From contig NZ_JAKJHX010000006.1 in assembly GCF_021648855.1 (NCBI RefSeq), positions 14,682-78,681 on the forward strand: a stretch of DNA of 64,000 nt, given 5' to 3'. Positions 1 through 64,000 of the stretch are shown in pieces. Under the pieces are notes generated by a model that saw only the letters and a list, made by a program, of their open reading frames with translations, was not told where the DNA came from and did no database searches. The stretch is from Tychonema litorale BBK16 (GTDB lineage: Bacteria; Cyanobacteriota; Cyanobacteriia; Cyanobacteriales; Microcoleaceae). How positions within the stretch are numbered: the stretch's first letter is position 1; each line of letters opens with the position of its first letter. The position numbers and the translations under genes were made by a program.

Positions 1-206
1 GTGATTGGTCATGAATTTGCGATCAACTAACTAATAAAGTTGGGTATTATACAATATATCTGTTAACCATAAACATTAAGATCTATAAATTCTGTGGAGG
101 GCTAAGAACTGTATCGTAATTTCTGAACAAATCTAGACAAATCTCCAAAATCGTCCATATAATCAATATGGGAGATCAAGTAAATACATCAGAGGCCAAA
201 AACAAA

Positions 207-1469
207 ATGCTTCTCTCTTTCAAGACGGAATTAAAACCGAATAATCGGCAGATGACGCAATTCCGTCAACATTGTGGAGTTGCCAGACACGCCTATAACT
301 TTGGGAATGCCATCATTCTTGATATTTTGAAACAACGAGAAACCGACAAATCGGTTAAAGTTCCCAGTGCGATTGACTTGCACAAGCGGTTAATTGCTGA
401 AATTAAGCCGTCCAACCCCTGGTACTACGAATCATCCAAAGCAAGTCCTCAACAGGCACTAGCAGAAGTGAGGACAGCTTGGGATAGATGCTTCAAAAAA
501 GTTTCAGCACAGCCTAGATTCAAGAAAAAAGGCAAGTCTAAAGACTCTTTTTATCTGGAGCAAGGCACTAAAGCCAAACCAGCAATTCGTAATGACGGAA
601 AACGAATCAAGCTCCCTCAAATTGGCTGGGTACTTTTGCATGAAACTTTGCCAATTAGTGCAGTGCATAATTGTGTAATCAGCCGTCAAGCCGATAGTTG
701 GTTTGTCGCTATCAAGTACGAAGTTGAAAAACCCGCAGTACCCGCGAATCGACCGTCTGTCGGCGTTGATATTGGCATCAAGGAACTGGCTGTAACCAGC
801 GATGGTAAAGTCTTTCCCAATCCCAAAGCTTATCGAAAGATGAGCAAAAAGATGAAATATTTACAGCGCTCAGTCAGTCGCAAGGTCAAAGGTTCTAAGA
901 ACCGATTAAAGGCGATTCGATTACTAGGTCGGCATCACGCAAAGATTGGTAATATCAGGAAAGATGCAATTCATAAACTCACTAACCACATCGCTAAAAA
1001 CCACAGCATTGTAAAGATTGAAGATTTGCATATCAAAGCTTTCCTGAAAAACCATAAGCTAGCAGGAGCGATTGCTGACTGTGGAATGTACGAATTCAAG
1101 CGTCAATTGGAATACAAAACTGAGAAGTTTTCTAGCCAATTAATTCTAGTTGATCGTTTCTTTCCTAGCTCTCAGATTTGTTCCGGTTGCCATGTGCATC
1201 GCCATAAGATGCCACTAAAAAGCCGCACTTATCATTGTCCTGAGTGCGGGCACACTGAGGACAGAGATTTGAATGCAGCTAAAAATATCGAACGATGGTT
1301 TGAAGGAATTAACATTCCGATTCGTTCGGATCCAACGGTAAGTTCTACCGAGATTGCTTGTGGAGCAGACAAACCTCTCAAGAGTCATCTTGAGACTGCG
1401 TTGAAACAGGAAGTAAGCATCGAAACCATCAATGTCCATTTAAGTCTAGACTTAGGTAGTTTTGGGTAG
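207..1469 (+). CDS. tnpB: TnpB (OrfB) RNA-guided nuclease of an IS200/IS605-type element
   Basis: TnpB proteins are transposon-encoded RuvC nucleases guided by an RNA made from the element's 3' end. Counted from the ATG at 207 (about 420 residues), the three RuvC motifs are intact: Asp188 in VGVDIG, Glu272 in KIEDL, and the DRDLNAA motif at 352-358. The four-cysteine zinc finger is at 325/328/344/347. The reading frame is open from an ATG at 168, but family members begin with an MLL-FKTELK-type sequence, which matches the ATG at 207. No tnpA lies next to it, so it is an orphan of the IS1341 kind. The stop is only about 21 bases before the next gene's ATG, so the element's right end abuts or overlaps that gene's leader. 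The full length and intact motifs suggest a functional protein. Confidence 0.9.
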   Translation: MLLSFKTELKPNNRQMTQFRQHCGVARHAYNFGNAIILDILKQRETDKSVKVPSAIDLHKRLIAEIKPSNPWYYESSKASPQQALAEVRTAWDRCFKKVSAQPRFKKKGKSKDSFYLEQGTKAKPAIRNDGKRIKLPQIGWVLLHETLPISAVHNCVISRQADSWFVAIKYEVEKPAVPANRPSVGVDIGIKELAVTSDGKVFPNPKAYRKMSKKMKYLQRSVSRKVKGSKNRLKAIRLLGRHHAKIGNIRKDAIHKLTNHIAKNHSIVKIEDLHIKAFLKNHKLAGAIADCGMYEFKRQLEYKTEKFSSQLILVDRFFPSSQICSGCHVHRHKMPLKSRTYHCPECGHTEDRDLNAAKNIERWFEGINIPIRSDPTVSSTEIACGADKPLKSHLETALKQEVSIETINVHLSLDLGSFG

Positions 1470-1490
1470 GTCTTATAGAACGGAAGAGAG

Positions 1491-2678
1491 ATGAAAATTT
1501 TAGTATTAGCGTGGGAGTTTCCTCCCAGAATCGTCGGCGGCATCGCCCGCCACGTATCGGAACTATATCCAGAATTGGTAAAGCTGGGGCACGAAATTCA
1601 CTTGATTACAGTAGAATTCGGTAACGCGCCGATGTACGAAGTGGTAGAAGGAATACAGGTGCATCGGGTGGTGGTGGGACACGCCCGCGACTTTTTCCAC
1701 TGGGTGGCAAACCTCAACCAAAGCATGGGGCATCAGGGTGGCAAGCTGATCCTGGAAGAAGGGCCCTTTGATATCATTCACGCTCACGACTGGTTAGTGG
1801 GGGATGCCGCGATCGCACTTAAGCATACCTTTAAAGTGCCCCTAATCGCCACCATCCATGCCACCGAATACGGACGCTTCAACGGCATCCACAATGAGGG
1901 ACAGCGCTACATCAACGCTAAGGAAAATATCCTTGCTTACAATGCTTGGCGAGTAATTGTGTGCAGCGATTATATGCGACGGGAAGCAGAACGGGTACTA
2001 TCGACTCCTTGGAACAAAATAGAGGTAATTTATAACGGAATTAGGTCGGAAAAAAAGCCCCGATTGAACGAATTAGACGCGATTAATTTTCGTCGTAAAT
2101 TTGCGGCAGATGACGAAAAGATTGTCTATTATGTAGGCAGAATTAGCTATGAAAAAGGCATTGCTGTATTTTTAAATGCTGCACCTAAAGTCATTTGGGA
2201 AATGGGGGGAAAAGCCAAGATTGTAATTGTTGGTGGTGGCAATACAGACCATCTCAAATATCAGGCTGGGAATTTGGGAATTTGGAATAAGTGTTATTTT
2301 ACAGGCTTCATGTTTGAAGAAGACCTCGACAAATTTCAGACAGTGGCTGACTGTGCTGTTTTCCCTAGTCTTTACGAACCTTTTGGGATTGTAGCTTTAG
2401 AAAGTTTTGCTGCAAGAGTGCCTGTGGTAGTTTCGGATGCAGGTGGACTTGCTGAAGTGGTACAGCATACCAAAACTGGTGTGGTTACTCAGGCAAATAA
2501 TTGTGATTCTTTAGCCTGGGGGATTTTGGAAGTTTTGAACAATCCGGGTTATGGACAGTGGTTGGTTGATAATGCTTATGAGGATTTGGAACGCCGATTT
2601 AGCTGGCCGAAGTTGGCGATGGAAACGGAGTGGGTTTATCAACGAGTAGTGGAGGAAAGGACTGAGGTTGATTGGTAA
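1491..2678 (+). CDS. Glycosyltransferase family 4 (GT-B fold)
   Basis: A cytosolic retaining glycosyltransferase of 395 residues. The N-terminal lobe starts with the glycogen-synthase-like motif AWEFPPRIVGGIARH, which binds the acceptor side. The C-terminal lobe holds the nucleotide-sugar signature EPFGIVALESFA near residues 295-306, followed by the DAGGLAEVV loop. The donor and acceptor cannot be read from sequence; glycogen, exopolysaccharide or a compatible solute are all possible. A purine-rich GGAAGAGAG at 1480-1488 can act as ribosome binding site for the ATG at 1491. The tnpB stop lies only about 21 bases upstream, so the native promoter has probably been displaced and the gene may be read from the TnpB element. 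Confidence 0.9.
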   Translation: MKILVLAWEFPPRIVGGIARHVSELYPELVKLGHEIHLITVEFGNAPMYEVVEGIQVHRVVVGHARDFFHWVANLNQSMGHQGGKLILEEGPFDIIHAHDWLVGDAAIALKHTFKVPLIATIHATEYGRFNGIHNEGQRYINAKENILAYNAWRVIVCSDYMRREAERVLSTPWNKIEVIYNGIRSEKKPRLNELDAINFRRKFAADDEKIVYYVGRISYEKGIAVFLNAAPKVIWEMGGKAKIVIVGGGNTDHLKYQAGNLGIWNKCYFTGFMFEEDLDKFQTVADCAVFPSLYEPFGIVALESFAARVPVVVSDAGGLAEVVQHTKTGVVTQANNCDSLAWGILEVLNNPGYGQWLVDNAYEDLERRFSWPKLAMETEWVYQRVVEERTEVDW

Positions 2679-2717
2679 GAATGTTGACGGTTGACAGTTG
2701 ACAGTTCACTATCAGAA

Positions 2718-3043
2718 GTAGGTTGGGTTGAGTGATAGCGAAACCCAACATCTTATTTGAAATAGCGAAACCCAATATCTTATTTGAAATAGCGAAACCC
2801 AATATCTTATTTGAAATAGCGAAACCCAACATCTTATTTGAAATAGTTAAACCCACCATCTTATTTGAAATAGCGAAACCCAATATCTTATTTGAAATAG
2901 CGAAACCCACCATCTTATTTGAAATAGCGAAACCCCACATCTTATTTGAAATAGCGAAACCCAACATCTTATTTGAAATAGCGAAACCCAACATCTTATT
3001 TGAAATGAAGAGTTGGGTTTCGCAAAGCCTCAACCCAACCTAC
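2718..3043. repeat. Palindromic repeat (GTAGGTTGGGTT family) expanded by a 27-bp tandem array
   Basis: The outer arms are GTAGGTTGGGTTGAG at 2718-2732 and its near-complement, ending CAACCCAACCTAC at 3043. Between them, 2735-3004 holds ten consecutive 27-bp units (ATAGCGAAACCCAAYATCTT followed by ATTTGAA) with only one to three substitutions per unit. The same palindrome family occurs without the array at 52884-53073. Because 27 is divisible by three the array is open on both strands, but a nine-residue repeat with no start signal is unlikely to be a protein. Confidence 0.9.
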
Positions 3044-3169
3044 ATATTTGGGATTTCACTCCATCAAGAACCGCTATAGTTGCAAATCTTAAAAATTTGT
3101 AACATAATGATAGGGATACACTCGATTTTAGCTTGGGTGTACTCAGCAGATTTCACAGGAATTCGCATC

Positions 3170-4432
3170 TTGAATATTTTTAAGGATATCGAACCCCAAC
3201 CCAAACGCAACTTGCTGACTTTATTCGCCACAGGTTTGCTATTCTGGTCGAGTTTGGCTTCACTCCTGCCGACTTTGCCACTGTATGTCCAATTTGTGGG
3301 TGGTACAAAACAGCAAATTGGCTTTGTCATGGGTGCATTTGCGATCGGGCTTTTGTTTGCCAGGCCACAATTAGGTAAAATGGCTGATAGCAGAGGTCGA
3401 AAACAAGTTTTGCTTTTAGGTACTTTGGTAGCTGCTACAGCCCCTCTCTGCTACCTTTTTGCTAAATCTATTCCTTTACTGTTATGTATTCGGGCTTTTC
3501 ACGGCATTAGCATTGCCGCTTTTACCACGGCTTACAGCGCTTTGGTAACAGATTTGTCGCCACCAGGAAAACGAGGTGAATTAATCGGTTATATGAGTTT
3601 GGTAAGTCCGATTGGTTTGGCATTTGGGCCAGCTATGGGCGGATTTTTACAGGCTTGGGTTGGTTATACTCCTTTGTTTGTGATGTCTGCGTCTTTCGCT
3701 ACAATGGCTGTACTTTGTACTTGTAAGATTACGGAACCGAATTTTGTGGAGTCAACGAAATCTGACTCATCATCTAAGGATAACAATAGCAAAAATTATT
3801 GGCAAATGCTTTGGAATCCCCGCGTTCGGATTCCGGCTTTGGTTTTATTAGTGGTAGGTTTAGTCTTCGGAACTCTGAGCACTTTCATGCCTTTGTTTGT
3901 ACAGGAAACTAAGGCTGATTTTAATGCTGGATTGTTTTATTCAACGGCGGCGATTGCCAGTTTTGCTATACGTTTGTTAACGGGAAAGGCTTCGGACAAA
4001 TATGGCCGTGGTTTGTTTATTTCTGCCGGCTTAATCTGTTACTGTTTGTCTATGTTATTGTTGTATAATGCTCATAGCACCAGTGCTTTTTTAATCGCAG
4101 CTTTGGTTGAGGGTTGCGCTGGCGGTACTGTTTTGCCCATGATGGTAACGCTGATGTCGGATAGGTGTGAACCTCAAGAAAGGGGCAGATTATTTTCGCT
4201 TTGTATTGGCGGATTTGATTTGGGAATTGCGATTGCGGGGCCGACTTTAGGTTTTGTGGCTGAACAAGTTGGCTACAGAAATATGTTTGGTTTTGCGGCT
4301 GGACTTGCTAGCTTGGCTTTATTGATTTTCGTCACCCAGTGTAGCAAGGATTTGTCTCATTCGGTGAGGTTTGCGATCGGTCGAGGCAAAGATGTTTATG
4401 CTTTGATATCAACTCCGGTTGCACCGCAATGA
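3170..4432 (+). CDS. MFS transporter
   Basis: A major facilitator superfamily permease of about 420 residues with roughly twelve hydrophobic segments, located in the cytoplasmic membrane. The loop between helices 2 and 3 carries the family motif GKMADSRGRKQ, and a second copy, GKASDKYGRG, is at the equivalent place in the C-terminal half. This supports a proton-driven drug, sugar or metabolite exporter; the substrate is unknown. The frame is open from 3080. I prefer the TTG at 3170 because AGGA at 3157-3160 is nine bases upstream and the protein then begins LNIFKDIEPQPKRN just before helix 1. An ATG at 3107 without a clear ribosome binding site is the alternative. The 5' region is occupied by the expanded palindrome. 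Confidence 0.88.
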   Translation: MNIFKDIEPQPKRNLLTLFATGLLFWSSLASLLPTLPLYVQFVGGTKQQIGFVMGAFAIGLLFARPQLGKMADSRGRKQVLLLGTLVAATAPLCYLFAKSIPLLLCIRAFHGISIAAFTTAYSALVTDLSPPGKRGELIGYMSLVSPIGLAFGPAMGGFLQAWVGYTPLFVMSASFATMAVLCTCKITEPNFVESTKSDSSSKDNNSKNYWQMLWNPRVRIPALVLLVVGLVFGTLSTFMPLFVQETKADFNAGLFYSTAAIASFAIRLLTGKASDKYGRGLFISAGLICYCLSMLLLYNAHSTSAFLIAALVEGCAGGTVLPMMVTLMSDRCEPQERGRLFSLCIGGFDLGIAIAGPTLGFVAEQVGYRNMFGFAAGLASLALLIFVTQCSKDLSHSVRFAIGRGKDVYALISTPVAPQ

Positions 4433-4451
4433 TAGCACCAGAGGAGTGAGG

Positions 4452-4514
4452 AGGACACGGCAATGCCGTTTCCCTACCTTGATTAATTGTAGGGAAACGG
4501 CATTGCCGTGTCCT
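4452..4514. repeat. Interspersed palindromic repeat, family A
   Basis: Inverted arms AGGACACGGCAATGCCGTTT / AAACGGCATTGCCGTGTCCT with inner TCCCTAC / GTAGGGA flank a short AT-rich loop. At least seven further full or half copies occur in this window, all in intergenic DNA or at gene ends. It lies between the MFS gene and the tRNA gene and can form a long hairpin. It has no coding capacity of its own and resembles a non-autonomous MITE-like element. Confidence 0.85.
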
Positions 4515-4528
4515 GATTTCTTTGATGA

Positions 4529-4602
4529 TGGGCTTGGAGGGATTCGAACCCCCGACCTCATGGTTCGTAGCCATGCACTCTATCCAACTAAGCTACAAGC
4601 CC
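4529..4602 (-). tRNA. trnR-ACG: tRNA-Arg(ACG)
   Basis: The minus strand folds as a complete cloverleaf. The acceptor stem is GGGCTTG/CAAGCCC with discriminator A, and the T-arm has GGTTCGAATCC. The anticodon stem CATGG/CCATG encloses the loop CTACGAA, giving anticodon ACG, which is read as ICG after deamination. No CCA is encoded. Confidence 0.95.
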
Positions 4603-4680
4603 CTGTTGAGTTCAGATTTAATCTAAGATTGATTAAGTTCTTTTCTCACAGAATCTAACAGTAACACCTTTATCAAAATA

Positions 4681-5202
4681 ATGCAAGACATTTCGCCAAC
4701 TTTTTCTCAATTGCCCGATCGCGCACAGCTAACTCACCTTAATAATAGCGGTGAAGCCCAAATGGTGGACGTTTCAGCTAAGGTGGCAACGGTGCGACAA
4801 GCTGTGGCCGCTGCGAAAGTACGGATGTCACCGGAGACTTTTGCGGCGATTGAAGCTGGGAATGCGCCCAAGGGTGATGTTTTGGGTACGGCCCGGTTGG
4901 CTGGAATTATGGCGGCGAAGCAGACGGCGAATTTGATTCCTCTGTGTCATCCTCTGCCGCTGAGTAGTGTGGAGGTGCAGGTGATAGCCGATGCTGAGTT
5001 ACCGGGGTATGAAATTCGGGCTACGGTGAAAATTAAGGCGGAAACTGGGGTGGAGATGGAGGCGATGACGGCGGTTTCGGTGGCGGCGCTGACTTTGTAT
5101 GATATGGCGAAAGGGTTGTCGAAGTCGATCGCGATCGAATCAATTCGACTCGTCAGTAAAACTGGTGGCAAATCTGGAGACTATCACAACCCAGAGGCAT
5201 AA
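4681..5202 (+). CDS. moaC: Cyclic pyranopterin monophosphate synthase MoaC
   Basis: MoaC rearranges 3',8-cyclo-7,8-dihydro-GTP, made from GTP by MoaA, into cyclic pyranopterin monophosphate, the first committed intermediate of molybdenum cofactor synthesis in the cytosol. The 173 residues match the usual family length. Family signatures are present: MVDVSAK near residue 28, [28 protein letters not shown] near 90-99, and [19 protein letters not shown] near 128-146. The protein ends with the typical SKTGGKSG. It is a single gene with no other moa gene nearby. In cyanobacteria the cofactor mainly serves nitrate reductase. Confidence 0.96.
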
Positions 5203-5220
5203 ATTCATGTCTTGAGAGGG

Positions 5221-5250
5221 ATGCAGCATTCAAAAAGCTGCATTTATGAT
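5221..5250 (+). terminator. Hairpin after moaC
   Basis: ATGCAGC at 5221-5227 pairs perfectly with GCTGCAT at 5237-5243 across a nine-base A-rich loop, followed by TTATGATT. It begins 18 bases after the moaC stop. The stem is short and the T run weak, so this is a modest terminator candidate. Confidence 0.4.
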
Positions 5251-5289
5251 TAAAATAGGCGTGGAACTACTAACAGAAAGTGAAAAACT

Positions 5290-5547
5290 ATGCCTCCTCG
5301 TTGGCCCCGAAAACCCGATCGCAATGATCCAGAATACCGCCGTTTAGATGATCGGATGAATTTTGCGATTCACGTGGGTCTTTTTTCGGCTTCTAATTCT
5401 GGTTTGTGGTTTGTTCACAATTTGCAGAAGGCTGATTGGCCTTGGGCTGTTTCGGTAACTGGTGGATGGGCACTGCTGGTGTTTGTCCACGCAATTTACC
5501 ATTTTGCGATCGCCGATTATTCCCCCCTGACTAAGGATTCTGGTTGA
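5290..5547 (+). CDS. Small 2TM-domain membrane protein
   Basis: An 85-residue protein with a charged, proline-rich N-terminus (PPRWPRKPDRNDPEYRRLDDR). Two hydrophobic segments follow, at about residues 25-42 and 53-74, separated by a WPWA turn. This matches the cyanobacterial 2TM-domain family, which has no known function; the likely location is the cytoplasmic or thylakoid membrane. The ATG at 5290 is preceded by AGAAAGTGAAAAACT, a weak ribosome binding site. The family assignment is from recall of cyanobacterial homologues. Confidence 0.75.
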   Translation: MPPRWPRKPDRNDPEYRRLDDRMNFAIHVGLFSASNSGLWFVHNLQKADWPWAVSVTGGWALLVFVHAIYHFAIADYSPLTKDSG

Positions 5548-5747
5548 GGGGACATTCTGAACTGCTACTCTGTTCCCACTGGCAGAATATGGAATTATTG
5601 AACCGCGAAGACGCGAAGGACACGAAGGAAGAGAAAAGAAGAAGTAAATCATCTTCTAACGGGAAGGGAGTAAGAGTGTTACTGTGGTTGCATTTCCGTT
5701 TTTCCTTCTTCCTTCTGCCATAACAAATTAAGTTTCTGGTTTTTAAT

Positions 5748-6050
5748 ATGGCTAATACTACACAGGCGATCGAATCTTTGGCAGCCGAAATCGGTGAAAA
5801 TGTCTTTATTGACATTGCTAAGTGGCATTTATATCTGAGAGATGCTCATTTGCATACAGTTGTTGCTGAACAACTTTATTCGATGCTGGAAGATGGCAAT
5901 TTAGATGCCGACAGAGTTGAACAAGTTTTGCAAAGTATTCCTGTAAAGTTGGGTGGTGGGAAACGGGAAGTGCCTTTAGCTGATTTGATTCCGATGCAGT
6001 GTCAAGTTAAGTTGATGGATGTTTTGGAGGAATTTCAGCGCAAGATGTAA
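5748..6050 (+). CDS. Conserved cyanobacterial protein, DUF3181-like
   Basis: A 100-residue soluble, acidic and helical protein. The N-terminal half (IESLAAEIGENVFIDIAKWHLYLRDAHLH) is very conserved in cyanobacterial genomes, where I recall it as DUF3181; the family number is from memory. No catalytic motif or membrane segment is visible and the function is unknown. The ATG at 5748 follows a stretch with a common interspersed repeat (CGCGAAGACGCGAAGGACAC near 5606), so its promoter cannot be placed. Confidence 0.7.
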   Translation: MANTTQAIESLAAEIGENVFIDIAKWHLYLRDAHLHTVVAEQLYSMLEDGNLDADRVEQVLQSIPVKLGGGKREVPLADLIPMQCQVKLMDVLEEFQRKM

Positions 6051-6065
6051 GATCCACAATCAATT

Positions 6066-6300
6066 GTAGGGACACGGCACTGCCCATAGGTGTCAACTTA
6101 AGGTAAAACCCAGTCAGAGACTGTTGTTTGACTATTAAATCTAGATCCCCCCTAGCCCCCCTTAAGAAGGGGGGGACAGGAGTCTTTTCAAAGTCCCCCT
6201 TCTTAAGGGGGATTTAGGGGGATCTAGACTAAGGTAAAACCGAGAGATACCAATAGTTTCAGGCTTAAGTTGACACTAATGGGCACTGCCGTGTTCCTAC
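6066..6300. repeat. Three palindromic repeats nested inside each other
   Basis: The outer arms 6066-6086 and 6280-6300 are family A (GTAGGGACACGGCACTGCCC and complement). Within them, 6087-6279 is a second palindrome with ends AGGTGTCAACTTAA / TTAAGTTGACACTA and repeated GGTAAAACC. Within that, 6140-6229 is a third one, with TCTAGATCCCCCCTAGCCCC and GGGGGATCTAGA ends and a CCCCCTTCTTAAGGGGG core. The innermost family recurs at 50022-50104. The stretch between the 5748 gene and the TPR gene holds nothing else recognisable. Confidence 0.85.
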
Positions 6301-6350
6301 GGGGATATTGAATGTACCTCACAATATCGGGAACCGCTGTATATCTATAA

Positions 6351-7226
6351 CTACATTTGGGGAGTGGGTGGGGAGTCTTGAATTTTAGTAAGTGCTGCTT
6401 TCATTTCGGGAGTGGCCAAGAAGTTTTGAGTGGCTGCGATCAATCGATCGCCCCAAAGGTTTTCTTTGAGAAACTCTGCCCTAGCATAGCGTTTGTCGAG
6501 TTTCAAAGCGGCTTCTCCCATTGCCAAGCCTTTTGCTTTGTCACCTTTGTTGTATAGTGCTACTGCTAGAGCTAGCATTGGTTCTGCTGCTTTGTTGTCG
6601 ATCGCGATCGCCTGTTCCCAGCGTTTAATCGCACCATCGGTATCTCCCATCTCGTATTTGACTAATCCGATATTGTTGATAGCAGGCCAAAGGTTTTTTT
6701 CTAAAGCAAAAGCTTTTTCATATTGGGCGATCGCATTGTCAAACTGTTTAAGCTTATAAAAAGCATTGCCTAAATCAAATAATGCACCAGGAGTATCTGG
6801 TTTTAACTTCAACCCTGATTGTAAGTATTCAACAGCTTTTTCATACTTGGATTGCCGAAAATAAGCCTCTCCCAAGACAAACTTAATTGCAGGATTTTTC
6901 GGCGACAGAGATTGAGCTTTTTCCAAAGCATCAATGCCTTTTGGAAACTGTTCGAGTTGAAGGTACAAGCTGCCTAACAAAGTCCAATTTTGAGCATTTT
7001 TGGGGGATAATTGTGTGGCGAGTTCGGCTCTGGGTACAGCGAGTTCGTACTGCTGGAGTCTGGCTAGCTGGACGGCTTCTTCTGCAAGGCTCAAAGCTGT
7101 TTGTTCGAGTTGGGCTGAGTCGATTTGCAGGGTGTAAGGCAGAAGTGCCTGAGCCACGACAGGCTTGGGCATTGTCCACAAACTGAGGGTGAGCAGCAGA
7201 GATATTAGAGGAAGGCGATTAGGCAC
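6351..7226 (-). CDS. Secreted tetratricopeptide-repeat protein
   Basis: About 290 residues from a GTG at 7226. The start VPNRLPLISLLLTLSLWTMPKPVVAQA looks like a signal peptide with an AxA-type cleavage site, so a periplasmic or membrane-attached location is likely. At least five TPR units of 34 residues follow (for example NAQNWTLLGSLYLQLEQF, NPAIKFVLGEAYFRQSKY and TPGALFDLGNAFYKLKQF), giving a protein-binding solenoid. The frame is open to an ATG at 7298, but the extra 24 residues (including SYYGRSRNHYIFCWGC) do not fit a signal peptide. The binding partner is unknown. The 98-base gap to the next minus-strand gene stop contains short GGTAATT/TTCCCAA tandem sequence. Confidence 0.8.
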   Translation of the reverse strand: MPNRLPLISLLLTLSLWTMPKPVVAQALLPYTLQIDSAQLEQTALSLAEEAVQLARLQQYELAVPRAELATQLSPKNAQNWTLLGSLYLQLEQFPKGIDALEKAQSLSPKNPAIKFVLGEAYFRQSKYEKAVEYLQSGLKLKPDTPGALFDLGNAFYKLKQFDNAIAQYEKAFALEKNLWPAINNIGLVKYEMGDTDGAIKRWEQAIAIDNKAAEPMLALAVALYNKGDKAKGLAMGEAALKLDKRYARAEFLKENLWGDRLIAATQNFLATPEMKAALTKIQDSPPTPQM

Positions 7227-7396
7227 TGTACAGCCCCAGCAAAAAATATAATGGTTTCTCGATCGTCCATAATAACTCATAATTGGGGAATTAGTCATTA
7301 GTCATTGGTAATTGGTAATTGCAAAATTGGTAAGTTGAGATCGGGTTAGCTACCATCTGTGGTTCTGACCAATTCCCCATTCCCAATTCCCAATTC

Positions 7397-10300
7397 CTAT
7401 CTCAAAGTATGTTGAATTCGCTCTAACAATTGGGCAGCCGACAGAGAAGAAGGCAAAATTTTAGCAGATACTTCTTGCAACATAAAGTTGATCGCCTCCG
7501 ATTCCGAAGTTGCGACAGACCGATAATCCAACACTAAAATAGGCGGTTTTTCGGTCATTTGTCGCAGATTAGATAGTGCTTGCAACATAGCGGATGATTC
7601 TGAGGGCGCATCTCGCAAGCAAAGCAAAACCAAGTCAACGCTTTGAGATTGCAACTGCTGCAAAACTTCCTTCCAACGGAGACCAATTGTTCCTCGAAAA
7701 CCTGCGGTTTGGATGTACTGAATCAAAGCTTGAAAGTTGGGTAGAAAAAACTCAGAGCTGGGAATGGGAAACTCGATATTTGTCGATCGACAATCGCAAT
7801 GTTGCACTTCATCTGTATCCCTATTTTCCTCAGCAGTTCCAGCTAAGTCAGATAAAGTCGAAATGTCGGCAAATAAAATGCTGGGCTTCCAACTCATACC
7901 AGCAGCTACTTGAATAACTTGCCACAAAGCAGGTGCTACTAGAGGAGTGTCGGAAGTGACGTTACCGTTCGCCAAACACGGAAATACTGACAGTCCCTTG
8001 ACTTGATTGGCTAGTTGTGTAGTTGTGGGGTCTAAAGTTACCAAAGGGAGAGAACTCAAACTCCGAGACAGACTTAACTGTTTGATAAAAGCTGAGGGGC
8101 TTTCTAGTTGATTTGTACCGTCTAAGACGATGACATCGGGACACCAGATGCGGGCGACAAGTTCTGCCTGACCGAGGTCATCGGCTTCTAAGACCCGGCA
8201 ATAGTTATGGTTCAGTAATAAAGATGAACCTTGGGAGGAACTGTTTTGCGGGCTGAGCCACAAAATAGTCAAAGAACTTCTCACATTGCGCGCATTGGTG
8301 TCGCGACCGATTAAATCGCCCAGTAGTATTCTCAAAGCGGGTTCTGTGACGGGTAAGCTTAAGAAGCCTTCGGCTCGGTTGACTGAGGCTCGTTCTTTTT
8401 CACCTCTGGTGGCGGTGACGATCGCAGGTATCGATCGAGTATCTGGGTCGCTTTTGAGCAGTGTCAGCACGTCCCAGCCCGACAGCAGTGGCAGTAGCGG
8501 GTTGAGGAAAATCACTTCTGGACTGAACCTGCGGGCTTTTTCTAGTGCTTCGGTGCCGGAACGGGCGACGATTACTTGATAGCCTAAACCTGTGAGGACG
8601 TTGGTTAAATTTTCGATATATTTCGGAACTGCTTCGACGATTAATACTAGGCGAGATCGAGAACCCGCGATCGGATACTGATATTTTGGTTTGAATAATT
8701 CTGGATCTAGGGCTGTAGATTCTGCTGATTCTTCCGTACTGTTTCCTGGAGGATTTGGTGGCAAGAGCAAGGTAAATTGAGAGCCTTGACCTTCTGAGGA
8801 AATAAACGAAACGTCTCCGCCGTGAAGTCTAGCTAAACGTTGAGTCAGTACCAGCCCCAGTCCGGTTCCTTGAAATCGGCGAGTCAGGGGGCTTTCTAAC
8901 TGTTGGAATTTTTGAAATATCAAGTGTTGTTTGTCTGCGGGAATTCCGATACCCGTGTCCCAAACGGTGAATGCAATCCAGCCTTCCCAAATATTCACTT
9001 TCAAGCCAATTTTGCCGCCTATTTCTGTAAATTTTAAGGCGTTGGATAAAAGGTTGACGAGCATTTGTCGCAACCGCAGTTCGTCGGCAATTAAGTGGCT
9101 TAGTCCTGGTTCAATTTCTAGTGTAAATTCGGTTTCGATGGCGGATTCGCCCGCAGGGTTTGTGGTAGTTACCTCCGATTTTAGTGTGGATTTTTCTTCT
9201 TGTTTTTGAAGTAGTTGAGCTTGTTCAAAGGCTCTGTTGCAGGCGCTGGTAATTTCTACGGGTTCAAGGTTTAGTTCTAGTTGCCCGGTTTCCATCCTGG
9301 TCAAGTCTAAAATATCGTTAACTATTGTCATTAAGTGTCGCCCGCTTTTATGGATTAGTTTGGCGTAGCGAGTTTGACGATCGTTGAGTTCTCCGATTAA
9401 TTTATCTTTGAGGAGGCTGGATAAACCGAGGACTGCGGTGAGGGGGGTTTTTAGTTCGTGGCTGATACAGGACAAAAATTCGTCTTTGAGTCGATTGAGA
9501 TGGATTAAGTCTGCATTTTTTGCTGCTAGTTCTTTGGCGACTAAATGTTCTTCGGTGACATCTTGTCCCATTACTAAAATCAGGTTGTCGGAGAGTGGCT
9601 GTTTGACAAATTGCCAGATTCGTTCTTGACCTTTTTGGACGGGACAGTCACAAATGTAGGTGTCTGGTTTGCCTGCGATTGGACACCAAGCTGGGCCCTT
9701 TAAGGTGGATGGGGAGGCGGCGGCGTACAGGGGTAGGGGACAACTGGCTGCGGTGGAGTCGCGATCGCCCGATCGCGCTACTCCCACTAAGCTTCTGAAT
9801 TCTTGGGTGACGGCTAAATTTGGCGCGCTCTTATATTCGGTTGGCTCCTTGCTTGGTTTATGGGAAGGTGGCCGATGGGGATTGACTGCTGGTTCTGGGA
9901 CTGGTTCGGGGCCGGCTCCGAGTAAGATTCGCCATGCTGCGTTTTGACTGACTATTTGTCCGGTGGGGGTTTGCAATCTCAGGGGTAGGGGCAGTTGTTC
10001 TAGGAGTTGAACCAGGGAATCGAGGTTTTCTGAGGGTTTTAGTCCTGCTTCTAGAAAGCGTAATTGAGCGTCTAGGGCAGTGGCAATGACGGATTGTGCC
10101 GGTACCTGTCCAAGTTCTCTGGCTGCTGTTTGTTGAGCTTTTAGGCTGTATTCTGAGGCTGTGGAGTGTTTGATGGAGTTGCTGTTTAGGGCTGCGAATT
10201 GCATCAGGCTCATAATGTTGAGCAGTCCCAAAAATTGGTCTTCGGAATTGGTCAGGGCGATCGGGCGATCGAAATATTTGCCCTCGGTTTCGCCTCCCTC

Positions 10301-10618
10301 TCCTGGGGTATGAAGTTCTGCTGTTTGCAGATATTGCCAAAATTCGGTCACGCTCAAATCTCCCGATATTGTTCTCAGGGGTGCGATCGCGATCGGGTTC
10401 TCTGACAGGGGTTGTTGCCATTTGCCGTCTCTGTCTGCCAGTGGCATGAGGCTGCGGAGGTAAACTAATCCTAGGGGCTGTAGCTGTTCGTTGACTACTA
10501 CGATGCGATCGCAGTTTCCCTGACTGAAAATTGACCGCAGTGTTTTGAGCTGAGCTGTCGGTCGGCACAGTGACACTGGTTCGATAAAATTTTGGAGACT
10601 GGGGCGAGTTTGTGGCAT
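7397..10618 (-). CDS. CBS-PAS hybrid histidine kinase with three receiver-like domains, divergent from kaiA
   Basis: A cytosolic 1073-residue kinase. A CBS pair occupies about residues 15-140 and a PAS-like segment with a cysteine-containing insert 205-355. The HisKA domain has His387 in SHELKTPL. The ATPase domain has NLLSNALKF (about 522-530), DTGIGIP and GTGLGL. Three receiver-like domains follow. The first (about 656-772) has Asn706 where the phospho-acceptor Asp should be, and the acidic pair is also lost. The second (about 782-890) keeps Asp833 in IVLDG but little else. The third (about 912-1073) has Cys1000 at that place. Most of the output half therefore looks non-phosphorylatable and may work through binding. 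It faces kaiA across 310 bases, suggesting a clock input or output role by position only. Confidence 0.85.
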   Translation of the reverse strand: MPQTRPSLQNFIEPVSLCRPTAQLKTLRSIFSQGNCDRIVVVNEQLQPLGLVYLRSLMPLADRDGKWQQPLSENPIAIAPLRTISGDLSVTEFWQYLQTAELHTPGEGGETEGKYFDRPIALTNSEDQFLGLLNIMSLMQFAALNSNSIKHSTASEYSLKAQQTAARELGQVPAQSVIATALDAQLRFLEAGLKPSENLDSLVQLLEQLPLPLRLQTPTGQIVSQNAAWRILLGAGPEPVPEPAVNPHRPPSHKPSKEPTEYKSAPNLAVTQEFRSLVGVARSGDRDSTAASCPLPLYAAASPSTLKGPAWCPIAGKPDTYICDCPVQKGQERIWQFVKQPLSDNLILVMGQDVTEEHLVAKELAAKNADLIHLNRLKDEFLSCISHELKTPLTAVLGLSSLLKDKLIGELNDRQTRYAKLIHKSGRHLMTIVNDILDLTRMETGQLELNLEPVEITSACNRAFEQAQLLQKQEEKSTLKSEVTTTNPAGESAIETEFTLEIEPGLSHLIADELRLRQMLVNLLSNALKFTEIGGKIGLKVNIWEGWIAFTVWDTGIGIPADKQHLIFQKFQQLESPLTRRFQGTGLGLVLTQRLARLHGGDVSFISSEGQGSQFTLLLPPNPPGNSTEESAESTALDPELFKPKYQYPIAGSRSRLVLIVEAVPKYIENLTNVLTGLGYQVIVARSGTEALEKARRFSPEVIFLNPLLPLLSGWDVLTLLKSDPDTRSIPAIVTATRGEKERASVNRAEGFLSLPVTEPALRILLGDLIGRDTNARNVRSSLTILWLSPQNSSSQGSSLLLNHNYCRVLEADDLGQAELVARIWCPDVIVLDGTNQLESPSAFIKQLSLSRSLSSLPLVTLDPTTTQLANQVKGLSVFPCLANGNVTSDTPLVAPALWQVIQVAAGMSWKPSILFADISTLSDLAGTAEENRDTDEVQHCDCRSTNIEFPIPSSEFFLPNFQALIQYIQTAGFRGTIGLRWKEVLQQLQSQSVDLVLLCLRDAPSESSAMLQALSNLRQMTEKPPILVLDYRSVATSESEAINFMLQEVSAKILPSSLSAAQLLERIQHTLR

Positions 10619-10867
10619 AACGAACCTGAGAATCAGCTCCCCTGAGCAGTAATATTTTTGAGACCCAATATAGCTGCCGATTTTTAGATCTCATTTGTTT
10701 TATATCAGCCGGCGCGAGACCTCGGAGCTGGATTGATCCCCGTGCGTTCGATACCAGTGCCTGATTTGAGGTCACTAGCACTTATTTTAAGGCTTAAGCT
10801 TAATTGCAGAAATCAGCCTGGAGGTATTTGACCTTGTAGCAAAGGATTACTGTTCAATTAACCTTCT

Positions 10868-10883
10868 GTGACAAGGTTGTCAC
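10868..10883. promoter_or_regulatory. Inverted repeat in the kaiA upstream region
   Basis: GTGACAA-GG-TTGTCAC is a perfect 7-2-7 inverted repeat 55-70 bases before the possible kaiA transcription start region. A TAAAAT box at 10918-10923 with TG at 10915-10916 looks like an extended -10 element. The rest of the 310-base divergent spacer (10619-10928) shows no other clear element. Operator function is inferred from symmetry and position. Confidence 0.4.
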
Positions 10884-10928
10884 TAATTTTGCAGTTAAGA
10901 TTGGTTACAATGATTGTTAAAATGTTAA

Positions 10929-11936
10929 GTGTTTGTAAAGGAGATATCAACTCTGAGCGATCCAACATTTTCGGGCAACTTAGCTGTTTCCCCTACACCT
11001 TTGCTTCCCCAACTGTCTATATGTATTTTTGTCAAGTCTGAGGAACTAGCAGCCTCTGCGATCGAGCTTTTGGGGGGCGGACGCTATACTTTGATGCAGG
11101 TTAGGTCGGCGATCGAGTTTTTTGAATACCTGAAGCACAATTACCACCTAGACTGTTTGGTTTTTGAAGTAGATGGGGATCTGCGATCGCTCACTGGTAA
11201 GCTGCAAGAACGATCGATCTTTTTACCGGCTGTGATTTTTTCAACAAAACCGGGAGATGATGGAATACCAGAACAGTCATCTTCATCGGGTTTTGAAACT
11301 AGGGCTGGTACGTGGCAGAAAAGTGAAGAGCAAAGTTGCTCTTTTTTTTACCATCCTGCTGAGGTGCAACTGCCAATTGCTCGATCGGGCGAAATTGTTG
11401 CTAGTATCGATCGGGCGATCACCCAATTTCTGAAACTTTCGACTCCGGTTCCTTTTGATGACCAATCCGCCAACGTTTGTGCAACAGCACAACTGACTGC
11501 TCAAAGTTTGCTTCAGCGACAGCAGCGCCGACTTTCTGAAAAATTGCGGGAGCGATTAGGATACTTAGGTGTGTATTATAAGAGAAATTCCCAGAATTTT
11601 TTGCGTAATCTGTCTCCCCAAGAAAAGACAAAATTTTTGGAGCAATTAAAGTTAATTTATCGAAAAATTGTTTTGAATTATTTTTCTGAAGATACTGCGG
11701 TAAATAATCAAATAGATGAATTTGTGAATTTAGCTTTTTTTGCCGATGTTCCTGTGACTCAAGTTGTGGAAATTCACATGGAATTAATGGACGAGTTCGC
11801 CAAACAACTAAAATTAGAAGGGCGTAGCGAAGAAATATTGCTGGATTACCGTTTGACTCTAATCGACGCGATCGCTCATTTGTGCGAAATGTACAGGCGA
11901 TCGATTCCCAAAGACACATCGGAAGGTAGAAGGTAA
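10929..11936 (+). CDS. kaiA: Circadian clock protein KaiA
   Basis: KaiA binds the KaiC C-terminal tails and stimulates KaiC autophosphorylation during the subjective day. The N-terminal pseudo-receiver (LSICIFVKSEELAAS onward to about residue 185) lacks the phospho-Asp, as is normal for KaiA. The C-terminal helical dimer and KaiC-binding domain begins at RERLGYLGVYYKR (about 210) and runs through LRNLSPQEKTKFL, VNLAFFADVPVTQVVEIHMELMD and LLDYRLTLIDAIAHLCEMYRR. It is longer (up to 335 residues) than S. elongatus KaiA (284). The start is uncertain. GTG at 10929 has no ribosome binding site; a good AAGGAG at 10938-10943 precedes a CTG at 10953; a TTG at 11001 would give the short N-terminus seen in S. 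elongatus. Confidence 0.95.
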   Translation: MFVKEISTLSDPTFSGNLAVSPTPLLPQLSICIFVKSEELAASAIELLGGGRYTLMQVRSAIEFFEYLKHNYHLDCLVFEVDGDLRSLTGKLQERSIFLPAVIFSTKPGDDGIPEQSSSSGFETRAGTWQKSEEQSCSFFYHPAEVQLPIARSGEIVASIDRAITQFLKLSTPVPFDDQSANVCATAQLTAQSLLQRQQRRLSEKLRERLGYLGVYYKRNSQNFLRNLSPQEKTKFLEQLKLIYRKIVLNYFSEDTAVNNQIDEFVNLAFFADVPVTQVVEIHMELMDEFAKQLKLEGRSEEILLDYRLTLIDAIAHLCEMYRRSIPKDTSEGRR

Positions 11937-12041
11937 AATCAGGCTAAAATTATTATAAAATACCAAAGAAAAGGGGATTTAAGACAAATAACAACTACAA
12001 CTAAAATGTGACAACTAACACTCAACGTTTAACAAAAGTTC

Positions 12042-12356
12042 ATGAGTCCTCTGAAGAAAACCTACGTTCTGAAGCTTTACGTTGCGGGGAATACTCCCAA
12101 CTCAGTGCGAGCTTTAAAAACCCTTAAGGATATCCTCGAACAAGAGTTCCAAGGAGTCTACGCGCTGAAAGTGATAGATGTGCTCAAAAATCCTCAACTA
12201 GCAGAAGAGGATAAAATTTTGGCAACTCCTACCCTGGCAAAAATCCTGCCACCTCCGGTGCGAAAAATTATTGGTGATTTGTCCGATCGGGAAAAAGTTC
12301 TGATAGGATTAGATTTGCTCTATGAAGAACTTCGCGAAGAAGACATGAATTCATAA
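12042..12356 (+). CDS. kaiB: Circadian clock protein KaiB
   Basis: KaiB is the fold-switching thioredoxin-like clock protein. It binds the CI ring of phosphorylated KaiC, traps KaiA, and recruits SasA and CikA. The 104 residues match the family, with the conserved [18 protein letters not shown] start, the central [23 protein letters not shown] and the typical [19 protein letters not shown]. The acidic C-terminus (EELREED) is present. It lies 105 bases after kaiA and 124 bases before kaiC in the standard kaiABC order. No strong Shine-Dalgarno sequence precedes the ATG at 12042. Confidence 0.98.
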
Positions 12357-12480
12357 GATGACAGTCATTAGCCAGCAGTCATTAGTATGGAGCGGTAGTA
12401 CAAGCTAAACACTGAGTACAAATGCTTCTGCGGTTAATGACTGAAAATTTAAAAAAAACAGACAATTGATAAAAATCCAC

Positions 12481-14043
12481 ATGAATGAAATTAGTCAAAC
12501 GGTGCAACCTGAAGGATTGGTAACGGCTGGAGTTCAAAAAATCCGCACAATGATTGAAGGCTTCGATGACATCAGTCACGGCGGAATGCCGATCGGCAGA
12601 ACAACCCTAGTCAGCGGCACGTCAGGAACAGGAAAAACCTTATTTGCTGTACAATTTCTTTACAACGGAATCACCAACTTTGACGAAGCAGGAGTTTTTG
12701 TAACTTTTGAAGAATCTCCCACAGATATTATTAAAAATGCCTACAGTTTTGGCTGGGATTTGACCAAGTTTATCGATGAAGGCAAGCTATTTATTTTAGA
12801 TGCTTCCCCCGATCCAGAAGGTCAGGATATCGTGGGAAACTTCGATTTATCTGCCTTGATAGAACGCATTCAATATGCCATTCGTAAGTACAAAGCTAAG
12901 CGGGTTTCCATTGATTCGGTGACAGCAGTATTTCAGCAATACGATGCTGCATCAGTGGTGCGACGAGAGATTTTTCGTTTAGTGGCGCGCCTCAAACAAG
13001 TAGGGGCAACTACAGTTATGACTACCGAACGGGTGGAAGAATACGGCCCAGTGGCCCGGTTTGGAGTGGAGGAGTTTGTGTCAGACAACGTGGTGATTGT
13101 TCGCAACGTTTTGGAAGGAGAACGCCGTCGCCGGACAATGGAAATTCTGAAGTTGCGGGGAACCACTCACATGAAGGGTGAGTATCCTTTTACAATTACT
13201 AATGATGGGATTAATATTTTTCCATTGGGGGCGATGCGATTGACTCAAAAATCTTCCAATGTTCGGGTTTCTTCCGGCGACAAAACTCTCGATGAAATGT
13301 GCGGCGGTGGTTTCTTTAAAGACTCGATTATTTTGGCTACGGGTGCGACGGGAACTGGCAAAACGCTGTTGGTCAGCAAATTTTTGGAGAATGCTTGCAA
13401 AAATGGCGATCGGGCCCTGCTGTTTGCCTATGAAGAGTCACGCGCGCAGTTGTTCCGCAATGCTTCTTCTTGGGGCATTGACTTTGAGGAGATGGAACAT
13501 AAAGGTTTGTTAAAAATTCTCTGTAATTACCCAGAATCTGCTGGTTTGGAAGACCATTTGCAAAACATCAAATCGGAAATTGCTGATTACAAACCGTCTC
13601 GAATTGCGATCGATTCTCTGTCAGCTTTAGAACGAGGAGTTAGCAATAATTCATTCCGGCAATTTGTGATCGGGCTGACTGCTTTCGCCAAGCAAGAGGA
13701 AATTACAGGCTTTTTCACAAATACAAGCGACCAGTTTATGGGTTCTAATTCGATTACGGATTCCCATATTTCTACGATTACTGACACAATAATCATGCTT
13801 CAGTATGTAGAAATTCGAGGGGAAATGTCGCGGGCAATTAATGTGTTCAAGATGCGCGGTTCTTGGCACGACAAGGGAATTCGGGAATACACTATTACTG
13901 ATCATGGGCCAGTAATTCGGGATTCTTTCCGCAGTTACGAACGGATTATCAGCGGTTCTCCGACTCGGATTGCGATTAATGAGAAGAGCGAATTATCGCG
14001 GATTCTTCAGGGTGTGCAAGGTCAAGACAATGATGATATTTAA
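12481..14043 (+). CDS. kaiC: Circadian clock protein KaiC
   Basis: KaiC is the hexameric ATPase, autokinase and autophosphatase at the core of the clock. With the ATG at 12481 the protein has 520 residues and numbering equal to S. elongatus KaiC: CI P-loop GTSGTGKT (46-53), CI catalytic Glu77/Glu78, CII P-loop GATGTGKT (288-295), CII Glu318, and phosphorylation sites Ser431/Thr432 with Thr426 alongside. This agreement decides the start over an in-frame TTG at 12466. The KaiA-binding C-terminal tail (about 485-520, ending GQDNDDI) is present. All residues for both ATPase activity and the phosphorylation cycle are intact. Confidence 0.98.
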   Translation: MNEISQTVQPEGLVTAGVQKIRTMIEGFDDISHGGMPIGRTTLVSGTSGTGKTLFAVQFLYNGITNFDEAGVFVTFEESPTDIIKNAYSFGWDLTKFIDEGKLFILDASPDPEGQDIVGNFDLSALIERIQYAIRKYKAKRVSIDSVTAVFQQYDAASVVRREIFRLVARLKQVGATTVMTTERVEEYGPVARFGVEEFVSDNVVIVRNVLEGERRRRTMEILKLRGTTHMKGEYPFTITNDGINIFPLGAMRLTQKSSNVRVSSGDKTLDEMCGGGFFKDSIILATGATGTGKTLLVSKFLENACKNGDRALLFAYEESRAQLFRNASSWGIDFEEMEHKGLLKILCNYPESAGLEDHLQNIKSEIADYKPSRIAIDSLSALERGVSNNSFRQFVIGLTAFAKQEEITGFFTNTSDQFMGSNSITDSHISTITDTIIMLQYVEIRGEMSRAINVFKMRGSWHDKGIREYTITDHGPVIRDSFRSYERIISGSPTRIAINEKSELSRILQGVQGQDNDDI

Positions 14044-14067
14044 TAGTTGGCTTTTTTGAATTAAGCC

Positions 14068-14396
14068 AGAAACCGGGTTTTTGCGAGAATATTTGATAAC
14101 AGCCAGAGACATGGGAAAAAACCCGGTTTCTACGGGTGGTGATGCGTAGGCCACGGAGGAGACGGCAATGCCGTGTCCCTACGATAATTTTGGGGTAGGG
14201 AAACGGCACTGCCGTGTCCTAATTTCTACTGGTGGTGATGCGTAGGCCCAGAAACCGGGTTTTTGCGAGAATATTTGATAACAGCCAGAGATATGGGAAA
14301 AACCCGGTTTCTACGGGTGCGTAGGCCACGGAGGACACGGCAATGCCGTTTCCCTACGATAATTTTGGGGTAGGGAAACGGCACTGCCGTCTCCTC
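14068..14396. repeat. Tandem duplication of a two-palindrome block
   Basis: The block is a palindrome with GAAACCGGGTTTTT / AAACCCGGTTTCT arms (14068-14131) plus a family A palindrome (14157-14220). It is repeated 182 bases later as 14250-14312 plus 14331-14396, with few differences (one short deletion near GGGTGGTGATGCG). It fills almost all of the 435-base gap between kaiC and the Roco gene. No promoter for the next gene can be separated from it. Confidence 0.9.
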
Positions 14397-14478
14397 TTTT
14401 GGGCCGTGTCCAGATTCTTTCCCCACCAAACAAAAAATCCTGTCACAATAAAATCAAGACTACGGGGAGACAAAAGAT

Positions 14479-17400
14479 ATGACGCGAGAAGAGTTGTTGC
14501 AGTTAATCGACAAAGCGGCTGATGAGGGCTCCACAGAATTGGATTTGGCGGGGTTGGGGTTGGAGGAATTGCCGCCGGAGATTGGCAAGTGCACGCAGCT
14601 TGAGACGTTGGTGTTGGCGAAATGGGATCAGGAGAAAAAAAAATCGATTGGGAATCAGCTAACTGAGTTTCCTGATGTTGTTCTTCAATTAACAAATTTA
14701 AAAATACTTAACTTATCTAACAATCAGATTACCGTCATCCCCGGTGCGATCGCCCAACTGTCGAATCTGACAAAGCTTTACCTCAGTAGCAATCAGATTA
14801 CGGTCATCCCCGATGCGATTGCTCAGTTATCCAATCTGACAGAACTTTACCTGGGTAACAATCAGATTACCGTCATCCCAGAGGCGATCGGGCAACTGTC
14901 TAATCTAACAGGGCTTTACCTGGGTAACAATCAGATTACCTTGATCCCAGATGCGATCGGGCAACTGTCCAATCTGACATGGCTTTTCCTCGATAACAAT
15001 CAGATTACCTCCATCCCAGATGCGATCGCCCAACTTTCTCAACTGACAACACTTAATCTCAGTGAAAATCAGATTCAGATAACGAAAATCCCAGATGCGA
15101 TCGCCCAACTCTCCAATCTGGCAGAGCTTGACCTCAGTGACAATCAGATCGCACAAATCCCAGATGCGTTAGCAAAGCTTTGCGAAGCACTCATCCAACT
15201 GCCAAATCTGACGAAACTTCTCCTTCGTAACAATCAGATCGCACAAGTCCCAGATGCGTTAGAAAAGCTTTACGAAGCGCTCGGCCAACTGCCAAATCTG
15301 ACAAGTCTTGACCTCAGTGATAATCAGATTGGCCAGATCCCAGATGCGCTCTGTCAATTGTTTAATCTGACAGAGCTTGTCCTCTATAACAATCAGATTA
15401 CTCAAATCCCAGATGCGATCGGACAACTATCGAAATTGACAGACCTTTTTCTCAATAGTAATCAGATTACCCAAATCCCAGAAATCCTTGGGCAACTGTC
15501 GAATCTGACACGGCTTTCCCTCAGTTGGAATCAGATTACTGAAATCCCAGAAATCCTCGGACAAGTGTCGAATCTGACACGGCTTCAAATCCGTAACAAT
15601 CAGATTACCCAAATCCCAGAAGTCATCGGCCAACTGTCACATCTGACATGGCTTGAACTCAGTGAAAATCAGATTACCTCCATCCCAGAAGCGATCGGCC
15701 AACTGTCCAATCTGACAGAGCTTCGCCTCACTAACAATCAGATTGAAAAGATTCCTGAATGCTTAGAAACACTCCCAAAACTTGAAAAACTCGACCTCCG
15801 CCGCAATCCCCTACCCATTTCTCCAGAAGTTCTAGGCCCGGCAAACCTCAGAGAAGATCCCGGTACTCCCGCCGCCATCTTCAACTACCTCCGCCAACTC
15901 CGCAGCGGCGAAGTCCTCCCCCTCAACGAAGCCAAAGTCCTCCTCGTCGGACAAGGAAGCGTCGGCAAAACCTCCCTCATCAACCGCCTCACCCACAACC
16001 AATACAACCCCAGCGAACCCCAAACCGACGGACTCAACATTACAAACTGGCAAATTACAGTCAACACCAAACCAGTCAAACTCAACGTCTGGGACTTCGG
16101 CGGACAAGAAATCTACCACGCCACCCACCAATTTTTCCTCACCAAACGCAGCCTCTACCTCCTCGTGTCCAACTGCCGCACCAGCGAAGACGAAAACCGC
16201 CTCGAATACTGGCTGAAACTGATCCAAAGCTTCGGCGACGCATCTCCCGTGATCCTCGTCGGCAACAAGTGCGACGAACAACCCCTGGATCTCAACCGCA
16301 AAGCCTTGCGCGACAAATATCCCAACATCAAAGCGATTATCGAAACATCCTGCCAAACCGGCACGGGAATCGACGAACTCCGCAGCGCCATCCACACCGA
16401 AATCTCCCAACTCAAGGAAGTCTACGATCTTTTGCCCCTAAGCTGGTTCCAAGTCAAGCAGCGCCTGGAAAACCTCGACAAAGACTTCATCAGCATCAGC
16501 GAATACGCCACCATCTGCGGCAAAGAAAATATCTGGGAAGAAACCGACAAAACCCAATTACTCGAACTGCTGCACAACCTGGGCATTGTCCTCAACTTCC
16601 GCGAACACCCCATCCTGCAATCCACCAACATCCTCAATCCCCACTGGGTGACTGAAGGCATCTACGCCCTCCTCAGCGACGACGCACTCAAAGTCAAAAC
16701 CAAAGGCATTCTCACCTACGACGACCTCAGCCGCATCCTCGATTCAACTAAATATCCCAGCCACCGTTACAACTGTCTCACCGAGTTGATGGGCGAATTT
16801 CAACTCTGCTTCCCCATCAGCCATTGCCATGTGCCGACTTTCCTCATCCCCGGCATTTTGCCGAAAGAAGAACCGGAAAACACCAAACTCGAAGGCGAAA
16901 CCCTGGAATTTCAATATCACTACCGCATCCTCCCCGACAGCATCCTCTCGCGTTTCATCGTCCTCATGCAACAGAAAATCCACAACTGCACCCACTGGCG
17001 CACGGGGGTAATGCTGGAGTACACCGAAGGCGCTGAGGTGTACAATATCGCCCGAATTAAATCTGACCCGGAAGATGAGAAAATCTCGATCGCGGTTAGC
17101 GGGCGGGAATCGACGCGGCGTTCTTTTCTCAGCATGATTCGGGATACGTTTACCAAAATCCACAATTCTTTTGCGAATCTGGAAATCAGTCAATGGGTGC
17201 CGGTTCCGGGTTATCCCGATGCCGATCCGCTGGATTACGAGGAGTTGCTAGGATTGGAGGAGATGGGCGAGACTAAGGTTCGGGTGGGGAAACTTAAAAA
17301 GAGTTGGGATTTGCGGCCGTTGTTGGATGGGTATGAGGCGATCGAACTTCGGCGCAGAAGGCAAATGGGCGATCGAGAAATGGGAAAATATTATGATGAC

Positions 17401-17874
17401 CTTGTAGATATCACTAAACTAGCTGTTAGTAGACCTATTAATAATAAAGCAGAAGTAAACATGACTCAAGATTCTTCCCAAACCAACAACTTGCAAGGTG
17501 CACAAATCGGTAGCATGGCGCTTGCTAACGAAGTAAAAGACAACGCCCAACAAACAGCCTCTGGCGGCATTGAAATCAATAACGCGAATACTGCGGAAAT
17601 TCTGCAACTGATTTCATCGATGCGTGAAACCGTCGCACAATTTCCCGAAAATGTCCGCAATGAGATAATTCCCGATATTGAAGATGTCGAAATCGAAATC
17701 AATAAACCAGAAAATGCACGGGATAAAACTCGATTAAGAAAACGTCTGACTGCGATGATTGGGGCGGCTACTGCGATCGCAATTCCGATCGCAGGTATGA
17801 CTGATTTTGCTAGTAGTGCGATCGATTTAGGTCAAAAAGTTGGTATTGAACTCAAGCTACCATCGGCACGGTAA
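14479..17874 (+). CDS. Roco-family protein: LRR, Roc GTPase, COR, membrane tail
   Basis: A 1131-residue member of the family that includes human LRRK2. About 17 leucine-rich repeats (residues 65-445) have a 23-residue consensus LSNLTxLxLxxNQITxIPDAIxQ, with two 29-residue units. The Roc GTPase domain follows: P-loop GQGSVGKTS (491-499), DFGGQE (539-544), NKCD (596-599). The COR dimerisation domain spans about 650-960. The C-terminus has an NNLQGAQIGS segment (1003-1012), a helical stretch (1040-1090) and one hydrophobic segment (1093-1107), so the tail may insert in a membrane. All nucleotide-binding motifs are intact. Bacterial Roco proteins are GTP-regulated dimers of mostly unknown role; the layout resembles NTPase-based immunity or signalling proteins, which is inference. 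It stands alone between repeat blocks. Confidence 0.93.
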   Translation: MTREELLQLIDKAADEGSTELDLAGLGLEELPPEIGKCTQLETLVLAKWDQEKKKSIGNQLTEFPDVVLQLTNLKILNLSNNQITVIPGAIAQLSNLTKLYLSSNQITVIPDAIAQLSNLTELYLGNNQITVIPEAIGQLSNLTGLYLGNNQITLIPDAIGQLSNLTWLFLDNNQITSIPDAIAQLSQLTTLNLSENQIQITKIPDAIAQLSNLAELDLSDNQIAQIPDALAKLCEALIQLPNLTKLLLRNNQIAQVPDALEKLYEALGQLPNLTSLDLSDNQIGQIPDALCQLFNLTELVLYNNQITQIPDAIGQLSKLTDLFLNSNQITQIPEILGQLSNLTRLSLSWNQITEIPEILGQVSNLTRLQIRNNQITQIPEVIGQLSHLTWLELSENQITSIPEAIGQLSNLTELRLTNNQIEKIPECLETLPKLEKLDLRRNPLPISPEVLGPANLREDPGTPAAIFNYLRQLRSGEVLPLNEAKVLLVGQGSVGKTSLINRLTHNQYNPSEPQTDGLNITNWQITVNTKPVKLNVWDFGGQEIYHATHQFFLTKRSLYLLVSNCRTSEDENRLEYWLKLIQSFGDASPVILVGNKCDEQPLDLNRKALRDKYPNIKAIIETSCQTGTGIDELRSAIHTEISQLKEVYDLLPLSWFQVKQRLENLDKDFISISEYATICGKENIWEETDKTQLLELLHNLGIVLNFREHPILQSTNILNPHWVTEGIYALLSDDALKVKTKGILTYDDLSRILDSTKYPSHRYNCLTELMGEFQLCFPISHCHVPTFLIPGILPKEEPENTKLEGETLEFQYHYRILPDSILSRFIVLMQQKIHNCTHWRTGVMLEYTEGAEVYNIARIKSDPEDEKISIAVSGRESTRRSFLSMIRDTFTKIHNSFANLEISQWVPVPGYPDADPLDYEELLGLEEMGETKVRVGKLKKSWDLRPLLDGYEAIELRRRRQMGDREMGKYYDDLVDITKLAVSRPINNKAEVNMTQDSSQTNNLQGAQIGSMALANEVKDNAQQTASGGIEINNANTAEILQLISSMRETVAQFPENVRNEIIPDIEDVEIEINKPENARDKTRLRKRLTAMIGAATAIAIPIAGMTDFASSAIDLGQKVGIELKLPSAR

Positions 17875-17890
17875 ATTAGTAGCGGAAATT

Positions 17891-17957
17891 AGGAGACGGC
17901 AGTGCCATTTCCCTACAATTAATATGATGGCGTAGGGAAACGGCACTGCCTTGGACT
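17891..17957. repeat. Interspersed palindromic repeat, family A
   Basis: AGGAGACGGCAGTGCCATTT and AAACGGCACTGCC arms with the TCCCTAC/GTAGGGA core. A second, partial palindrome of the same style (GGACTC/GAGTCC) follows to about 17980. It sits between the convergent Roco and transglutaminase-like genes. Confidence 0.75.
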
Positions 17958-18000
17958 CTTTCGGGCCACGGAGTCCAAGGCAATGATGAATAGCCGATTT

Positions 18001-20370
18001 TCATCTTAACTTTTTCAGTTTCCTTAAGTGCGATCGCCTCAAATTCTCCACCAACAGCCGCAACTGGCCCAAATTTCCCATTTCGCCGCCGTACTTCCAG
18101 CGCACGTAAGCTTGCGAAACTTCCTCAATCACCTCAGCTTCATCAATTGCATGATTAGCGCGCATCACCTCAGCATACTCCAAAGGCGTTTGAGCGCGAG
18201 GCTTCACAAATCCCCGACTCGCCAAATCCTTTAACATTTCCTGATAAACCCCCTCCACCGGCGGCAACTTCCCCAGCCAGCGACGGTAGCGCCACTTGCG
18301 CCACAGTTGCCAAATTAACCAGCCAATGAAGCCAAATGCGATCGCGCTAATCAAACCAGTAAACAACCCCACCCAGCCCTTCGCAAACTGCCCCAAAAAC
18401 CATCCCAGAATCAAACCAATCCAGCCGAATACAAAAGCGAACACTGCATCTAACCCGCTTCTCAGAGGCGTTGGTAGCCAACCCGCTATCCACTTCCAAA
18501 ACGACTCCAGCGCGCTAAAATTCTGGTTATCTTCCACCGAAGCCGGAATCAAAGGATAACCGGGAATCGGATTAAAACCAAACCAGCCGTTATTAGGAAA
18601 ATACACTTCCGTCATCAAGAAAGCATCGGTATTTTTGACAATATACAAACCTGTAAACGGATTGAATTCCCCGGTGTCGAAACCGCCAGCCATGCGCGCC
18701 GGAATCCCGATCGACCTTAGCATGATTGTCAACACCGTCGAAAAGTGGTCTGGATATCCGCCTGTCACCTTTTTGCCATCCTGGGTGTTTTGATAACCAA
18801 ACAGAAAACCCTCAACCAAATCTTCAGTTTCCTCTAAATAAGGCAAAGCCCTTTCTATCTTATAATTCGGATTTTGCTTCAAATATTGAGCTAAATATAA
18901 AGCTTTTTCGTAGGGAGAATCGATCGGTCTTTCCGACTTTGATACCCTAGTTCTCGCCTGCAATATTTCCTCAGTTTTTGCCCGCACCTTTGCTACAATT
19001 TTTGGCGGAACATCTAAATAGAACTTGCGAATGTTTTTCGGGTAATCAGTACCAGTTTTGTCCAACAAAGCCCGATCGCGAAAAGGCACATTAGAAATCA
19101 CCGTATAAGTCGTACCTGCCGCCAATTCTATAGGCGATCGCAAACCGCCCTCCGCATCAAACGCTACCTCATTAGTCGGAAAATACAGCTCTTTTGGCTT
19201 GTTTAAAGCTGGAATCAAATTCGGCAATTGAGCAACAATGGTATAACTTTGAACCACCTCTTCAGTCCGAGGTGCATTCGGAAATGGATTCAGATAAAAT
19301 TGATAAGACCATTTAGGTCTATTCACCTTTTGAGCTTGTTCATTCCGAGAAATTTCCCAACCCTGACCAGTGTATTTGTCAAAGCCTAATACTCGCCAAA
19401 AACCCGCCGCTTGCGATCGCACTCGCATCACCACTTCCGGTTTCATTTCCCCCCGCAGATTTTGATTTATCCGCTGATTGAAACCATAGTAAAAAGTAGA
19501 GTCAACCTCACCTGGCCCTTTGTCTGGGTTTCTCCCCCTTCCTCCGCCAGTTCCTTTGTTATTTCCCCCTCTGACATACCCCGGATTTAGGATGCTACGC
19601 GAGTCAAATTCGCCCTGATATTCAATTGGAGCACTCACCGGAAAAGTCCGCAACTGATAGCCAGGGAGACGTGGCAAAAACGCAAAAATAGTCAGCCCCA
19701 AACTGATAGTAATCAGGAACAACAACCCAAAATGCTTGGGGGATAAAGTAGCCGCAAATAACGACCAATTATTATCTTTCTCTTTCTCTTTACCTTGTAG
19801 CTTCTGCTTTTTATCTTCTATTTTTGAGAGTCCCAAGCGCGATCGATAATCCAACACCAAAGTCGGTAGCGAAACGGCTAAAAATAGCAACAGCATCGGC
19901 CCAAAAGTCAAGGTTTGACTGAGAGTCCCTGCTACTCCCAACAAAATCAGCCCAATTACCATCGAGTAGCCTAAATCTTTGCGGCGCGGCAAATCGAAGC
20001 TGTGCAACACTTGAAGTTGAATTAACAGTTGCGCCAAAACTAATCGTGTATCGTTCAACTCTCCTACCAAACGGCCGAAGAAAGCAAACAACGCCACCAG
20101 CATTCCAATGGCTATACAGAATTTAGCAGCTATGTTGCGATCGCGCCTGTGGTACCAACTCCAAGTTGCACCCACAATACTAACAGGCACTGCCCAAAGA
20201 TTCAGATTCTCTTCAACAGCAATATCCGTCGCCACAATTCCCACTATTACCAACAACTGAACCAGGATTCGCAGCAGTAAAGAATCCTCGACCACCGGCG
20301 GAGGCATTGCCTCTATCTGCTCCCACAGCTTACCCAAAACAGGTATTTTTCGCAGGTTATCAGTTGTCAT
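18001..20370 (-). CDS. Transglutaminase-fold membrane protein (TgpA/DUF3488-DUF4129 type), catalytic triad lost
   Basis: About 789 residues from the ATG at 20370. A 35-codon upstream extension to 20475 is encoded by a low-complexity AAATCAAAA-type repeat and is discarded. Six to seven N-terminal membrane segments (residues 20-230) precede an extracytoplasmic transglutaminase-like domain (about 300-620); two or three further membrane segments lie at about 645-710, then a cytosolic DUF4129-type tail. In active members the core reads G-x-C-x-H, then HAW, then D-P. Here these positions are Pro540 (GGYPDHFST), Phe584 (AFLMTEVYF) and Asn600 (FNPIPG), so Cys, His and Asp are all replaced. The fold signature (MLRSIGIPARMAGGF) is clear. 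The protein probably has a structural or binding role. Confidence 0.85.
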   Translation of the reverse strand: MTTDNLRKIPVLGKLWEQIEAMPPPVVEDSLLLRILVQLLVIVGIVATDIAVEENLNLWAVPVSIVGATWSWYHRRDRNIAAKFCIAIGMLVALFAFFGRLVGELNDTRLVLAQLLIQLQVLHSFDLPRRKDLGYSMVIGLILLGVAGTLSQTLTFGPMLLLFLAVSLPTLVLDYRSRLGLSKIEDKKQKLQGKEKEKDNNWSLFAATLSPKHFGLLFLITISLGLTIFAFLPRLPGYQLRTFPVSAPIEYQGEFDSRSILNPGYVRGGNNKGTGGGRGRNPDKGPGEVDSTFYYGFNQRINQNLRGEMKPEVVMRVRSQAAGFWRVLGFDKYTGQGWEISRNEQAQKVNRPKWSYQFYLNPFPNAPRTEEVVQSYTIVAQLPNLIPALNKPKELYFPTNEVAFDAEGGLRSPIELAAGTTYTVISNVPFRDRALLDKTGTDYPKNIRKFYLDVPPKIVAKVRAKTEEILQARTRVSKSERPIDSPYEKALYLAQYLKQNPNYKIERALPYLEETEDLVEGFLFGYQNTQDGKKVTGGYPDHFSTVLTIMLRSIGIPARMAGGFDTGEFNPFTGLYIVKNTDAFLMTEVYFPNNGWFGFNPIPGYPLIPASVEDNQNFSALESFWKWIAGWLPTPLRSGLDAVFAFVFGWIGLILGWFLGQFAKGWVGLFTGLISAIAFGFIGWLIWQLWRKWRYRRWLGKLPPVEGVYQEMLKDLASRGFVKPRAQTPLEYAEVMRANHAIDEAEVIEEVSQAYVRWKYGGEMGNLGQLRLLVENLRRSHLRKLKKLR

Positions 20371-20518
20371 GTGCACCCATCCAATTTTCGATTTTTGATT
20401 TTTGATTTTCGATTGTTTATACCGATTGATTTTGGAGCTGATTACCAAAATACTTTCGGTCAAAACACTATCCAAAAACGCAGTTATTTATTTAATTCTT
20501 GCCTTTTTCGTTGCTATT

Positions 20519-21577
20519 TTAGACCGCCAAAGTCGGACGAATCGCAAACATCAAAGGTTTGGCATCGAAGTTTTGGAATCGAACTTCTAGGGCATAGGTC
20601 TTATCAGGTTGCGGGTCAAACAATTCTACACTCAAATGACCTGAATTTGGTCGGTGTGCAGTTGCTTCAGTATTTTCTCCTTTGAGTTCCAGACTGCCTC
20701 CACCCGGAAATTGACACTCAACTCTTAAAGATGGAATCGGCTGTTCTGTGTCACCCTTCGACAGGTATTGGGCTTCTAGAGTTAGGGAACCTAATGCAGT
20801 CAGCCATTCTCGCGACACGGGTGGCTGATTTACCGAACAATTCAAAGTTAGAGACTCAATAATTTTCCGCGCAGCCATCAGCGACAGCACCATTTGTTGG
20901 TCTACTCTTGCGACTTCGTAATTCGGGAAATCTGCTACATCTAAATCTCCCCGCGCAGCACTTGTGAGCACTAAACCAGCTAATTCGTTGAGTTCCTGAG
21001 ACTGACCTGGAAACAAGCTATCTACAGCCCGAACTAATTTTTTTCCTTCTAACAGCGACGACATTACCAGATTCTGACAGGGTTCTAGCAGTTGTGCAAA
21101 GACCCCTTGGGCGATCGGAATTGGCAGGCGTCCCCATCTGATATTTTGCAGTTGGGGTGTCCAGAGGTGTAGGGGGGGAACCCATTGGGTGCTTACCTCG
21201 TCTGGATAGTCGTGGTCGTAGCTTTTCATCTCTGTTTCCCAAGGAAACAGCGGTGGGTTAGATTCAATGGAGGCTCTGAGCCTCTCTTTTAACAAAGTCT
21301 GAAAACGATCTTGCACGGTGGTTATTTCTCCCATTGTCAGCGGTGGTGTGAGTTCATTGCTGTGAACTCCTACTTGATAGTCATATGGGTCTGGTTCGTC
21401 CCATTCCCAATATTCCCTTTCCGAATTCTCTCCTGTGTCGTCCCACTCTTGGGAGGGAAACGGCCCAGTGAAGTTTTCCTCATCTTCACTCAAAGCATTG
21501 GCAGGTGCTTCTAACATCCAGTTCAAAAAATGGCGCTCGAAAGCCTCTGCATCCCTGTTCGTTTCGTTATTCATCAC
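20519..21577 (-). CDS. patU: PatU-like heterocyst-pattern protein
   Basis: A soluble 352-residue protein. The N-terminal third is very acidic and rich in Trp/Glu/Asp (EWDDTGENSEREYWEWDEPDPYDYQ). The middle is helical (GVFAQLLEPCQNLVMSSLLEGKKLVRAVDSLFPGQ) and the C-terminus is beta-rich (about 270-352). It overlaps the end of the upstream hetZ by 11 bases, indicating translational coupling. In Anabaena the gene next to hetZ is patU, split there into patU5 and patU3, which influences heterocyst spacing; a single intact patU is normal in other filamentous strains. The name rests mainly on gene order plus general resemblance. The biochemical function is unknown. Confidence 0.7.
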   Translation of the reverse strand: MMNNETNRDAEAFERHFLNWMLEAPANALSEDEENFTGPFPSQEWDDTGENSEREYWEWDEPDPYDYQVGVHSNELTPPLTMGEITTVQDRFQTLLKERLRASIESNPPLFPWETEMKSYDHDYPDEVSTQWVPPLHLWTPQLQNIRWGRLPIPIAQGVFAQLLEPCQNLVMSSLLEGKKLVRAVDSLFPGQSQELNELAGLVLTSAARGDLDVADFPNYEVARVDQQMVLSLMAARKIIESLTLNCSVNQPPVSREWLTALGSLTLEAQYLSKGDTEQPIPSLRVECQFPGGGSLELKGENTEATAHRPNSGHLSVELFDPQPDKTYALEVRFQNFDAKPLMFAIRPTLAV

Positions 21578-22748
21578 TAGATGCCCCTTCTCCGGAATCT
21601 GATCGATTACGTAATTCCCAAGCCAATTCCAGCAACTTAAACCACCGTTTCTGTACCTGGGCCACCGTGCTGCCGAGGGTTTGCGCGATCGCGGAATCTG
21701 ACAGACCCTGTTGTTTCAACTTTAGCAAACGCTGCCCCTCTGGGCCAATTTGCTCACCAAAAGCTTGCCACTCAGCAGGTAGCAAACCCAAATTTCGATC
21801 TAAGTCTGCTTCTAGCCACTGGTGAACCAGTTCCCAGCGGTGAGACATCGCAAACCGCAGCAAATGGTATTTGAAACGCTGCTGCAAATAGTCTCTTTGG
21901 CGGGGAGTGATGCCCAGAATTGCCTCTATTTCATGGGTTGGCAAGTCTTGCAACCTCAGCACAAAATAATCGGCGCATTCTTCTTGGTTACGTTCTTTCA
22001 GGTAAGCGACTAATTCCTCAACCACGTTCTGCCGCAAGGACTCTGACTCTTCACCGTAGGGGCGAATGGCAGCGGAACCTTGTCCGGCCATCGCTTCTCG
22101 CACTGAGTGTACCGAGGAGTCGTTCCAGGTTTGGTCAGAATCACTAGCCCCTCCGTCTGCGGCTTGTTCCATATCTACGGAGGTTTCTTTGGGCTGCTGC
22201 TGGGAAAATGTTTGAGCCCGCAAAATAATTAGTTGTTGGCTGCGGTTCCGAGGCAAGGGAATCCGCCGTTTGCCAAAGCGCTCTACAAATGCCATGTACT
22301 CTGCTAGTTCTAAGCGAGTACGGGGGGTGTAGGTGGTTGGCAGTTGCGTTTCGCGCCGGAATGCTTTTAAAGCTTCGAGATAAAATCCTTGCAAGAAATC
22401 TTTGATCAGTTCTATCCGCGCCTGGTAGCTAGATTGCACCTGGGGCGGAGTGATATAGCGATAGACGATCGCACTAAGGGTACCGTGTAATTCTACTCGT
22501 CCTGGCCCGGAACCTAAATTGTAATAATGGAGGCATTGTTGCAAGCGATGCTGGGCGAGACTCTGGGCAGAACCTTCTATGTCTCCAGAGGTTTGAATCC
22601 GCTGGCTTTCTGTGCATATCCTGTTGACTTCTGCTGCGAGTCGTCCTGCTACATCCTGGCTGTTCTGCTCAGACGCGCGAGTGGACTTTTTGAGTTCGTC
22701 TAACAGCAGTTGAAAGATGGTTTCCACGCTCTGGCAGATTTCCCGCAT
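21567..22748 (-). CDS. hetZ: HetZ, heterocyst differentiation regulator homologue
   Basis: HetZ is a DNA-binding regulator needed early in heterocyst differentiation in Anabaena, and it is also conserved in filamentous cyanobacteria without heterocysts. The 393-residue protein matches the family length and its recognisable blocks: HRLQQCLHYYNLGSGPGRVELHGTLSAIVYRYITPPQVQ (about 75-110), EYMAFVERFGKRRIPLP (about 148-165), LILRAQTFSQQQP, and LQDLPTHEIEAILGITPRQRDYL. A sigma-like helix-turn-helix lies near residues 345-375 (GLSDSAIAQTLGSTVAQVQKR). It is transcribed first, followed by overlapping patU, and is divergent (140 bases) from the 22889 gene. In this organism a role in filament behaviour rather than heterocysts is likely, which is inference. 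Confidence 0.92.
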   Translation of the reverse strand: MREICQSVETIFQLLLDELKKSTRASEQNSQDVAGRLAAEVNRICTESQRIQTSGDIEGSAQSLAQHRLQQCLHYYNLGSGPGRVELHGTLSAIVYRYITPPQVQSSYQARIELIKDFLQGFYLEALKAFRRETQLPTTYTPRTRLELAEYMAFVERFGKRRIPLPRNRSQQLIILRAQTFSQQQPKETSVDMEQAADGGASDSDQTWNDSSVHSVREAMAGQGSAAIRPYGEESESLRQNVVEELVAYLKERNQEECADYFVLRLQDLPTHEIEAILGITPRQRDYLQQRFKYHLLRFAMSHRWELVHQWLEADLDRNLGLLPAEWQAFGEQIGPEGQRLLKLKQQGLSDSAIAQTLGSTVAQVQKRWFKLLELAWELRNRSDSGEGASSDE

Positions 22749-22888
22749 GATTGTTTACAACTAACAATGAAACTAGCACACTCATGCTACTTTCGATTGC
22801 AGATTTTACATTTGCCACCGGATTTGAGATCACATACTTGGACGCGCACCTGCTAACCTAAGATTCTTAATCTCAATTGTAGCCACCG

Positions 22889-23371
22889 ATGGATTTAGAT
22901 CTACAAATTCGATCGCTAATCGACAAAGCTCCCGCTGACGGTTCGACACCACAAATTCTAGAGGCCATAGCCCCAGCACTCAAGTTACTCGCCGAACAGC
23001 TTGAGCATCTCGAATACTACATCTTGCAAAATGTTGACCAAAGTTGGTCGATCGCGGTTTTGAGCAATCTCAAGCAACGACGGCAGGAAAAAAGGGTGAT
23101 TTATGCCTGGACTACCCTCAAAGATGCCTCGCAATCTGTAGCTACGGGCGATCGTATCTTGCCCGTATCAATACCTGTTACTCACATTTTATTTCAGATG
23201 CTGGCTCTAGAAGGTATCGACAGTATCGTCTTTTTTGACACTCCGGGCAATCTCGAAGCCGGCACAGAAGTCCGTCGCGAGCAAGTCCAGAACTTAATTA
23301 ATGTTTACTTACAACAATATCGATCGACTCTACAGTCAAATTACAGCAATCTCCCGCCGGATATCGCCTAG
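22889..23371 (+). CDS. Conserved cyanobacterial protein of unknown function
   Basis: A soluble 160-residue protein. The N-terminal half is helical (residues 1-55, including LEHLEYYILQNVDQSWSIAVL) and the centre alternates beta and helix (KRVIYAWTTLKDAS, VTHILFQMLALEGIDSIVFFDTP). No catalytic motif or membrane segment is visible. It begins 140 bases from divergent hetZ and ends 85 bases before the convergent sds gene; the gap holds GGGGAATTGG-type low-complexity sequence. I believe the gene is common beside sds or hetZ in cyanobacteria but cannot assign a role. Confidence 0.7.
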   Translation: MDLDLQIRSLIDKAPADGSTPQILEAIAPALKLLAEQLEHLEYYILQNVDQSWSIAVLSNLKQRRQEKRVIYAWTTLKDASQSVATGDRILPVSIPVTHILFQMLALEGIDSIVFFDTPGNLEAGTEVRREQVQNLINVYLQQYRSTLQSNYSNLPPDIA

Positions 23372-23456
23372 TTGGGAATGGGGAATTGGAAATTGGGCAT
23401 CGGAAATGGGGAATGTGGCATTGGGCATTCCCCATTCCCCCATTCCCCCATTCCTT

Positions 23457-24428
23457 CTAATAAAGTCTACTCAACACATATTCAGCCAAATCAATCAAAG
23501 CTTGGCGGGACTCTGAATGAGGCAGTGCCGACAAGTAATGCACCGCTTTTTGTGCATGGCTTGTGGCTAATTCTCGCGATCGAGCTATGCCTTGAGAATC
23601 TGCCACCAGTGCCAGAGCCTGCTCTATATCTCCTTCTTGGGCAAACTCCCGTTCTATCAGAACTTCCAAATAAGGCTTTTCTTCCAGAGCAAATAGTGCT
23701 GGTGCCGTCAGATTACCGCTAATCAAATCCGAACCAGCAGGTTTCCCCAAAGTTTCCGTTGAAGCGGTGAAATCTAATATATCATCCACTATTTGGAATG
23801 CCAAACCAATATTGCGACCGTAGTTGTACAAATCATCTGCTATTTCTGCTGACACCTCGCTCAAACAGCCCGCAGCTTTGGAACTGTTGGCAATTAAAGA
23901 CGCTGTTTTGTAATAACTTTTTTCGAGGTAAGCTTCGATCGACAAACTGGTATCAAATCCATTTAGTCCCTGTTGAATTTCCCCCTCTGCTAAATCCATA
24001 ATCACTTCTGAAAGCAATTTGACCACTGGCAGGTTGTCCAGATTTGCCAAATGCCAGGAAGATTGAGCAAACAGAAAATCTCCCGCCAATACCGCCACTC
24101 GATTGTTAAACCGACTGTGAACCGTCGGGACTCCCCGCCTCAGATCCGACTCGTCCACCACGTCGTCGTGGACTAGACTTGCCGTGTGGATCATTTCCGT
24201 AATTTCAGCAAGGCGACGGTGTTTTTCCGTGATTTCGCGATCGGGCATTGTCGCCTTGGCCATCAACAAGACTATTGCGGGTCTCACCCGTTTTCCCTTT
24301 GTGCCGAATAAGTATTCCGCAGCCGCGTACAAAATGGGATGACGGGCACCCACTAACTGTTTCAAGTTTTCTGTCAACAGTCGCAGGTCTTCTTCAACCG
24401 AGGAAAATAGGAGAGTGCTAGAGATCAT
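23457..24428 (-). CDS. sds: Solanesyl (all-trans polyprenyl) diphosphate synthase
   Basis: This enzyme extends farnesyl or geranylgeranyl diphosphate with isopentenyl units to make the C45 side chain of plastoquinone. The 323 residues carry both aspartate-rich metal-binding motifs of trans-prenyltransferases: DDVVD (88-92, in LVHDDVVDESDLRRG) and DDILD (215-219). They also have the GKRVRPAIVLL substrate motif (45-55). The starting sequence (about residues 8-40, VEEDLRLLTENLKQLVGARHP) is typical of the cyanobacterial plastoquinone enzyme. Chain length is inferred from family resemblance, since small residues before the first motif (HTASL) fit a long-chain product. Confidence 0.95.
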   Translation of the reverse strand: MISSTLLFSSVEEDLRLLTENLKQLVGARHPILYAAAEYLFGTKGKRVRPAIVLLMAKATMPDREITEKHRRLAEITEMIHTASLVHDDVVDESDLRRGVPTVHSRFNNRVAVLAGDFLFAQSSWHLANLDNLPVVKLLSEVIMDLAEGEIQQGLNGFDTSLSIEAYLEKSYYKTASLIANSSKAAGCLSEVSAEIADDLYNYGRNIGLAFQIVDDILDFTASTETLGKPAGSDLISGNLTAPALFALEEKPYLEVLIEREFAQEGDIEQALALVADSQGIARSRELATSHAQKAVHYLSALPHSESRQALIDLAEYVLSRLY

Positions 24429-24625
24429 GGATACGCCGACTCAAGCCGTAAAGTAACAAAATTTTACATATCATATCTTTATTTTAAGGTAATTCTCTCC
24501 AATAGGGAAGAAAAATCTTTGCGATCGAGATTGAGCGATCGTCTGCTATAAAAATACTAGACAAGTCTAGACATTTGCTTTTTACTTCATCGGGAGCATG
24601 GGAGCAGCTATCCCTCGGTAAGCTT

Positions 24626-25064
24626 TCACGGTTTAGCCAACCGTGATAAATTTATCGCTGCATTTAAATCCCTGTCCATCGAATGACCACAACTTTCACA
24701 GTTCAGGGTCCTTTCTTTTAGTGGCATATCTTGAATATGCCCACAACTTGAACAGGTTTTGCTTGATGGACACCAGCGATCGGCAACAATCACTTCACAG
24801 CCAAACTTTTTGGCCTTGTATTCTAACTGACGCTTGAATTCATGAAAACCACAATCAGCTATTACCTGAGCTAGTTTGTGGTTTTTCAGCATTCCACTGA
24901 CGTTCAAATCTTCTACTACTATCGTTGCGTGGTTTTTGCCTAAGTAAGTAGTGATTTGATCTAGGGTGTTTTTTCTGAGGTTTGCTATTTTTGCATGGTG
25001 TTTCGCTAACCTAATTTTAGCTTTATATCTTTAGCTTTAGCTTTGTTTTGATGGACAGAAGCAT
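24626..25064 (-). pseudogene. tnpB: tnpB remnant with internal deletion and frameshift
   Basis: The minus strand starts with ATG at 25064 and MLLSIKTKLK, the usual TnpB N-terminus. It then runs directly, in a different frame and past a TAA, into the C-terminal part KIRLAKHHAKIANLRKNTLDQITTYL. The C-terminal part continues through VVEDLNVSGMLKNHKLAQ to the zinc finger (CSSCGH, CESCGH) and DRDLNAAINL. About 200 residues, including the first RuvC Asp, are missing. The remaining part keeps the RuvC Glu and the DRD motif and resembles the intact TnpB at the window's start. The downstream RNA-forming end may still be present. Confidence 0.85.
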
Positions 25065-25073
25065 TGCTTGACC

Positions 25074-25721
25074 TCAACACTGGATTTCTTTGTTTAATTC
25101 TGCCACGTCTTGTATGGGTTTGTCAATAGCATTTTTTAGGTTTTCTTTGATTTCCTTGGAGTAATTTCGCAGACCGTATAATCGACAAGAAAAACAGTGG
25201 ATTATTGCCATTAAGTCTTCTACTAATTCGTGCTGGGGAGACAATGACTCTTGGTTGGCAACTATAATTTCACATCCGACTGATACGGCAAGTTCTTGAA
25301 TAAATTCAAATGCGAATCTGCACATCCTATCTTTGTGTGCAATTACGATTATCGATATTTCACCTTTGAGCATTGACAGCATAATTGCTAGAAACTTTTT
25401 TCTTTTAAAGTTTAGCCCACCACCAATTTCTGATACCCAGTCATCAACGCTCAGCCCTCGACCCAAGCAGAAGGCTTCCATTGCAAGTACCTGATTTTTT
25501 AGCTCTGGCTTTTGCCCGCTGGATGAAATTCGACAGTAGACGATCGTCTTTCGCTTGGCTTCTATGGGCTTCAATCCGTTGACTATCAAGAGATCGTCTT
25601 CTGTGTAGAACCGATGACCCGACAGGGTGCGCTTGGCTGGTAGCTTCCCTGAAACATCCCAACGCTGGAGTGTTTTTACTGACAATCCAAGCTTTTTCGC
25701 GAATTCATGTGGTTTGAACAA
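25074..25721 (-). CDS. tnpA: IS607-family serine recombinase TnpA
   Basis: A 215-residue transposase that moves its element through a covalent serine-DNA link. A MerR-like helix-turn-helix is at residues 1-45 (FAKKLGLSVKTLQRWDVSGKLPAKRT). The small serine-recombinase domain begins at VYCRISSSGQ with Ser66 the expected nucleophile and Arg64 before it. VIAHKDRMCRFAFEFI (about 125-140) supplies the conserved D-R-x-x-R catalytic region. The C-terminal lobe ends in a helix (LRNYSKEIKENLKNAI). The start is TTG at 25721, which gives the family's usual N-terminus and falls inside an inverted repeat. The gene looks intact. Confidence 0.88.
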   Translation of the reverse strand: MFKPHEFAKKLGLSVKTLQRWDVSGKLPAKRTLSGHRFYTEDDLLIVNGLKPIEAKRKTIVYCRISSSGQKPELKNQVLAMEAFCLGRGLSVDDWVSEIGGGLNFKRKKFLAIMLSMLKGEISIIVIAHKDRMCRFAFEFIQELAVSVGCEIIVANQESLSPQHELVEDLMAIIHCFSCRLYGLRNYSKEIKENLKNAIDKPIQDVAELNKEIQC

Positions 25722-25759
25722 AATGGTACACGTAGATTTGTCTATTAGTGTACCATTTT
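25720..25759. promoter_or_regulatory. Inverted repeat over the tnpA start codon
   Basis: AAAATGGTACAC (25720-25731) and GTGTACCATTTT (25748-25759) form a perfect 12-base inverted repeat with a 16-base spacer. It covers the tnpA TTG start (25721) and leader at the element's left end. By position it could be the TnpA binding site, with autorepression as a consequence. Confidence 0.55.
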
Positions 25760-25775
25760 GTCTATTTATTTGCTA

Positions 25776-26324
25776 CCTAGGTGCTAGCTCACCAGCCAGA
25801 AGTCATCCGACTCAAGGCAATGAGCAGCAAGCTGCCAAAGCGACTACCTTATTGTATCGAATTGTTAAGGAACTTGCGAAAAAATCTTTAAATGCCAGAA
25901 AACCTGTGTTATACTTACTGTTAAGGATTTAAACAATTCCATACATTAAGCTCAGCTAAACCAACAGGTAGCTTTAGAGTATCTGCAAGAGGTTGTTAGA
26001 GCCAACCTTGTTAACCCGATCGCCACCAAAGACTATGGAGAGCTTTTTTGCTTATGGGAGCAAAAAGTTTCCATTAACTAATGGTAGCGCATTGTATGTG
26101 TGCGGTAGCTCAAAGCAGCTAAAGTAGACCACTTTAGGCTGTTAAAGCATCAATAAAGCAGTAAATGATATTTGATAGGGAAAGGTTAACTTTCTCCTAA
26201 CGCTTTATCTAAAAAAGCAGCCTTTAGAGTCAAGGCTTTGTTTTACGTGCTGACTTAATGTAGTAGGTTTTGAACCCGTCCTCCCCCTGTTTCACCTTCT
26301 CTTCCTCGACTGGTGGCTCTAATT
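25776..26324. other. Long non-coding gap without recognised gene
   Basis: About 550 bases between the IS607 element and a small ORF. A frame on the plus strand to 25932 has no plausible start and is not called. I see no tRNA, known riboswitch or long palindrome. Short inverted stretches occur (GCTCAAAGCAGC...GCTGTTAAAGC near 26108-26147), and the segment 26180-26280 is AT-rich. A small RNA or leader for the 26325 ORF is possible but unsupported. Confidence 0.5.
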
Positions 26325-26483
26325 ATGATTTACCGCGATATTCCTCTAATTATTCCCATTCTGGCCACGGGCTATGTAATGACTATTTATCTGCTCCTGA
26401 TCTTGGCCCAACGCAGCGCTAAAATAACTCGACTCAATGGGTGGCGCTTCCCAGAAGCTGAATCCCGAAGCAGCGTCCGCTAA
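26325..26483 (+). CDS. Small single-span membrane protein (52 residues)
   Basis: An ATG at 26325 opens a 52-codon frame ending at TAA 26481-26483. Residues 6-29 (IPLIIPILATGYVMTIYLLLILAQ) form one clear membrane segment, followed by a basic, polar tail (RSAKITRLNGWRFPEAESRSSVR) that should stay in the cytosol. GGTGG at 26312-26316 is a possible ribosome binding site. A strong hairpin lies just after the stop, as expected for a real monocistronic gene. It resembles the small photosynthetic or NDH-complex subunits in size and shape, but I do not recognise the family. Confidence 0.6.
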   Translation: MIYRDIPLIIPILATGYVMTIYLLLILAQRSAKITRLNGWRFPEAESRSSVR

Positions 26484-26505
26484 CTGAATAACTCAACAAT
26501 TCTCA

Positions 26506-26565
26506 ATACTCCATAATCACCCTGTCTCTGTTCTTACCCACGGAGGCAGGGTGATTATTGAGTAT
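26506..26565 (+). terminator. Long hairpin after the 52-residue gene
   Basis: ATACTCCATAATCACCCTG (from 26506) pairs with CAGGGTGATTATTGAGTAT (to 26565) around a loop containing TTCTTACCCACGG. The stem exceeds 20 pairs with one or two mismatches. It begins 22 bases after the stop codon and no T run follows immediately. It could be a terminator or a palindromic repeat. Confidence 0.6.
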
Positions 26566-26684
26566 GATAGACAATCATCACTCAACAGCCACAATTACTC
26601 GGTATTTTTAGAGAACGATATGGTAAAAACAATTTCTAGCAAATACCTCTAAAAGTTGCTGAAAAAAACCAGGAGTTGATCAAA

Positions 26685-28364
26685 GTGAACGAACAATTAA
26701 AAACAGAAGCCAGCGGAAGAACAAATACAGAAGAAAAGTTGAGAATCTTAAACGAAACATTGGTCGAAAAAATTCAGCAACAAACTTTAGAATTAATCGG
26801 CGCTAAAAATCAACTGATAGCAGAAACAAAAGAACGCGCCACAGCAGAAGCCGAATTAAGGAATCTCAAAAAAGAACTCGAACAGCGAGTTCAAAAACGC
26901 ACCGCTCAATTAGCAGCCAACAACGAAGAATTGCAGCAAAAAATTAGCGATCGCCAATTACTCGAAGAAAAATTACACTTTTCCGAAAACAAAGTCCGCG
27001 CGGTTTTTGAAGCGATGAGTGACATCGTACTCGTCCTCGATCGGCAAGGAAATATAGAAGTTTTACCCACAAATGTGGCTGCATTTATTGAGCCAGATTG
27101 CGATATCGTCAGTCTCACAATCGAACATTTTTTTGACGACGATAACCCCGATGATTGGTGGATGTTAATTCAGCAAGTTTTAGAAACTCAGCAAACACTT
27201 AATTTCGACTACAGCTTCACTGTTGGCGATCGCGAATTTTGGTTTTCCGCCTGTATTTCGGTGTTTTCAAAAGATGCCGTCATTTGGGTGGCTCGCAATA
27301 TTAGCGATCGCAAACTAGCCGAGTCAGTATTATCCAAAAGCAATCAAGAACTAGCCAACACCCTTCAAGAGCTGAAGCGTACCCAACAAGAACTGATTCA
27401 ATCCGAAAAAATGGCAGCCCTCGGACAACTAATTGCCGGAGTTGCTCACGAAATCAATTCTCCCCTAGGAGCCATTCGATCCTCAGCGCAGAACATCGCC
27501 GACTTCTGGGCCGAAAATCTCGCTTTGTTGCCAGAATTTTTCCAACAACTCTCCCTAGAACGTCTAGAAGATTTTTTTGCTCTCCTCCACAAGTCCAGCC
27601 AAGAACAAGACACATTATCTAGCAAAGAAAAACGTCAATTAAAAAAAACTATACAGCGTCAATTAGAAGCAGAAAAAATTGATAGTGCCGACAGCCTTGC
27701 CTGTACTTTATTGGATATCGGGATTGGCAATAACATAGAACCTTTTTTGTCTTTACTTAAAGACCCAGAAAACCACAATATATTACAAACTGCTTATCAA
27801 TTTGCTACAGTCCAAAAAAGCACTAAAAATATCACTATTGCGATAGATAGGGCTGCTAAAATCGTCTTTGCTTTAAAAAGCTACGCTCGCTATGACCAAT
27901 CGGGAACTAAGGTAATCACTAATATTACCGACGGCATAGAAACTGTATTAACCCTTTACCACTATCAAATCAAACACGGTGTCGAAATAATGAGAAACTA
28001 TGATATACATCTACCTTCTGTGCTATGCTATCCTGATGAACTCAATCAAGTCTGGACAAATTTGCTTCACAATGCTTTACAAGCGATGGAGAACAAAGGA
28101 GTATTAAAAATTGATGTCAAGCACCAAAAAAATGCAGTATCAGTCAGCATTACCGACAGCGGCAAAGGCATTCCCCCAGAAATTATGCCGAGAATTTTCG
28201 AGCCATTCTTCACCACTAAACCTGCTGGAGAAGGTAGTGGCTTAGGATTGGATATAGTTCAGAAGATTATTGACAAACATCAAGGAAAACTACACGTAGA
28301 AAGCGTACCTGGTAAAACTACATTTACTGTATCTTTGCCCGTTCAAACCACCGATACTAATTAA
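26685..28364 (+). CDS. Soluble PAS histidine kinase
   Basis: A 559-residue kinase without membrane segments. Residues 1-95 are coiled coil ([18 protein letters not shown] to [11 protein letters not shown]), 97-210 a PAS domain, then a second coiled coil. HisKA has the phospho-acceptor His255 in [13 protein letters not shown], and the ATPase domain ends in DSGKGIPP and [11 protein letters not shown]. An unusually long, charged helical insert of about 130 residues lies between HisKA and the ATPase core. The start is GTG at 26685, placed nine bases after AGGAG (26671-26675); the TTG at 26676 is too close to that site. A single-domain response regulator follows 60 bases later and is the likely partner. 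Confidence 0.9.
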
Positions 28365-28424
28365 GAATTAAAACATTTGCTCACCAGACCACAATTTACA
28401 ATAAATTTAGAAAACTAAAAATTT

Positions 28425-28823
28425 ATGCCCAAACCAGTAATATTGTGTGTTGACGATGAAATGGTTGTTTTAAACAGTTTAAAAATTCAACTAAAAAAAG
28501 AATTCCGCGATAATTATATCTATGAAATAGCCGAAAATGCCGATGAAGCTATGGAAATTATTGATGAAATAGGACAGGAAGAAGATATTGATATTTTGGT
28601 AATAGTATCTGACTGGTTAATGCCCGGTATTAAAGGAGATGAATTTTTGATCAACGTCCACAAAAAATATCCCAAGATTGTGAAAGTCATCCTGACCGGA
28701 CAAGCCGACGAATTGGCAATAGAACGGGTAAAAAAGCAAGCAAACTTGCACCACTGTTTGTATAAGCCTTGGGATGGCAAAGAATTAATAGAAACAATAA
28801 AATCTGGTTTAGCAAAAATATGA
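28425..28823 (+). CDS. Single-domain response regulator
   Basis: A stand-alone receiver of 132 residues with all key residues: acidic pair Asp10/Asp11, phospho-acceptor Asp63 in VSDWLMPGIKGDEF, Thr91 in VILTGQAD and Lys in LYKPW. No output domain is present, so it acts by protein contact or phosphotransfer. It follows the 26685 kinase by 60 bases, and its stop overlaps the ATG of the next hybrid kinase (ATGA-type overlap at 28820-28823). The three genes thus form a probable operon. Its sequence is close to the N-terminal receiver of that hybrid kinase (both use SD-x-LMP-IKGDE and LTGQAD), suggesting duplication. Confidence 0.92.
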   Translation: MPKPVILCVDDEMVVLNSLKIQLKKEFRDNYIYEIAENADEAMEIIDEIGQEEDIDILVIVSDWLMPGIKGDEFLINVHKKYPKIVKVILTGQADELAIERVKKQANLHHCLYKPWDGKELIETIKSGLAKI

Positions 28824-31800
28824 ACAACAAACCTGTGATTATTTGTGTTGATGACGAACCTATAATCCTTGAAAGTTTAAAAATAGAGTTAAAAAAAGCC
28901 CTCGGAGAAGAACATTTATTAGAAACTGCTGAAGGCGGCGAAGATGCTTTGGAGTTGGTGGAGGAACTGCTCGCAGAGGGCAGGGAAATTGTGGCGGTGA
29001 TTTCTGATTATTTGATGCCTAATATCAAAGGGGACGAGTTGCTAAAACAAATCCACCGCATTTCACCGAAAACGATCAAAATCATGCTGACAGGGCAAGC
29101 AGACCTCGAAGCAGTAGCGAATACGATTAAACACGCTAAATTGTACCGCTACATAGCGAAACCTTGGCAACCAGAAGACTTGAAGTTGACCCTAAAAGAA
29201 GCGCTTAACAGCTACTTTATGGAGAAGCAATTGGCTGGACAAAATGCTCAGTTGCAAAAATTAAATCAAGAATTAGAAAATTTAGTAGAAGAACGGACTG
29301 CACAATTACGTTTGTCGGAAGAAAAATTTGCAAAAGCTTTTCGTTCTTCTCCTAACCCGATTACGATCACCAGACTCAAAGACGGCAGACACCTAGAAAT
29401 AAATGAATCATTTTGCCAAACTATAGGTTATTCAGCATCCGAAATCATCGGTCGCACTGCCATTGATTTGAATATTTGGGCCAGTAAAGAAGCTCGCGCT
29501 AAACTATTTGTGATGTTCAATAAAAAACAAATTGTCCGTAACTATGAATTTGATTTTCGCACCAAAAATGGTGAAATTAAAACTGCTTTATTATCGGCAG
29601 AAATTATTGAAATAAATGGCGAATCCTGCGTGATTTCTGTCAGTCAGGATATTAGCGATCGCAAATTAGCAGAAGAAAAACTCCGCGCCTTAGCCACTTC
29701 TCTCGGAGCAGCCCAAAGACTAGCCCACGTAGGCAATTGGGAATGGGATTTATCAACCAACACAACTATTTGGTCAGAAGAATTATCCCGGATTTTTGGT
29801 TTAGATTCAACCCAGTCACCACCAACACTAGCTGAGTTTTCTCAATACGTTCATCCTGATGATCTAGAAAAGTGGCAAACAATGATGAATGCTGCTATTG
29901 CTACCGGGAAATCCTACACATTGGAATATAGAATTTTGCGGCCAGAGTCAACAATTGCTGCTGATAATTGTCCCTCTGAAACTAATGCAGGTAGCTTCAT
30001 TCGCTATATCGAATCCAGAGGAGAACCAGTGGTCAACGACCAAGGGGAAGTGACAAAGATATTCACAACGTTGATGGATATTACTTCTCGTAAGTTGGCA
30101 CAAATAGCACTGGTTGAAAGTGAGGAAAAATATCGCCACTTAGTCGAAACTTCTCAAGATATTATTTGGTCTTGCGATGCCGAAGGACATATTACTTTCG
30201 TTAACCAAGCGGTAAAACAGATTTACGGCTATGAACCGGAAGAAATGCTTGGCTGTTCTTTTAACGATTTTTTAGCAACTGCACAAGGAGAGCATACTTG
30301 GGAACTGGAGCAACGTTTGCTGACCGACAATTATGTGTTTCAATACGAAAGTATAGTTTTAGGAAAAGATGGCAATCTAATTGATGTAAATACAAAGGCG
30401 ATCGCGCATTTAGACTCTGAAGGAAATATCATCGGTGCCACAGGTACTGCCAGTGATATTACGGAGCGAAAACGAGCGGAAATATTTTTACGGCAAGCAA
30501 AAGAAGAAGCGGACAGAGCCAACAAAGCCAAGAGTGAGTTTCTCTCGAATATGAGCCATGAATTGCGTACTCCTCTCAATGCAATTCTGGGTTTTAGTCA
30601 ACTGCTATCTCGCGACGCAAGCTTAAGTTATGACCAACAGCAATACTTGGGTATCATCATCCGTAGTGCGGATCATTTGCTGATTTTGATTAATAATATT
30701 CTGCAAATGTCTAAAATTGAAGTGGGACTGGTGACGGTGAACAAAAGCACTTTTGACTTGCAAAGATTGCTGACAAATACAGAAGAAATGCTGAAAATGC
30801 AGGCACAAAAAAAGGGATTGCAGCTAATTTTTGACTGTGTTCCCAATTTGCCGAAGTATGTAGAAACTGATGAAAGTAAATTGCGCCAGGTTTTGATTAA
30901 TATTATCGGTAATGCGCTTAAGTTTACCTCAGAGGGTGGTGTTACTTTACGGATTAAACATGAGATATTAAACAGCCAGAAGCAAACAAATTTACGGTCT
31001 ATTGAAAATTGCAGTTTGCTATTTGAAGTAGAGGACACTGGAGCGGGAATTCTTCCTGAAGAGATGGACGGTTTGTTTAAACCTTTTGTACAAACAGAAA
31101 GTGGACGAAAAGCGCAAGAAGGAACTGGTTTGGGATTGCCAATTAGCAAACAGTTTGTGCATATAATGGGAGGGGAAATTAGTGTTGTTAGCACTGTTGG
31201 TGAGGGTAGCATTTTTAAGTTTGATATTAAAGTTTCTCTTCCCGATGCAGTGGGAATTCAGATAACTGAAACAGCCCGACGTGTTGTTGGTATTGAGCCT
31301 GGACAACCTGAATACCGAATTTTGGCTGTTGACGATCGCCTGGAAAGTCGTTTGTTGCTAATGAGAATGCTCTCATCGCTGGGTTTTGCTGTCCGTGAAG
31401 CTGAAAATGGCGTTCAGGCGATCGAGGTTTGGTCGAGTTGGGAACCTCATCTGATTTGGATGGATATGCGGATGCCGGTGATGGACGGTTACGAGGCTAC
31501 GAAACGGATTAAAGCTCATTTGAAAGGTCAAGCAACGGTGATTATTGCTCTGACAGCAAGTGCTTTTGATGAGGAGCGATCGGTGATTTTGTCAGCAGGG
31601 TGTGATGATTTTGTCGCAAAGCCTTTTCGAGAGCAAGTGATTCTGGAAAAGATGGCAAAATATCTGGGAGTTCGCTATGTTTACGATCGCGAACCTTCGT
31701 CAAGTTCTCAAGGTAGTCAGTTTTCTTCTGATTTGGGTGCAGGTGAAATTGCTGGAAACATGAGAAGAGGCGATTTACCTTTTATAATCAGTGCTTCGTC

Positions 31801-31996
31801 GTTTACGGTGATGCCTACTGAATGGATTGATGAATTGTATGAGGCGGCTGAGGAAGTGGATAATGATTGGATTTTCCGGCTGATATTGATAATTCCTCCT
31901 ATTCATGCTGATTTCGGCAGTGCGATCGCAGAATTGGTCAACAACTTTCGGTGCGATCGAATTATCGATTTAATTGAAGAGTTGAGAAATAATTAA
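28820..31996 (+). CDS. Hybrid histidine kinase, REC-PASx3-HK-REC
   Basis: A cytosolic protein of 1058 residues. The N-terminal receiver has Asp63 in ISDYLMP. A coiled coil (about 130-165) leads to three PAS domains (about 165-285, 300-425, 435-550). HisKA has His580 in NMSHELRTPL; the ATPase domain has NIIGNALKFT, DTGAGI and GTGLGLP. The C-terminal receiver (about 845-960) has its Asp in WMDMRMPVMDG. The last about 55 residues form a helical tail also seen in three other hybrid kinases of this window. The ATG at 28820 overlaps the preceding regulator's stop; the longer frame to 28769 lies inside that gene. It probably receives and passes phosphate within the same operon. Confidence 0.92.
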   Translation: MNNKPVIICVDDEPIILESLKIELKKALGEEHLLETAEGGEDALELVEELLAEGREIVAVISDYLMPNIKGDELLKQIHRISPKTIKIMLTGQADLEAVANTIKHAKLYRYIAKPWQPEDLKLTLKEALNSYFMEKQLAGQNAQLQKLNQELENLVEERTAQLRLSEEKFAKAFRSSPNPITITRLKDGRHLEINESFCQTIGYSASEIIGRTAIDLNIWASKEARAKLFVMFNKKQIVRNYEFDFRTKNGEIKTALLSAEIIEINGESCVISVSQDISDRKLAEEKLRALATSLGAAQRLAHVGNWEWDLSTNTTIWSEELSRIFGLDSTQSPPTLAEFSQYVHPDDLEKWQTMMNAAIATGKSYTLEYRILRPESTIAADNCPSETNAGSFIRYIESRGEPVVNDQGEVTKIFTTLMDITSRKLAQIALVESEEKYRHLVETSQDIIWSCDAEGHITFVNQAVKQIYGYEPEEMLGCSFNDFLATAQGEHTWELEQRLLTDNYVFQYESIVLGKDGNLIDVNTKAIAHLDSEGNIIGATGTASDITERKRAEIFLRQAKEEADRANKAKSEFLSNMSHELRTPLNAILGFSQLLSRDASLSYDQQQYLGIIIRSADHLLILINNILQMSKIEVGLVTVNKSTFDLQRLLTNTEEMLKMQAQKKGLQLIFDCVPNLPKYVETDESKLRQVLINIIGNALKFTSEGGVTLRIKHEILNSQKQTNLRSIENCSLLFEVEDTGAGILPEEMDGLFKPFVQTESGRKAQEGTGLGLPISKQFVHIMGGEISVVSTVGEGSIFKFDIKVSLPDAVGIQITETARRVVGIEPGQPEYRILAVDDRLESRLLLMRMLSSLGFAVREAENGVQAIEVWSSWEPHLIWMDMRMPVMDGYEATKRIKAHLKGQATVIIALTASAFDEERSVILSAGCDDFVAKPFREQVILEKMAKYLGVRYVYDREPSSSSQGSQFSSDLGAGEIAGNMRRGDLPFIISASSFTVMPTEWIDELYEAAEEVDNDWIFRLILIIPPIHADFGSAIAELVNNFRCDRIIDLIEELRNN

Positions 31997-32026
31997 AATA
32001 TCGATTGACCGGACATAGGCTGTTAC

Positions 32027-32131
32027 GCATTTAAAATGGTATTGTAGGGTGCGTCAGTTTTAAGGCGTTTCCCATGTATAGTCAGTGTTCTAGCTGATGC
32101 ACCCTACGTGGATGGTTAGTGGTTTAAATGC
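32027..32131. repeat. Nested palindromic repeat (TAGGGTGCGTCAG family)
   Basis: The inner arms are GTAGGGTGCGTCAG (32044-32057) and CTGATGCACCCTAC (32094-32107). They are flanked by outer arms GCATTTAAA (32027-32035) and TTTAAATGC (32123-32131). It occupies most of the 230-base gap between two hybrid kinases. Confidence 0.8.
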
Positions 32132-32226
32132 TCCACAGCTTAGCATGGCAACGAGAAAAAAGTGCTATAATTTCAAGTTAATATGTTTTATTTCAGTAAT
32201 TACAAAACAACAAAAGTTAACAATCT

Positions 32227-34167
32227 ATGACTACAAATTATCCAGAAGAGAATAAAGGCAACATATTAATTGTTGACGACACTCCAGAAAATTTGCAAGT
32301 TTTATCAGCCACACTGTGCGATCGCGGATATAAAGTTCGAGGCGTAATTAACGGCAAAATGGCAATTAGAGCTGCGAAATCAGGTTCTCCCGATCTAATT
32401 TTACTCGATATCAGAATGCCGGAAATGAACGGCTATGAGGTCTGTACTCTACTCAAATCGGAACCGCAAACATCAGAAATTCCAGTTATTTTTATTAGCG
32501 CTTTAGATGAAGTTTTAGATAAAGTAAAAGCATTTCAAATTGGTGGGGTAGACTATATCACTAAACCATTCCAGGTAGAAGAAGTTTTAGCAAGAGTAGA
32601 ACATCAACTGACAATCAAAAGACTAGAAAAAGAATTGATTGCTCGGAATATTGAACTCCAACAAGAAATAATAGAACGTAAAAAAGCAGAAGAAGTTGCG
32701 GCTGCTGCTTCTAAAGCAAAAAGTCAATTCGTCGCGAATATGAGCCACGAATTACGTACTCCATTGAACGCGATTCTGGGTTTTACACAAGTTATGAGCC
32801 GCGACTCTTCACTCAGCCACGAAAATATAGAAAACCTCAGAATTATCAACCGTAGCGGTCAACATTTGCTGGAATTAATTAATGATGTTTTAGATTTGTC
32901 GAAAATCGAAGCAGGGATAGTTGCCTTGGATGAAACTAGCTTTGACTTATATCAACTCCTAGATGCTTTGGAAGAGATGTTTCAAATCAAAGCGGAAACT
33001 AAGAATTTGCGACTAAAATTTTCTGTGCAATCCCAGGTGCCTCAATATATTAAAACCGATGAAAAAAAACTGCGTGTGTGCTTAATTAATCTTCTGGGAA
33101 ATTCGCTAAAATTTACGGGAAATGGCGGCAAAATTTTGCTGTATGTAGGTCTGGAAAATGCTTCGCCACTGCCAGCAGAATCAGAAATTGCTTCTAACTC
33201 AACTTCGACTGAGGAATGTTTAATCTCCTTTGAAGTTCAAGATACTGGAGTTGGTATAGCAGTAGCAGAAATTGACACTTTATTTAATGCTTTTGTGCAA
33301 ACAGAAGCTGGTAAAAAAGCTGCTGACGGTACGGGATTGGGTTTGACAATCACCAAAAAGTATGTGCAAATTATGGGTGGAAATATTGAGGTTAGTAGTA
33401 TTGTAGGTGAGGGAACTACTTTTAAATTTCATATTAAAATATCTCCGGCTGCTCCATCTGCGGTAAGTATCACGAGATTGCAGCGGGTGCTGGGGCTAGA
33501 GGCGGAACAGCCAGTTTATCGGATTTTAGCAGTTGATGATAATACTGAAAATCGGCTGTTGATCATGAAAATGCTGCAACCAATTGGCTTTGAAGTCCGA
33601 GAAGCCGAAAACGGGCAAGAAGCAATTGAAATCTGGGAAAGTTGGCAGCCTAATTTAATCTGGATGGATACGCGAATGCCTGTAATGAATGGTTTTGAAG
33701 CGGTGAAGGAAATTAGAGCTAAGGAGAAAAATACTCGATCGCGTACTGTAGTTATTGCTCTGACAGCGAGCATCTTTGAGGAAAGAAAGGGCGAAATTAT
33801 CGCAGCAGGCTGTGACGATTTTGTGCGTAAACCTTTTCTAGAACAAACCATTTTTGAAAAGATTGCTCACTATTTGGGGGTGCGATATATTTATCAAGAG
33901 TTGTCTATACCTTTTACGACGGGGGGGAGGCGTTACTTTATGAGCGAAAAACCAGATTCATTTTTCTTGCCACTGCTAGCAGAGATGCCGAAAAATTGGT
34001 TAGAGGAACTTGACGATGCGGCTAATGATGTTAATGAAGAGTTGGTGATTGAAGTTGTCGATCGCATTTGGGAAAGTCATCCAACTTTAGCGAATGCTTT
34101 AAAGGATTTGCTTGACGATTACCGACTTGACAGAATAGTGAATTTAACTCAATCGGTTTTAGAATAA
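32227..34167 (+). CDS. Hybrid histidine kinase, REC-HK-REC
   Basis: A cytosolic 646-residue kinase without a separate sensor domain. The N-terminal receiver has Asp61 in LLDIRMPEMNG, followed by a coiled coil (about 125-165). HisKA has His174 in NMSHELRTPL. The ATPase domain includes NLLGNSLKFT, DTGVGI and GTGLGLT. The second receiver (about 440-555) has its Asp in WMDTRMPVMNG. A helical tail follows (NWLEELDDAANDVNEEL onward). With a receiver at the N-terminus it is probably controlled by another kinase. Its core is close to those of the 28820 and 60796 kinases, which suggests paralogues produced within this cluster. Confidence 0.92.
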   Translation: MTTNYPEENKGNILIVDDTPENLQVLSATLCDRGYKVRGVINGKMAIRAAKSGSPDLILLDIRMPEMNGYEVCTLLKSEPQTSEIPVIFISALDEVLDKVKAFQIGGVDYITKPFQVEEVLARVEHQLTIKRLEKELIARNIELQQEIIERKKAEEVAAAASKAKSQFVANMSHELRTPLNAILGFTQVMSRDSSLSHENIENLRIINRSGQHLLELINDVLDLSKIEAGIVALDETSFDLYQLLDALEEMFQIKAETKNLRLKFSVQSQVPQYIKTDEKKLRVCLINLLGNSLKFTGNGGKILLYVGLENASPLPAESEIASNSTSTEECLISFEVQDTGVGIAVAEIDTLFNAFVQTEAGKKAADGTGLGLTITKKYVQIMGGNIEVSSIVGEGTTFKFHIKISPAAPSAVSITRLQRVLGLEAEQPVYRILAVDDNTENRLLIMKMLQPIGFEVREAENGQEAIEIWESWQPNLIWMDTRMPVMNGFEAVKEIRAKEKNTRSRTVVIALTASIFEERKGEIIAAGCDDFVRKPFLEQTIFEKIAHYLGVRYIYQELSIPFTTGGRRYFMSEKPDSFFLPLLAEMPKNWLEELDDAANDVNEELVIEVVDRIWESHPTLANALKDLLDDYRLDRIVNLTQSVLE

Positions 34168-34469
34168 GTGGAAAGTTCGACTGTATTCACAGAGTAGAGT
34201 GGTGTATCTAAAGTCTCAAATAGTTTGAGCCTTTACTAATTTTTTAAATATCTTTATATTAGCTTTACAAAATTGCTCAAAAAATGTAGCATATTTACTG
34301 ATGACAAAGTTATATTTCAATTTGGGTGCAAAGTCAATAAATTGTTGTGACACCAAGCCAGAATTATTAGCCCAAATAGTCAAATTATGGCAAAAGATAT
34401 TTGCGGATACTCGGATGTTTTTTTCAAGTCTCATCACCTCATAACACTTGTTTGTAGTGAGTCACAGCC
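34168..34469. other. Gap between kinase and Rcp1-like regulator
   Basis: About 300 AT-rich bases. A 73-codon frame on the minus strand (34216-34437, GTG start with GAGG nearby) has no recognised homology. Its lysine-, asparagine- and phenylalanine-rich composition fits chance translation of AT-rich DNA as well as a gene remnant. No repeat family of this window is present. Confidence 0.4.
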
Positions 34470-34925
34470 GTGAGTCATAAAAATAAAACATTCGTTATTT
34501 TAATGGCAAATGACGATGAAGACACGCGCTTTTTCGTGCAGGAATCACTCCGAGAGATTCCTGTAGCAATTAGGATCGAATTTGTGGAAAATGGGGAGCA
34601 AGTGCTAGACTATTTATACTGTCGCGGTAAATTTGCCGGGGCGAGCCATTGGCATTTCCCCGACCTGATACTTTTAGATCTGAATATGCCTAGGCTTGAT
34701 GGGCGAGAAGCACTAACTTTGATTAGATCTGACCCTGACTTGCAACAGGTACCAGTGGTGATACTTACCACATCGCAAAGCAGGGGTGATATTTTGCTTT
34801 GTTACCGCTTGGGTGCTAATTCTTTCATCTCAAAACCAGTCACTTTTGAGGGATTGGTTGAAGTAATGAAAACTTTGTGTCAGTATTGGTTTAAAGTTGT
34901 TTCGCTCCCGCATGAGGCTTTGTAA
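34470..34925 (+). CDS. Rcp1-type response regulator
   Basis: A 151-residue single receiver of the class that pairs with cyanobacterial phytochrome and related PAS/GAF kinases. Features are the acidic pair (NDDEDTR), the long loop YLYCRGKFAGASHWHFPD between strand 2 and strand 3, Asp70 in LLDLNMPRLDG, Thr in VILTTSQSRGD and Lys in SKPVTFEG. There is no output domain. The start is GTG at 34470; no good ribosome binding site is visible. The receiver-GGDEF gene begins 50 bases downstream, so co-transcription is likely and the regulator may deliver signal to it or to one of the neighbouring kinases. Confidence 0.9.
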   Translation: MSHKNKTFVILMANDDEDTRFFVQESLREIPVAIRIEFVENGEQVLDYLYCRGKFAGASHWHFPDLILLDLNMPRLDGREALTLIRSDPDLQQVPVVILTTSQSRGDILLCYRLGANSFISKPVTFEGLVEVMKTLCQYWFKVVSLPHEAL

Positions 34926-34975
34926 GTGTAGAAGGTCTAAATAGTTTTTGTCAACTCGCTCCAATTGCTATATTT

Positions 34976-36664
34976 GTGTTAACGTCTAACCACTTTTTAA
35001 AAGTTTTGTTGGTTGAGGATAACCTCGCAGATGCGACGCTGGTTGCAGACCTTTTAGGCTCATTCAGTGATGCTATGTTTGGTCTTCAAACTGTTAATTG
35101 TCTGGAGGAGGGGATAAAATGTCTGCAAGTAGCAGAGTTTGATGCGATACTATTAGGTTTGTCAGTGCAAGATTGTTTGGGTGAAGGCGATCCGATCGCA
35201 ATTTTGAAAGCCCGATCGCCCACAGTGCCAATTCTGGTGCTCACGGATTTGAACGATCAACATACGGCACTGTCGGTGTTGCGAGCGGGCGCTCAAGATT
35301 GTTTGGTGAAGGGAAGATTTCACAGAACTCTGCTGGTGCGGGCAATTAACTATGCGATCGAACGCCAGCGCATAGAAGAACAATTGCGACAACAAGCCCA
35401 AAGAGAGCGGGTTTTGAGCAAAATGATCGAAAATATTCGATCGTCAATCGATGCTACAAGTATTCTCCAAAATACCGTTGCAGAAGTGCGCCAATTTCTG
35501 AAAACAGACCGCGTTTTAATTTATCGTTGTCAAACTCCTGACACAAAACTCAACCAGGAAGAGCAAAAATGCCAGATTGTGGCAGGTGACGGATTGCCAG
35601 AAGGTTATATTGAAAACCCAAATATTTGTTCTGCTTTGGCGGTGTCGTGTCTTTTTTTGGTGGAGTCTAAGTCGGTACAAGCAATATCAGATGTCAGTGT
35701 GGCCGAATTGACGGGCGGTGGCAAAGAGTTGCTGAAAAATTGTGAAATGGCGGCAGTTTTAAGCGTTCCGATCTGGCAATCTGGAGAGAAGAAAGCGACA
35801 AATACAACATCTTTTGACTCTATTTGGGAAGAGGAAAAAGATGAGTATTACCCCGAAGATTCGATGGCGCTGCTGGCTTTTAAGAAACCGCAGGTAGTGT
35901 TCAAAAGTGGTTCTGAGTCTGGTACTGAAAATCACAATTATTTGTGGGGAATGCTGACAGCATACAATTGCACAGGTGTGAGACAGTGGCAGCAGTGGGA
36001 AATAGAATTTTTAATAACTTTGGCAAATCAAGTGGCGATCGCGATCGAACAATCTCAACTTTACCGCAAGCTAGCAATAGCCAACCAAAAATTGCAGCAA
36101 CTGGCAACTACAGACGGACTGACGGGGATTGCTAACCGTCGCCAGTTCGATCGCGTTTTGATGTTCGAGTGGCGCAGGTTAGGCAGAGAGGAATTGCCTC
36201 TGTCTTTGATCCTGTTTGACATCGACTTTTTTAAACCTTACAACGATTTTTATGGTCATCTTGCAGGCGACAACTGCTTGTATCAAGTTGCTAAGGCGAT
36301 CGCCTCTGTTGTCAAGAGGGCAGGAGATTTGCCCGCCCGTTACGGCGGGGAAGAATTTGTGGTACTACTGCCCAATACTTCGGCTGAAGGGGCTGATGTT
36401 GTCGCGCGGAAAATTTGCGATCGGCTAAATGCCCTAAAACTCCCCCACGCGCGATCGGAAATCGAGTCCTACGTTACCCTCAGTTGTGGTGTTGCTACGA
36501 CTATTCCTTCTCCTCATGAATCTCCCGACAGCCTAATTCACAGTGCTGATGGTGCTCTGTATCAAGCGAAAGCTGAAGGCAAAAATCGCATTTGTTACGC
36601 CAGCACTAGCTTTATTAATGTTACGCATAATCAGGACACGGCAGTGCCGTTTCCCTACAATTGA
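34976..36664 (+). CDS. Diguanylate cyclase, pseudo-REC-GAF-GGDEF
   Basis: A cytosolic 562-residue enzyme expected to make cyclic di-GMP from two GTP. The N-terminal receiver has Gly61 (ILLGLSVQD) in place of the phospho-acceptor Asp, though the acidic pair and Lys are kept, so it cannot be phosphorylated in the normal way. A GAF domain (about 140-365) has a long Glu-rich insert. The GGDEF domain has the active-site motif GGEEF at 457-461 and an allosteric I-site RxxD (Arg448-Asp451), so product inhibition is expected. No EAL domain is present. The start is GTG at 34976. The last dozen or so residues (DTAVPFPYN at the end) are encoded by half of a family A interspersed repeat. The stop abuts the stop of the convergent kinase. 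Confidence 0.93.
   Translation: MLTSNHFLKVLLVEDNLADATLVADLLGSFSDAMFGLQTVNCLEEGIKCLQVAEFDAILLGLSVQDCLGEGDPIAILKARSPTVPILVLTDLNDQHTALSVLRAGAQDCLVKGRFHRTLLVRAINYAIERQRIEEQLRQQAQRERVLSKMIENIRSSIDATSILQNTVAEVRQFLKTDRVLIYRCQTPDTKLNQEEQKCQIVAGDGLPEGYIENPNICSALAVSCLFLVESKSVQAISDVSVAELTGGGKELLKNCEMAAVLSVPIWQSGEKKATNTTSFDSIWEEEKDEYYPEDSMALLAFKKPQVVFKSGSESGTENHNYLWGMLTAYNCTGVRQWQQWEIEFLITLANQVAIAIEQSQLYRKLAIANQKLQQLATTDGLTGIANRRQFDRVLMFEWRRLGREELPLSLILFDIDFFKPYNDFYGHLAGDNCLYQVAKAIASVVKRAGDLPARYGGEEFVVLLPNTSAEGADVVARKICDRLNALKLPHARSEIESYVTLSCGVATTIPSPHESPDSLIHSADGALYQAKAEGKNRICYASTSFINVTHNQDTAVPFPYN
36633..36660. repeat. Family A repeat, half copy inside the cyclase 3' end
   Basis: AGGACACGGCAGTGCCGTTT followed by CCCTACAA is one arm of the family A palindrome. 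It is translated as the last residues of the diguanylate cyclase and directly precedes its TGA. The second arm is absent. Confidence 0.8.
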
Positions 36665-39130
36665 TTAAATCGATTGGCGAATCGGTATTTCGATCGCAAA
36701 TTCCGTACCAATTCCTAACTCGGAATTGCACTCCAATTTTCCTTGATGTTTTTCAACTATGATCTCGTAACTAATAGCCAATCCCAATCCAGTACCTTTT
36801 CCAACAGGTTTAGTCGTAAAAAATGGATCGAACAACCGCTGCTGCACTGATTTTGGAATGCCAGTACCGCTGTCTGCGATCGCAATTTTCACCCGATCGC
36901 CCTCCACAACTTCCGTCCGAATTGTAATTGTAGAAACAGGCGATAGACTATCTTCATCTTGAAAATTGTTAGCCTTTTCTTCCAAAGCATCTATTGCATT
37001 GCTCAACAAATTCATAAACACTTGATTCAATTGACCAGAGTAACATTCCACTTGTGGTAGATTACCGTATTTTTTAATGATCGAAATAGCACTATACTCC
37101 CCTTTTTTATTCAAACGATGACCCAAAATCATCAAAGTGCTGTCAATTCCTGCATGAATATTCACAGCTTTAAAAGCTGCTTCATCCAGGCGAGAGAAAG
37201 TACGCAAAGACTTGACAATTTCCTGAATTCTATCAGCTCCAACTGCCATTGAATCCAGCAGCTTTGGCAAGTCTGCTTGGATAAAATCCAAGTCGCATTC
37301 TTGAAGTTCTGCCTCAATTTCTGCTGTTGGTGTTGGGTAAGCTACCCGGTAAAGTTCAAGAATTCTTAACAAATCATTCGTGTAATCTTTGGCATAGATA
37401 ATATTGCCAAATATAAAACTGACAGGATTATTAATTTCGTGGGCGACACCAGCCACTAATTGACCCAAAGAAGACATTTTTTCACTTTGAACGAGCTGTG
37501 CTTGGGTATTACCAAGGGTGTTAAAAGCCAATTCTAATTCCACTGCTTGTTCTCTGAGTCTAGATTCTGATTCTAGAGCTGCGACTTCTGTTGCTTTTCG
37601 CTCTGTCACATCAACCCCAATCCCCCAAAACTCCCAGCCGGGAACGGAAAATTCAGCGGAAATATTAGACCAAGCAACTGTTTTTACACTACCGTCAGCC
37701 GCGATCAATTCTACTTCTAAATTCCGAAAATTATGTTCGAGTTTGACAACTTCTTTAAACACTTTTTGTCGGTCTTTGACATCAGGTATTAGTAGTTGTA
37801 TCGCTTGCTGGTTGGCGACCATTTCTGAGGTGCTGTAGCCCAAAACGTTTTCGCATTCTCGGTTCCAGACTATGATATTGCGATCGGCATCAACAGCGCT
37901 TAGCATTACTGGCATATTTTCCAGGATTAAGCGCAGCCTTGCTTCACTTTCTCTGAGAGCTTCTTCAACTCGCGCCCTCTCTGTGATGTCAACAGAAATA
38001 GCAATTAGTCCTGCAACTTCTGATTTTTCATCTAATATTGGTGTCCCGCGAGTTTCGTAAATGTGACCATTGAATTCAGCAGACCAAGTTTTTTCTTCGC
38101 CAGCCAAAACAAAGTTGATATTTTCGATGATTTGGGGGTAATCTTTGTACAATTCGTACACCGATAAGCCAACTATTTCTCCGGGCTTGAATCCTAAAGG
38201 TTCTAAGCCTTTGCCTTCGGATAGTGTAAATATTCCCCGGCGGTCAATGCAAAACAAAACTACTGGTGCATTGTTGACAACGGCACGCAAGCGTTTTTGA
38301 GTGATTTGCAGTGCTAATTCTGCTTGTTTGCGATCGGTAATATCGATCACAGCTCCGAATAATTTGATGACTTCCCCTTGCTGATTTTGCAAAATTTGCC
38401 CCCAACCAATTAGATATCTAATTTCTCCGTTGGAACGGTAAATGCGGTGGTAAATTTCGTAGGGTTGGCGATGGACGATCGCTTCGTCTATAGTTTGTTG
38501 AAAACGTTCTCTATCGTTGGGATGAATGTGCTCTATCAGTTCTGGATAACTTGGTGTTGGCAGGTTTAATTCTCGATCGAAAATTCTTTTTAATTCGTCC
38601 GACCAAGTAATTTCACCAGTAGTGAGGTCAAATTCCCAGTTACCGATATGAGCAACTTTTTGAGTTTCTTCTAGTTTTTGCTGGTATTCTGAGAGTTCAT
38701 CAGTGGCTTTTTTGCGATCGTTAATATCCGTCGCAGTGCCTATAAAGCCTTGAAATTTACCGGATGCTGTCAATTTCGGAACTCCTATTTCCTCGATCCA
38801 CCGATATTCGCCATCCGATCTTTTTAGCCGATATTCTCTCTTGAATTTCGCACGGAAATTCCCAGCCTTCGCATACATTTGTTCCCAGCAATCTAAATCT
38901 TCGGGGTGGATGTTTTGCCTCCAACCGTTGGCTGAAATTTCTGCTTCACTCAGCCCTGTAAATTCTGTCCACTGCGAATTAAAGTAATAACAATTGCTAT
39001 CTGCATCTGCTATCCACAGCATTGCTGGTACTAGATCTGCCCAGTCGCGCCAGCAATTTTCGCTTTCACCTGAAAAAGTTGCGATTGGTGCTTGTTTGGG
39101 GAATTGAGCTTCCGTGGGAAAACCACTCAT
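36665..39130 (-). CDS. Histidine kinase with four PAS domains
   Basis: A soluble kinase of 821 residues. Four PAS domains lie at about 25-140, 150-270, 275-390 and 395-515; the first two have typical PAC motifs (YRLKRSDGEYRWIEE, IYRSNGEIRYLIGW). A coiled coil (515-550) leads to HisKA with His564 in [16 protein letters not shown]. The ATPase domain ends with DSGTGIP and GTGLGLAIS. The HEINNPVSFI variant is shared with the 39226 and 56237 kinases and with a large cyanobacterial kinase class. There is no receiver, so a separate regulator is needed. It is the last of four kinase genes in one direction (36665-49664). Its stop codon touches that of the convergent cyclase, leaving no room for an intergenic terminator. 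Confidence 0.92.
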   Translation of the reverse strand: MSGFPTEAQFPKQAPIATFSGESENCWRDWADLVPAMLWIADADSNCYYFNSQWTEFTGLSEAEISANGWRQNIHPEDLDCWEQMYAKAGNFRAKFKREYRLKRSDGEYRWIEEIGVPKLTASGKFQGFIGTATDINDRKKATDELSEYQQKLEETQKVAHIGNWEFDLTTGEITWSDELKRIFDRELNLPTPSYPELIEHIHPNDRERFQQTIDEAIVHRQPYEIYHRIYRSNGEIRYLIGWGQILQNQQGEVIKLFGAVIDITDRKQAELALQITQKRLRAVVNNAPVVLFCIDRRGIFTLSEGKGLEPLGFKPGEIVGLSVYELYKDYPQIIENINFVLAGEEKTWSAEFNGHIYETRGTPILDEKSEVAGLIAISVDITERARVEEALRESEARLRLILENMPVMLSAVDADRNIIVWNRECENVLGYSTSEMVANQQAIQLLIPDVKDRQKVFKEVVKLEHNFRNLEVELIAADGSVKTVAWSNISAEFSVPGWEFWGIGVDVTERKATEVAALESESRLREQAVELELAFNTLGNTQAQLVQSEKMSSLGQLVAGVAHEINNPVSFIFGNIIYAKDYTNDLLRILELYRVAYPTPTAEIEAELQECDLDFIQADLPKLLDSMAVGADRIQEIVKSLRTFSRLDEAAFKAVNIHAGIDSTLMILGHRLNKKGEYSAISIIKKYGNLPQVECYSGQLNQVFMNLLSNAIDALEEKANNFQDEDSLSPVSTITIRTEVVEGDRVKIAIADSGTGIPKSVQQRLFDPFFTTKPVGKGTGLGLAISYEIIVEKHQGKLECNSELGIGTEFAIEIPIRQSI

Positions 39131-39225
39131 AAATTGATAATAGGTAAGTTTACAGTTACTGTTTTTATGGTTACGCTACGACGACATTTACTGTAGAAAA
39201 TTATCACCTTTTTAGCACCAGTATA

Positions 39226-41817
39226 TCAAGTCAAGCTCATATGTGTTAAATTTTGATGGACTGGAATTTCCACCAAGAACTCCGAACCCTTTCCCACCGT
39301 TGAAATACAGCTCAATTTTCCCCGATGTCGATCGACTATAATTGAATGAGAAATCGACAATCCCAAACCAGTTCCCTTGCCCACAGGTTTAGTAGTAAAA
39401 AATGGGTCAAACATCCTGAATGTCACCGACTCCTGTATTCCCCGCCCGTTGTCAGCAATAGACACGGCTACGAAGCCGCCAGCAGCCGGATAAGTCCGAA
39501 TAGTGATGGTACTGGGATGCCGATCGCACTCCTCAATTTCCCGTTGCGTGTCCCGTTCTTCCAAAGCATCGATCGCATTAATCAAAATATTCATAAATAC
39601 CTGATTCAACTGACCCGGAAAACATTCCACATTTGGCAGTTGCTGGTAATCTTTAATTACCTGAATCCCCGGACGGCTGCTGTGAGATTTCAGGCGATTT
39701 TGCAAAATCATTAAAGTGCTGTCAATTCCCTCATGAATATTGACAGACTTACCCGCAGATTCGTCTAAGCGGGAAAAGTTGCGTAGGGATTTCACAATTT
39801 CTACAATTCGATCAGTTCCTACTCGCATTGAATTGAACAGCTTCGGCAAATCTTCCGCCACATAATCCAGGTCAATTTCCTCGATTTTATCCAACACTCC
39901 CGCAGGCGGAATGGGGTAGTGATACTGATAAATTTTAATCAAAGCCAGCAGGTTTAAAGTATAATTACGAGCCGGAGCGAGATTGCCATGAATAAAGCTA
40001 ATAGGATTATTAATTTCATGGGCTACACCAGCAACTAACTGCCCCAAACTAACCATCTTTTCATTCTGAACAAGCTGAGATTGAGTCATTCTGAGCTTGT
40101 TAATTGCTACTTCTAACTCTAGGGCTTTTGAGCGTTCTCGCGCTTCCGATTCCTGCAAAGCTAACTCTGTTTGTTTGCGATCGCTAATATCTTGGTGAGT
40201 ACCATTCATCCGAAGTGGTTCACCCCATTCGTCATACTCAACCACTTTGCCCAATGCCATAATCCATTGCCAATTTCCTGATTTGTTGAGCATCCGAAAC
40301 TCAACTTCATAAACACTTGTATTACCTTCAATATGTAATTTTAAAACAGCCATTACCGTCAATTTATCTTCAGGATGCAGCAGATTTCCCCAAGATTTAA
40401 CTGTATTTTCAATTTCATTTTCTTCGTAGCCCAGCATGGCTTTCCACTGCGAGTCAAAATAAGTTTCACCTGTAGCTATATTCCAATCCCACAGCCCCAA
40501 CGAGCTGCCAAAAAGTGCCAACTGCAATCGTTCTTGACTAAGTTTTAAGGCTGATTCTGTACGTTTTAGTTCTGTTAAGTCGGCAATTATTACCATCATT
40601 CCTATGGGTTGATTGTTGCTATCTTTAATACAGTCAGCTCGCAATTGAGTTTCTATAATTTCGCCATTTTTAGCTTTGAGTTGGATGTCACCACTCCATG
40701 ACAAGCCTTTCCGCAGCACAATAAATAACTTTCTCAATTCTTGATATTTGGTATAAACTACTGCGGGGCCACCGCTATTATTTAGTTCCTCAACTGTATA
40801 GCCATAGCGCTGAATAAATGCTAGATTGTGATAAATTGAATAACCTTCCAAATTAGCGATGGCGATCGCATCACTAGCGCTATCTACAGCTTGAGTTACT
40901 TGCTGCAAAGTCAATTCTGCTTGTTTGCGATCGGTAATGTCAAACATCACTCCATCGATCCACAAAATTTGCCCTTCTAGATTGTAAGCCGGTCTGCCTC
41001 TTTCGGAAATCCACCGCGTTGCGCCGTCAGCACAAATAATCCGGTATTCTAAATAGTAGGGCTGTTTGGATACTATTGCTGCTTTGATTTTGCGATCGAT
41101 CATTTCAGTGTCTGTAGCATGGATAATATCACTCAAACAAAAGCTGCTTTTGCACATAAACTCTGTAGCAGAATAGCCACTAATTGCCTCAATCTCATCG
41201 CTGATAAATTCCATTTTCCAATGCACATCGTACTGACAGCGGTAGATAGCAGCAGGGATATTTTCAACTAGGGAGCGAAATCTGGCTTCACTCGCAAGCA
41301 TTGCCTCTTCTACACTTATTGTATAATTAAAAAAACTTTTACTAGATTCTAGTTGCTCTTTGGTTAAAATTTTGTCTGTATTTTTTTGCCCTTCTGCTTG
41401 CCATTTGTGGCGGACGATGGCGCATTGTAGAGTCCGTATCAGTAGCCGACTATCTAGCTGTCCTTTCACCAGATAATCTTGCGCGCCTGCTGCAATTAAC
41501 TCGATGGCTAGTGCTTCATCATCGGCGGCGGTGAGAATGACGATGGGAATATTTATACCATAGTTTTGCAGGCTTAAAAAATTATCGAAGCGTTGGCTAT
41601 TAGGAAGTGAAATGTCTAACAAAATCACATCAAAAACCTGACCAACTAAATTTTCTATAGCTTCCCTGAGTCTAAGAATATGGGTCAAATAAATTAATTT
41701 ATTCAGTTTGCTTTCTAACAAAATATTTTGAATTAGTTCCGCATCTTCGGCACATTCTTCAACCAAAAGAAGGTTCAAATAAGGTGGCTTCAAAGTTGAC
41801 TGAAAAACTGATGTCAT
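39226..41817 (-). CDS. Hybrid histidine kinase, REC-PASx3-HK
   Basis: A soluble 863-residue kinase. The N-terminal receiver has acidic residues (EECAED), Asp68 in [10 protein letters not shown] and Lys in YLVKGQ. Three PAS domains follow at about 175-300, 303-420 and 425-550. HisKA has His600 in [16 protein letters not shown], and the ATPase domain has DNGRGIQ and GTGLGLSIS. The receiver is of the class found at the N-terminus of the 2140-residue kinase and the cyclase. The 95-base spacing to the next kinase downstream suggests possible co-transcription. Confidence 0.92.
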
Positions 41818-42018
41818 TGGTTAAAGTTTAATAAAAAGATAATTTAGGTTTGGTTGATTTTTGGTAAGTCCTGTATGGGCATTGTGCATTAGGTATTGGG
41901 CATTGGGTATGGCGAATCGGCAATTGGTAACTAGGAGTTAGTAGCCGTCTCTCTCCCCCTCTCCCCCTCTCCCTCTCTTCCCCTCTTCCTTCTTCCTTCT
42001 TCCTTCTATCTTCAATCT

Positions 42019-43230
42019 TCAATCTTTCTCCTGTTTTGGCAACACCACTGTAAATATGCTACCTTTGCCGAGGTTGCTGCTAATGGCAATCTGACCGTTA
42101 AAAGGTTTTAGTAGTTCTATGCAAGTATAAAGTCCCAGGCCTGTTCCTGTCGGTTCGCCCTCTTTTTGTTCCTCGCCTTTAGGTGGTTTAGAGGTGTAAA
42201 AAGGATCAAATATTTTTGATAAATCTTCTGGTGCTATCCCGCATCCAGTATCGGAAATATCCATATATATTTTCGATTCGTCTTGTCGAGTAACAATAGT
42301 GAGTTCCCTAACTTTTTTATCCCACATAGCATCCATTGCATTATTGATTAAGTTATAAAAAACTTGGGAGATGTAGGAATAAATTAAGGGAATATTTGCG
42401 ATATTTTCATCATAAAAGTATTTTTTCTTAATCTTATTTTTAAAATACAGATTACCTTCCAATAACTGAATTTCTCGTTGGACTAATTCGTTAATATTAA
42501 CGTCCTGCAAATCTTGCTTTTGCTCTTTTCTACTTTTCACCATCAGAGTGTCCATAATCTGATTGACTTTTGTGATGGCTTGCAAAATATACTTGGTATA
42601 ACTAAAAAATGAGTAGTCGTTAATTTTGGTCGCTTTTGTTTCTATCAGATCGACGCTAGTCTGCATAACTTGAAGTGGACTTTTCAGGTTGTGTACCATG
42701 CCCTGAGTCAATCGACCGATGATGGCTGTTTTTTCCTGGTCGATGAGTTGCTTACTTTTTTGTTCGACAAGTCTTTCCAGATTTTGGTTGAGGTGAGCAA
42801 GTTCTGCATTTTTTTCTTCTAGTTTTTTTTGTAGACTACGAATAGTCAAGTGAGTGTCAATTCTGCTCAATACTTCTTCGTGCTGGAATGGCTTGGTAAT
42901 GTAGTCAACTGCTCCTGTCTGAAAGCCTTTTACTTTGTCAAGGGTATCAGAAAGGGCGCTCATAAATATGATGGGAATGTCTTGGGTGGCTTGGTCTGCT
43001 TTCAAGCGGCGACAAGTTTCAAACCCGTCAATTCCCGGCATCATGATGTCCAAAAGAATCAGGTCTGGATGGATGTATTCAATTTGCTCGATCGCACTTT
43101 CGCCGTCCTGAGCTACCAATACCTTAAACCCGTAGTTTTTCAACAACTCGAAAAGTACATCCAGATTTGTCTGGTTGTCATCGACAATTAGTATGATGCT
43201 TCTTTCGGAATTTTTATCGTTCATATTCAA
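42019..43230 (-). CDS. REC-histidine kinase
   Basis: A compact soluble kinase of 403 residues. The receiver has Asp61 in LLDIMMPGIDG and Lys in YITKPF; a coiled coil (about 128-165) joins it to the kinase. The phospho-acceptor His180 lies in MVHNLKSPLQV instead of the usual HE-x-NNP, an alternative H-box also found in other cyanobacterial kinases. The ATPase part has NLINNAMDA, DTGCGI and GTGLGLYTC. It begins 11 bases after the stop of the 2140-residue kinase, so the two are almost certainly one operon and its receiver may accept phosphate from that kinase. About 200 bases of low-complexity sequence with CTTCCTT repeats separate it from the next gene. Confidence 0.92.
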   Translation of the reverse strand: MNMNDKNSERSIILIVDDNQTNLDVLFELLKNYGFKVLVAQDGESAIEQIEYIHPDLILLDIMMPGIDGFETCRRLKADQATQDIPIIFMSALSDTLDKVKGFQTGAVDYITKPFQHEEVLSRIDTHLTIRSLQKKLEEKNAELAHLNQNLERLVEQKSKQLIDQEKTAIIGRLTQGMVHNLKSPLQVMQTSVDLIETKATKINDYSFFSYTKYILQAITKVNQIMDTLMVKSRKEQKQDLQDVNINELVQREIQLLEGNLYFKNKIKKKYFYDENIANIPLIYSYISQVFYNLINNAMDAMWDKKVRELTIVTRQDESKIYMDISDTGCGIAPEDLSKIFDPFYTSKPPKGEEQKEGEPTGTGLGLYTCIELLKPFNGQIAISSNLGKGSIFTVVLPKQEKD

Positions 43231-43241
43231 TGATTAAAAAA

Positions 43242-46200
43242 TTAAGACAAATGTTGCTTTAAAAAAACTCGAATTTGCTTGAGTTGAAATCCCTTAGCAA
43301 GTTGTCGCACGTGGTGAGCGAAAGGCGCTAATTTCTGGTCAGAGTTTTCAAGTTTACTAATTTCCTCTAGAATAGCTTCAATATCGCCCATCGAAGACAA
43401 TCTTAACAAAGTCAAGACTGACTCGCAGGCAGGAGAGACGATCGCAGAGTCAGCAGCAGCCAAGTCTGATCCTGTTTTTGGGGTTTGAGTTTTCCGTTTT
43501 TTGCCGGATGAGCTGTCTTCGTAAACCCATTCTAGTCCCAAATGTACGCGCAACGATTCTAAAAGCTGGTTAGTTTCAATGGGCTTAGTGAGAAAATCAT
43601 TGCACCCTGCAAGTATGCTCTCTTGCCTCGTAGTATCGTAAACGCTAGCCGACAAAGCAAGGATAACTGTATCTTTTAATTCCGGCAAGTGTCGCAGTCG
43701 TCTGGTAGCTTCCCAACCGTCCATTACTGGCATCAGCAAGTCCATTAAAATTAGATTCGGTTGAAATTCCAATGCTTTGTGTAAGCAGTCTTCGCCGTCT
43801 ATGGCTTGTACAATTTCAAAGCCCAAACGAGAGAGCATTTTATTCAGCATTGACCGATTTGCTTCGTTATCGTCTACTAACAGCACTTTGCGCTTGAGGC
43901 CGACAAAACCGATCAGCCGCTGTTTTTCTGGTGGAGGAGAGACTTCAAAAAACTGCGGGGCTGCTGGTAAGTCTATGTCTAACCAAAAAATGCTGCCTTT
44001 ACCGGAGGTACTTTGGACGTGAATTTTGCCACCCATCATTTTAACTAATTTTTGACTGATGGAAAGTCCCAATCCGGTACCTTCGACAAAATTGTGACGA
44101 TCGCCCACTTGGTGAAATGGCAAAAATATTTCTGCTAATTTGTGTTCTCCGATACCAATGCCGGTATCTTCGATTTGAAAGCGAATTTTAGGGGCTGGTG
44201 ATTTTTCTAAATTTGGTGCTGTGATGTCCGGGAGGGCTTCTATTGTGCCACTGGGAGTTAAATTTTCAGCAAAATTCTCCACGTAACCGACTTTTAATGT
44301 CACTCCGCCGAGGTTGGTAAACTTCACGGCATTGCTGAGCAAATTAATCAAAATTTGTCGCAGCCTTTTTTCATCTGCAAAAACCCAGCTTGGTAGCGGA
44401 GATAGTTGCTCAAAATTAAAGGTAATTCCTTTTTGATCTGATCGCATTTGGAACAAGTTAACAATAGTTTTTAGAAATAGTGATAAATCCATCTCTGTCA
44501 GAGACAGTTCCATTTTATCAGCTTCAATTTTTGCTAAATCTAAAACGTCATTAATCAGCGTCAGTAAGTGGTTGCCACACTGTTGAGCATTATTCAGACT
44601 CTCCTGTTGTTCAGTGGTTAAATTGCGATCGGGTTTTAGCAGTTGAATATATCCTAAAATCCCGTTCAAAGGAGTCCGTAATTCGTGACTCATGTTAGCG
44701 AGAAAGTCACTTTTAGCGCTGTTAGCTGCTTCGGCAGATTCTTTGGCCAATTGTAGGGCGGCTTCTGCTTGTTTGCGATCGGCAATTTCTGTTTGGGCTT
44801 GTTGAAACAAAGTAGATTGTTGGATGGCGATCGCCAACTGCACGCCCAATTGTTGCAAACACTCTTCCTCAAATTTGTGCCAGAGACGGGGTTCAGTACA
44901 GTGATGGGCGATTAACAGCCCCCATAAATTCTCGCCTTGCAAAATCGGTACTACCAGACTAGCTTTTACCTTAAGGTCAGTTAATAAATCCAAGTAGCAT
45001 TGAGCGATACCAGCGTTGTAAACATCATCTGTAGCTCGAATCCTACCATCTTTATACAGGGAAACATAGGCTTCGCCAAAACATGGATCGTAAATTTCCC
45101 TACCGGCGATTGCCATGCAATTGTCATCCACGGACTCCACAGCAATAAACCCGCTCCAATTAGGATTAAATTGGTAAATAACAGTCCTGTCTACTTGCAG
45201 AAACTGTCGCACTTCTTCGACAGCCTTGGTCAGAATTTCTTCGAGATTCAAAGAAGAGCGAATACGTTCCAGCATGGCTACTGCGAGGCGCTCCCGTTTT
45301 AATTGGTGACGTAAAGTTTCTTCGACTTTTTTGCGCTCGGTGATATCAGTAATTACGCCAACTGAACCGATAAAATTGCCAGTATCATCTTTAATGTTAT
45401 CGGCTCGAACCAATGTGATTACTGCTTCACCATTTTTCGTTTTTAGTTCAATTTCATCGCTCCAAGACAAGCCACTGCTAATGGTTTTATAGATCTGTTT
45501 GTAAATTTGAGGTGGGACGTACATCGCCTTAGCCGCATTGGTAAGGTTGAGTTCTTCAACAGTGTAGCCGTACCGCTGAATGAAGGCTTGGTTGTGGTAA
45601 ATAGAGCATCCTTTCAAGTCGGTAATTGCGATCGCATCGCTGGTACTTTCCACAGCCTGAGTAACTTTCAACAGCTCTAATTCTGCTTGTTTGCGATCGC
45701 TGATATCGGTCATTGAACCAACCATCCGCAGGGGATTTCCGGCTTTGTCCCACACTGCTTGAGCCCGTGCTAGCACCCACTTGTAGCTGCCATCTTTGCA
45801 AAGCAGGCGGTATTCACTGGCATAATTCGGGGTTTTGCGATCGAGGTAATCTTGGATAGCCAATTGCACCCGCGAAGCATCTTCAGGGTGAATTCGCTCA
45901 GTCCATACGGTGTTACTATTATCTATTTCACTGTCTGAATAACCGATAATTTCCTTCCAGCGAGCCGAACGAAAAACTTCCTTTGTTTTGAGGTTAAAAT
46001 CCCAAATGCCGTCTTGATTTCCCTTCAAAACTAACTGCCAACGTTCTTCACTTTTTCTCAATTCTTCTTGTGCTTTTTTGCGCTGAATATGAGAACCCAA
46101 CTGAGTCGCTACTGCCTTTACCAACTCTACTATACGACCCTCTAGAGTCGATGGATTGCGGTGGTAAAATACTAACACTGCTAGCACTTCTCCCTCAGCA

Positions 46201-49200
46201 CGAATTGGTATTCCGAAACAAGCTTTCAAGCCACTTTTTGCGGCAATTTGCGATCGCGGGAAAACTGAAATTACGCAATTCGATATATCTTCTTTCCACT
46301 CCATTTGTTTAGTTAGCCAAACTCGCCCCGGCACTCCGACACCCCGTGCAAATACAAACTGATTGCTGGCGCGTCCAAAGGCTTCTAAATTATGGTCACT
46401 AGCGTACCAACTTTGGCTATGTTCCAACACACTGCCGTCAGCAGAAGGTATCCAAGCTTCAGCAAAATTCCAACCGATCACATTGCACAAAAAACGCAAA
46501 ATATTGGCGATCGCGCTCTCGAAATCTGCCGACTGACTAATTGCTTGAGTTGCTGCTAGCAATAACTTGATTTCATCTTCTGTTTGCTTACTTTCAGTAA
46601 TATCAGTTCCCGCACCAAGAATTTGTTTTAATTGACCTGATGCGGTTTTAATGAATACAGTATCTCGGCTCACAATCCAGCGCCAAGAACCATTCTTATG
46701 CTTCATTCTGTATTCAATTTCAAAGATATCGCCTTTGCCGCCAGTTTCTACTTGCTGTAAATAATCAGGCATTTTTAGTACATCTTCGGGGTGCATTAAA
46801 ATTGAAACTATCTGCGTCCCCATTGCCTGAATTTCTTCTACTGTATAGCCTAGAATGTGAACAATAGAAGCATTAGCATAAATAATTTGGTGTTCTATCA
46901 AATCGTAAACATACAAAATATTAGGACTAGCCTCAGCAATTTTTTCGGCAAACCGCTCGCTTTCTCGCAGTGCTGCTTCTGTTTCTTTTCTTTCGGAAAT
47001 ATCGCGAACAACGCAAATAGTTTCCCCATCTGGAAGCATTGTCAGTGAGACATCTATAGGGACTTTTGATCCGTCGCGGCGGCATCCTAGCGCTTCGGTT
47101 CTGTAAAAACCTTTCTGTACTAAATCCGGTACAACTTCTTGCTCAAACCTTTGCAGTTCTGCGCCTTCATAGAATATTTTCCAACTTTTACCCAAAAGTT
47201 CTTCTAGAGAGTCGTAACCGTAGATTTTGAGTCTAGCTGCGTTGCAATAAATCACATCTCCGTCGGCATTGAGTATGGCGATACCTTCGGAAGCTTGGGC
47301 CATTGCTGTTGCTTGTCTGTGGAGTGCTGACTCGGAGCGTTTGCGATCGGTAATATTGCGGACGATAGCGATAATATCATCCTCCGTACAAAAAACAATT
47401 CTAGCTTCAAAATCGTACAATTCGTCATTGACAGACATTTGATATTCTACGATTTGAATATCACCATTTTCGATCGCTTGTTTATTTCCTGACAGTATTT
47501 TTTCGGCAAATGTAGGTGGCAAAATATCTGGTACTTTTTTGCCTAAAAATATATTTTCTGGGATGAAATTACGGAGGTCTTTAGCGGGTTTGAAGTCTAC
47601 AATAGTGCCATCAGCTCGACATCGAAACATCATATCTGGTATGGCATTTAAAAGAGCGCGATTAGTGGCTTCACTTTTTCGCAATTCTGCTTCCGCTTGC
47701 TTGTTTAATGTGACATCGCGAGCAACTGCATAAATCAAACCTTCTTCAGTAAATGGCGATGCCGTCCATGACAGCCATTTGTAACTACCGTCTTGGCAAA
47801 GATAGCGGTTTTCTAAGTTGATAACGGGGTTGCCATCTTTGAGTGCTTCCAGTTCCGCTATGGTTATTTCTAAGTCTTCTGGATGCACAAATTCTATGAA
47901 AGGTTTCGCTAGAAGTTCGGCTGTGGAGTGGCCCAATACATTTGACCAAGCAGGATTTAAGCGTTTGAAATAGCCATCAAAACCCGCAATGCAAAGTAAA
48001 TCTAGGGAAATACCAAAGAAGCGATCGCGCTCAAGCTGGGTTTGTTTTAATTCGGTAACATCCATCACCAAGCCGTCCCAAACTATGTCACCGTTGTCTT
48101 GCTTTTCTGGCTTTGACGCACCTTGTAGCCACTTCACTTTGTCCGGCATAATTTGTCGCCACTGGTGTTGCCAAGGTTCCAGGTTTATTGCTGATTTTCT
48201 GATCGATTGGCTAAAGCTTGAGATGTCATCTGGATGAATCGTTTCAAAAATTAATTCTGCATTATTTTCTATTTCTTTTGGTTCTAGTTCATAGATTTGC
48301 TTGCTACCATAAGAAACGTACCTGAAAGACTTTAATTCACTGGGAGAAAGACATAATTGATAAATCATTCCCGGTAAGTTTTCTGTCATTTTTTGCCACC
48401 GAGATTCACTTTGCTCCAAGGCTACTTGTTGGCGTTTGTACTCGGTGACATCTCGAATTGTACCGACTAATATTTTACTTCCATCTACTTTTTTAAGTCC
48501 CGTTTTTTTGATGGATATAATCCGCTCTTTCCCGGTGCTATCTATAAAATTCTCTTCGGCTTGCTCAGGAGTACCTGTCCTTAATATCTCTTCGTCTTTT
48601 TGTAAAAACAATGTTGCTTTTTCTTGGGGTAAAAAGTCATATCCCGACTTGCCTATCAGTTCTTTTTGTGATTTTCCCATCAACTCGCAAAAAGCATTGT
48701 TTAATATAATCCATCGGTGTCGCTCATCTTTGACAAAAATTGGGTCAGGATTCGCATTGATTGTGTGCTTTAAAAATTGTCTGGATGCTTTTAGCTGGAC
48801 TTCGTAGCGGTGGCGATCGCTCACATCCAAGACTACTTTAATCATCCGGTCGATCGACCCATCCAGGCTACGGATGCAGCGCACCGAAACTCTAGTATAA
48901 ACTACTCCCCCGTTTTTTCTTCGCCATCTTTTGTCTAAAACATAACCTTCGCTCGTACCTGCTAAAATTTTATTTAACTGGTCTGAACTCGCTTGCCTAT
49001 CTTCAGGAAAAGTTAATTGATCACCATTCCCTTGCAATAGTTCTTCGCGCTCATATCCGAGCAAATTGCACAAAGCATCGTTGACTTCCAGCCATTGGCA
49101 TCCTTCTGCTTCTGAGGGGGAAGTTGGTGCAGCCAGAATGGCGATTCCGACTAGGGAATTTTCGACTACCGATCGATATTTTGCTTCACTTGTTCGCAAG

Positions 49201-49664
49201 GCTTCTTGGTTGTTTTGCCGCTCCACTGCGTAACGGAGCGATCGCATTAACACTTGACTGTCGATGTTTATTTTGACTAAATAATCTTGAGCTCCTGTTT
49301 GGATGGACTGTAGGGCTAGTTCTTCATCATTGCGGGCCGTGAGTACCACGATCGGAGTATTTGTGCTGTATTCTTGAATTTTGACAATTGTACTTAAATC
49401 TTGGCTGTCTGGCAGCGAAAGATCTAGTAATATGACATCAAACTTTTCCTGGAGTAACAACTGCTGCGCTTTGCTGAGGCGATCTGCCTGACTGACAGAT
49501 ATCCTTTGGGGCAAGGATCTGGCAATGTTGGTTTCTAACAATAACTCTTCGATTAGCTCAGCTTCGGCCTCATTGTCTTCGACTAGGAGAACCTTAAAAC
49601 TATTGTGCTCTGCGGCTAGGTTCAAAACTGATATCATAATACCCAGATTTTTATCGTAAAGCAT
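43242..49664 (-). CDS. Giant hybrid sensor kinase with cyanobacteriochrome-like GAF
   Basis: A soluble kinase of 2140 residues. Order: receiver (25-145, Asp81); seven PAS domains (about 155-1025); a GAF domain (1030-1195); two PAS domains (1205-1445); a second GAF (1455-1620); HisKA with His1660 in NMSHELRTPL; ATPase domain; receiver (about 1950-2065); helical tail. The second GAF has DPCF at 1526-1529 and Cys1556 followed by Tyr in QCYLDLL. These are the places of the second and canonical bilin-attaching cysteines of DXCF-type cyanobacteriochromes, though the canonical Cys is normally followed by His. It may thus sense light besides other cues. An internal ATG at residue 10 is an equally good start. 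The REC-kinase gene lies 11 bases downstream. Confidence 0.9.
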   Translation of the reverse strand: MLYDKNLGIMISVLNLAAEHNSFKVLLVEDNEAEAELIEELLLETNIARSLPQRISVSQADRLSKAQQLLLQEKFDVILLDLSLPDSQDLSTIVKIQEYSTNTPIVVLTARNDEELALQSIQTGAQDYLVKINIDSQVLMRSLRYAVERQNNQEALRTSEAKYRSVVENSLVGIAILAAPTSPSEAEGCQWLEVNDALCNLLGYEREELLQGNGDQLTFPEDRQASSDQLNKILAGTSEGYVLDKRWRRKNGGVVYTRVSVRCIRSLDGSIDRMIKVVLDVSDRHRYEVQLKASRQFLKHTINANPDPIFVKDERHRWIILNNAFCELMGKSQKELIGKSGYDFLPQEKATLFLQKDEEILRTGTPEQAEENFIDSTGKERIISIKKTGLKKVDGSKILVGTIRDVTEYKRQQVALEQSESRWQKMTENLPGMIYQLCLSPSELKSFRYVSYGSKQIYELEPKEIENNAELIFETIHPDDISSFSQSIRKSAINLEPWQHQWRQIMPDKVKWLQGASKPEKQDNGDIVWDGLVMDVTELKQTQLERDRFFGISLDLLCIAGFDGYFKRLNPAWSNVLGHSTAELLAKPFIEFVHPEDLEITIAELEALKDGNPVINLENRYLCQDGSYKWLSWTASPFTEEGLIYAVARDVTLNKQAEAELRKSEATNRALLNAIPDMMFRCRADGTIVDFKPAKDLRNFIPENIFLGKKVPDILPPTFAEKILSGNKQAIENGDIQIVEYQMSVNDELYDFEARIVFCTEDDIIAIVRNITDRKRSESALHRQATAMAQASEGIAILNADGDVIYCNAARLKIYGYDSLEELLGKSWKIFYEGAELQRFEQEVVPDLVQKGFYRTEALGCRRDGSKVPIDVSLTMLPDGETICVVRDISERKETEAALRESERFAEKIAEASPNILYVYDLIEHQIIYANASIVHILGYTVEEIQAMGTQIVSILMHPEDVLKMPDYLQQVETGGKGDIFEIEYRMKHKNGSWRWIVSRDTVFIKTASGQLKQILGAGTDITESKQTEDEIKLLLAATQAISQSADFESAIANILRFLCNVIGWNFAEAWIPSADGSVLEHSQSWYASDHNLEAFGRASNQFVFARGVGVPGRVWLTKQMEWKEDISNCVISVFPRSQIAAKSGLKACFGIPIRAEGEVLAVLVFYHRNPSTLEGRIVELVKAVATQLGSHIQRKKAQEELRKSEERWQLVLKGNQDGIWDFNLKTKEVFRSARWKEIIGYSDSEIDNSNTVWTERIHPEDASRVQLAIQDYLDRKTPNYASEYRLLCKDGSYKWVLARAQAVWDKAGNPLRMVGSMTDISDRKQAELELLKVTQAVESTSDAIAITDLKGCSIYHNQAFIQRYGYTVEELNLTNAAKAMYVPPQIYKQIYKTISSGLSWSDEIELKTKNGEAVITLVRADNIKDDTGNFIGSVGVITDITERKKVEETLRHQLKRERLAVAMLERIRSSLNLEEILTKAVEEVRQFLQVDRTVIYQFNPNWSGFIAVESVDDNCMAIAGREIYDPCFGEAYVSLYKDGRIRATDDVYNAGIAQCYLDLLTDLKVKASLVVPILQGENLWGLLIAHHCTEPRLWHKFEEECLQQLGVQLAIAIQQSTLFQQAQTEIADRKQAEAALQLAKESAEAANSAKSDFLANMSHELRTPLNGILGYIQLLKPDRNLTTEQQESLNNAQQCGNHLLTLINDVLDLAKIEADKMELSLTEMDLSLFLKTIVNLFQMRSDQKGITFNFEQLSPLPSWVFADEKRLRQILINLLSNAVKFTNLGGVTLKVGYVENFAENLTPSGTIEALPDITAPNLEKSPAPKIRFQIEDTGIGIGEHKLAEIFLPFHQVGDRHNFVEGTGLGLSISQKLVKMMGGKIHVQSTSGKGSIFWLDIDLPAAPQFFEVSPPPEKQRLIGFVGLKRKVLLVDDNEANRSMLNKMLSRLGFEIVQAIDGEDCLHKALEFQPNLILMDLLMPVMDGWEATRRLRHLPELKDTVILALSASVYDTTRQESILAGCNDFLTKPIETNQLLESLRVHLGLEWVYEDSSSGKKRKTQTPKTGSDLAAADSAIVSPACESVLTLLRLSSMGDIEAILEEISKLENSDQKLAPFAHHVRQLAKGFQLKQIRVFLKQHLS

Positions 49665-49753
49665 TCTGACTAACTACTATAGCATATAAACAATTCCATA
49701 TTGAAATATACAAATGGTTTCTATAGAATTTCTCAAGTAAATTAGGTACTTTT

Positions 49754-49809
49754 GGGGATTGGGGATTGGGGATTGGGGATTGGGGATTGGGGATTGGGGA
49801 TTGGGGATC
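49754..49809. repeat. Heptamer tandem repeat (GGGGATT)n
   Basis: Seven perfect copies of GGGGATT from 49754 to 49802 and a partial eighth. This is a short tandemly repeated repetitive sequence of the kind typical of filamentous cyanobacteria. It lies in the 650-base gap between the giant kinase and ppsA; that gap also holds the palindrome at 49988-50137 and, near 50255-50275, a short duplicated ATCTAGAATCTAAA sequence. Confidence 0.9.
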
Positions 49810-49987
49810 GAGTATAGTGTATTTTTCTTCCTTCTTCCTTCCCAGAAAAACCAAGAAAGTTTTTCTACTTATCTTGTATTTTCCTAAAAAAGTGATATTG
49901 TATAAATAGAAGCAATAGAAAGAGAGACCAATTTTAAGGATCGGCTAGCATGATACAGCTAATAACTTGCGACTATCAAGTCAAGAG

Positions 49988-50137
49988 TTATACCAATTTT
50001 TTATGAGGCTGCATAGAATCTGATCCCCCCTAGCCCCCCTTAATAAGGGGGGGACAAGATTCTTCTCAAAGTCCCCCTTCTTAAGGGGGATTTAGGGGGA
50101 TCGAGATATGTGCAACTTCACATTAAATTGGTATTAG
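49988..50137. repeat. Nested palindromic repeat with GATCCCCC-type core
   Basis: Outer arms TATACCAATTTT and TAAATTGGTATTA surround an inner palindrome at 50022-50104 (GATCCCCCCTAGCCCCCCTT ... AAGGGGGATTTAGGGGGATC). The inner part is nearly identical to 6140-6229, while the outer arms differ, so the same inner element sits in two different palindromic hosts. Confidence 0.85.
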
Positions 50138-50316
50138 GGAGATCTTGATAAAAACTTTGCAACAAAACAACATTAAAATTTTTCCTGTCCTTTGAGAGAA
50201 AGCAATTTGGTTGCAAGCCCCGGATTTATCCGTGGGTGAATTCTTCAATCTAGAATCTAAAATCTAGAATCTAAAATCGATTGACCTAACTAAGCTAAAC
50301 TTTAGAGGCAAAAGCG

Positions 50317-52794
50317 ATGACAGAAAGATTAGCAATTCAACAAAAACAGATTCTAATTCCCAAAGACAAAGCCTTAGTATTGTGGTTTGATGAAGTCGGC
50401 ATCGCTGACATCCCCTTAGTAGGTGGTAAAAATGCTTCTTTGGGGGAAATGATTCAACAGCTAACTCCCAAAGGAGTCAATGTTCCCAACGGATTTGCAA
50501 CTACAGCCCACGCCTACCGCTGCTTCATTGAGTCGGCTGGTTTAGAAGCTAAATTACGTGAAATATTTGCCGATTTGGATGTGGAAGATGTTAACAACTT
50601 GCGACAAAAAGGTAAGCAAGCACGAACACTGATTCTGGATACCCCGTTTCCAGAAGATTTGCAAATGGCGATCGCAGAAGCTTACAGTCAATTGTGCGAT
50701 CGCTACGGCGACAATACAGACGTAGCAGTGCGTTCCTCCGCCACCGCCGAAGACTTACCAGATGCGAGTTTCGCCGGACAACAAGAAACTTACCTCAACG
50801 TCCATGCTGGCAACGGCGTGATCCAATGCTGCCATAAATGCTTCGCATCCACATTCACCGACAGGGCGATTTCCTACCGCCAACTCCGAGGATTTGACCA
50901 CTTTGAAGTCGCCTTATCAGTGGGTGTCCAGAAAATGGTGCGATCGGACCTAGCATCCTCCGGTGTTATGTTCAGCATCGACACCGAAACCGGCTTCAAA
51001 AATGCCGCCCTAATTACCGCCGCCTATGGATTAGGAGAAAACATCGTTCAAGGTGCAGTAAACCCAGACGAATACCTAGTTTTTAAACCTACATTAAAAC
51101 AAGGTTTTCGCCCAATTCTAGACAAACGCCTCGGCACCAAAAAACTGAAAATGGTGTACGATATTGGCGGTTCCAAATATACCAAAAATGTCCCAGTAAC
51201 AACAACAGAACAGGAAAAATTTGCCATTGATGATGACGAAATTCTGCAATTAGCACAGTGGGCAGTATTAATAGAAGAACACTATTCCCAAGTGCGTCAA
51301 ACTCATACGCCGATGGACATTGAATGGGCAAAAGATGGTAATACAGGCGAATTATTTATTGTCCAAGCGCGACCAGAAACAGTCCAATCTCAAAAGTCAG
51401 CTACAGTTTTGCGGACTTACAAATTGCAAGGTTCTAGCACAATTTTGGTGAAGGGACGTGCAGTTGGGGAAGCCATCGGACAAGGCAAAGCCCGCGTCAT
51501 TTTAGATGCTAACGGAATTGCTGAATTTGAAGCAGGGGAAGTTTTAGTCACCAATAAAACAGACCCCGATTGGGAACCGATCATGAAAAAAGCCAGTGCG
51601 ATTGTCACCAATTCTGGCGGCCGTACTTGCCACGCAGCCATCATTGCGCGGGAAATGGGAATTCCGGCAATTGTCGGTACTGGCGATGCTACAAAAGTCT
51701 TGAAAAATGGTCAAGAAATCACGATTTGTTGTGCAGAAGGAGAGGAAGGCAAAGTTTATTCCGGTTTGGTACCGTTTGAAGTGCAAGAAAGTGCGATCGA
51801 TAATTTACCCCGCACTCGCACTCAAATCTTAATGAATGTTGGAAATCCCGAAGAAGCCTTTGGTTTATCCGCAATTCCTTGCGACGGAGTGGGATTGGCG
51901 CGACTGGAATTCATCATTGCCAATCATATTAAAGCACACCCATTAGCACTGATTCACTTTGACGAATTGACCGACGCATCCGTCAAACGCCAAATTGCCA
52001 AACTCACAGCACTTTACAAACACAAACCCGATTTCTTTACCGACAAATTAGCCCACGGAATTGCCACAATTGCTGCGGCATTTTATCCCAACCCAGTCAT
52101 CGTGCGAATGAGCGATTTCAAGAGCAACGAATATGCTAATCTGTTGGGAGGAAGGCAATTTGAACCGAAGGAAGAAAACCCGATGATTGGGTGGCGCGGC
52201 GCATCTCGCTATTATGACCCGAATTACCGCGAAGCTTACGCTTTGGAATGCAAGGCATTGAAGCGCGTTCGTGACGAAATGGGCTTGACAAATGTGATTC
52301 CGATGATTCCATTTTGTCGCACGCCGGATGAGGGGCGAAAAGTGTTAGCGGAGATGGCGAAACACGGTTTAGTCAAGGGCGAAAATGGCTTGCAAGTATA
52401 TGTGATGTGTGAATTGCCTAGTAATGTCATATTTGCTGATGAATTTGCCCAAGTTTTTGATGGATTCTCGATCGGCTCAAACGATCTAACTCAGCTAACA
52501 TTAGGATTAGATCGGGATTCTGGTTTAGTCGCACACATTTTTGATGAACGGAATGAGGCTGTAAAACGACTGGTGGAAATTGCGATTAAAGCCGCGAAAA
52601 AATACGATCGCAAGATTGGTATTTGCGGTCAAGCGCCTAGTGATTATCCCGAATTTGCTCGGTTCTTGGTTGAGTTAGGAATTGATTCGATTAGTTTAAA
52701 CCCTGATTCTGTTTTGAAGACTTTGTTGGATGTTGCGAAGGTGGAGGCTTCGACTTCAATGATGGATTTGGTGATGAATGTAGCGGAAGTTTAA
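50317..52794 (+). CDS. ppsA: Phosphoenolpyruvate synthase
   Basis: This cytosolic enzyme converts pyruvate, ATP and water to phosphoenolpyruvate, AMP and phosphate in gluconeogenesis. The 825 residues show the three expected domains. The N-terminal ATP-grasp part has GGKNASLGEM and RSSATAEDLPDASFAGQQ. The mobile phosphohistidine domain has His439 in GGRTCHAAIIARE. The C-terminal PEP/pyruvate barrel has GLARLEFII, SNDLTQLTLGLDRDS and GICGQAPSD. The alignment start (ALVLWFDEVGIADIPLVGGKN) is typical of cyanobacterial PpsA. An AGAGG about 12 bases before the ATG is a weak ribosome binding site. The long upstream gap suggests its own promoter. Confidence 0.96.
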   Translation: MTERLAIQQKQILIPKDKALVLWFDEVGIADIPLVGGKNASLGEMIQQLTPKGVNVPNGFATTAHAYRCFIESAGLEAKLREIFADLDVEDVNNLRQKGKQARTLILDTPFPEDLQMAIAEAYSQLCDRYGDNTDVAVRSSATAEDLPDASFAGQQETYLNVHAGNGVIQCCHKCFASTFTDRAISYRQLRGFDHFEVALSVGVQKMVRSDLASSGVMFSIDTETGFKNAALITAAYGLGENIVQGAVNPDEYLVFKPTLKQGFRPILDKRLGTKKLKMVYDIGGSKYTKNVPVTTTEQEKFAIDDDEILQLAQWAVLIEEHYSQVRQTHTPMDIEWAKDGNTGELFIVQARPETVQSQKSATVLRTYKLQGSSTILVKGRAVGEAIGQGKARVILDANGIAEFEAGEVLVTNKTDPDWEPIMKKASAIVTNSGGRTCHAAIIAREMGIPAIVGTGDATKVLKNGQEITICCAEGEEGKVYSGLVPFEVQESAIDNLPRTRTQILMNVGNPEEAFGLSAIPCDGVGLARLEFIIANHIKAHPLALIHFDELTDASVKRQIAKLTALYKHKPDFFTDKLAHGIATIAAAFYPNPVIVRMSDFKSNEYANLLGGRQFEPKEENPMIGWRGASRYYDPNYREAYALECKALKRVRDEMGLTNVIPMIPFCRTPDEGRKVLAEMAKHGLVKGENGLQVYVMCELPSNVIFADEFAQVFDGFSIGSNDLTQLTLGLDRDSGLVAHIFDERNEAVKRLVEIAIKAAKKYDRKIGICGQAPSDYPEFARFLVELGIDSISLNPDSVLKTLLDVAKVEASTSMMDLVMNVAEV

Positions 52795-52883
52795 TATCAA
52801 TTCTGGTTGCACTGTCAGTGATTGTTAACTGTTGACTGTTTCAACAATACCGACGCAACCGGAAACTATCTGATAGTCTCGCC

Positions 52884-53073
52884 GTAGGTTGGGTTGAGGA
52901 ACGAAACCCAACAGCTAAAAATATTGTGATTGTTCAATAAGGTTCAGTTAGTGTTAAAAAACGATCGCGCGTAGGTTGACTTAAGGAACGAAACCCAACA
53001 CAATCGCCACAATTCTCCTTAACTGAACCGTATTGTGCCATTGTTGGGTTTCACTCCGTTCTACCCAACCTAC
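52884..53073. repeat. Three GTAGGTTGGGTT-family repeat arms
   Basis: GTAGGTTGGGTTGAGGAACGAAACCCAACA at 52884-52913 is one arm and is itself partly palindromic. A variant is at 52971-53000 and an inverted copy (TGTTGGGTTTCACTCCGTTC...CTAC) at 53042-53073. The family is the same as the one that hosts the 27-bp array at 2718-3043. It fills most of the gap after ppsA; a GGGGCGGTGCCCC palindrome follows near 53125. Confidence 0.85.
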
Positions 53074-53159
53074 ATTTATTTTTATTTTCCCATAATGACA
53101 GAAGAGGGTTGATAGGGTTTTGTAGGGGCGGTGCCCCGTGCCCGCCCAGATACCTATTT

Positions 53160-53194
53160 CCTTCTTCCTTCTTCCTTCTTCCTTCTTCCTTCTT
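53160..53194. repeat. Heptamer tandem repeat (CCTTCTT)n
   Basis: Five perfect copies of CCTTCTT directly before the end of the Omp85 gene, whose stop codon is at 53197-53199. Shorter runs of the same heptamer occur near 5705 and 41985, each just beyond a gene end. Confidence 0.85.
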
Positions 53195-53196
53195 CT

Positions 53197-54759
53197 TCAA
53201 AATCGCTGTTTTGTACCGAGTACAAATTTGATTTCACCTGCATCGCTAACACCCACATCGAAGCGAATTAATCCAAAGCGCGATCGCACTCGAACACCCA
53301 CACCCGCACCAACCCCAGTCCCCGGTTTATCCCTCACCACCGCCGGTTTTCCTAATACGCTATTTCCCGTTCCTAAATCCGACGCAAAATCGACAAATAG
53401 AACCCCACCCACATCTCTACCAACGGGAAACCGATACTCACTCGAAGCTAGGAAATAACTCCGCCCACTCCCAATATCTCCACTGTCATAACCCCGCACA
53501 GAATTGCGCCCGCCGAGACGAAAAGCTTCTGTTGGTGGCAAATCTCCAATTACCGTCCCCCCTTGCAAATTAATCGCTAACATTTCTGGCAAAGTTTCGG
53601 AATTGCCACCGCCGAGTAAATTCATCGGTATATATTGTATGTAATTGGCTAATAGTTTATTGCTCAAAATATTGCCTTGCCCTAAAGGTATTGATTGTTC
53701 GCTGCTGAGACTAAGAATCGAACCGCTACTGGGGTTGAAGGGATTGTTGCGCCGATCGAGGATTGCACCAAAAGAAACAGTGTATAACTCATCCACACCA
53801 GAACCACTGAATGTGAGAGGATTTCCCAATTCGTCACGGCGGGCGATATTCAAATTGCGATCGCGCGTACTAATATTTGTATAATTCAGCCCCAAAGTTC
53901 CTCGCCAATCACCCAAAGGCCTCGTAACTGCCAGATTTGCCCCCATCCGAATTTCCCGAACCCGATCGCCATTAGCCAAATCTATATCATCATTAAAAAT
54001 GTCGGAAGTTCGGCGATCGCGAAAAGTTCTCACACTATATCCCAAACGGTCTGTGGCTGCAACATAAGGGCTAACAAACTGAACATTATACTCGACATCT
54101 CGCAGACTAGGCTGAACTTCCACCGACACCCGCTGTCCATTTGTCCCCAAAGTGCGATCGGTATAAGACAAAGGAATCGCCAGCCCAATATCATCACTCA
54201 GACTCGCACTTACCCCAAAAGACCGAGCCGATCGCTCTTCGACATTGTATATAACATTAATATCCGTGCCAACTTCCTCAGTAGAAACCGTCACCTTGTC
54301 AAACAATCCCAATTGCTGCAACTGCTGCAAATCCGATCGCACTACATCCTGACTATAATTATCTCCCGCCTTCAGTTTGAGCTCGCCGCGAATAAAATCC
54401 TCCGAAATTCTGCCCTCAATCGGTTTCCCTTTCTTGTCAACCGCTTCGCCCCTAGAATTCACAAACCGAATCTTCACCTCAGCAACGTAAATACCAGCAA
54501 CATCTCTAGCTTGACTAACTTGTAAAGTACCATCTAGCTGACTGGCGTTACGGTTCACCGATTCCGGGGTTTCGCCCACCACAATTGAGTCTGCGGGAGT
54601 TTTTAGCAGAAATCCAAAATCTTTACTTTCTCGTGTTGGCATGGCATCTCGCCTGTCGTCAACCTCTGGTGTCTCAGTTGCAGCCCTTGCCACTAATTCG
54701 CCCCCAGCCACTGACACCACAGTCAAAATTGCGATCGCAGAAATATTGACAATACGCAT
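53197..54759 (-). CDS. Omp85/BamA-family outer-membrane barrel with a single POTRA
   Basis: A 520-residue outer-membrane protein. A signal peptide covers residues 1-27 (VSVAGGELVARA). A disordered linker follows to about 85, then one POTRA domain (about 88-182, VAEVKIRFVNSRGEAVDKKG to NVIYNVEER) and a 16-strand-type barrel (about 190-520). The barrel holds the Omp85 signature VRGY near residue 425 and ends in aromatic Phe520 (KQRF), as needed for barrel insertion. Typical cyanobacterial Omp85/Toc75-like proteins have three POTRA domains and more than 650 residues, so this is a short paralogue. It may assist insertion or secretion of particular substrates. No neighbour suggests a partner. Confidence 0.88.
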   Translation of the reverse strand: MRIVNISAIAILTVVSVAGGELVARAATETPEVDDRRDAMPTRESKDFGFLLKTPADSIVVGETPESVNRNASQLDGTLQVSQARDVAGIYVAEVKIRFVNSRGEAVDKKGKPIEGRISEDFIRGELKLKAGDNYSQDVVRSDLQQLQQLGLFDKVTVSTEEVGTDINVIYNVEERSARSFGVSASLSDDIGLAIPLSYTDRTLGTNGQRVSVEVQPSLRDVEYNVQFVSPYVAATDRLGYSVRTFRDRRTSDIFNDDIDLANGDRVREIRMGANLAVTRPLGDWRGTLGLNYTNISTRDRNLNIARRDELGNPLTFSGSGVDELYTVSFGAILDRRNNPFNPSSGSILSLSSEQSIPLGQGNILSNKLLANYIQYIPMNLLGGGNSETLPEMLAINLQGGTVIGDLPPTEAFRLGGRNSVRGYDSGDIGSGRSYFLASSEYRFPVGRDVGGVLFVDFASDLGTGNSVLGKPAVVRDKPGTGVGAGVGVRVRSRFGLIRFDVGVSDAGEIKFVLGTKQRF

Positions 54760-54887
54760 AACAATCTATGTTTAGTACAACGGCATATTAACTAAAATAA
54801 ACCCGGTATTTTGGGGAATACCGGATTTTGGCAATTATGTAATTTTGGAAAATGCGATCGAATTGGGCGATCGTAAATTTATATCAT

Positions 54888-55088
54888 CTAAAGAACTTGA
54901 CGAGACACTCGTTTTTCAAAATGAGCCTGAGTTTGCTGCAAAAGTAGTTCGCGACTATCCTTAGCCTGCGTAATCGTAGGGAGCAAGTTGCGAGCCTGTA
55001 GAGTCATGTGAAGCTGTAGGTGAGCTACATACTCACTTACATCTTCGCGCAGCGAACAAGCGGGGTATCGTTTTAAATTAGAGTTCAA
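54888..55088 (-). CDS. Small soluble protein of unknown function
   Basis: A frame of 66 codons from a TTG at 55088, preceded at six bases by AGGAG; a GTG at 55142 would add 18 residues without a ribosome binding site. The product is helical and charged (SLREDVSEYVAHLQLHMTLQARNLLPTITQAKDSRELL...). I recognise no family. Support is the good Shine-Dalgarno sequence and amphipathic composition only. It is divergent from the hydrolase gene. Confidence 0.45.
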   Translation of the reverse strand: MNSNLKRYPACSLREDVSEYVAHLQLHMTLQARNLLPTITQAKDSRELLLQQTQAHFEKRVSRQVL

Positions 55089-55307
55089 AGTGTTCTCCTG
55101 CTTTGTATTTGCAGCATTTTCAATAATTATAGACACTATCACGGTATCTTTCTAATTCTCAACTCCGTAATGAAGTTTAACCTTTGCAGCCTTGAATAGT
55201 TACAATTGTTTACAAAATCACGGATTGGGCATCGGGCATCTTCCCATCTCCCCATCTCCCCATCTCCCATCTCTCCCATCTCTCCCCCTCTCCTTTCTAC
55301 AGAAATT

Positions 55308-56123
55308 ATGAACAAGCACACCATAAGTACATTTGTCAACAACAGCAGCCAAAAAGCCACCTACCTTGACATCGGAACCGGGCAACCCTTATTGTTGCTG
55401 CACGGTTTCTTTGGAGAAAAGACTTGCTGGCTCCCCCTGATCGAATTGTTACAATCTCAATTTCGCTGCATCAGTTTAGATATGTTAGGTTTTGGAGAAT
55501 CCAGCAAACCAAAAATCGAATACAATGTAGCCTTAGAAGTTGCCTTTGTCCGACAAGTTGTAGAACAGCTCAATATTGATCCCTGCTGCATCATCGGACA
55601 TTCTTTTGGTGGTTGGGTAGCATCTGCCTATGCCCTCAAATACACCAACTCCGTCAGCAGTTTAGTTTTAGCAGCACCAGCCGGAATTCGAGACGACAGT
55701 TTTTGCGGTCAATACGATGCTTTACGGCCACTCCTATGGCAAACGCCCATCGTTGATTTTGCCTTGCAACTAGCAAAACCATTTGCTAATTTAGCCGGGA
55801 AAACTAACCAATTACAGCAAATCTTGGGTTGGCGACGAGAATTAACTACCCAACCAGTCGCCCGATCTTTTTTAATGAGTCGGATGCGCCCAGAAGACGC
55901 AATTGATACCGTTGAAAAAGACATTCACAAATTGCAAATTCCCACATTAGTCATCACCGGAGATCAAGACGAAACCATTCCTCTCTGGCATTCTCGAACC
56001 TATGCTAATCAAATACCAAAAGCAAAGTTAGCAATTATTCCCAATGCAACTCATGCCTTGCCCCAAACTCAAGCTGAAATCATGGCAAATCTAATTTGCC
56101 AATTTTTCCGGGAATTCAACTAG
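55308..56123 (+). CDS. Alpha/beta hydrolase
   Basis: A soluble hydrolase of 271 residues. It has the oxyanion motif LLLHGFFG (about 29-36), the nucleophile elbow GHSFGG with Ser99, an acid in ITGDQDETIP (about 225-234) and the final His in NATHALP (about 250-256). The triad is therefore complete. The substrate is unknown; esters, lactones or C-C bonds are all possible in this family. The frame extends upstream to 55206, but that part is a CCCATCTC low-complexity repeat, so the ATG at 55308 is chosen. No partner gene is adjacent. Confidence 0.88.
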   Translation: MNKHTISTFVNNSSQKATYLDIGTGQPLLLLHGFFGEKTCWLPLIELLQSQFRCISLDMLGFGESSKPKIEYNVALEVAFVRQVVEQLNIDPCCIIGHSFGGWVASAYALKYTNSVSSLVLAAPAGIRDDSFCGQYDALRPLLWQTPIVDFALQLAKPFANLAGKTNQLQQILGWRRELTTQPVARSFLMSRMRPEDAIDTVEKDIHKLQIPTLVITGDQDETIPLWHSRTYANQIPKAKLAIIPNATHALPQTQAEIMANLICQFFREFN

Positions 56124-56236
56124 ATTTTGCGTGTAATCATAGATTATACTACCGAATCCAAAAATGTTACAGATTATACTACTTCAATAGTTGGATAGCG
56201 ACTATATTTTTAACAGTATAGTCAAGAGCATTTTTT

Positions 56237-57760
56237 ATGGTGACAATATCTTCTAGCACGACTTACAGACATTCAGTTGAGTCACGGGTATCACCTATCA
56301 TGGAACTCAACAACTACTTCAATATTGAAGAAATTATGACAGCTCGAAAAATTAGCGCCGCTATAATTAACCTCAGTGGCAGGCAGCGAATGCTTTCCCA
56401 AAAAACCGCATTTTTTGCCATGAGGTTAGTTTGCTCTCCAGAAACAGCAGAAAGAGAACAACTGCGGGCAGATTTGTTAGGCGCAATTGATCTTATGGAA
56501 AAATCCCACAGCAGCTTAATCAACACTGACAGCAGCATCAACTTATTAAATCCCCCTTCACCCGCTGTCAAAGCAATGTATTTTGAAGCGCCGCTTTATC
56601 TAGACAAACAAGTATGCGAATATATCGATCGCATTAAAGCATTAGTCCAAGTTCCCGATGCCGAACTCAACCCGAACAATCCCCACCTGTTGTACATTGT
56701 AGCAGCAGCTTCCGGTGAATTGCTAAAAGCTTTTGATGCAGTGGTTAGTCAATATCAATATGAGAGCGAAATCGAACAATTTGGAATAGATCTCAAACAA
56801 GTTGAACTTTATCAAGAAAGTTGCGCTGCTACGGCCGCATCCATAGCTAAAGCATCAGAACTAGATCGCACACTTTGCGAACTAAAAGAAGCCCAAGTTC
56901 AACTACTCCACAGCGAAAAAATGTCTTCCCTGGGAGAATTGATGGCTAGTATAGTCCATGAAATCAATAATCCAGTCAGCTTTATTTACGGCAACTTAAG
57001 CCATGTTGAAATTTATACTCAAGATTTACTGCATCTACTGCGTCTCTATCAAGAAAATTATCCCAATCCCTCTGAGGAGATTCAAGATCAGATTGAAGAA
57101 ATGGAGCTAGATTTTTTACTTGAAGACTTGCCAAAAGTTCTGTCTTCAATGCAAATGGGTTCCGATCGAATTCGCGAAATTGTCAAATCAATGCAAAACT
57201 TTTCGCGATCGGATAGTAGTAACATGGCGCTGTTCGATTTGAATGATAGCATTGATAGCACGGTCTTAATTTTACGAAACCGCCTCAATTCTCAAAAAAA
57301 TCGCCGTCAGATTGAAATAGTTAAAGATTACGAAAAACTACCTCTTGTAGAATGTTATACTGGGCAACTAAATCAAGTATTCATGAATTTGATTAGCAAT
57401 GCGATCGATGCCTTGGAAGACAAAGCAGAAGAGCACCCAGATACATCATTAAAAATTTATATCCGCACTGAGCTAGCAGAAAACGATCGAGTGAGAGTGC
57501 GGATTTGTGACACTGGATCTGGGATCAGTTCAGAGGTAAAAGAACGAATGTTCGATCAGTTTTTCACAACCAAAAAAATCGGCAAAGGTACTGGTCTAGG
57601 ATTGTTTATTGTCTACAAAATTTTAGTAGAAAACCACAGAGGAATTCTACAGTGCGAGTCAGAACCGGGAAAGGGAACCGAGTTTATCATTGAATTGCCA
57701 GTCCAACAAGCTCAATCTGTCCCAGAATTGGATGACAGTTTCAGTCCTACTCCCATTTGA
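56237..57760 (+). CDS. Histidine kinase with PilJ-type N-terminal domain
   Basis: A 507-residue kinase. Residues 35-175 match the PilJ/NarX-type input domain, with NLSGRQRMLSQKTAFFAMRL near 45-64. In other proteins this domain is periplasmic and flanked by membrane helices; here neither flank is hydrophobic, so the sensor appears cytosolic. A coiled coil (about 200-228) leads to HisKA with His241 in SIVHEINNPVSFIYGN. The ATPase domain has NLISNAIDAL, DTGSGIS and GTGLGLFIV. There is no receiver. An ATG at 56300 (MELNNYFN) is an alternative start. The kinase core is close to the 36665 and 39226 kinases. Confidence 0.9.
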   Translation: MVTISSSTTYRHSVESRVSPIMELNNYFNIEEIMTARKISAAIINLSGRQRMLSQKTAFFAMRLVCSPETAEREQLRADLLGAIDLMEKSHSSLINTDSSINLLNPPSPAVKAMYFEAPLYLDKQVCEYIDRIKALVQVPDAELNPNNPHLLYIVAAASGELLKAFDAVVSQYQYESEIEQFGIDLKQVELYQESCAATAASIAKASELDRTLCELKEAQVQLLHSEKMSSLGELMASIVHEINNPVSFIYGNLSHVEIYTQDLLHLLRLYQENYPNPSEEIQDQIEEMELDFLLEDLPKVLSSMQMGSDRIREIVKSMQNFSRSDSSNMALFDLNDSIDSTVLILRNRLNSQKNRRQIEIVKDYEKLPLVECYTGQLNQVFMNLISNAIDALEDKAEEHPDTSLKIYIRTELAENDRVRVRICDTGSGISSEVKERMFDQFFTTKKIGKGTGLGLFIVYKILVENHRGILQCESEPGKGTEFIIELPVQQAQSVPELDDSFSPTPI

Positions 57761-57912
57761 GTTTAAAAGTTGGTAACATTTTTCCTGAATTCTTTGAGAG
57801 ACGGCTGTTGCTAAGGTGCATCAACTTGTAAAATATCTATCAAAAAATCTACATTTATCAGCGTTCATCTACCTATATCAATAGCTAAAATTAACTAATA
57901 AACCTAGGAAAA

Positions 57913-58272
57913 ATGAAAATTACCCAATCCATCCATGCCGCCATACTCGTTTCTAATCTCGAAAAGTCCGAACATTTTTATAGCCATGTATTAGAACTAT
58001 CAAAAATAGATAGAATATTAAAGTTTCCAGGCATTTGGTATCAAGTGGGCAACTTCCAGATACACCTAATCTTAGCTGCAACAATTATCCCGGATGCCGT
58101 AGACCATGATAAATTAGGACGTAACCGACATCTAGCATTTTCTGTTGATAACTTAGAGATAGCGAAACAAAAATTAATTGCCCATAATTGCCAGGTCCAA
58201 ATGAGTGCATCAGGTCGATCGGCTTTATTCACCCAAGATCCCGATGGTAACATCATCGAACTCAGCGAATAA
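57913..58272 (+). CDS. VOC (glyoxalase/bleomycin-resistance) family protein
   Basis: A 119-residue single-domain vicinal-oxygen-chelate protein with the beta-alpha-beta-beta-beta fold: SIHAAILVSNLEKSEHFYSHVL at the start, FQIHLILA in the middle, RHLAFSVDNLEIAKQKL, and FTQDPDGNIIELSE at the end. His8, the central His and the final Glu are at the metal-ligand positions. The enzyme activity cannot be named; isomerase, dioxygenase or binding protein are all possible. It ends three bases before the recombinase-like gene, so the two are probably co-transcribed. Confidence 0.88.
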   Translation: MKITQSIHAAILVSNLEKSEHFYSHVLELSKIDRILKFPGIWYQVGNFQIHLILAATIIPDAVDHDKLGRNRHLAFSVDNLEIAKQKLIAHNCQVQMSASGRSALFTQDPDGNIIELSE

Positions 58273-58275
58273 AAG

Positions 58276-59556
58276 ATGAAAATCATCGCCTACTCCTACA
58301 GCGAACCTCTGCTAGAAGCACCACCTGCACCAGGATTTTGGGGTCAAGAAGTCGATCGCACCTATCAAGACTTAGGAGGACGACAACAACTGCAACAACT
58401 CCTCAAAGACTGCCAAACAGAACCAGTCAAATACCTGTTAATTCAGCGTTTTGAACAACTAGGCGACACACTACAGGAAGTGTGCGCGCACTTAGCCCAA
58501 CTCGAAACCCTCGGCATCGAAATAATTGTCACAGACGAAAAACCCACAGAAAACAGAGCAAACTTACTCAAACTTCTAGCAGAAATCCAGCGCAGCCAAC
58601 ACAGCCGCAGCATTCGCAAAGGACACGCCCGCAACCGGATCAAATCCCGTCTCCCACCAGGTAAAGCTCCCTACGGCTATCGGCGCGGCAAAGAGCGCTA
58701 CGTGATCGATAAAACCACCGCCCCCACCGTCAAAGACTTTTTTGAACACTTTCTGATCTACGGTTCCTTGCGGGGTTCCGTGCGCTACTTAGCCAAGAAA
58801 TACCACAAAAAAATCTCTGTTAGTACCGGCCGCCGCTGGCTGACAAATCCCGCTTACCGAGGCGATTTAGAATATCAAAACGGTCAAGTAATTTCTAATA
58901 CCCACATCCCGATTATTTCCAGAGAAGAAGCAGCCCAAATAGACAGGTTGCTGCGCCGCAACCGCCGCCTGCCTCCCCGCACCGCCAGCGCCCCCCGTTC
59001 CCTTGCAGGTTTAGCAATTTGTGCCGAATGTCGATCGCCCATGACAGTCGCAAAAGTTACCGCCTACCGCAAGGAAAGAGAATACCTTTATTTGCGACCA
59101 ATTAACTGTCCCAAACAGCCCAAATGCAGTGGCCTTTCCTACGACGAAGTATTGCAATTAACCATAGCAGGAATTTGTCAGAATTTGCCCGATGCCGTTG
59201 CTGGCTTGAAAATGCCGGATATGAATGGAATTAAAGTCGGCATCGGAAAGGCGATCGAATTTAAAGAACAAATCATCAATCAACTACCAGCCCTGATTGA
59301 AAATGGCATTTTAGACACAGAAACTGCCGAATTGAGAGTCTACAAAATCCGCACAGAAATGGCCCAATTGCAAAGTAAACTCGCACAATTACCACCAGTG
59401 AATCTGCGAGAAACAGCTCAAACTGTTTCTCTTCCCCAATTTTGGCTAGATTTATCAGAATCGGAACGCAGATTTTACTTTCGAGAATTTATTGATCGGA
59501 TTGAGATAGTACGGGACAATGCAACTTTTAAACTGCAAATAATCTTCATTTTTTAA
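58276..59556 (+). CDS. Large serine-recombinase-like protein lacking standard catalytic residues
   Basis: A 426-residue protein with the layout of large serine recombinases. A resolvase-like N-terminal domain (1-85) comes first, then a recombinase domain (PGKAPYGYRRGKERYVID onward, about 130-235), a zinc-ribbon (CAECRSPM ... CPKQPKC, about 252-285) and a C-terminal coiled coil. The N-terminal domain normally has Y-x-R-x-S and a D-R-L-x-R motif. Here the places read AYSYSEP and RFEQLGDT, so the catalytic Arg residues are absent and the Ser is out of register. It follows the VOC gene by three bases with no mobile-element ends in view, which suggests a resident chromosomal gene. It may bind DNA without recombining it, or use altered chemistry. 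Confidence 0.82.
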   Translation: MKIIAYSYSEPLLEAPPAPGFWGQEVDRTYQDLGGRQQLQQLLKDCQTEPVKYLLIQRFEQLGDTLQEVCAHLAQLETLGIEIIVTDEKPTENRANLLKLLAEIQRSQHSRSIRKGHARNRIKSRLPPGKAPYGYRRGKERYVIDKTTAPTVKDFFEHFLIYGSLRGSVRYLAKKYHKKISVSTGRRWLTNPAYRGDLEYQNGQVISNTHIPIISREEAAQIDRLLRRNRRLPPRTASAPRSLAGLAICAECRSPMTVAKVTAYRKEREYLYLRPINCPKQPKCSGLSYDEVLQLTIAGICQNLPDAVAGLKMPDMNGIKVGIGKAIEFKEQIINQLPALIENGILDTETAELRVYKIRTEMAQLQSKLAQLPPVNLRETAQTVSLPQFWLDLSESERRFYFREFIDRIEIVRDNATFKLQIIFIF

Positions 59557-59570
59557 CTGTCGGTATCCCC

Positions 59571-59595
59571 GTAGGGAAACGGCACTGCCGTGTCC
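59571..59595. repeat. Family A repeat, half copy
   Basis: GTAGGGAAACGGCACTGCCG followed by TGTCC forms one arm of family A between the convergent recombinase-like and cyclase genes. The opposite arm is missing. Confidence 0.75.
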
Positions 59596-59619
59596 GCATT
59601 CCTGCCATCTCCGCATTCC

Positions 59620-60771
59620 CTACAAGCTTTTTTTAGCCTTGAGCCAATAGGTGATCATCTCTCCTTTACCTTTAACCACGATCGCGCCTCTTTCCTCAAA
59701 GACATATCGATCTTTTAATTCCTCATAAATAGCAGTAGTAACTTGAATATACCCTGGCAATCCTTGAGATTCCATCCGAGAAGCAACATTAACAGTATCT
59801 CCCCACAAGTCATAGGTAAATTTTTTAGTGCCAATTACGCCAGCAACTACTGGCCCCGTATGAATGCCAATCCGAATTTGAAAAGGTTCGCCCGTGTCAG
59901 TTTCAAAATGTGCGATCGCTTCAAGCATATCTAACGCCATATTTGCGATCGCCTCTACATGATCTGCCCTCGGCAGTGGCAACCCCCCTGCTACCATATA
60001 AGCATCCCCATTCGTTTTGATTTTCTCCAAACCGTGTTTTTCAGTTAGTTGGTCAAATGTTGAAAAAATCTGGTTGAGAAAATTTACCAATTCCAGAGGT
60101 GAAATTCTAGCAGCAAGAGAAGTAAAATCAACAATATCAGCAAACAAAACTGTTGCTGAGTCAAACCTCTCCGCAGCAGAACCCTGGCCTTTTTTCAAAT
60201 TTTCAACAATCGCTGCTGGTAAAATATTTAACAATAGATGATCAGATTTTTCTTGAGCAAGGCGTAAAGCTAGCTCAACCCCCTGCCGCTCTTTAATTTC
60301 ATTTTGCAAACGTTCGACAAGTTCTTCTAATTGCTTGGTTTGCTCTTGAAGTAACTTTTGTTGACTTTGAATTGTTAACTGATTGGCTACTCGTGCCAAT
60401 ACTTCTTTATCTTGAAAAGGTTTCGTAATATAGTCAACTGCTCCCACATCAAAGGCTTTCACCTTATCTAAAACGTCATCTAATGCGCTTAAGAAAATCA
60501 CTGGAATTGAACAGGTTTTTGGTGAAGCTTTCAACTTTGCACATACCTCATATCCATTCATTTCTGGCATCATTACGTCCAACAGAATTAGAGTCGGCGG
60601 AAACTCCTGCACAGTAGCGATCGCCCTTTGCCCGTTCAGCGCTTTACGAACCTGATACCCTTGTTCAGTGAGGATTGTAGATAAAAGCCGCACGTTATCT
60701 GGTTTATCATCAACTACTAGAATGCTGGCTTGGATTTTAGGATATTGATTGCTGTCCATGCGATCGCTCAC
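59620..60771 (-). CDS. Receiver-adenylate cyclase (class III)
   Basis: A soluble protein of 383 residues expected to make cyclic AMP from ATP. The receiver (15-130) has Asp65 in LLDVMMPEMNG and Lys in YITKPF. A coiled coil (135-180) joins it to a class III catalytic domain (about 200-383). Metal-binding Asp212 (FADIVDFT) and Asp256 (NGDAYM) are present, with transition-state Asn328 and Arg332 (VNVASRME). The base-recognition pair is Lys252 and Asp321, the adenylate rather than guanylate type. The start is GTG at 60771, overlapping a GCGATCGC octamer, or the ATG at 60759. It lies 24 bases after the ethylene-receptor-like kinase and is probably in its operon, so that kinase may phosphorylate it. 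Confidence 0.93.
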   Translation of the reverse strand: MSDRMDSNQYPKIQASILVVDDKPDNVRLLSTILTEQGYQVRKALNGQRAIATVQEFPPTLILLDVMMPEMNGYEVCAKLKASPKTCSIPVIFLSALDDVLDKVKAFDVGAVDYITKPFQDKEVLARVANQLTIQSQQKLLQEQTKQLEELVERLQNEIKERQGVELALRLAQEKSDHLLLNILPAAIVENLKKGQGSAAERFDSATVLFADIVDFTSLAARISPLELVNFLNQIFSTFDQLTEKHGLEKIKTNGDAYMVAGGLPLPRADHVEAIANMALDMLEAIAHFETDTGEPFQIRIGIHTGPVVAGVIGTKKFTYDLWGDTVNVASRMESQGLPGYIQVTTAIYEELKDRYVFEERGAIVVKGKGEMITYWLKAKKSL

Positions 60772-60795
60772 ACTATTTATTTTAACTAAGATATA

Positions 60796-63700
60796 TTAAA
60801 TCTGACGCGCCACCACTCCCGATTTAGCTAGATCTATAATATCGTCAAATAGGAAATTATGCACTAAAGCAGTTAAAACTTGTGCGGCGGGCGCAAATTC
60901 TCTAGGCATTTCCTCAATTAACCGGATAATTTTATCATCGGAACATTCATGAGCAGCATCAGATATCTTCTCCATCCACTCAGCAGGCATTTGCCCAAGT
61001 TGTGATTCTACAGATTGATGGCTGACAACTTCGCTAATTTCGCTTTCATTTTCTAGTTTGGCTTCAACAGGTTCCTCGTAAATATACTGGATTCCTAAAA
61101 GTTCTTCCATTTTCGCAAATAAGATATTTGCCTCGAAAGGTTTACGAATGAAATCATCACAACCTGCTGCTAAAATAGTTTTTCGTTCCTCTTCAAAAAC
61201 GCTAGCAGTAAGCGCAACGATCGCGGTTTGTTTTCCCAGAGGATGAGCTTTAATTTGTCTTGTGGCTTCATAGCCATTCATGACAGGCATCTGCATATCC
61301 ATCCAGATCAGGTGCGGTTGCCAATCCTCCCAGATAGCAATAGCTTCCTGACCATTTCTAGCTTCTCGAACGAGGATGCCTAGTGGTGACAATAATCTGG
61401 CTATGACTAGACAGTTATCGGCGCGATCGTCAACCACCAAAATCCGGTATTCTGGTTGATTAGGTGCTAAACTAATTACTTTTTTTTGCAGCTTAACCAT
61501 TTTAACATCGATAGGATCGGCAAGTCTGATTTCAATATCAAATGTAAACTGACTTCCCAAGCCTGGTATACTATTGATAGTAATCTTTCCTCCCATCATT
61601 TGTACAAATTTGAGGCTAATTGGTAAACCTAATCCAGTCCCCTGTTGAGATTTTTGACCTGTTTTTGTTTGCTCGAAGGGTTCAAATAACTTATTCATCT
61701 CTTCTGCGGCAATGCCAGATCCCGTATCTTCAATTTCAAACTGAAGGCGTAAAAATTCCTGGCGAATAGAATTCGTGTTTACAGAATCAAAGTCCGCCTG
61801 CGCGGACTGATTAGAACCAGTTTCTTCTACCTTATTTTTCACTCGTAAAGTGACGCTACCCGTCTCTGTAAATTTGATGGCATTTCCCACAAGATTAATC
61901 AAGATTTGGCGCAATTTACCCTCATCTCCATTAACAAAGTGTGGTACGCCGTCAACCACTTCAAAATTTAGCTGCAATTTCTTAGATTCAGCTTTCAATC
62001 GAAACATCTCTTCTAAGGTTTCTAGCAGGTGCATTAAATTAAAACTGCTTTCATTAAGCTGACTTCTCCCCGCTTCAATTTTGGACATTTCCAAAATGTC
62101 ATTAATTAGCGAAAGCAAGTGTTCGCCAGCACGATTAATAATTTGTAGGTGCTCTTGGTGTTGATTGTTTAAGGAGGAATCGCGTACCATCACCTGACTA
62201 AATCCCAGAATGGCATTCAGGGGAGTCCGCAATTCGTGGCTCATAGAAGAAAGGAATTCGCTCTTGGCGCGGTTAGCTCTATCAGCAGTTACGACAGCTT
62301 TTTGTAATGCTATTTCTGCCAATTTGCGATCGGCAATTTCAGTTTTGGCTTGTTCAAAAAGGATGGATTGCTGGATGGCAATTTCTAGCTGTACAGAAAT
62401 TTGCTTGAGAGATTCTATCTCAGAAGAGTTCCAATTTTTTTGACTGCGGCAGTGATGAGCAATGAGTAGTCCCCATAAATTGTTACCTTGTAAAATGGGA
62501 ACCACGAGGTTAGCTTTAATTTCAAACTGGCTCAGTAAATTAACGTGGCACTCTGAAAGACCTGCCGTGTAAATATTATCGATCGCGCGAATGTGTCCCT
62601 GCTCGTAAACAGAGACACAGCCTTCCCGAAAACAAGGGTCATTAATATCAATTCCCAAAATCGGCATTGTACCGACTGCTACAGACTCGACGGCTATAAA
62701 TCCACTCCAATCTGGGTTAAAACGGTAAATAACTGTTCTATCAGTTGCCAAAAACTGGCGCACTTCTTCAACAGCCATTGTCATCACTTCTTCTAGGTTA
62801 AGAGAGGAACGAATCCGCTCTTGAATAGCATCCACGAGCCGCTCCCTTTTTAATTGTTGCTGCAAGGCTATTTCCGCGTCTTTTCGAGCCGTAATATCTA
62901 CCCCATAACCAACGCATTCCACAGGTATGCCAGCAGCATCTTTGACCAACTTAATCTCATCGTATATCCAGCGATAACTACCGTCTTTGTGCCGTTCACG
63001 ATATTCGTAGGAAATGGATTCTTTTTCCAATATTAGATCGAATGAAGTAGCAACAACCTCTCGATCTTCTGGGTGAATGATGCTATGCCAATCAAGGGAA
63101 CCATTAACAAATTCTCGCGCTTCGTAGCCCATCATTGAAATAATGTTCTCGCTGACAAATGTCACGTCATAATTTCCGCCTAATTTGCAGCTAAAAATAA
63201 CCACCGGAGTGGCTGCTAGCAAATATTGCAGGCGTTCGGTAACGGATCGCAATTTTAACTCGGCTTGCTTGCGATCGCGAATTTCCGTTTCTAAGTATTT
63301 GTTAGTTTCTCTCAACTGTGCGGTGCGCTCTTGCACTTTAATTTCTAAGTCATCATAAGCACAGCGCAAAGCTAGTTCTGCATTTTCACGCACGCCGATT
63401 TCCGACTGCAACTTGCTATTTATTGCCTCTAATTCTTGTGGGGTTTTCAAAGATAAAAACTGTGGCAATAGTGTTACCATTTGTCCAGCCGTGAAGCAGG
63501 AAACGAGGGCAGTTGCTGCTTTCTCAATTCCCGAAAGCCAATAAGCAGAATGCCACAGCGTCCAAATCTCTAATAAGTGGCCTGTGCCGCACAGAATAAT
63601 AAATGCACCAAATAAAGCAAATATTCCTAAAAAAGGAACATCGCGCCGCTTGCATATGAAATAGATCAGCATCGCCGGAATTGAAAAGTAGGCGATCGCA

Positions 63701-63813
63701 ATTAACAAGTCGCCAGTTACGTGTAGCCACACTAAAGGTGTTTGCCACAGATAGCAGTGACCATGTGGCATATACTGAGTTGGGGAAAATAGATTTTTGA
63801 GTAATTCCCACAT
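60796..63813 (-). CDS. Ethylene-receptor/cyanobacteriochrome hybrid histidine kinase (UirS/SynEtr1-like)
   Basis: A membrane kinase of 1005 residues. Residues 15-120 form the three-helix ethylene-binding domain: PHGHCYLW, GDLLIAIAYFSIP with Asp35, and LCGTGHLLEIWT with the copper-ligand pair Cys75/His79 as in plant ETR1. A PAS domain (190-312) and a GAF domain (320-485) follow. The GAF has DPCF (392-395) and Cys422-His423, both cysteine sites of DXCF cyanobacteriochromes. HisKA has His526; the ATPase domain has NLVGNAIKFT and GTGLGLP. The receiver (790-905) has Asp839 in WMDMQMP, and a helical tail ends the protein. Synechocystis Slr1212 has the same sensor order but no receiver, as I recall. 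Ethylene and light sensing are inferred from intact residues. Confidence 0.92.
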   Translation of the reverse strand: MWELLKNLFSPTQYMPHGHCYLWQTPLVWLHVTGDLLIAIAYFSIPAMLIYFICKRRDVPFLGIFALFGAFIILCGTGHLLEIWTLWHSAYWLSGIEKAATALVSCFTAGQMVTLLPQFLSLKTPQELEAINSKLQSEIGVRENAELALRCAYDDLEIKVQERTAQLRETNKYLETEIRDRKQAELKLRSVTERLQYLLAATPVVIFSCKLGGNYDVTFVSENIISMMGYEAREFVNGSLDWHSIIHPEDREVVATSFDLILEKESISYEYRERHKDGSYRWIYDEIKLVKDAAGIPVECVGYGVDITARKDAEIALQQQLKRERLVDAIQERIRSSLNLEEVMTMAVEEVRQFLATDRTVIYRFNPDWSGFIAVESVAVGTMPILGIDINDPCFREGCVSVYEQGHIRAIDNIYTAGLSECHVNLLSQFEIKANLVVPILQGNNLWGLLIAHHCRSQKNWNSSEIESLKQISVQLEIAIQQSILFEQAKTEIADRKLAEIALQKAVVTADRANRAKSEFLSSMSHELRTPLNAILGFSQVMVRDSSLNNQHQEHLQIINRAGEHLLSLINDILEMSKIEAGRSQLNESSFNLMHLLETLEEMFRLKAESKKLQLNFEVVDGVPHFVNGDEGKLRQILINLVGNAIKFTETGSVTLRVKNKVEETGSNQSAQADFDSVNTNSIRQEFLRLQFEIEDTGSGIAAEEMNKLFEPFEQTKTGQKSQQGTGLGLPISLKFVQMMGGKITINSIPGLGSQFTFDIEIRLADPIDVKMVKLQKKVISLAPNQPEYRILVVDDRADNCLVIARLLSPLGILVREARNGQEAIAIWEDWQPHLIWMDMQMPVMNGYEATRQIKAHPLGKQTAIVALTASVFEEERKTILAAGCDDFIRKPFEANILFAKMEELLGIQYIYEEPVEAKLENESEISEVVSHQSVESQLGQMPAEWMEKISDAAHECSDDKIIRLIEEMPREFAPAAQVLTALVHNFLFDDIIDLAKSGVVARQI

Positions 63814-63942
63814 AATGTTTGCTTTGGGCAGATAATATTAAGAGGCGAATCATGCCTAAGTTAGGCAAAAAAGTGAAAACTACTCACAATTATAGCAGGA
63901 TTCAGAATAATTTTTTATAATCAATTCCGGTTACAGATATAG

Positions 63943-64000
63943 AGGACACGGCAGTGCCGTTTCCCTACAATGTTATTTTGGGTAGGGAAACGGCACTGCC
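63943..64000. repeat. Interspersed palindromic repeat, family A (cut by window end)
   Basis: AGGACACGGCAGTGCCGTTT and its complement around TCCCTAC...GTAGGGA. The second arm runs off the end of the window. It lies upstream of the ethylene-receptor-like gene. Confidence 0.85.

Follow-up and report, generated by a model that had tools for sequence, protein, structure and literature searches.

A kinase gene near the end of the window (the whole stretch of DNA analyzed here, 64,000 nucleotides from Tychonema litorale BBK16) raises the question of what a single receptor would do with both an ethylene-receptor-type domain and a bilin-binding light-sensor domain, and which output it would serve. All its domain matches in the Pfam search were far beyond chance (Table 1), and the next gene downstream combines a receiver with an adenylate cyclase. 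Because the window and contig C6 (78,681 bases) share their last base, only 187 bases lie upstream of the kinase start, and the neighbor on that side cannot be read here; a short ETR-kinase of C107 was considered as the gene found upstream in relatives and rejected, sharing 53-55% with that gene. We propose, with a probability of about 0.6, that the encoded protein is a membrane kinase which integrates ethylene and, probably, blue light, and which phosphorylates the adjacent adenylate cyclase.

Table 1. Features of the kinase-cyclase locus, in window coordinates; residue numbers are those of the respective protein
Feature	Position	Strand	Evidence
Hybrid sensor histidine kinase gene, 1005 aa counted from ATG	60796..63813	-	ORF list of the window, Pfam, orthologues
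ETR1-type ethylene-binding domain (EBD), residues 27-122	63448..63735	-	PF25487, E 7e-39
Cys75 to His79, copper-site residues	63577..63591	-	Motif, alignment; D35, Y42, I45, P46, I72, K98 also there
PAS domain, residues 218-303	62905..63162	-	PF08447 (PAS_3)
Cyanobacteriochrome GAF domain, residues 339-480	62374..62799	-	PF01590, PDB relatives
DPCF motif (392-395), second bilin Cys394	62629..62640	-	Aligns with DPCF of PDB 3vv4
Cys422-His423, canonical bilin cysteine, 28 residues past Cys394	62545..62550	-	Aligns with CH of PDB 3vv4
HisKA (516-582, phospho-acceptor His526) and HATPase_c (629-761)	61531..62268	-	Pfam, alignment
Kinase's own receiver (Response_reg 791-901, Asp839)	61111..61443	-	Pfam, alignment
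C-terminal helical tail, about residues 938-1003, without conserved His	60805..61002	-	Alignments
Receiver-adenylate cyclase gene, 379 aa (ATG 60759) or 383 aa (GTG 60771)	59620..60759	-	ORF, Pfam, alignment
Cyclase receiver (Asp65, Ser95, Lys117; 19/19 aligned sequences)	60388..60723	-	Pfam, alignment
Class III cyclase domain (D212, D256, K250, D321, N328, R332; 19/19 aligned)	59638..60174	-	Pfam, alignment

In the proposed mechanism, kinase and cyclase would form a two-gene signaling unit. The kinase would sit in the membrane, probably as a dimer. Its N-terminus has the build of a copper-dependent ethylene receptor, and its GAF domain has that of a DXCF cyanobacteriochrome, which would hold phycocyanobilin or phycoviolobilin on Cys422, with Cys394 forming a second, reversible bond. 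The HisKA module would be biased by ethylene and, probably, by blue as against green light, perhaps by both jointly. The receiver of the neighboring cyclase would then obtain the phosphoryl group, with His526 donating it directly or with the kinase's own receiver controlling the step; the presence of the latter means that direct transfer need not be the sole route. Phosphorylation of the cyclase receiver would then change the cAMP output, upward or downward. This mechanism has precedents, as SynEtr1 senses ethylene and light, and AphC purportedly phosphorylates CyaC (PMC4284465).

The ethylene-type domain matched ETR1_N with 132.5 bits, against a curated cut-off of 27. The motif LCGTGHL begins at residue 74 and places Cys75 and His79 exactly where the original prediction had located them in an ETR1-type context; both residues are kept in 21/21 aligned kinase sequences, the window included. 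A loss of other copper-site residues, which had been named as evidence against an ethylene site, was not seen in the alignment, where all seven positions that match the binding residues of AtETR1 (D35, Y42, I45, P46, I72, C75, and H79) are invariant in 23 sequences, with K98 being nearly invariant. For Y42, I45, P46, and I72 the match to AtETR1 is presumed, and three membrane helices are expected from the family. The D, C, and H positions of the ethylene site are described in PMC11819568, and the seven AtETR1 residues have been reported as required for ethylene binding (PMC6682694). A search of the PDB with the domain gave one weak, irrelevant match.

Invariance at all seven positions goes beyond what a membrane anchor would need, and domains having these residues have been reported to bind ethylene in SynEtr1 and AzoEtr1 (PMC6682694, PMC11819568). 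We thus consider it unlikely that the GAF domain alone does the sensing, with the ETR1-like domain as an anchor or as a sensor of a signal other than ethylene and cAMP still as the output, even though EBD domains are common among cyanobacteria (89/386 genomes) and ethylene data for the lineage of the window were not found in the literature searched. One relative (G391, locus L027) would also fit such a switch, as its EBD lies in another reading frame than the remaining kinase; this relative may do without an EBD, or the assembly may be in error.

The second sensor of the proposed kinase, the GAF domain, has DPCF and CH at exactly the residues claimed from the sequence at the outset, and DxCF and CH are found in 21/21 aligned kinase sequences, the window included and one of them partial. 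Its relatives in the PDB include 6oap (E 8.7e-51) and 3vv4 (E 3.7e-31), the latter being a typical DXCF cyanobacteriochrome GAF, which shares the DPCF and CH motifs, the same cysteine spacing, and 38% identity with the GAF of the window. We take 3vv4 to be TePixJ. The host genome has three Fe_bilin_red matches and one Heme_oxygenase match above the cut-off, so the enzymes sought for bilin synthesis are represented. In the typical case, a canonical DPCF domain has been described as switching from a blue-absorbing dark state to a green photoproduct (PMC11284453), whereas the photocycle of UirS is UV/green (PMC5812497). The kinase GAF is thus predicted to sense, probably, blue rather than UV light, which weakens the violet/UV color of the original prediction. 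The two-cysteine type of light sensor in that prediction is supported by the motifs.

The gene downstream has Pfam matches to Response_reg (17-128) and Guanylate_cyc (200-378, E 2.9e-68), in line with the predicted adenylate cyclase with its own receiver, and the residues sought for both a receiver and a class III adenylate cyclase are all present in the 19 aligned sequences. We assume that Asp65, Ser95, and Lys117 serve as the phospho-Asp, Ser/Thr, and Lys of the receiver, D212 and D256 as metal ligands, and K250 and D321 in the choice of ATP. The gap of 24 bases between the genes holds for a start at GTG 60771; the in-frame ATG 60759, four codons further on, is kept in 19/19 cyclases, that of the window among them, whereas the residue encoded at the GTG differs between sequences, and a gap of 36 bases with a cyclase of 379 aa is therefore more likely.

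The pairing itself is conserved, with a receiver-cyclase gene directly downstream of the kinase at 20/20 loci, the window included (19 of the cyclases were aligned, and the 20th, L018, leaves its contig within the cyclase receiver). Omitted from this count were L029, where the contig ends in the kinase, L052, which begins inside a kinase, and L027 with its EBD out of frame, where a cyclase gene does follow the kinase. Among 61 genomes of the family, 26 carry a cyclase orthologue, none of them without the kinase, and in 25 the two genes share a contig. Among 116 surveyed EBD proteins, a cyclase gene lies downstream of five, which are the five of the window kinase's class. In the receiver tree, the cyclase receiver falls in a clade (support 97/89) which holds all 26 partner receivers of tail-bearing kinases and 0/22 of those of tail-less EBD kinases; inside this clade, cyclase receivers do not stand specifically beside any one partner group, and inner supports are low. 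The comparison supports a link between kinase and cyclase that would be far stronger than adjacency in a single genome. A downstream receiver gene accompanies the tail in 77/96 cases, against 18/53 without it, but after correction for kinship this association has no statistical significance (median p 0.5 over 6 independent pairs). The tail was also considered as an HPt domain and rejected, since some orthologues have Y, Q, N, or R in place of its His, which is not conserved among paralogues either; no HPt was seen in the kinase or the cyclase protein.

Both the co-occurrence of the two genes and the clustering of the cyclase receiver with the partners of tail-bearing kinases argue against the cyclase being a minor target, that is, against a kinase whose main substrate is its own receiver or a different regulator, next to a cyclase which answers several kinases. 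We hold this to be improbable, although the hybrid kinase does carry a receiver and its genome offers many other potential partners: 29 cyclase matches, many other kinases, at least four further HK-REC genes at or near REC-cyclase genes (C25, C162, C188, C2), and two single-chain HK-REC-cyclases. Cross-talk of the proposed pair with these other kinases and cyclases is possible.

The original prediction saw in the kinase the sensor order of SynEtr1/UirS (Slr1212) extended by a receiver and a tail. For this comparison we used two stand-ins of 844 aa (L114 and L115), called SynEtr1-like from their length, domains, and adjoining AraC-type regulator. They share with the window kinase the EBD-PAS-GAF order, the two bilin cysteines, and the membrane kinase, and differ in having HisKA_2 and two PAS regions (both seen in L114, whose neighbor has HTH_AraC), an ExCF motif (ETCF or ESCF at four SynEtr1-like loci, where the window class has DxCF), and no receiver in the kinase. 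That the window kinase is a SynEtr1/UirS orthologue which works in the UV and has gained a receiver is very improbable despite the shared order and cysteines, as the kinase families differ (HisKA vs HisKA_2), a single clade of the window-class and SynEtr1-like GAFs (A+D) is rejected (AU p 0.011), and SynEtr1-like partner receivers fall in clades other than that of the cyclase receiver, the single clade for the EBD alone, which the tree places elsewhere, being only marginally disfavored (AU p 0.053). Domain order, receiver, and tail agree with the original prediction, and its reading as an extended SynEtr1/UirS is not supported; the expected cAMP output does differ, as had been anticipated, from the transcription-factor route of the AraC-type, UirR-like partner.

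The proposed receptor resembles GeiEtr2 in its layout and AphC-CyaC in its output. In a CyaC-type single chain, one protein holds kinase, receiver, and cyclase, whereas the window has kinase and cyclase as two genes. GeiEtr2 of Geitlerinema sp. PCC 7105, by its published description, has about 1000 aa, an EBD-PAS/PAC-GAF-kinase layout with a C-terminal receiver, all seven ethylene residues, and a cyclase gene nearby, as in the window, but the gene grouped with it has a diguanylate cyclase domain in place of an adenylate cyclase (PMC6682694). The 19 surveyed loci nearest to GeiEtr2 in output have insert-Cys GAFs, and their partners are mostly REC-GGDEF (6) or REC-HK-like (8). In Anabaena, AphC is a photoreceptor histidine kinase thought to control adenylate cyclase by phosphorylation, as proposed here, and that source calls it phytochrome-like and mentions no ethylene domain, whereas the window has adjacent genes and a DXCF bilin domain (PMC4284465). 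The LOV-AC of Microcoleus chthonoplastes, a light-activated cyclase, likewise couples light to cAMP in a cyanobacterium that bears the name Microcoleus, with sensor and cyclase in one chain (PMC4284465), whereas phosphotransfer between two proteins would be implied here. A kinase with an ethylene domain and a DXCF GAF paired with an adenylate cyclase was not found in the literature searched.

Cyanobacterial cAMP signaling provides the context for this pair. In Synechocystis, blue and UV-A light have been reported to raise cAMP and motility, and in a review two candidate photoreceptors for the response were set aside and none established (PMC3546692). Ethylene has been reported to alter phototaxis in two cyanobacteria (PMC6682694), and a link from ethylene to a second messenger in cyanobacteria was not found in the literature searched. 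With an ethylene-type and a blue-type sensor joined to adenylate cyclase by a conserved pair, both questions, the photoreceptor for cAMP and the second messenger for ethylene, would become approachable with two purified proteins. More tentatively, and at less than even odds, one receptor may gate cAMP by the coincidence of gas and blue light as a member of a modular series, in which an ethylene domain and a bilin GAF with two cysteines are joined to a tail-bearing kinase that has a related partner receiver. On this common plan, cyanobacteria would have exchanged the color chemistry, with DXCF in the window and insert-Cys in the 19 relatives, as well as the output, with cAMP in the window and, in 14/19 of the relatives, GGDEF enzymes or further kinases. 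The class survey would then offer a natural series, with sensor chemistry and output differing on comparable frames.

A preference of EBD proteins for two-cysteine GAFs was also considered and not upheld. In the survey, all 33 EBD proteins whose GAF scored at least 150 bits have two candidate cysteines (weaker matches were dropped, namely the second GAFs of L125, L126, L185, and L222, and also L162, L174, L232, L233, and L234). However, the same cysteine had served to name classes A, C, and D; among the 13 distinct strong canonical-Cys GAFs of the host genome (30 best of 51 matches), 10 are two-cysteine too; and the contig loci L053 and L057 are without the canonical Cys. The GAFs of classes A and C as a single clade were not rejected (AU p 0.22), and the fusion may therefore have arisen once or several times. 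In the GAF tree, the nearest relatives of the window domain are those of two non-EBD kinases in its own genome (63-65%), and in a quick HK-REC tree the core of the window kinase belongs to the tail family, apart from the kinases of these relatives; the window kinase looks like a mosaic.

Judged from sequence, the ethylene-domain kinase and the adjoining receiver-adenylate cyclase gene (cyclase) are a real, conserved two-gene unit, with ordinary parts in a combination that is new as far as we searched. All 20 loci checked, the window among them, have the cyclase gene next to the 3' end of the kinase gene; at one of the 20 (L018) the contig stops within the receiver of the cyclase gene. Among 61 genomes of the family, 26, including the window's own, carry a cyclase orthologue at at least 68% identity, and five more have only a relative at 53-56%. 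The ethylene-binding domain (EBD) of the kinase occurs at at least 82% in 25 of the 61, all among these 26; the 26th (G391) does have the kinase, whose EBD is in a different frame from the rest. Both genes share a contig in 25 of the 26 genomes, the exception being G413, where a contig breaks off near the cyclase. Within a cyanobacterial genome of 5.27 Mb, the window forms the end of contig C6. The host is judged to be a cyanobacterium of Microcoleus/Tychonema type from its relatives: the top named relative by best-segment identity was Microcoleus sp. CSU_2_2 (88%), with Tychonema bourrellyi (86%) and the Microcoleaceae MAG UBA9251 (86%, partial) also listed, in a ranking from which records of the window's own genome were possibly excluded.

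Features of the kinase-cyclase pair, its surroundings and related loci
Feature	Position	Strand	Remarks
Kinase ORF	window 60796-63813	-	Intact; Pfam ETR1_N, PAS_3, GAF, HisKA, HATPase_c, Response_reg
Cyclase ORF	window 59620-60771	-	Intact; Pfam Response_reg, Guanylate_cyc
C-terminal tail, ~65 residues	window 60805-61002		Common to many cyanobacterial hybrid kinases
Serine recombinase gene	window 58276-59556	+	Convergent with cyclase
Short upstream ETR1-type kinase	L010 912-2462; L015 6903-8447; L017 7062-8612
Short upstream ETR1-type kinase, other loci	L018, L019, L021, L022, L025, L026
Frame-split kinase	L027 7959-10570 (L317)		EBD and remaining kinase in different frames; adjoining cyclase gene open
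Third ETR1-type kinase of the window's genome	L122 9697-12591 (contig C18)		Followed by a small receiver gene

The motif positions of the original prediction all matched the kinase sequence, and the adjacency of the two genes stood; its gap of 24 bases becomes 36 if the cyclase starts at ATG 60759. This start is more likely than GTG 60771, because the Met there is invariant in 19/19 aligned sequences, counting the window, and the GTG position is variable. Also kept in all 19 are D65, S95 and K117 of the receiver and D212, D256, K250, D321, N328 and R332 of the cyclase domain.

In the EBD, D35, Y42, I45, P46, I72, C75 and H79 are present in an alignment with AtETR1 and SynEtr1-like proteins. 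Across the window, 19 orthologues and three more distant relatives (23 rows) these seven are invariant and K98 nearly so; Y42, I45, P46 and I72 are presumably the four others of the seven positions required in AtETR1. PMC6682694 states that ethylene binding by AtETR1 requires seven residues, and PMC11819568 equates D25, C65, H69 and K91 with D35, C75, H79 and K98 in AzoEtr1, numbers identical to those of the window kinase.

In HMMER alignments to PDB 3vv4 (TePixJ), one of them covering six sequences, the DPCF and CH motifs of the GAF domain fall on their counterparts, at a spacing of 28 residues; D-x-C-F and CH are kept in 21/21 sequences, window included. The best PDB match, 6oap, has DQYF at the DPCF position, and the second cysteine is therefore not universal among close GAFs. 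The window's genome holds three bilin-reductase matches and one heme oxygenase. According to PMC11284453, the dark state of typical DXCF GAFs absorbs blue light and converts reversibly to a green photoproduct, with PCB isomerised to PVB and the second bond to bilin C10. Since the SynEtr1-like proteins examined have ETCF or ESCF rather than DXCF, and UirS is described as UV/green (PMC5812497), blue is a better guess than the violet/UV proposed in the original prediction, sequence being no reliable guide to colour.

The receiver tree (68 rows after dropping eight, mostly long branches) supports the reading that the cyclase receiver would be a cognate target of the kinase, because a single clade (97/89) takes in every one of the 26 receivers partnered with tail-bearing kinases, whatever their output domain (three are own-genome rows labelled from their neighbours), and none of the 22 partners of tail-less EBD kinases, including four UirR-like ones, falls inside. 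The clade also holds four own-genome receivers, and a quick tree of all rows likewise placed the tail-less EBD kinase partners outside. The tail, which lacks a conserved histidine in orthologue and paralogue alignments and any Pfam match in the proteins scanned, is possibly a docking element. The tail and a downstream receiver gene tend to occur together (77/96 vs 18/53), an association not significant after allowing for kinship.

Of 386 cyanobacterial genomes sampled, 89 contain ETR1_N. We surveyed 116 EBD proteins (100 places among the matches listed, chosen as open frames of ~640 aa or longer, plus 11 earlier loci), and classed those with a GAF match of at least 150 bits. Group A, five loci plus the window and confined to one family of cyanobacteria, has DxCF/CH, HisKA-REC-tail and a downstream receiver-cyclase; group C (five loci) has DxCF/CH without a receiver and, by motif, a different kinase type, and group D comprises four SynEtr1-like loci. 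With a cyclase model built from group A, no same-strand cyclase gene within 600 bases was found outside this group among the 116. Group B (19 loci) has HisKA-REC, a detected tail in 18/19 and a downstream receiver-bearing gene in 16/19 (six with GGDEF, eight with a histidine-kinase ATPase domain). All 19 group B GAFs have a Cys 10-16 residues ahead of the DXCF-aligned motif (DTYL type) and a canonical CY, which fits the insert-Cys cyanobacteriochromes, with known near-UV or violet dark states, of PMC5240096. EBD and insert-Cys GAF kinases precede receiver-GGDEF genes in L182, L187, L194, L196, L206 and L219, candidates for near-UV/ethylene control of c-di-GMP.

The kinase looks like a mosaic, because the trees of its parts place them differently. 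The GAF tree (65 rows) joined group A to two GAFs from same-genome non-EBD kinases (100/93) and rejected one clade of A+D (p 0.011), A+C+D (p 0.0013) or A+B (1e-9), A+C being compatible with the data (p 0.22). The EBD tree nested A among B and C members (97, 30 rows; 99/86 in 15 rows after removal of seven long branches), with A+D marginally disfavoured (p 0.053). The quick kinase-receiver tree put A within the tail-bearing family, apart from the kinases carrying its nearest GAFs, and did not support a sister relation of A to B.

As parts and pairing, the predicted mechanism is well supported; ethylene as ligand, the bilin pigment and phosphate transfer are putative. As described in PMC6682694, GeiEtr2 has the same EBD-PAS-GAF-kinase-receiver layout, but its nearby gene encodes a diguanylate cyclase rather than an adenylate cyclase, and kinase-driven cAMP has already been suggested for AphC-CyaC (PMC4284465). 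No EBD kinase with an adenylate cyclase partner appeared in the titles and abstracts searched, a scope outside which most subscription papers and all of bioRxiv lay. Elsewhere in the window's genome, on contigs C25, C162, C188 and C2, receiver-cyclase genes adjoin or lie close to other kinase-receiver genes; the genome also encodes two single-chain kinase-receiver-cyclases and two further ETR1-type domains (C107 and C18).

In nine loci the gene immediately upstream of the kinase orthologue encodes a second, short ETR1-type kinase (~515 aa and of HEINNP type, 78-97% alike), making a three-gene row; none was seen upstream in T. bourrellyi (L024), and in the window the contig ends there. Pairs resembling the L122 kinase and its small receiver gene occur in L193, L209, L212, L213 and L216. 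In some orthologues an additional segment separates EBD from PAS. In the L125 and L126 kinases this segment matches GAF weakly, with DSYF/DNYF and SY at the aligned motif positions and without bilin cysteines; an insertion of similar length is present in L018, L019, L021, L022 and L025. In L319, L323 and L324 a protein similar to the window's serine recombinase is likewise encoded beyond the cyclase, on the side away from the kinase.
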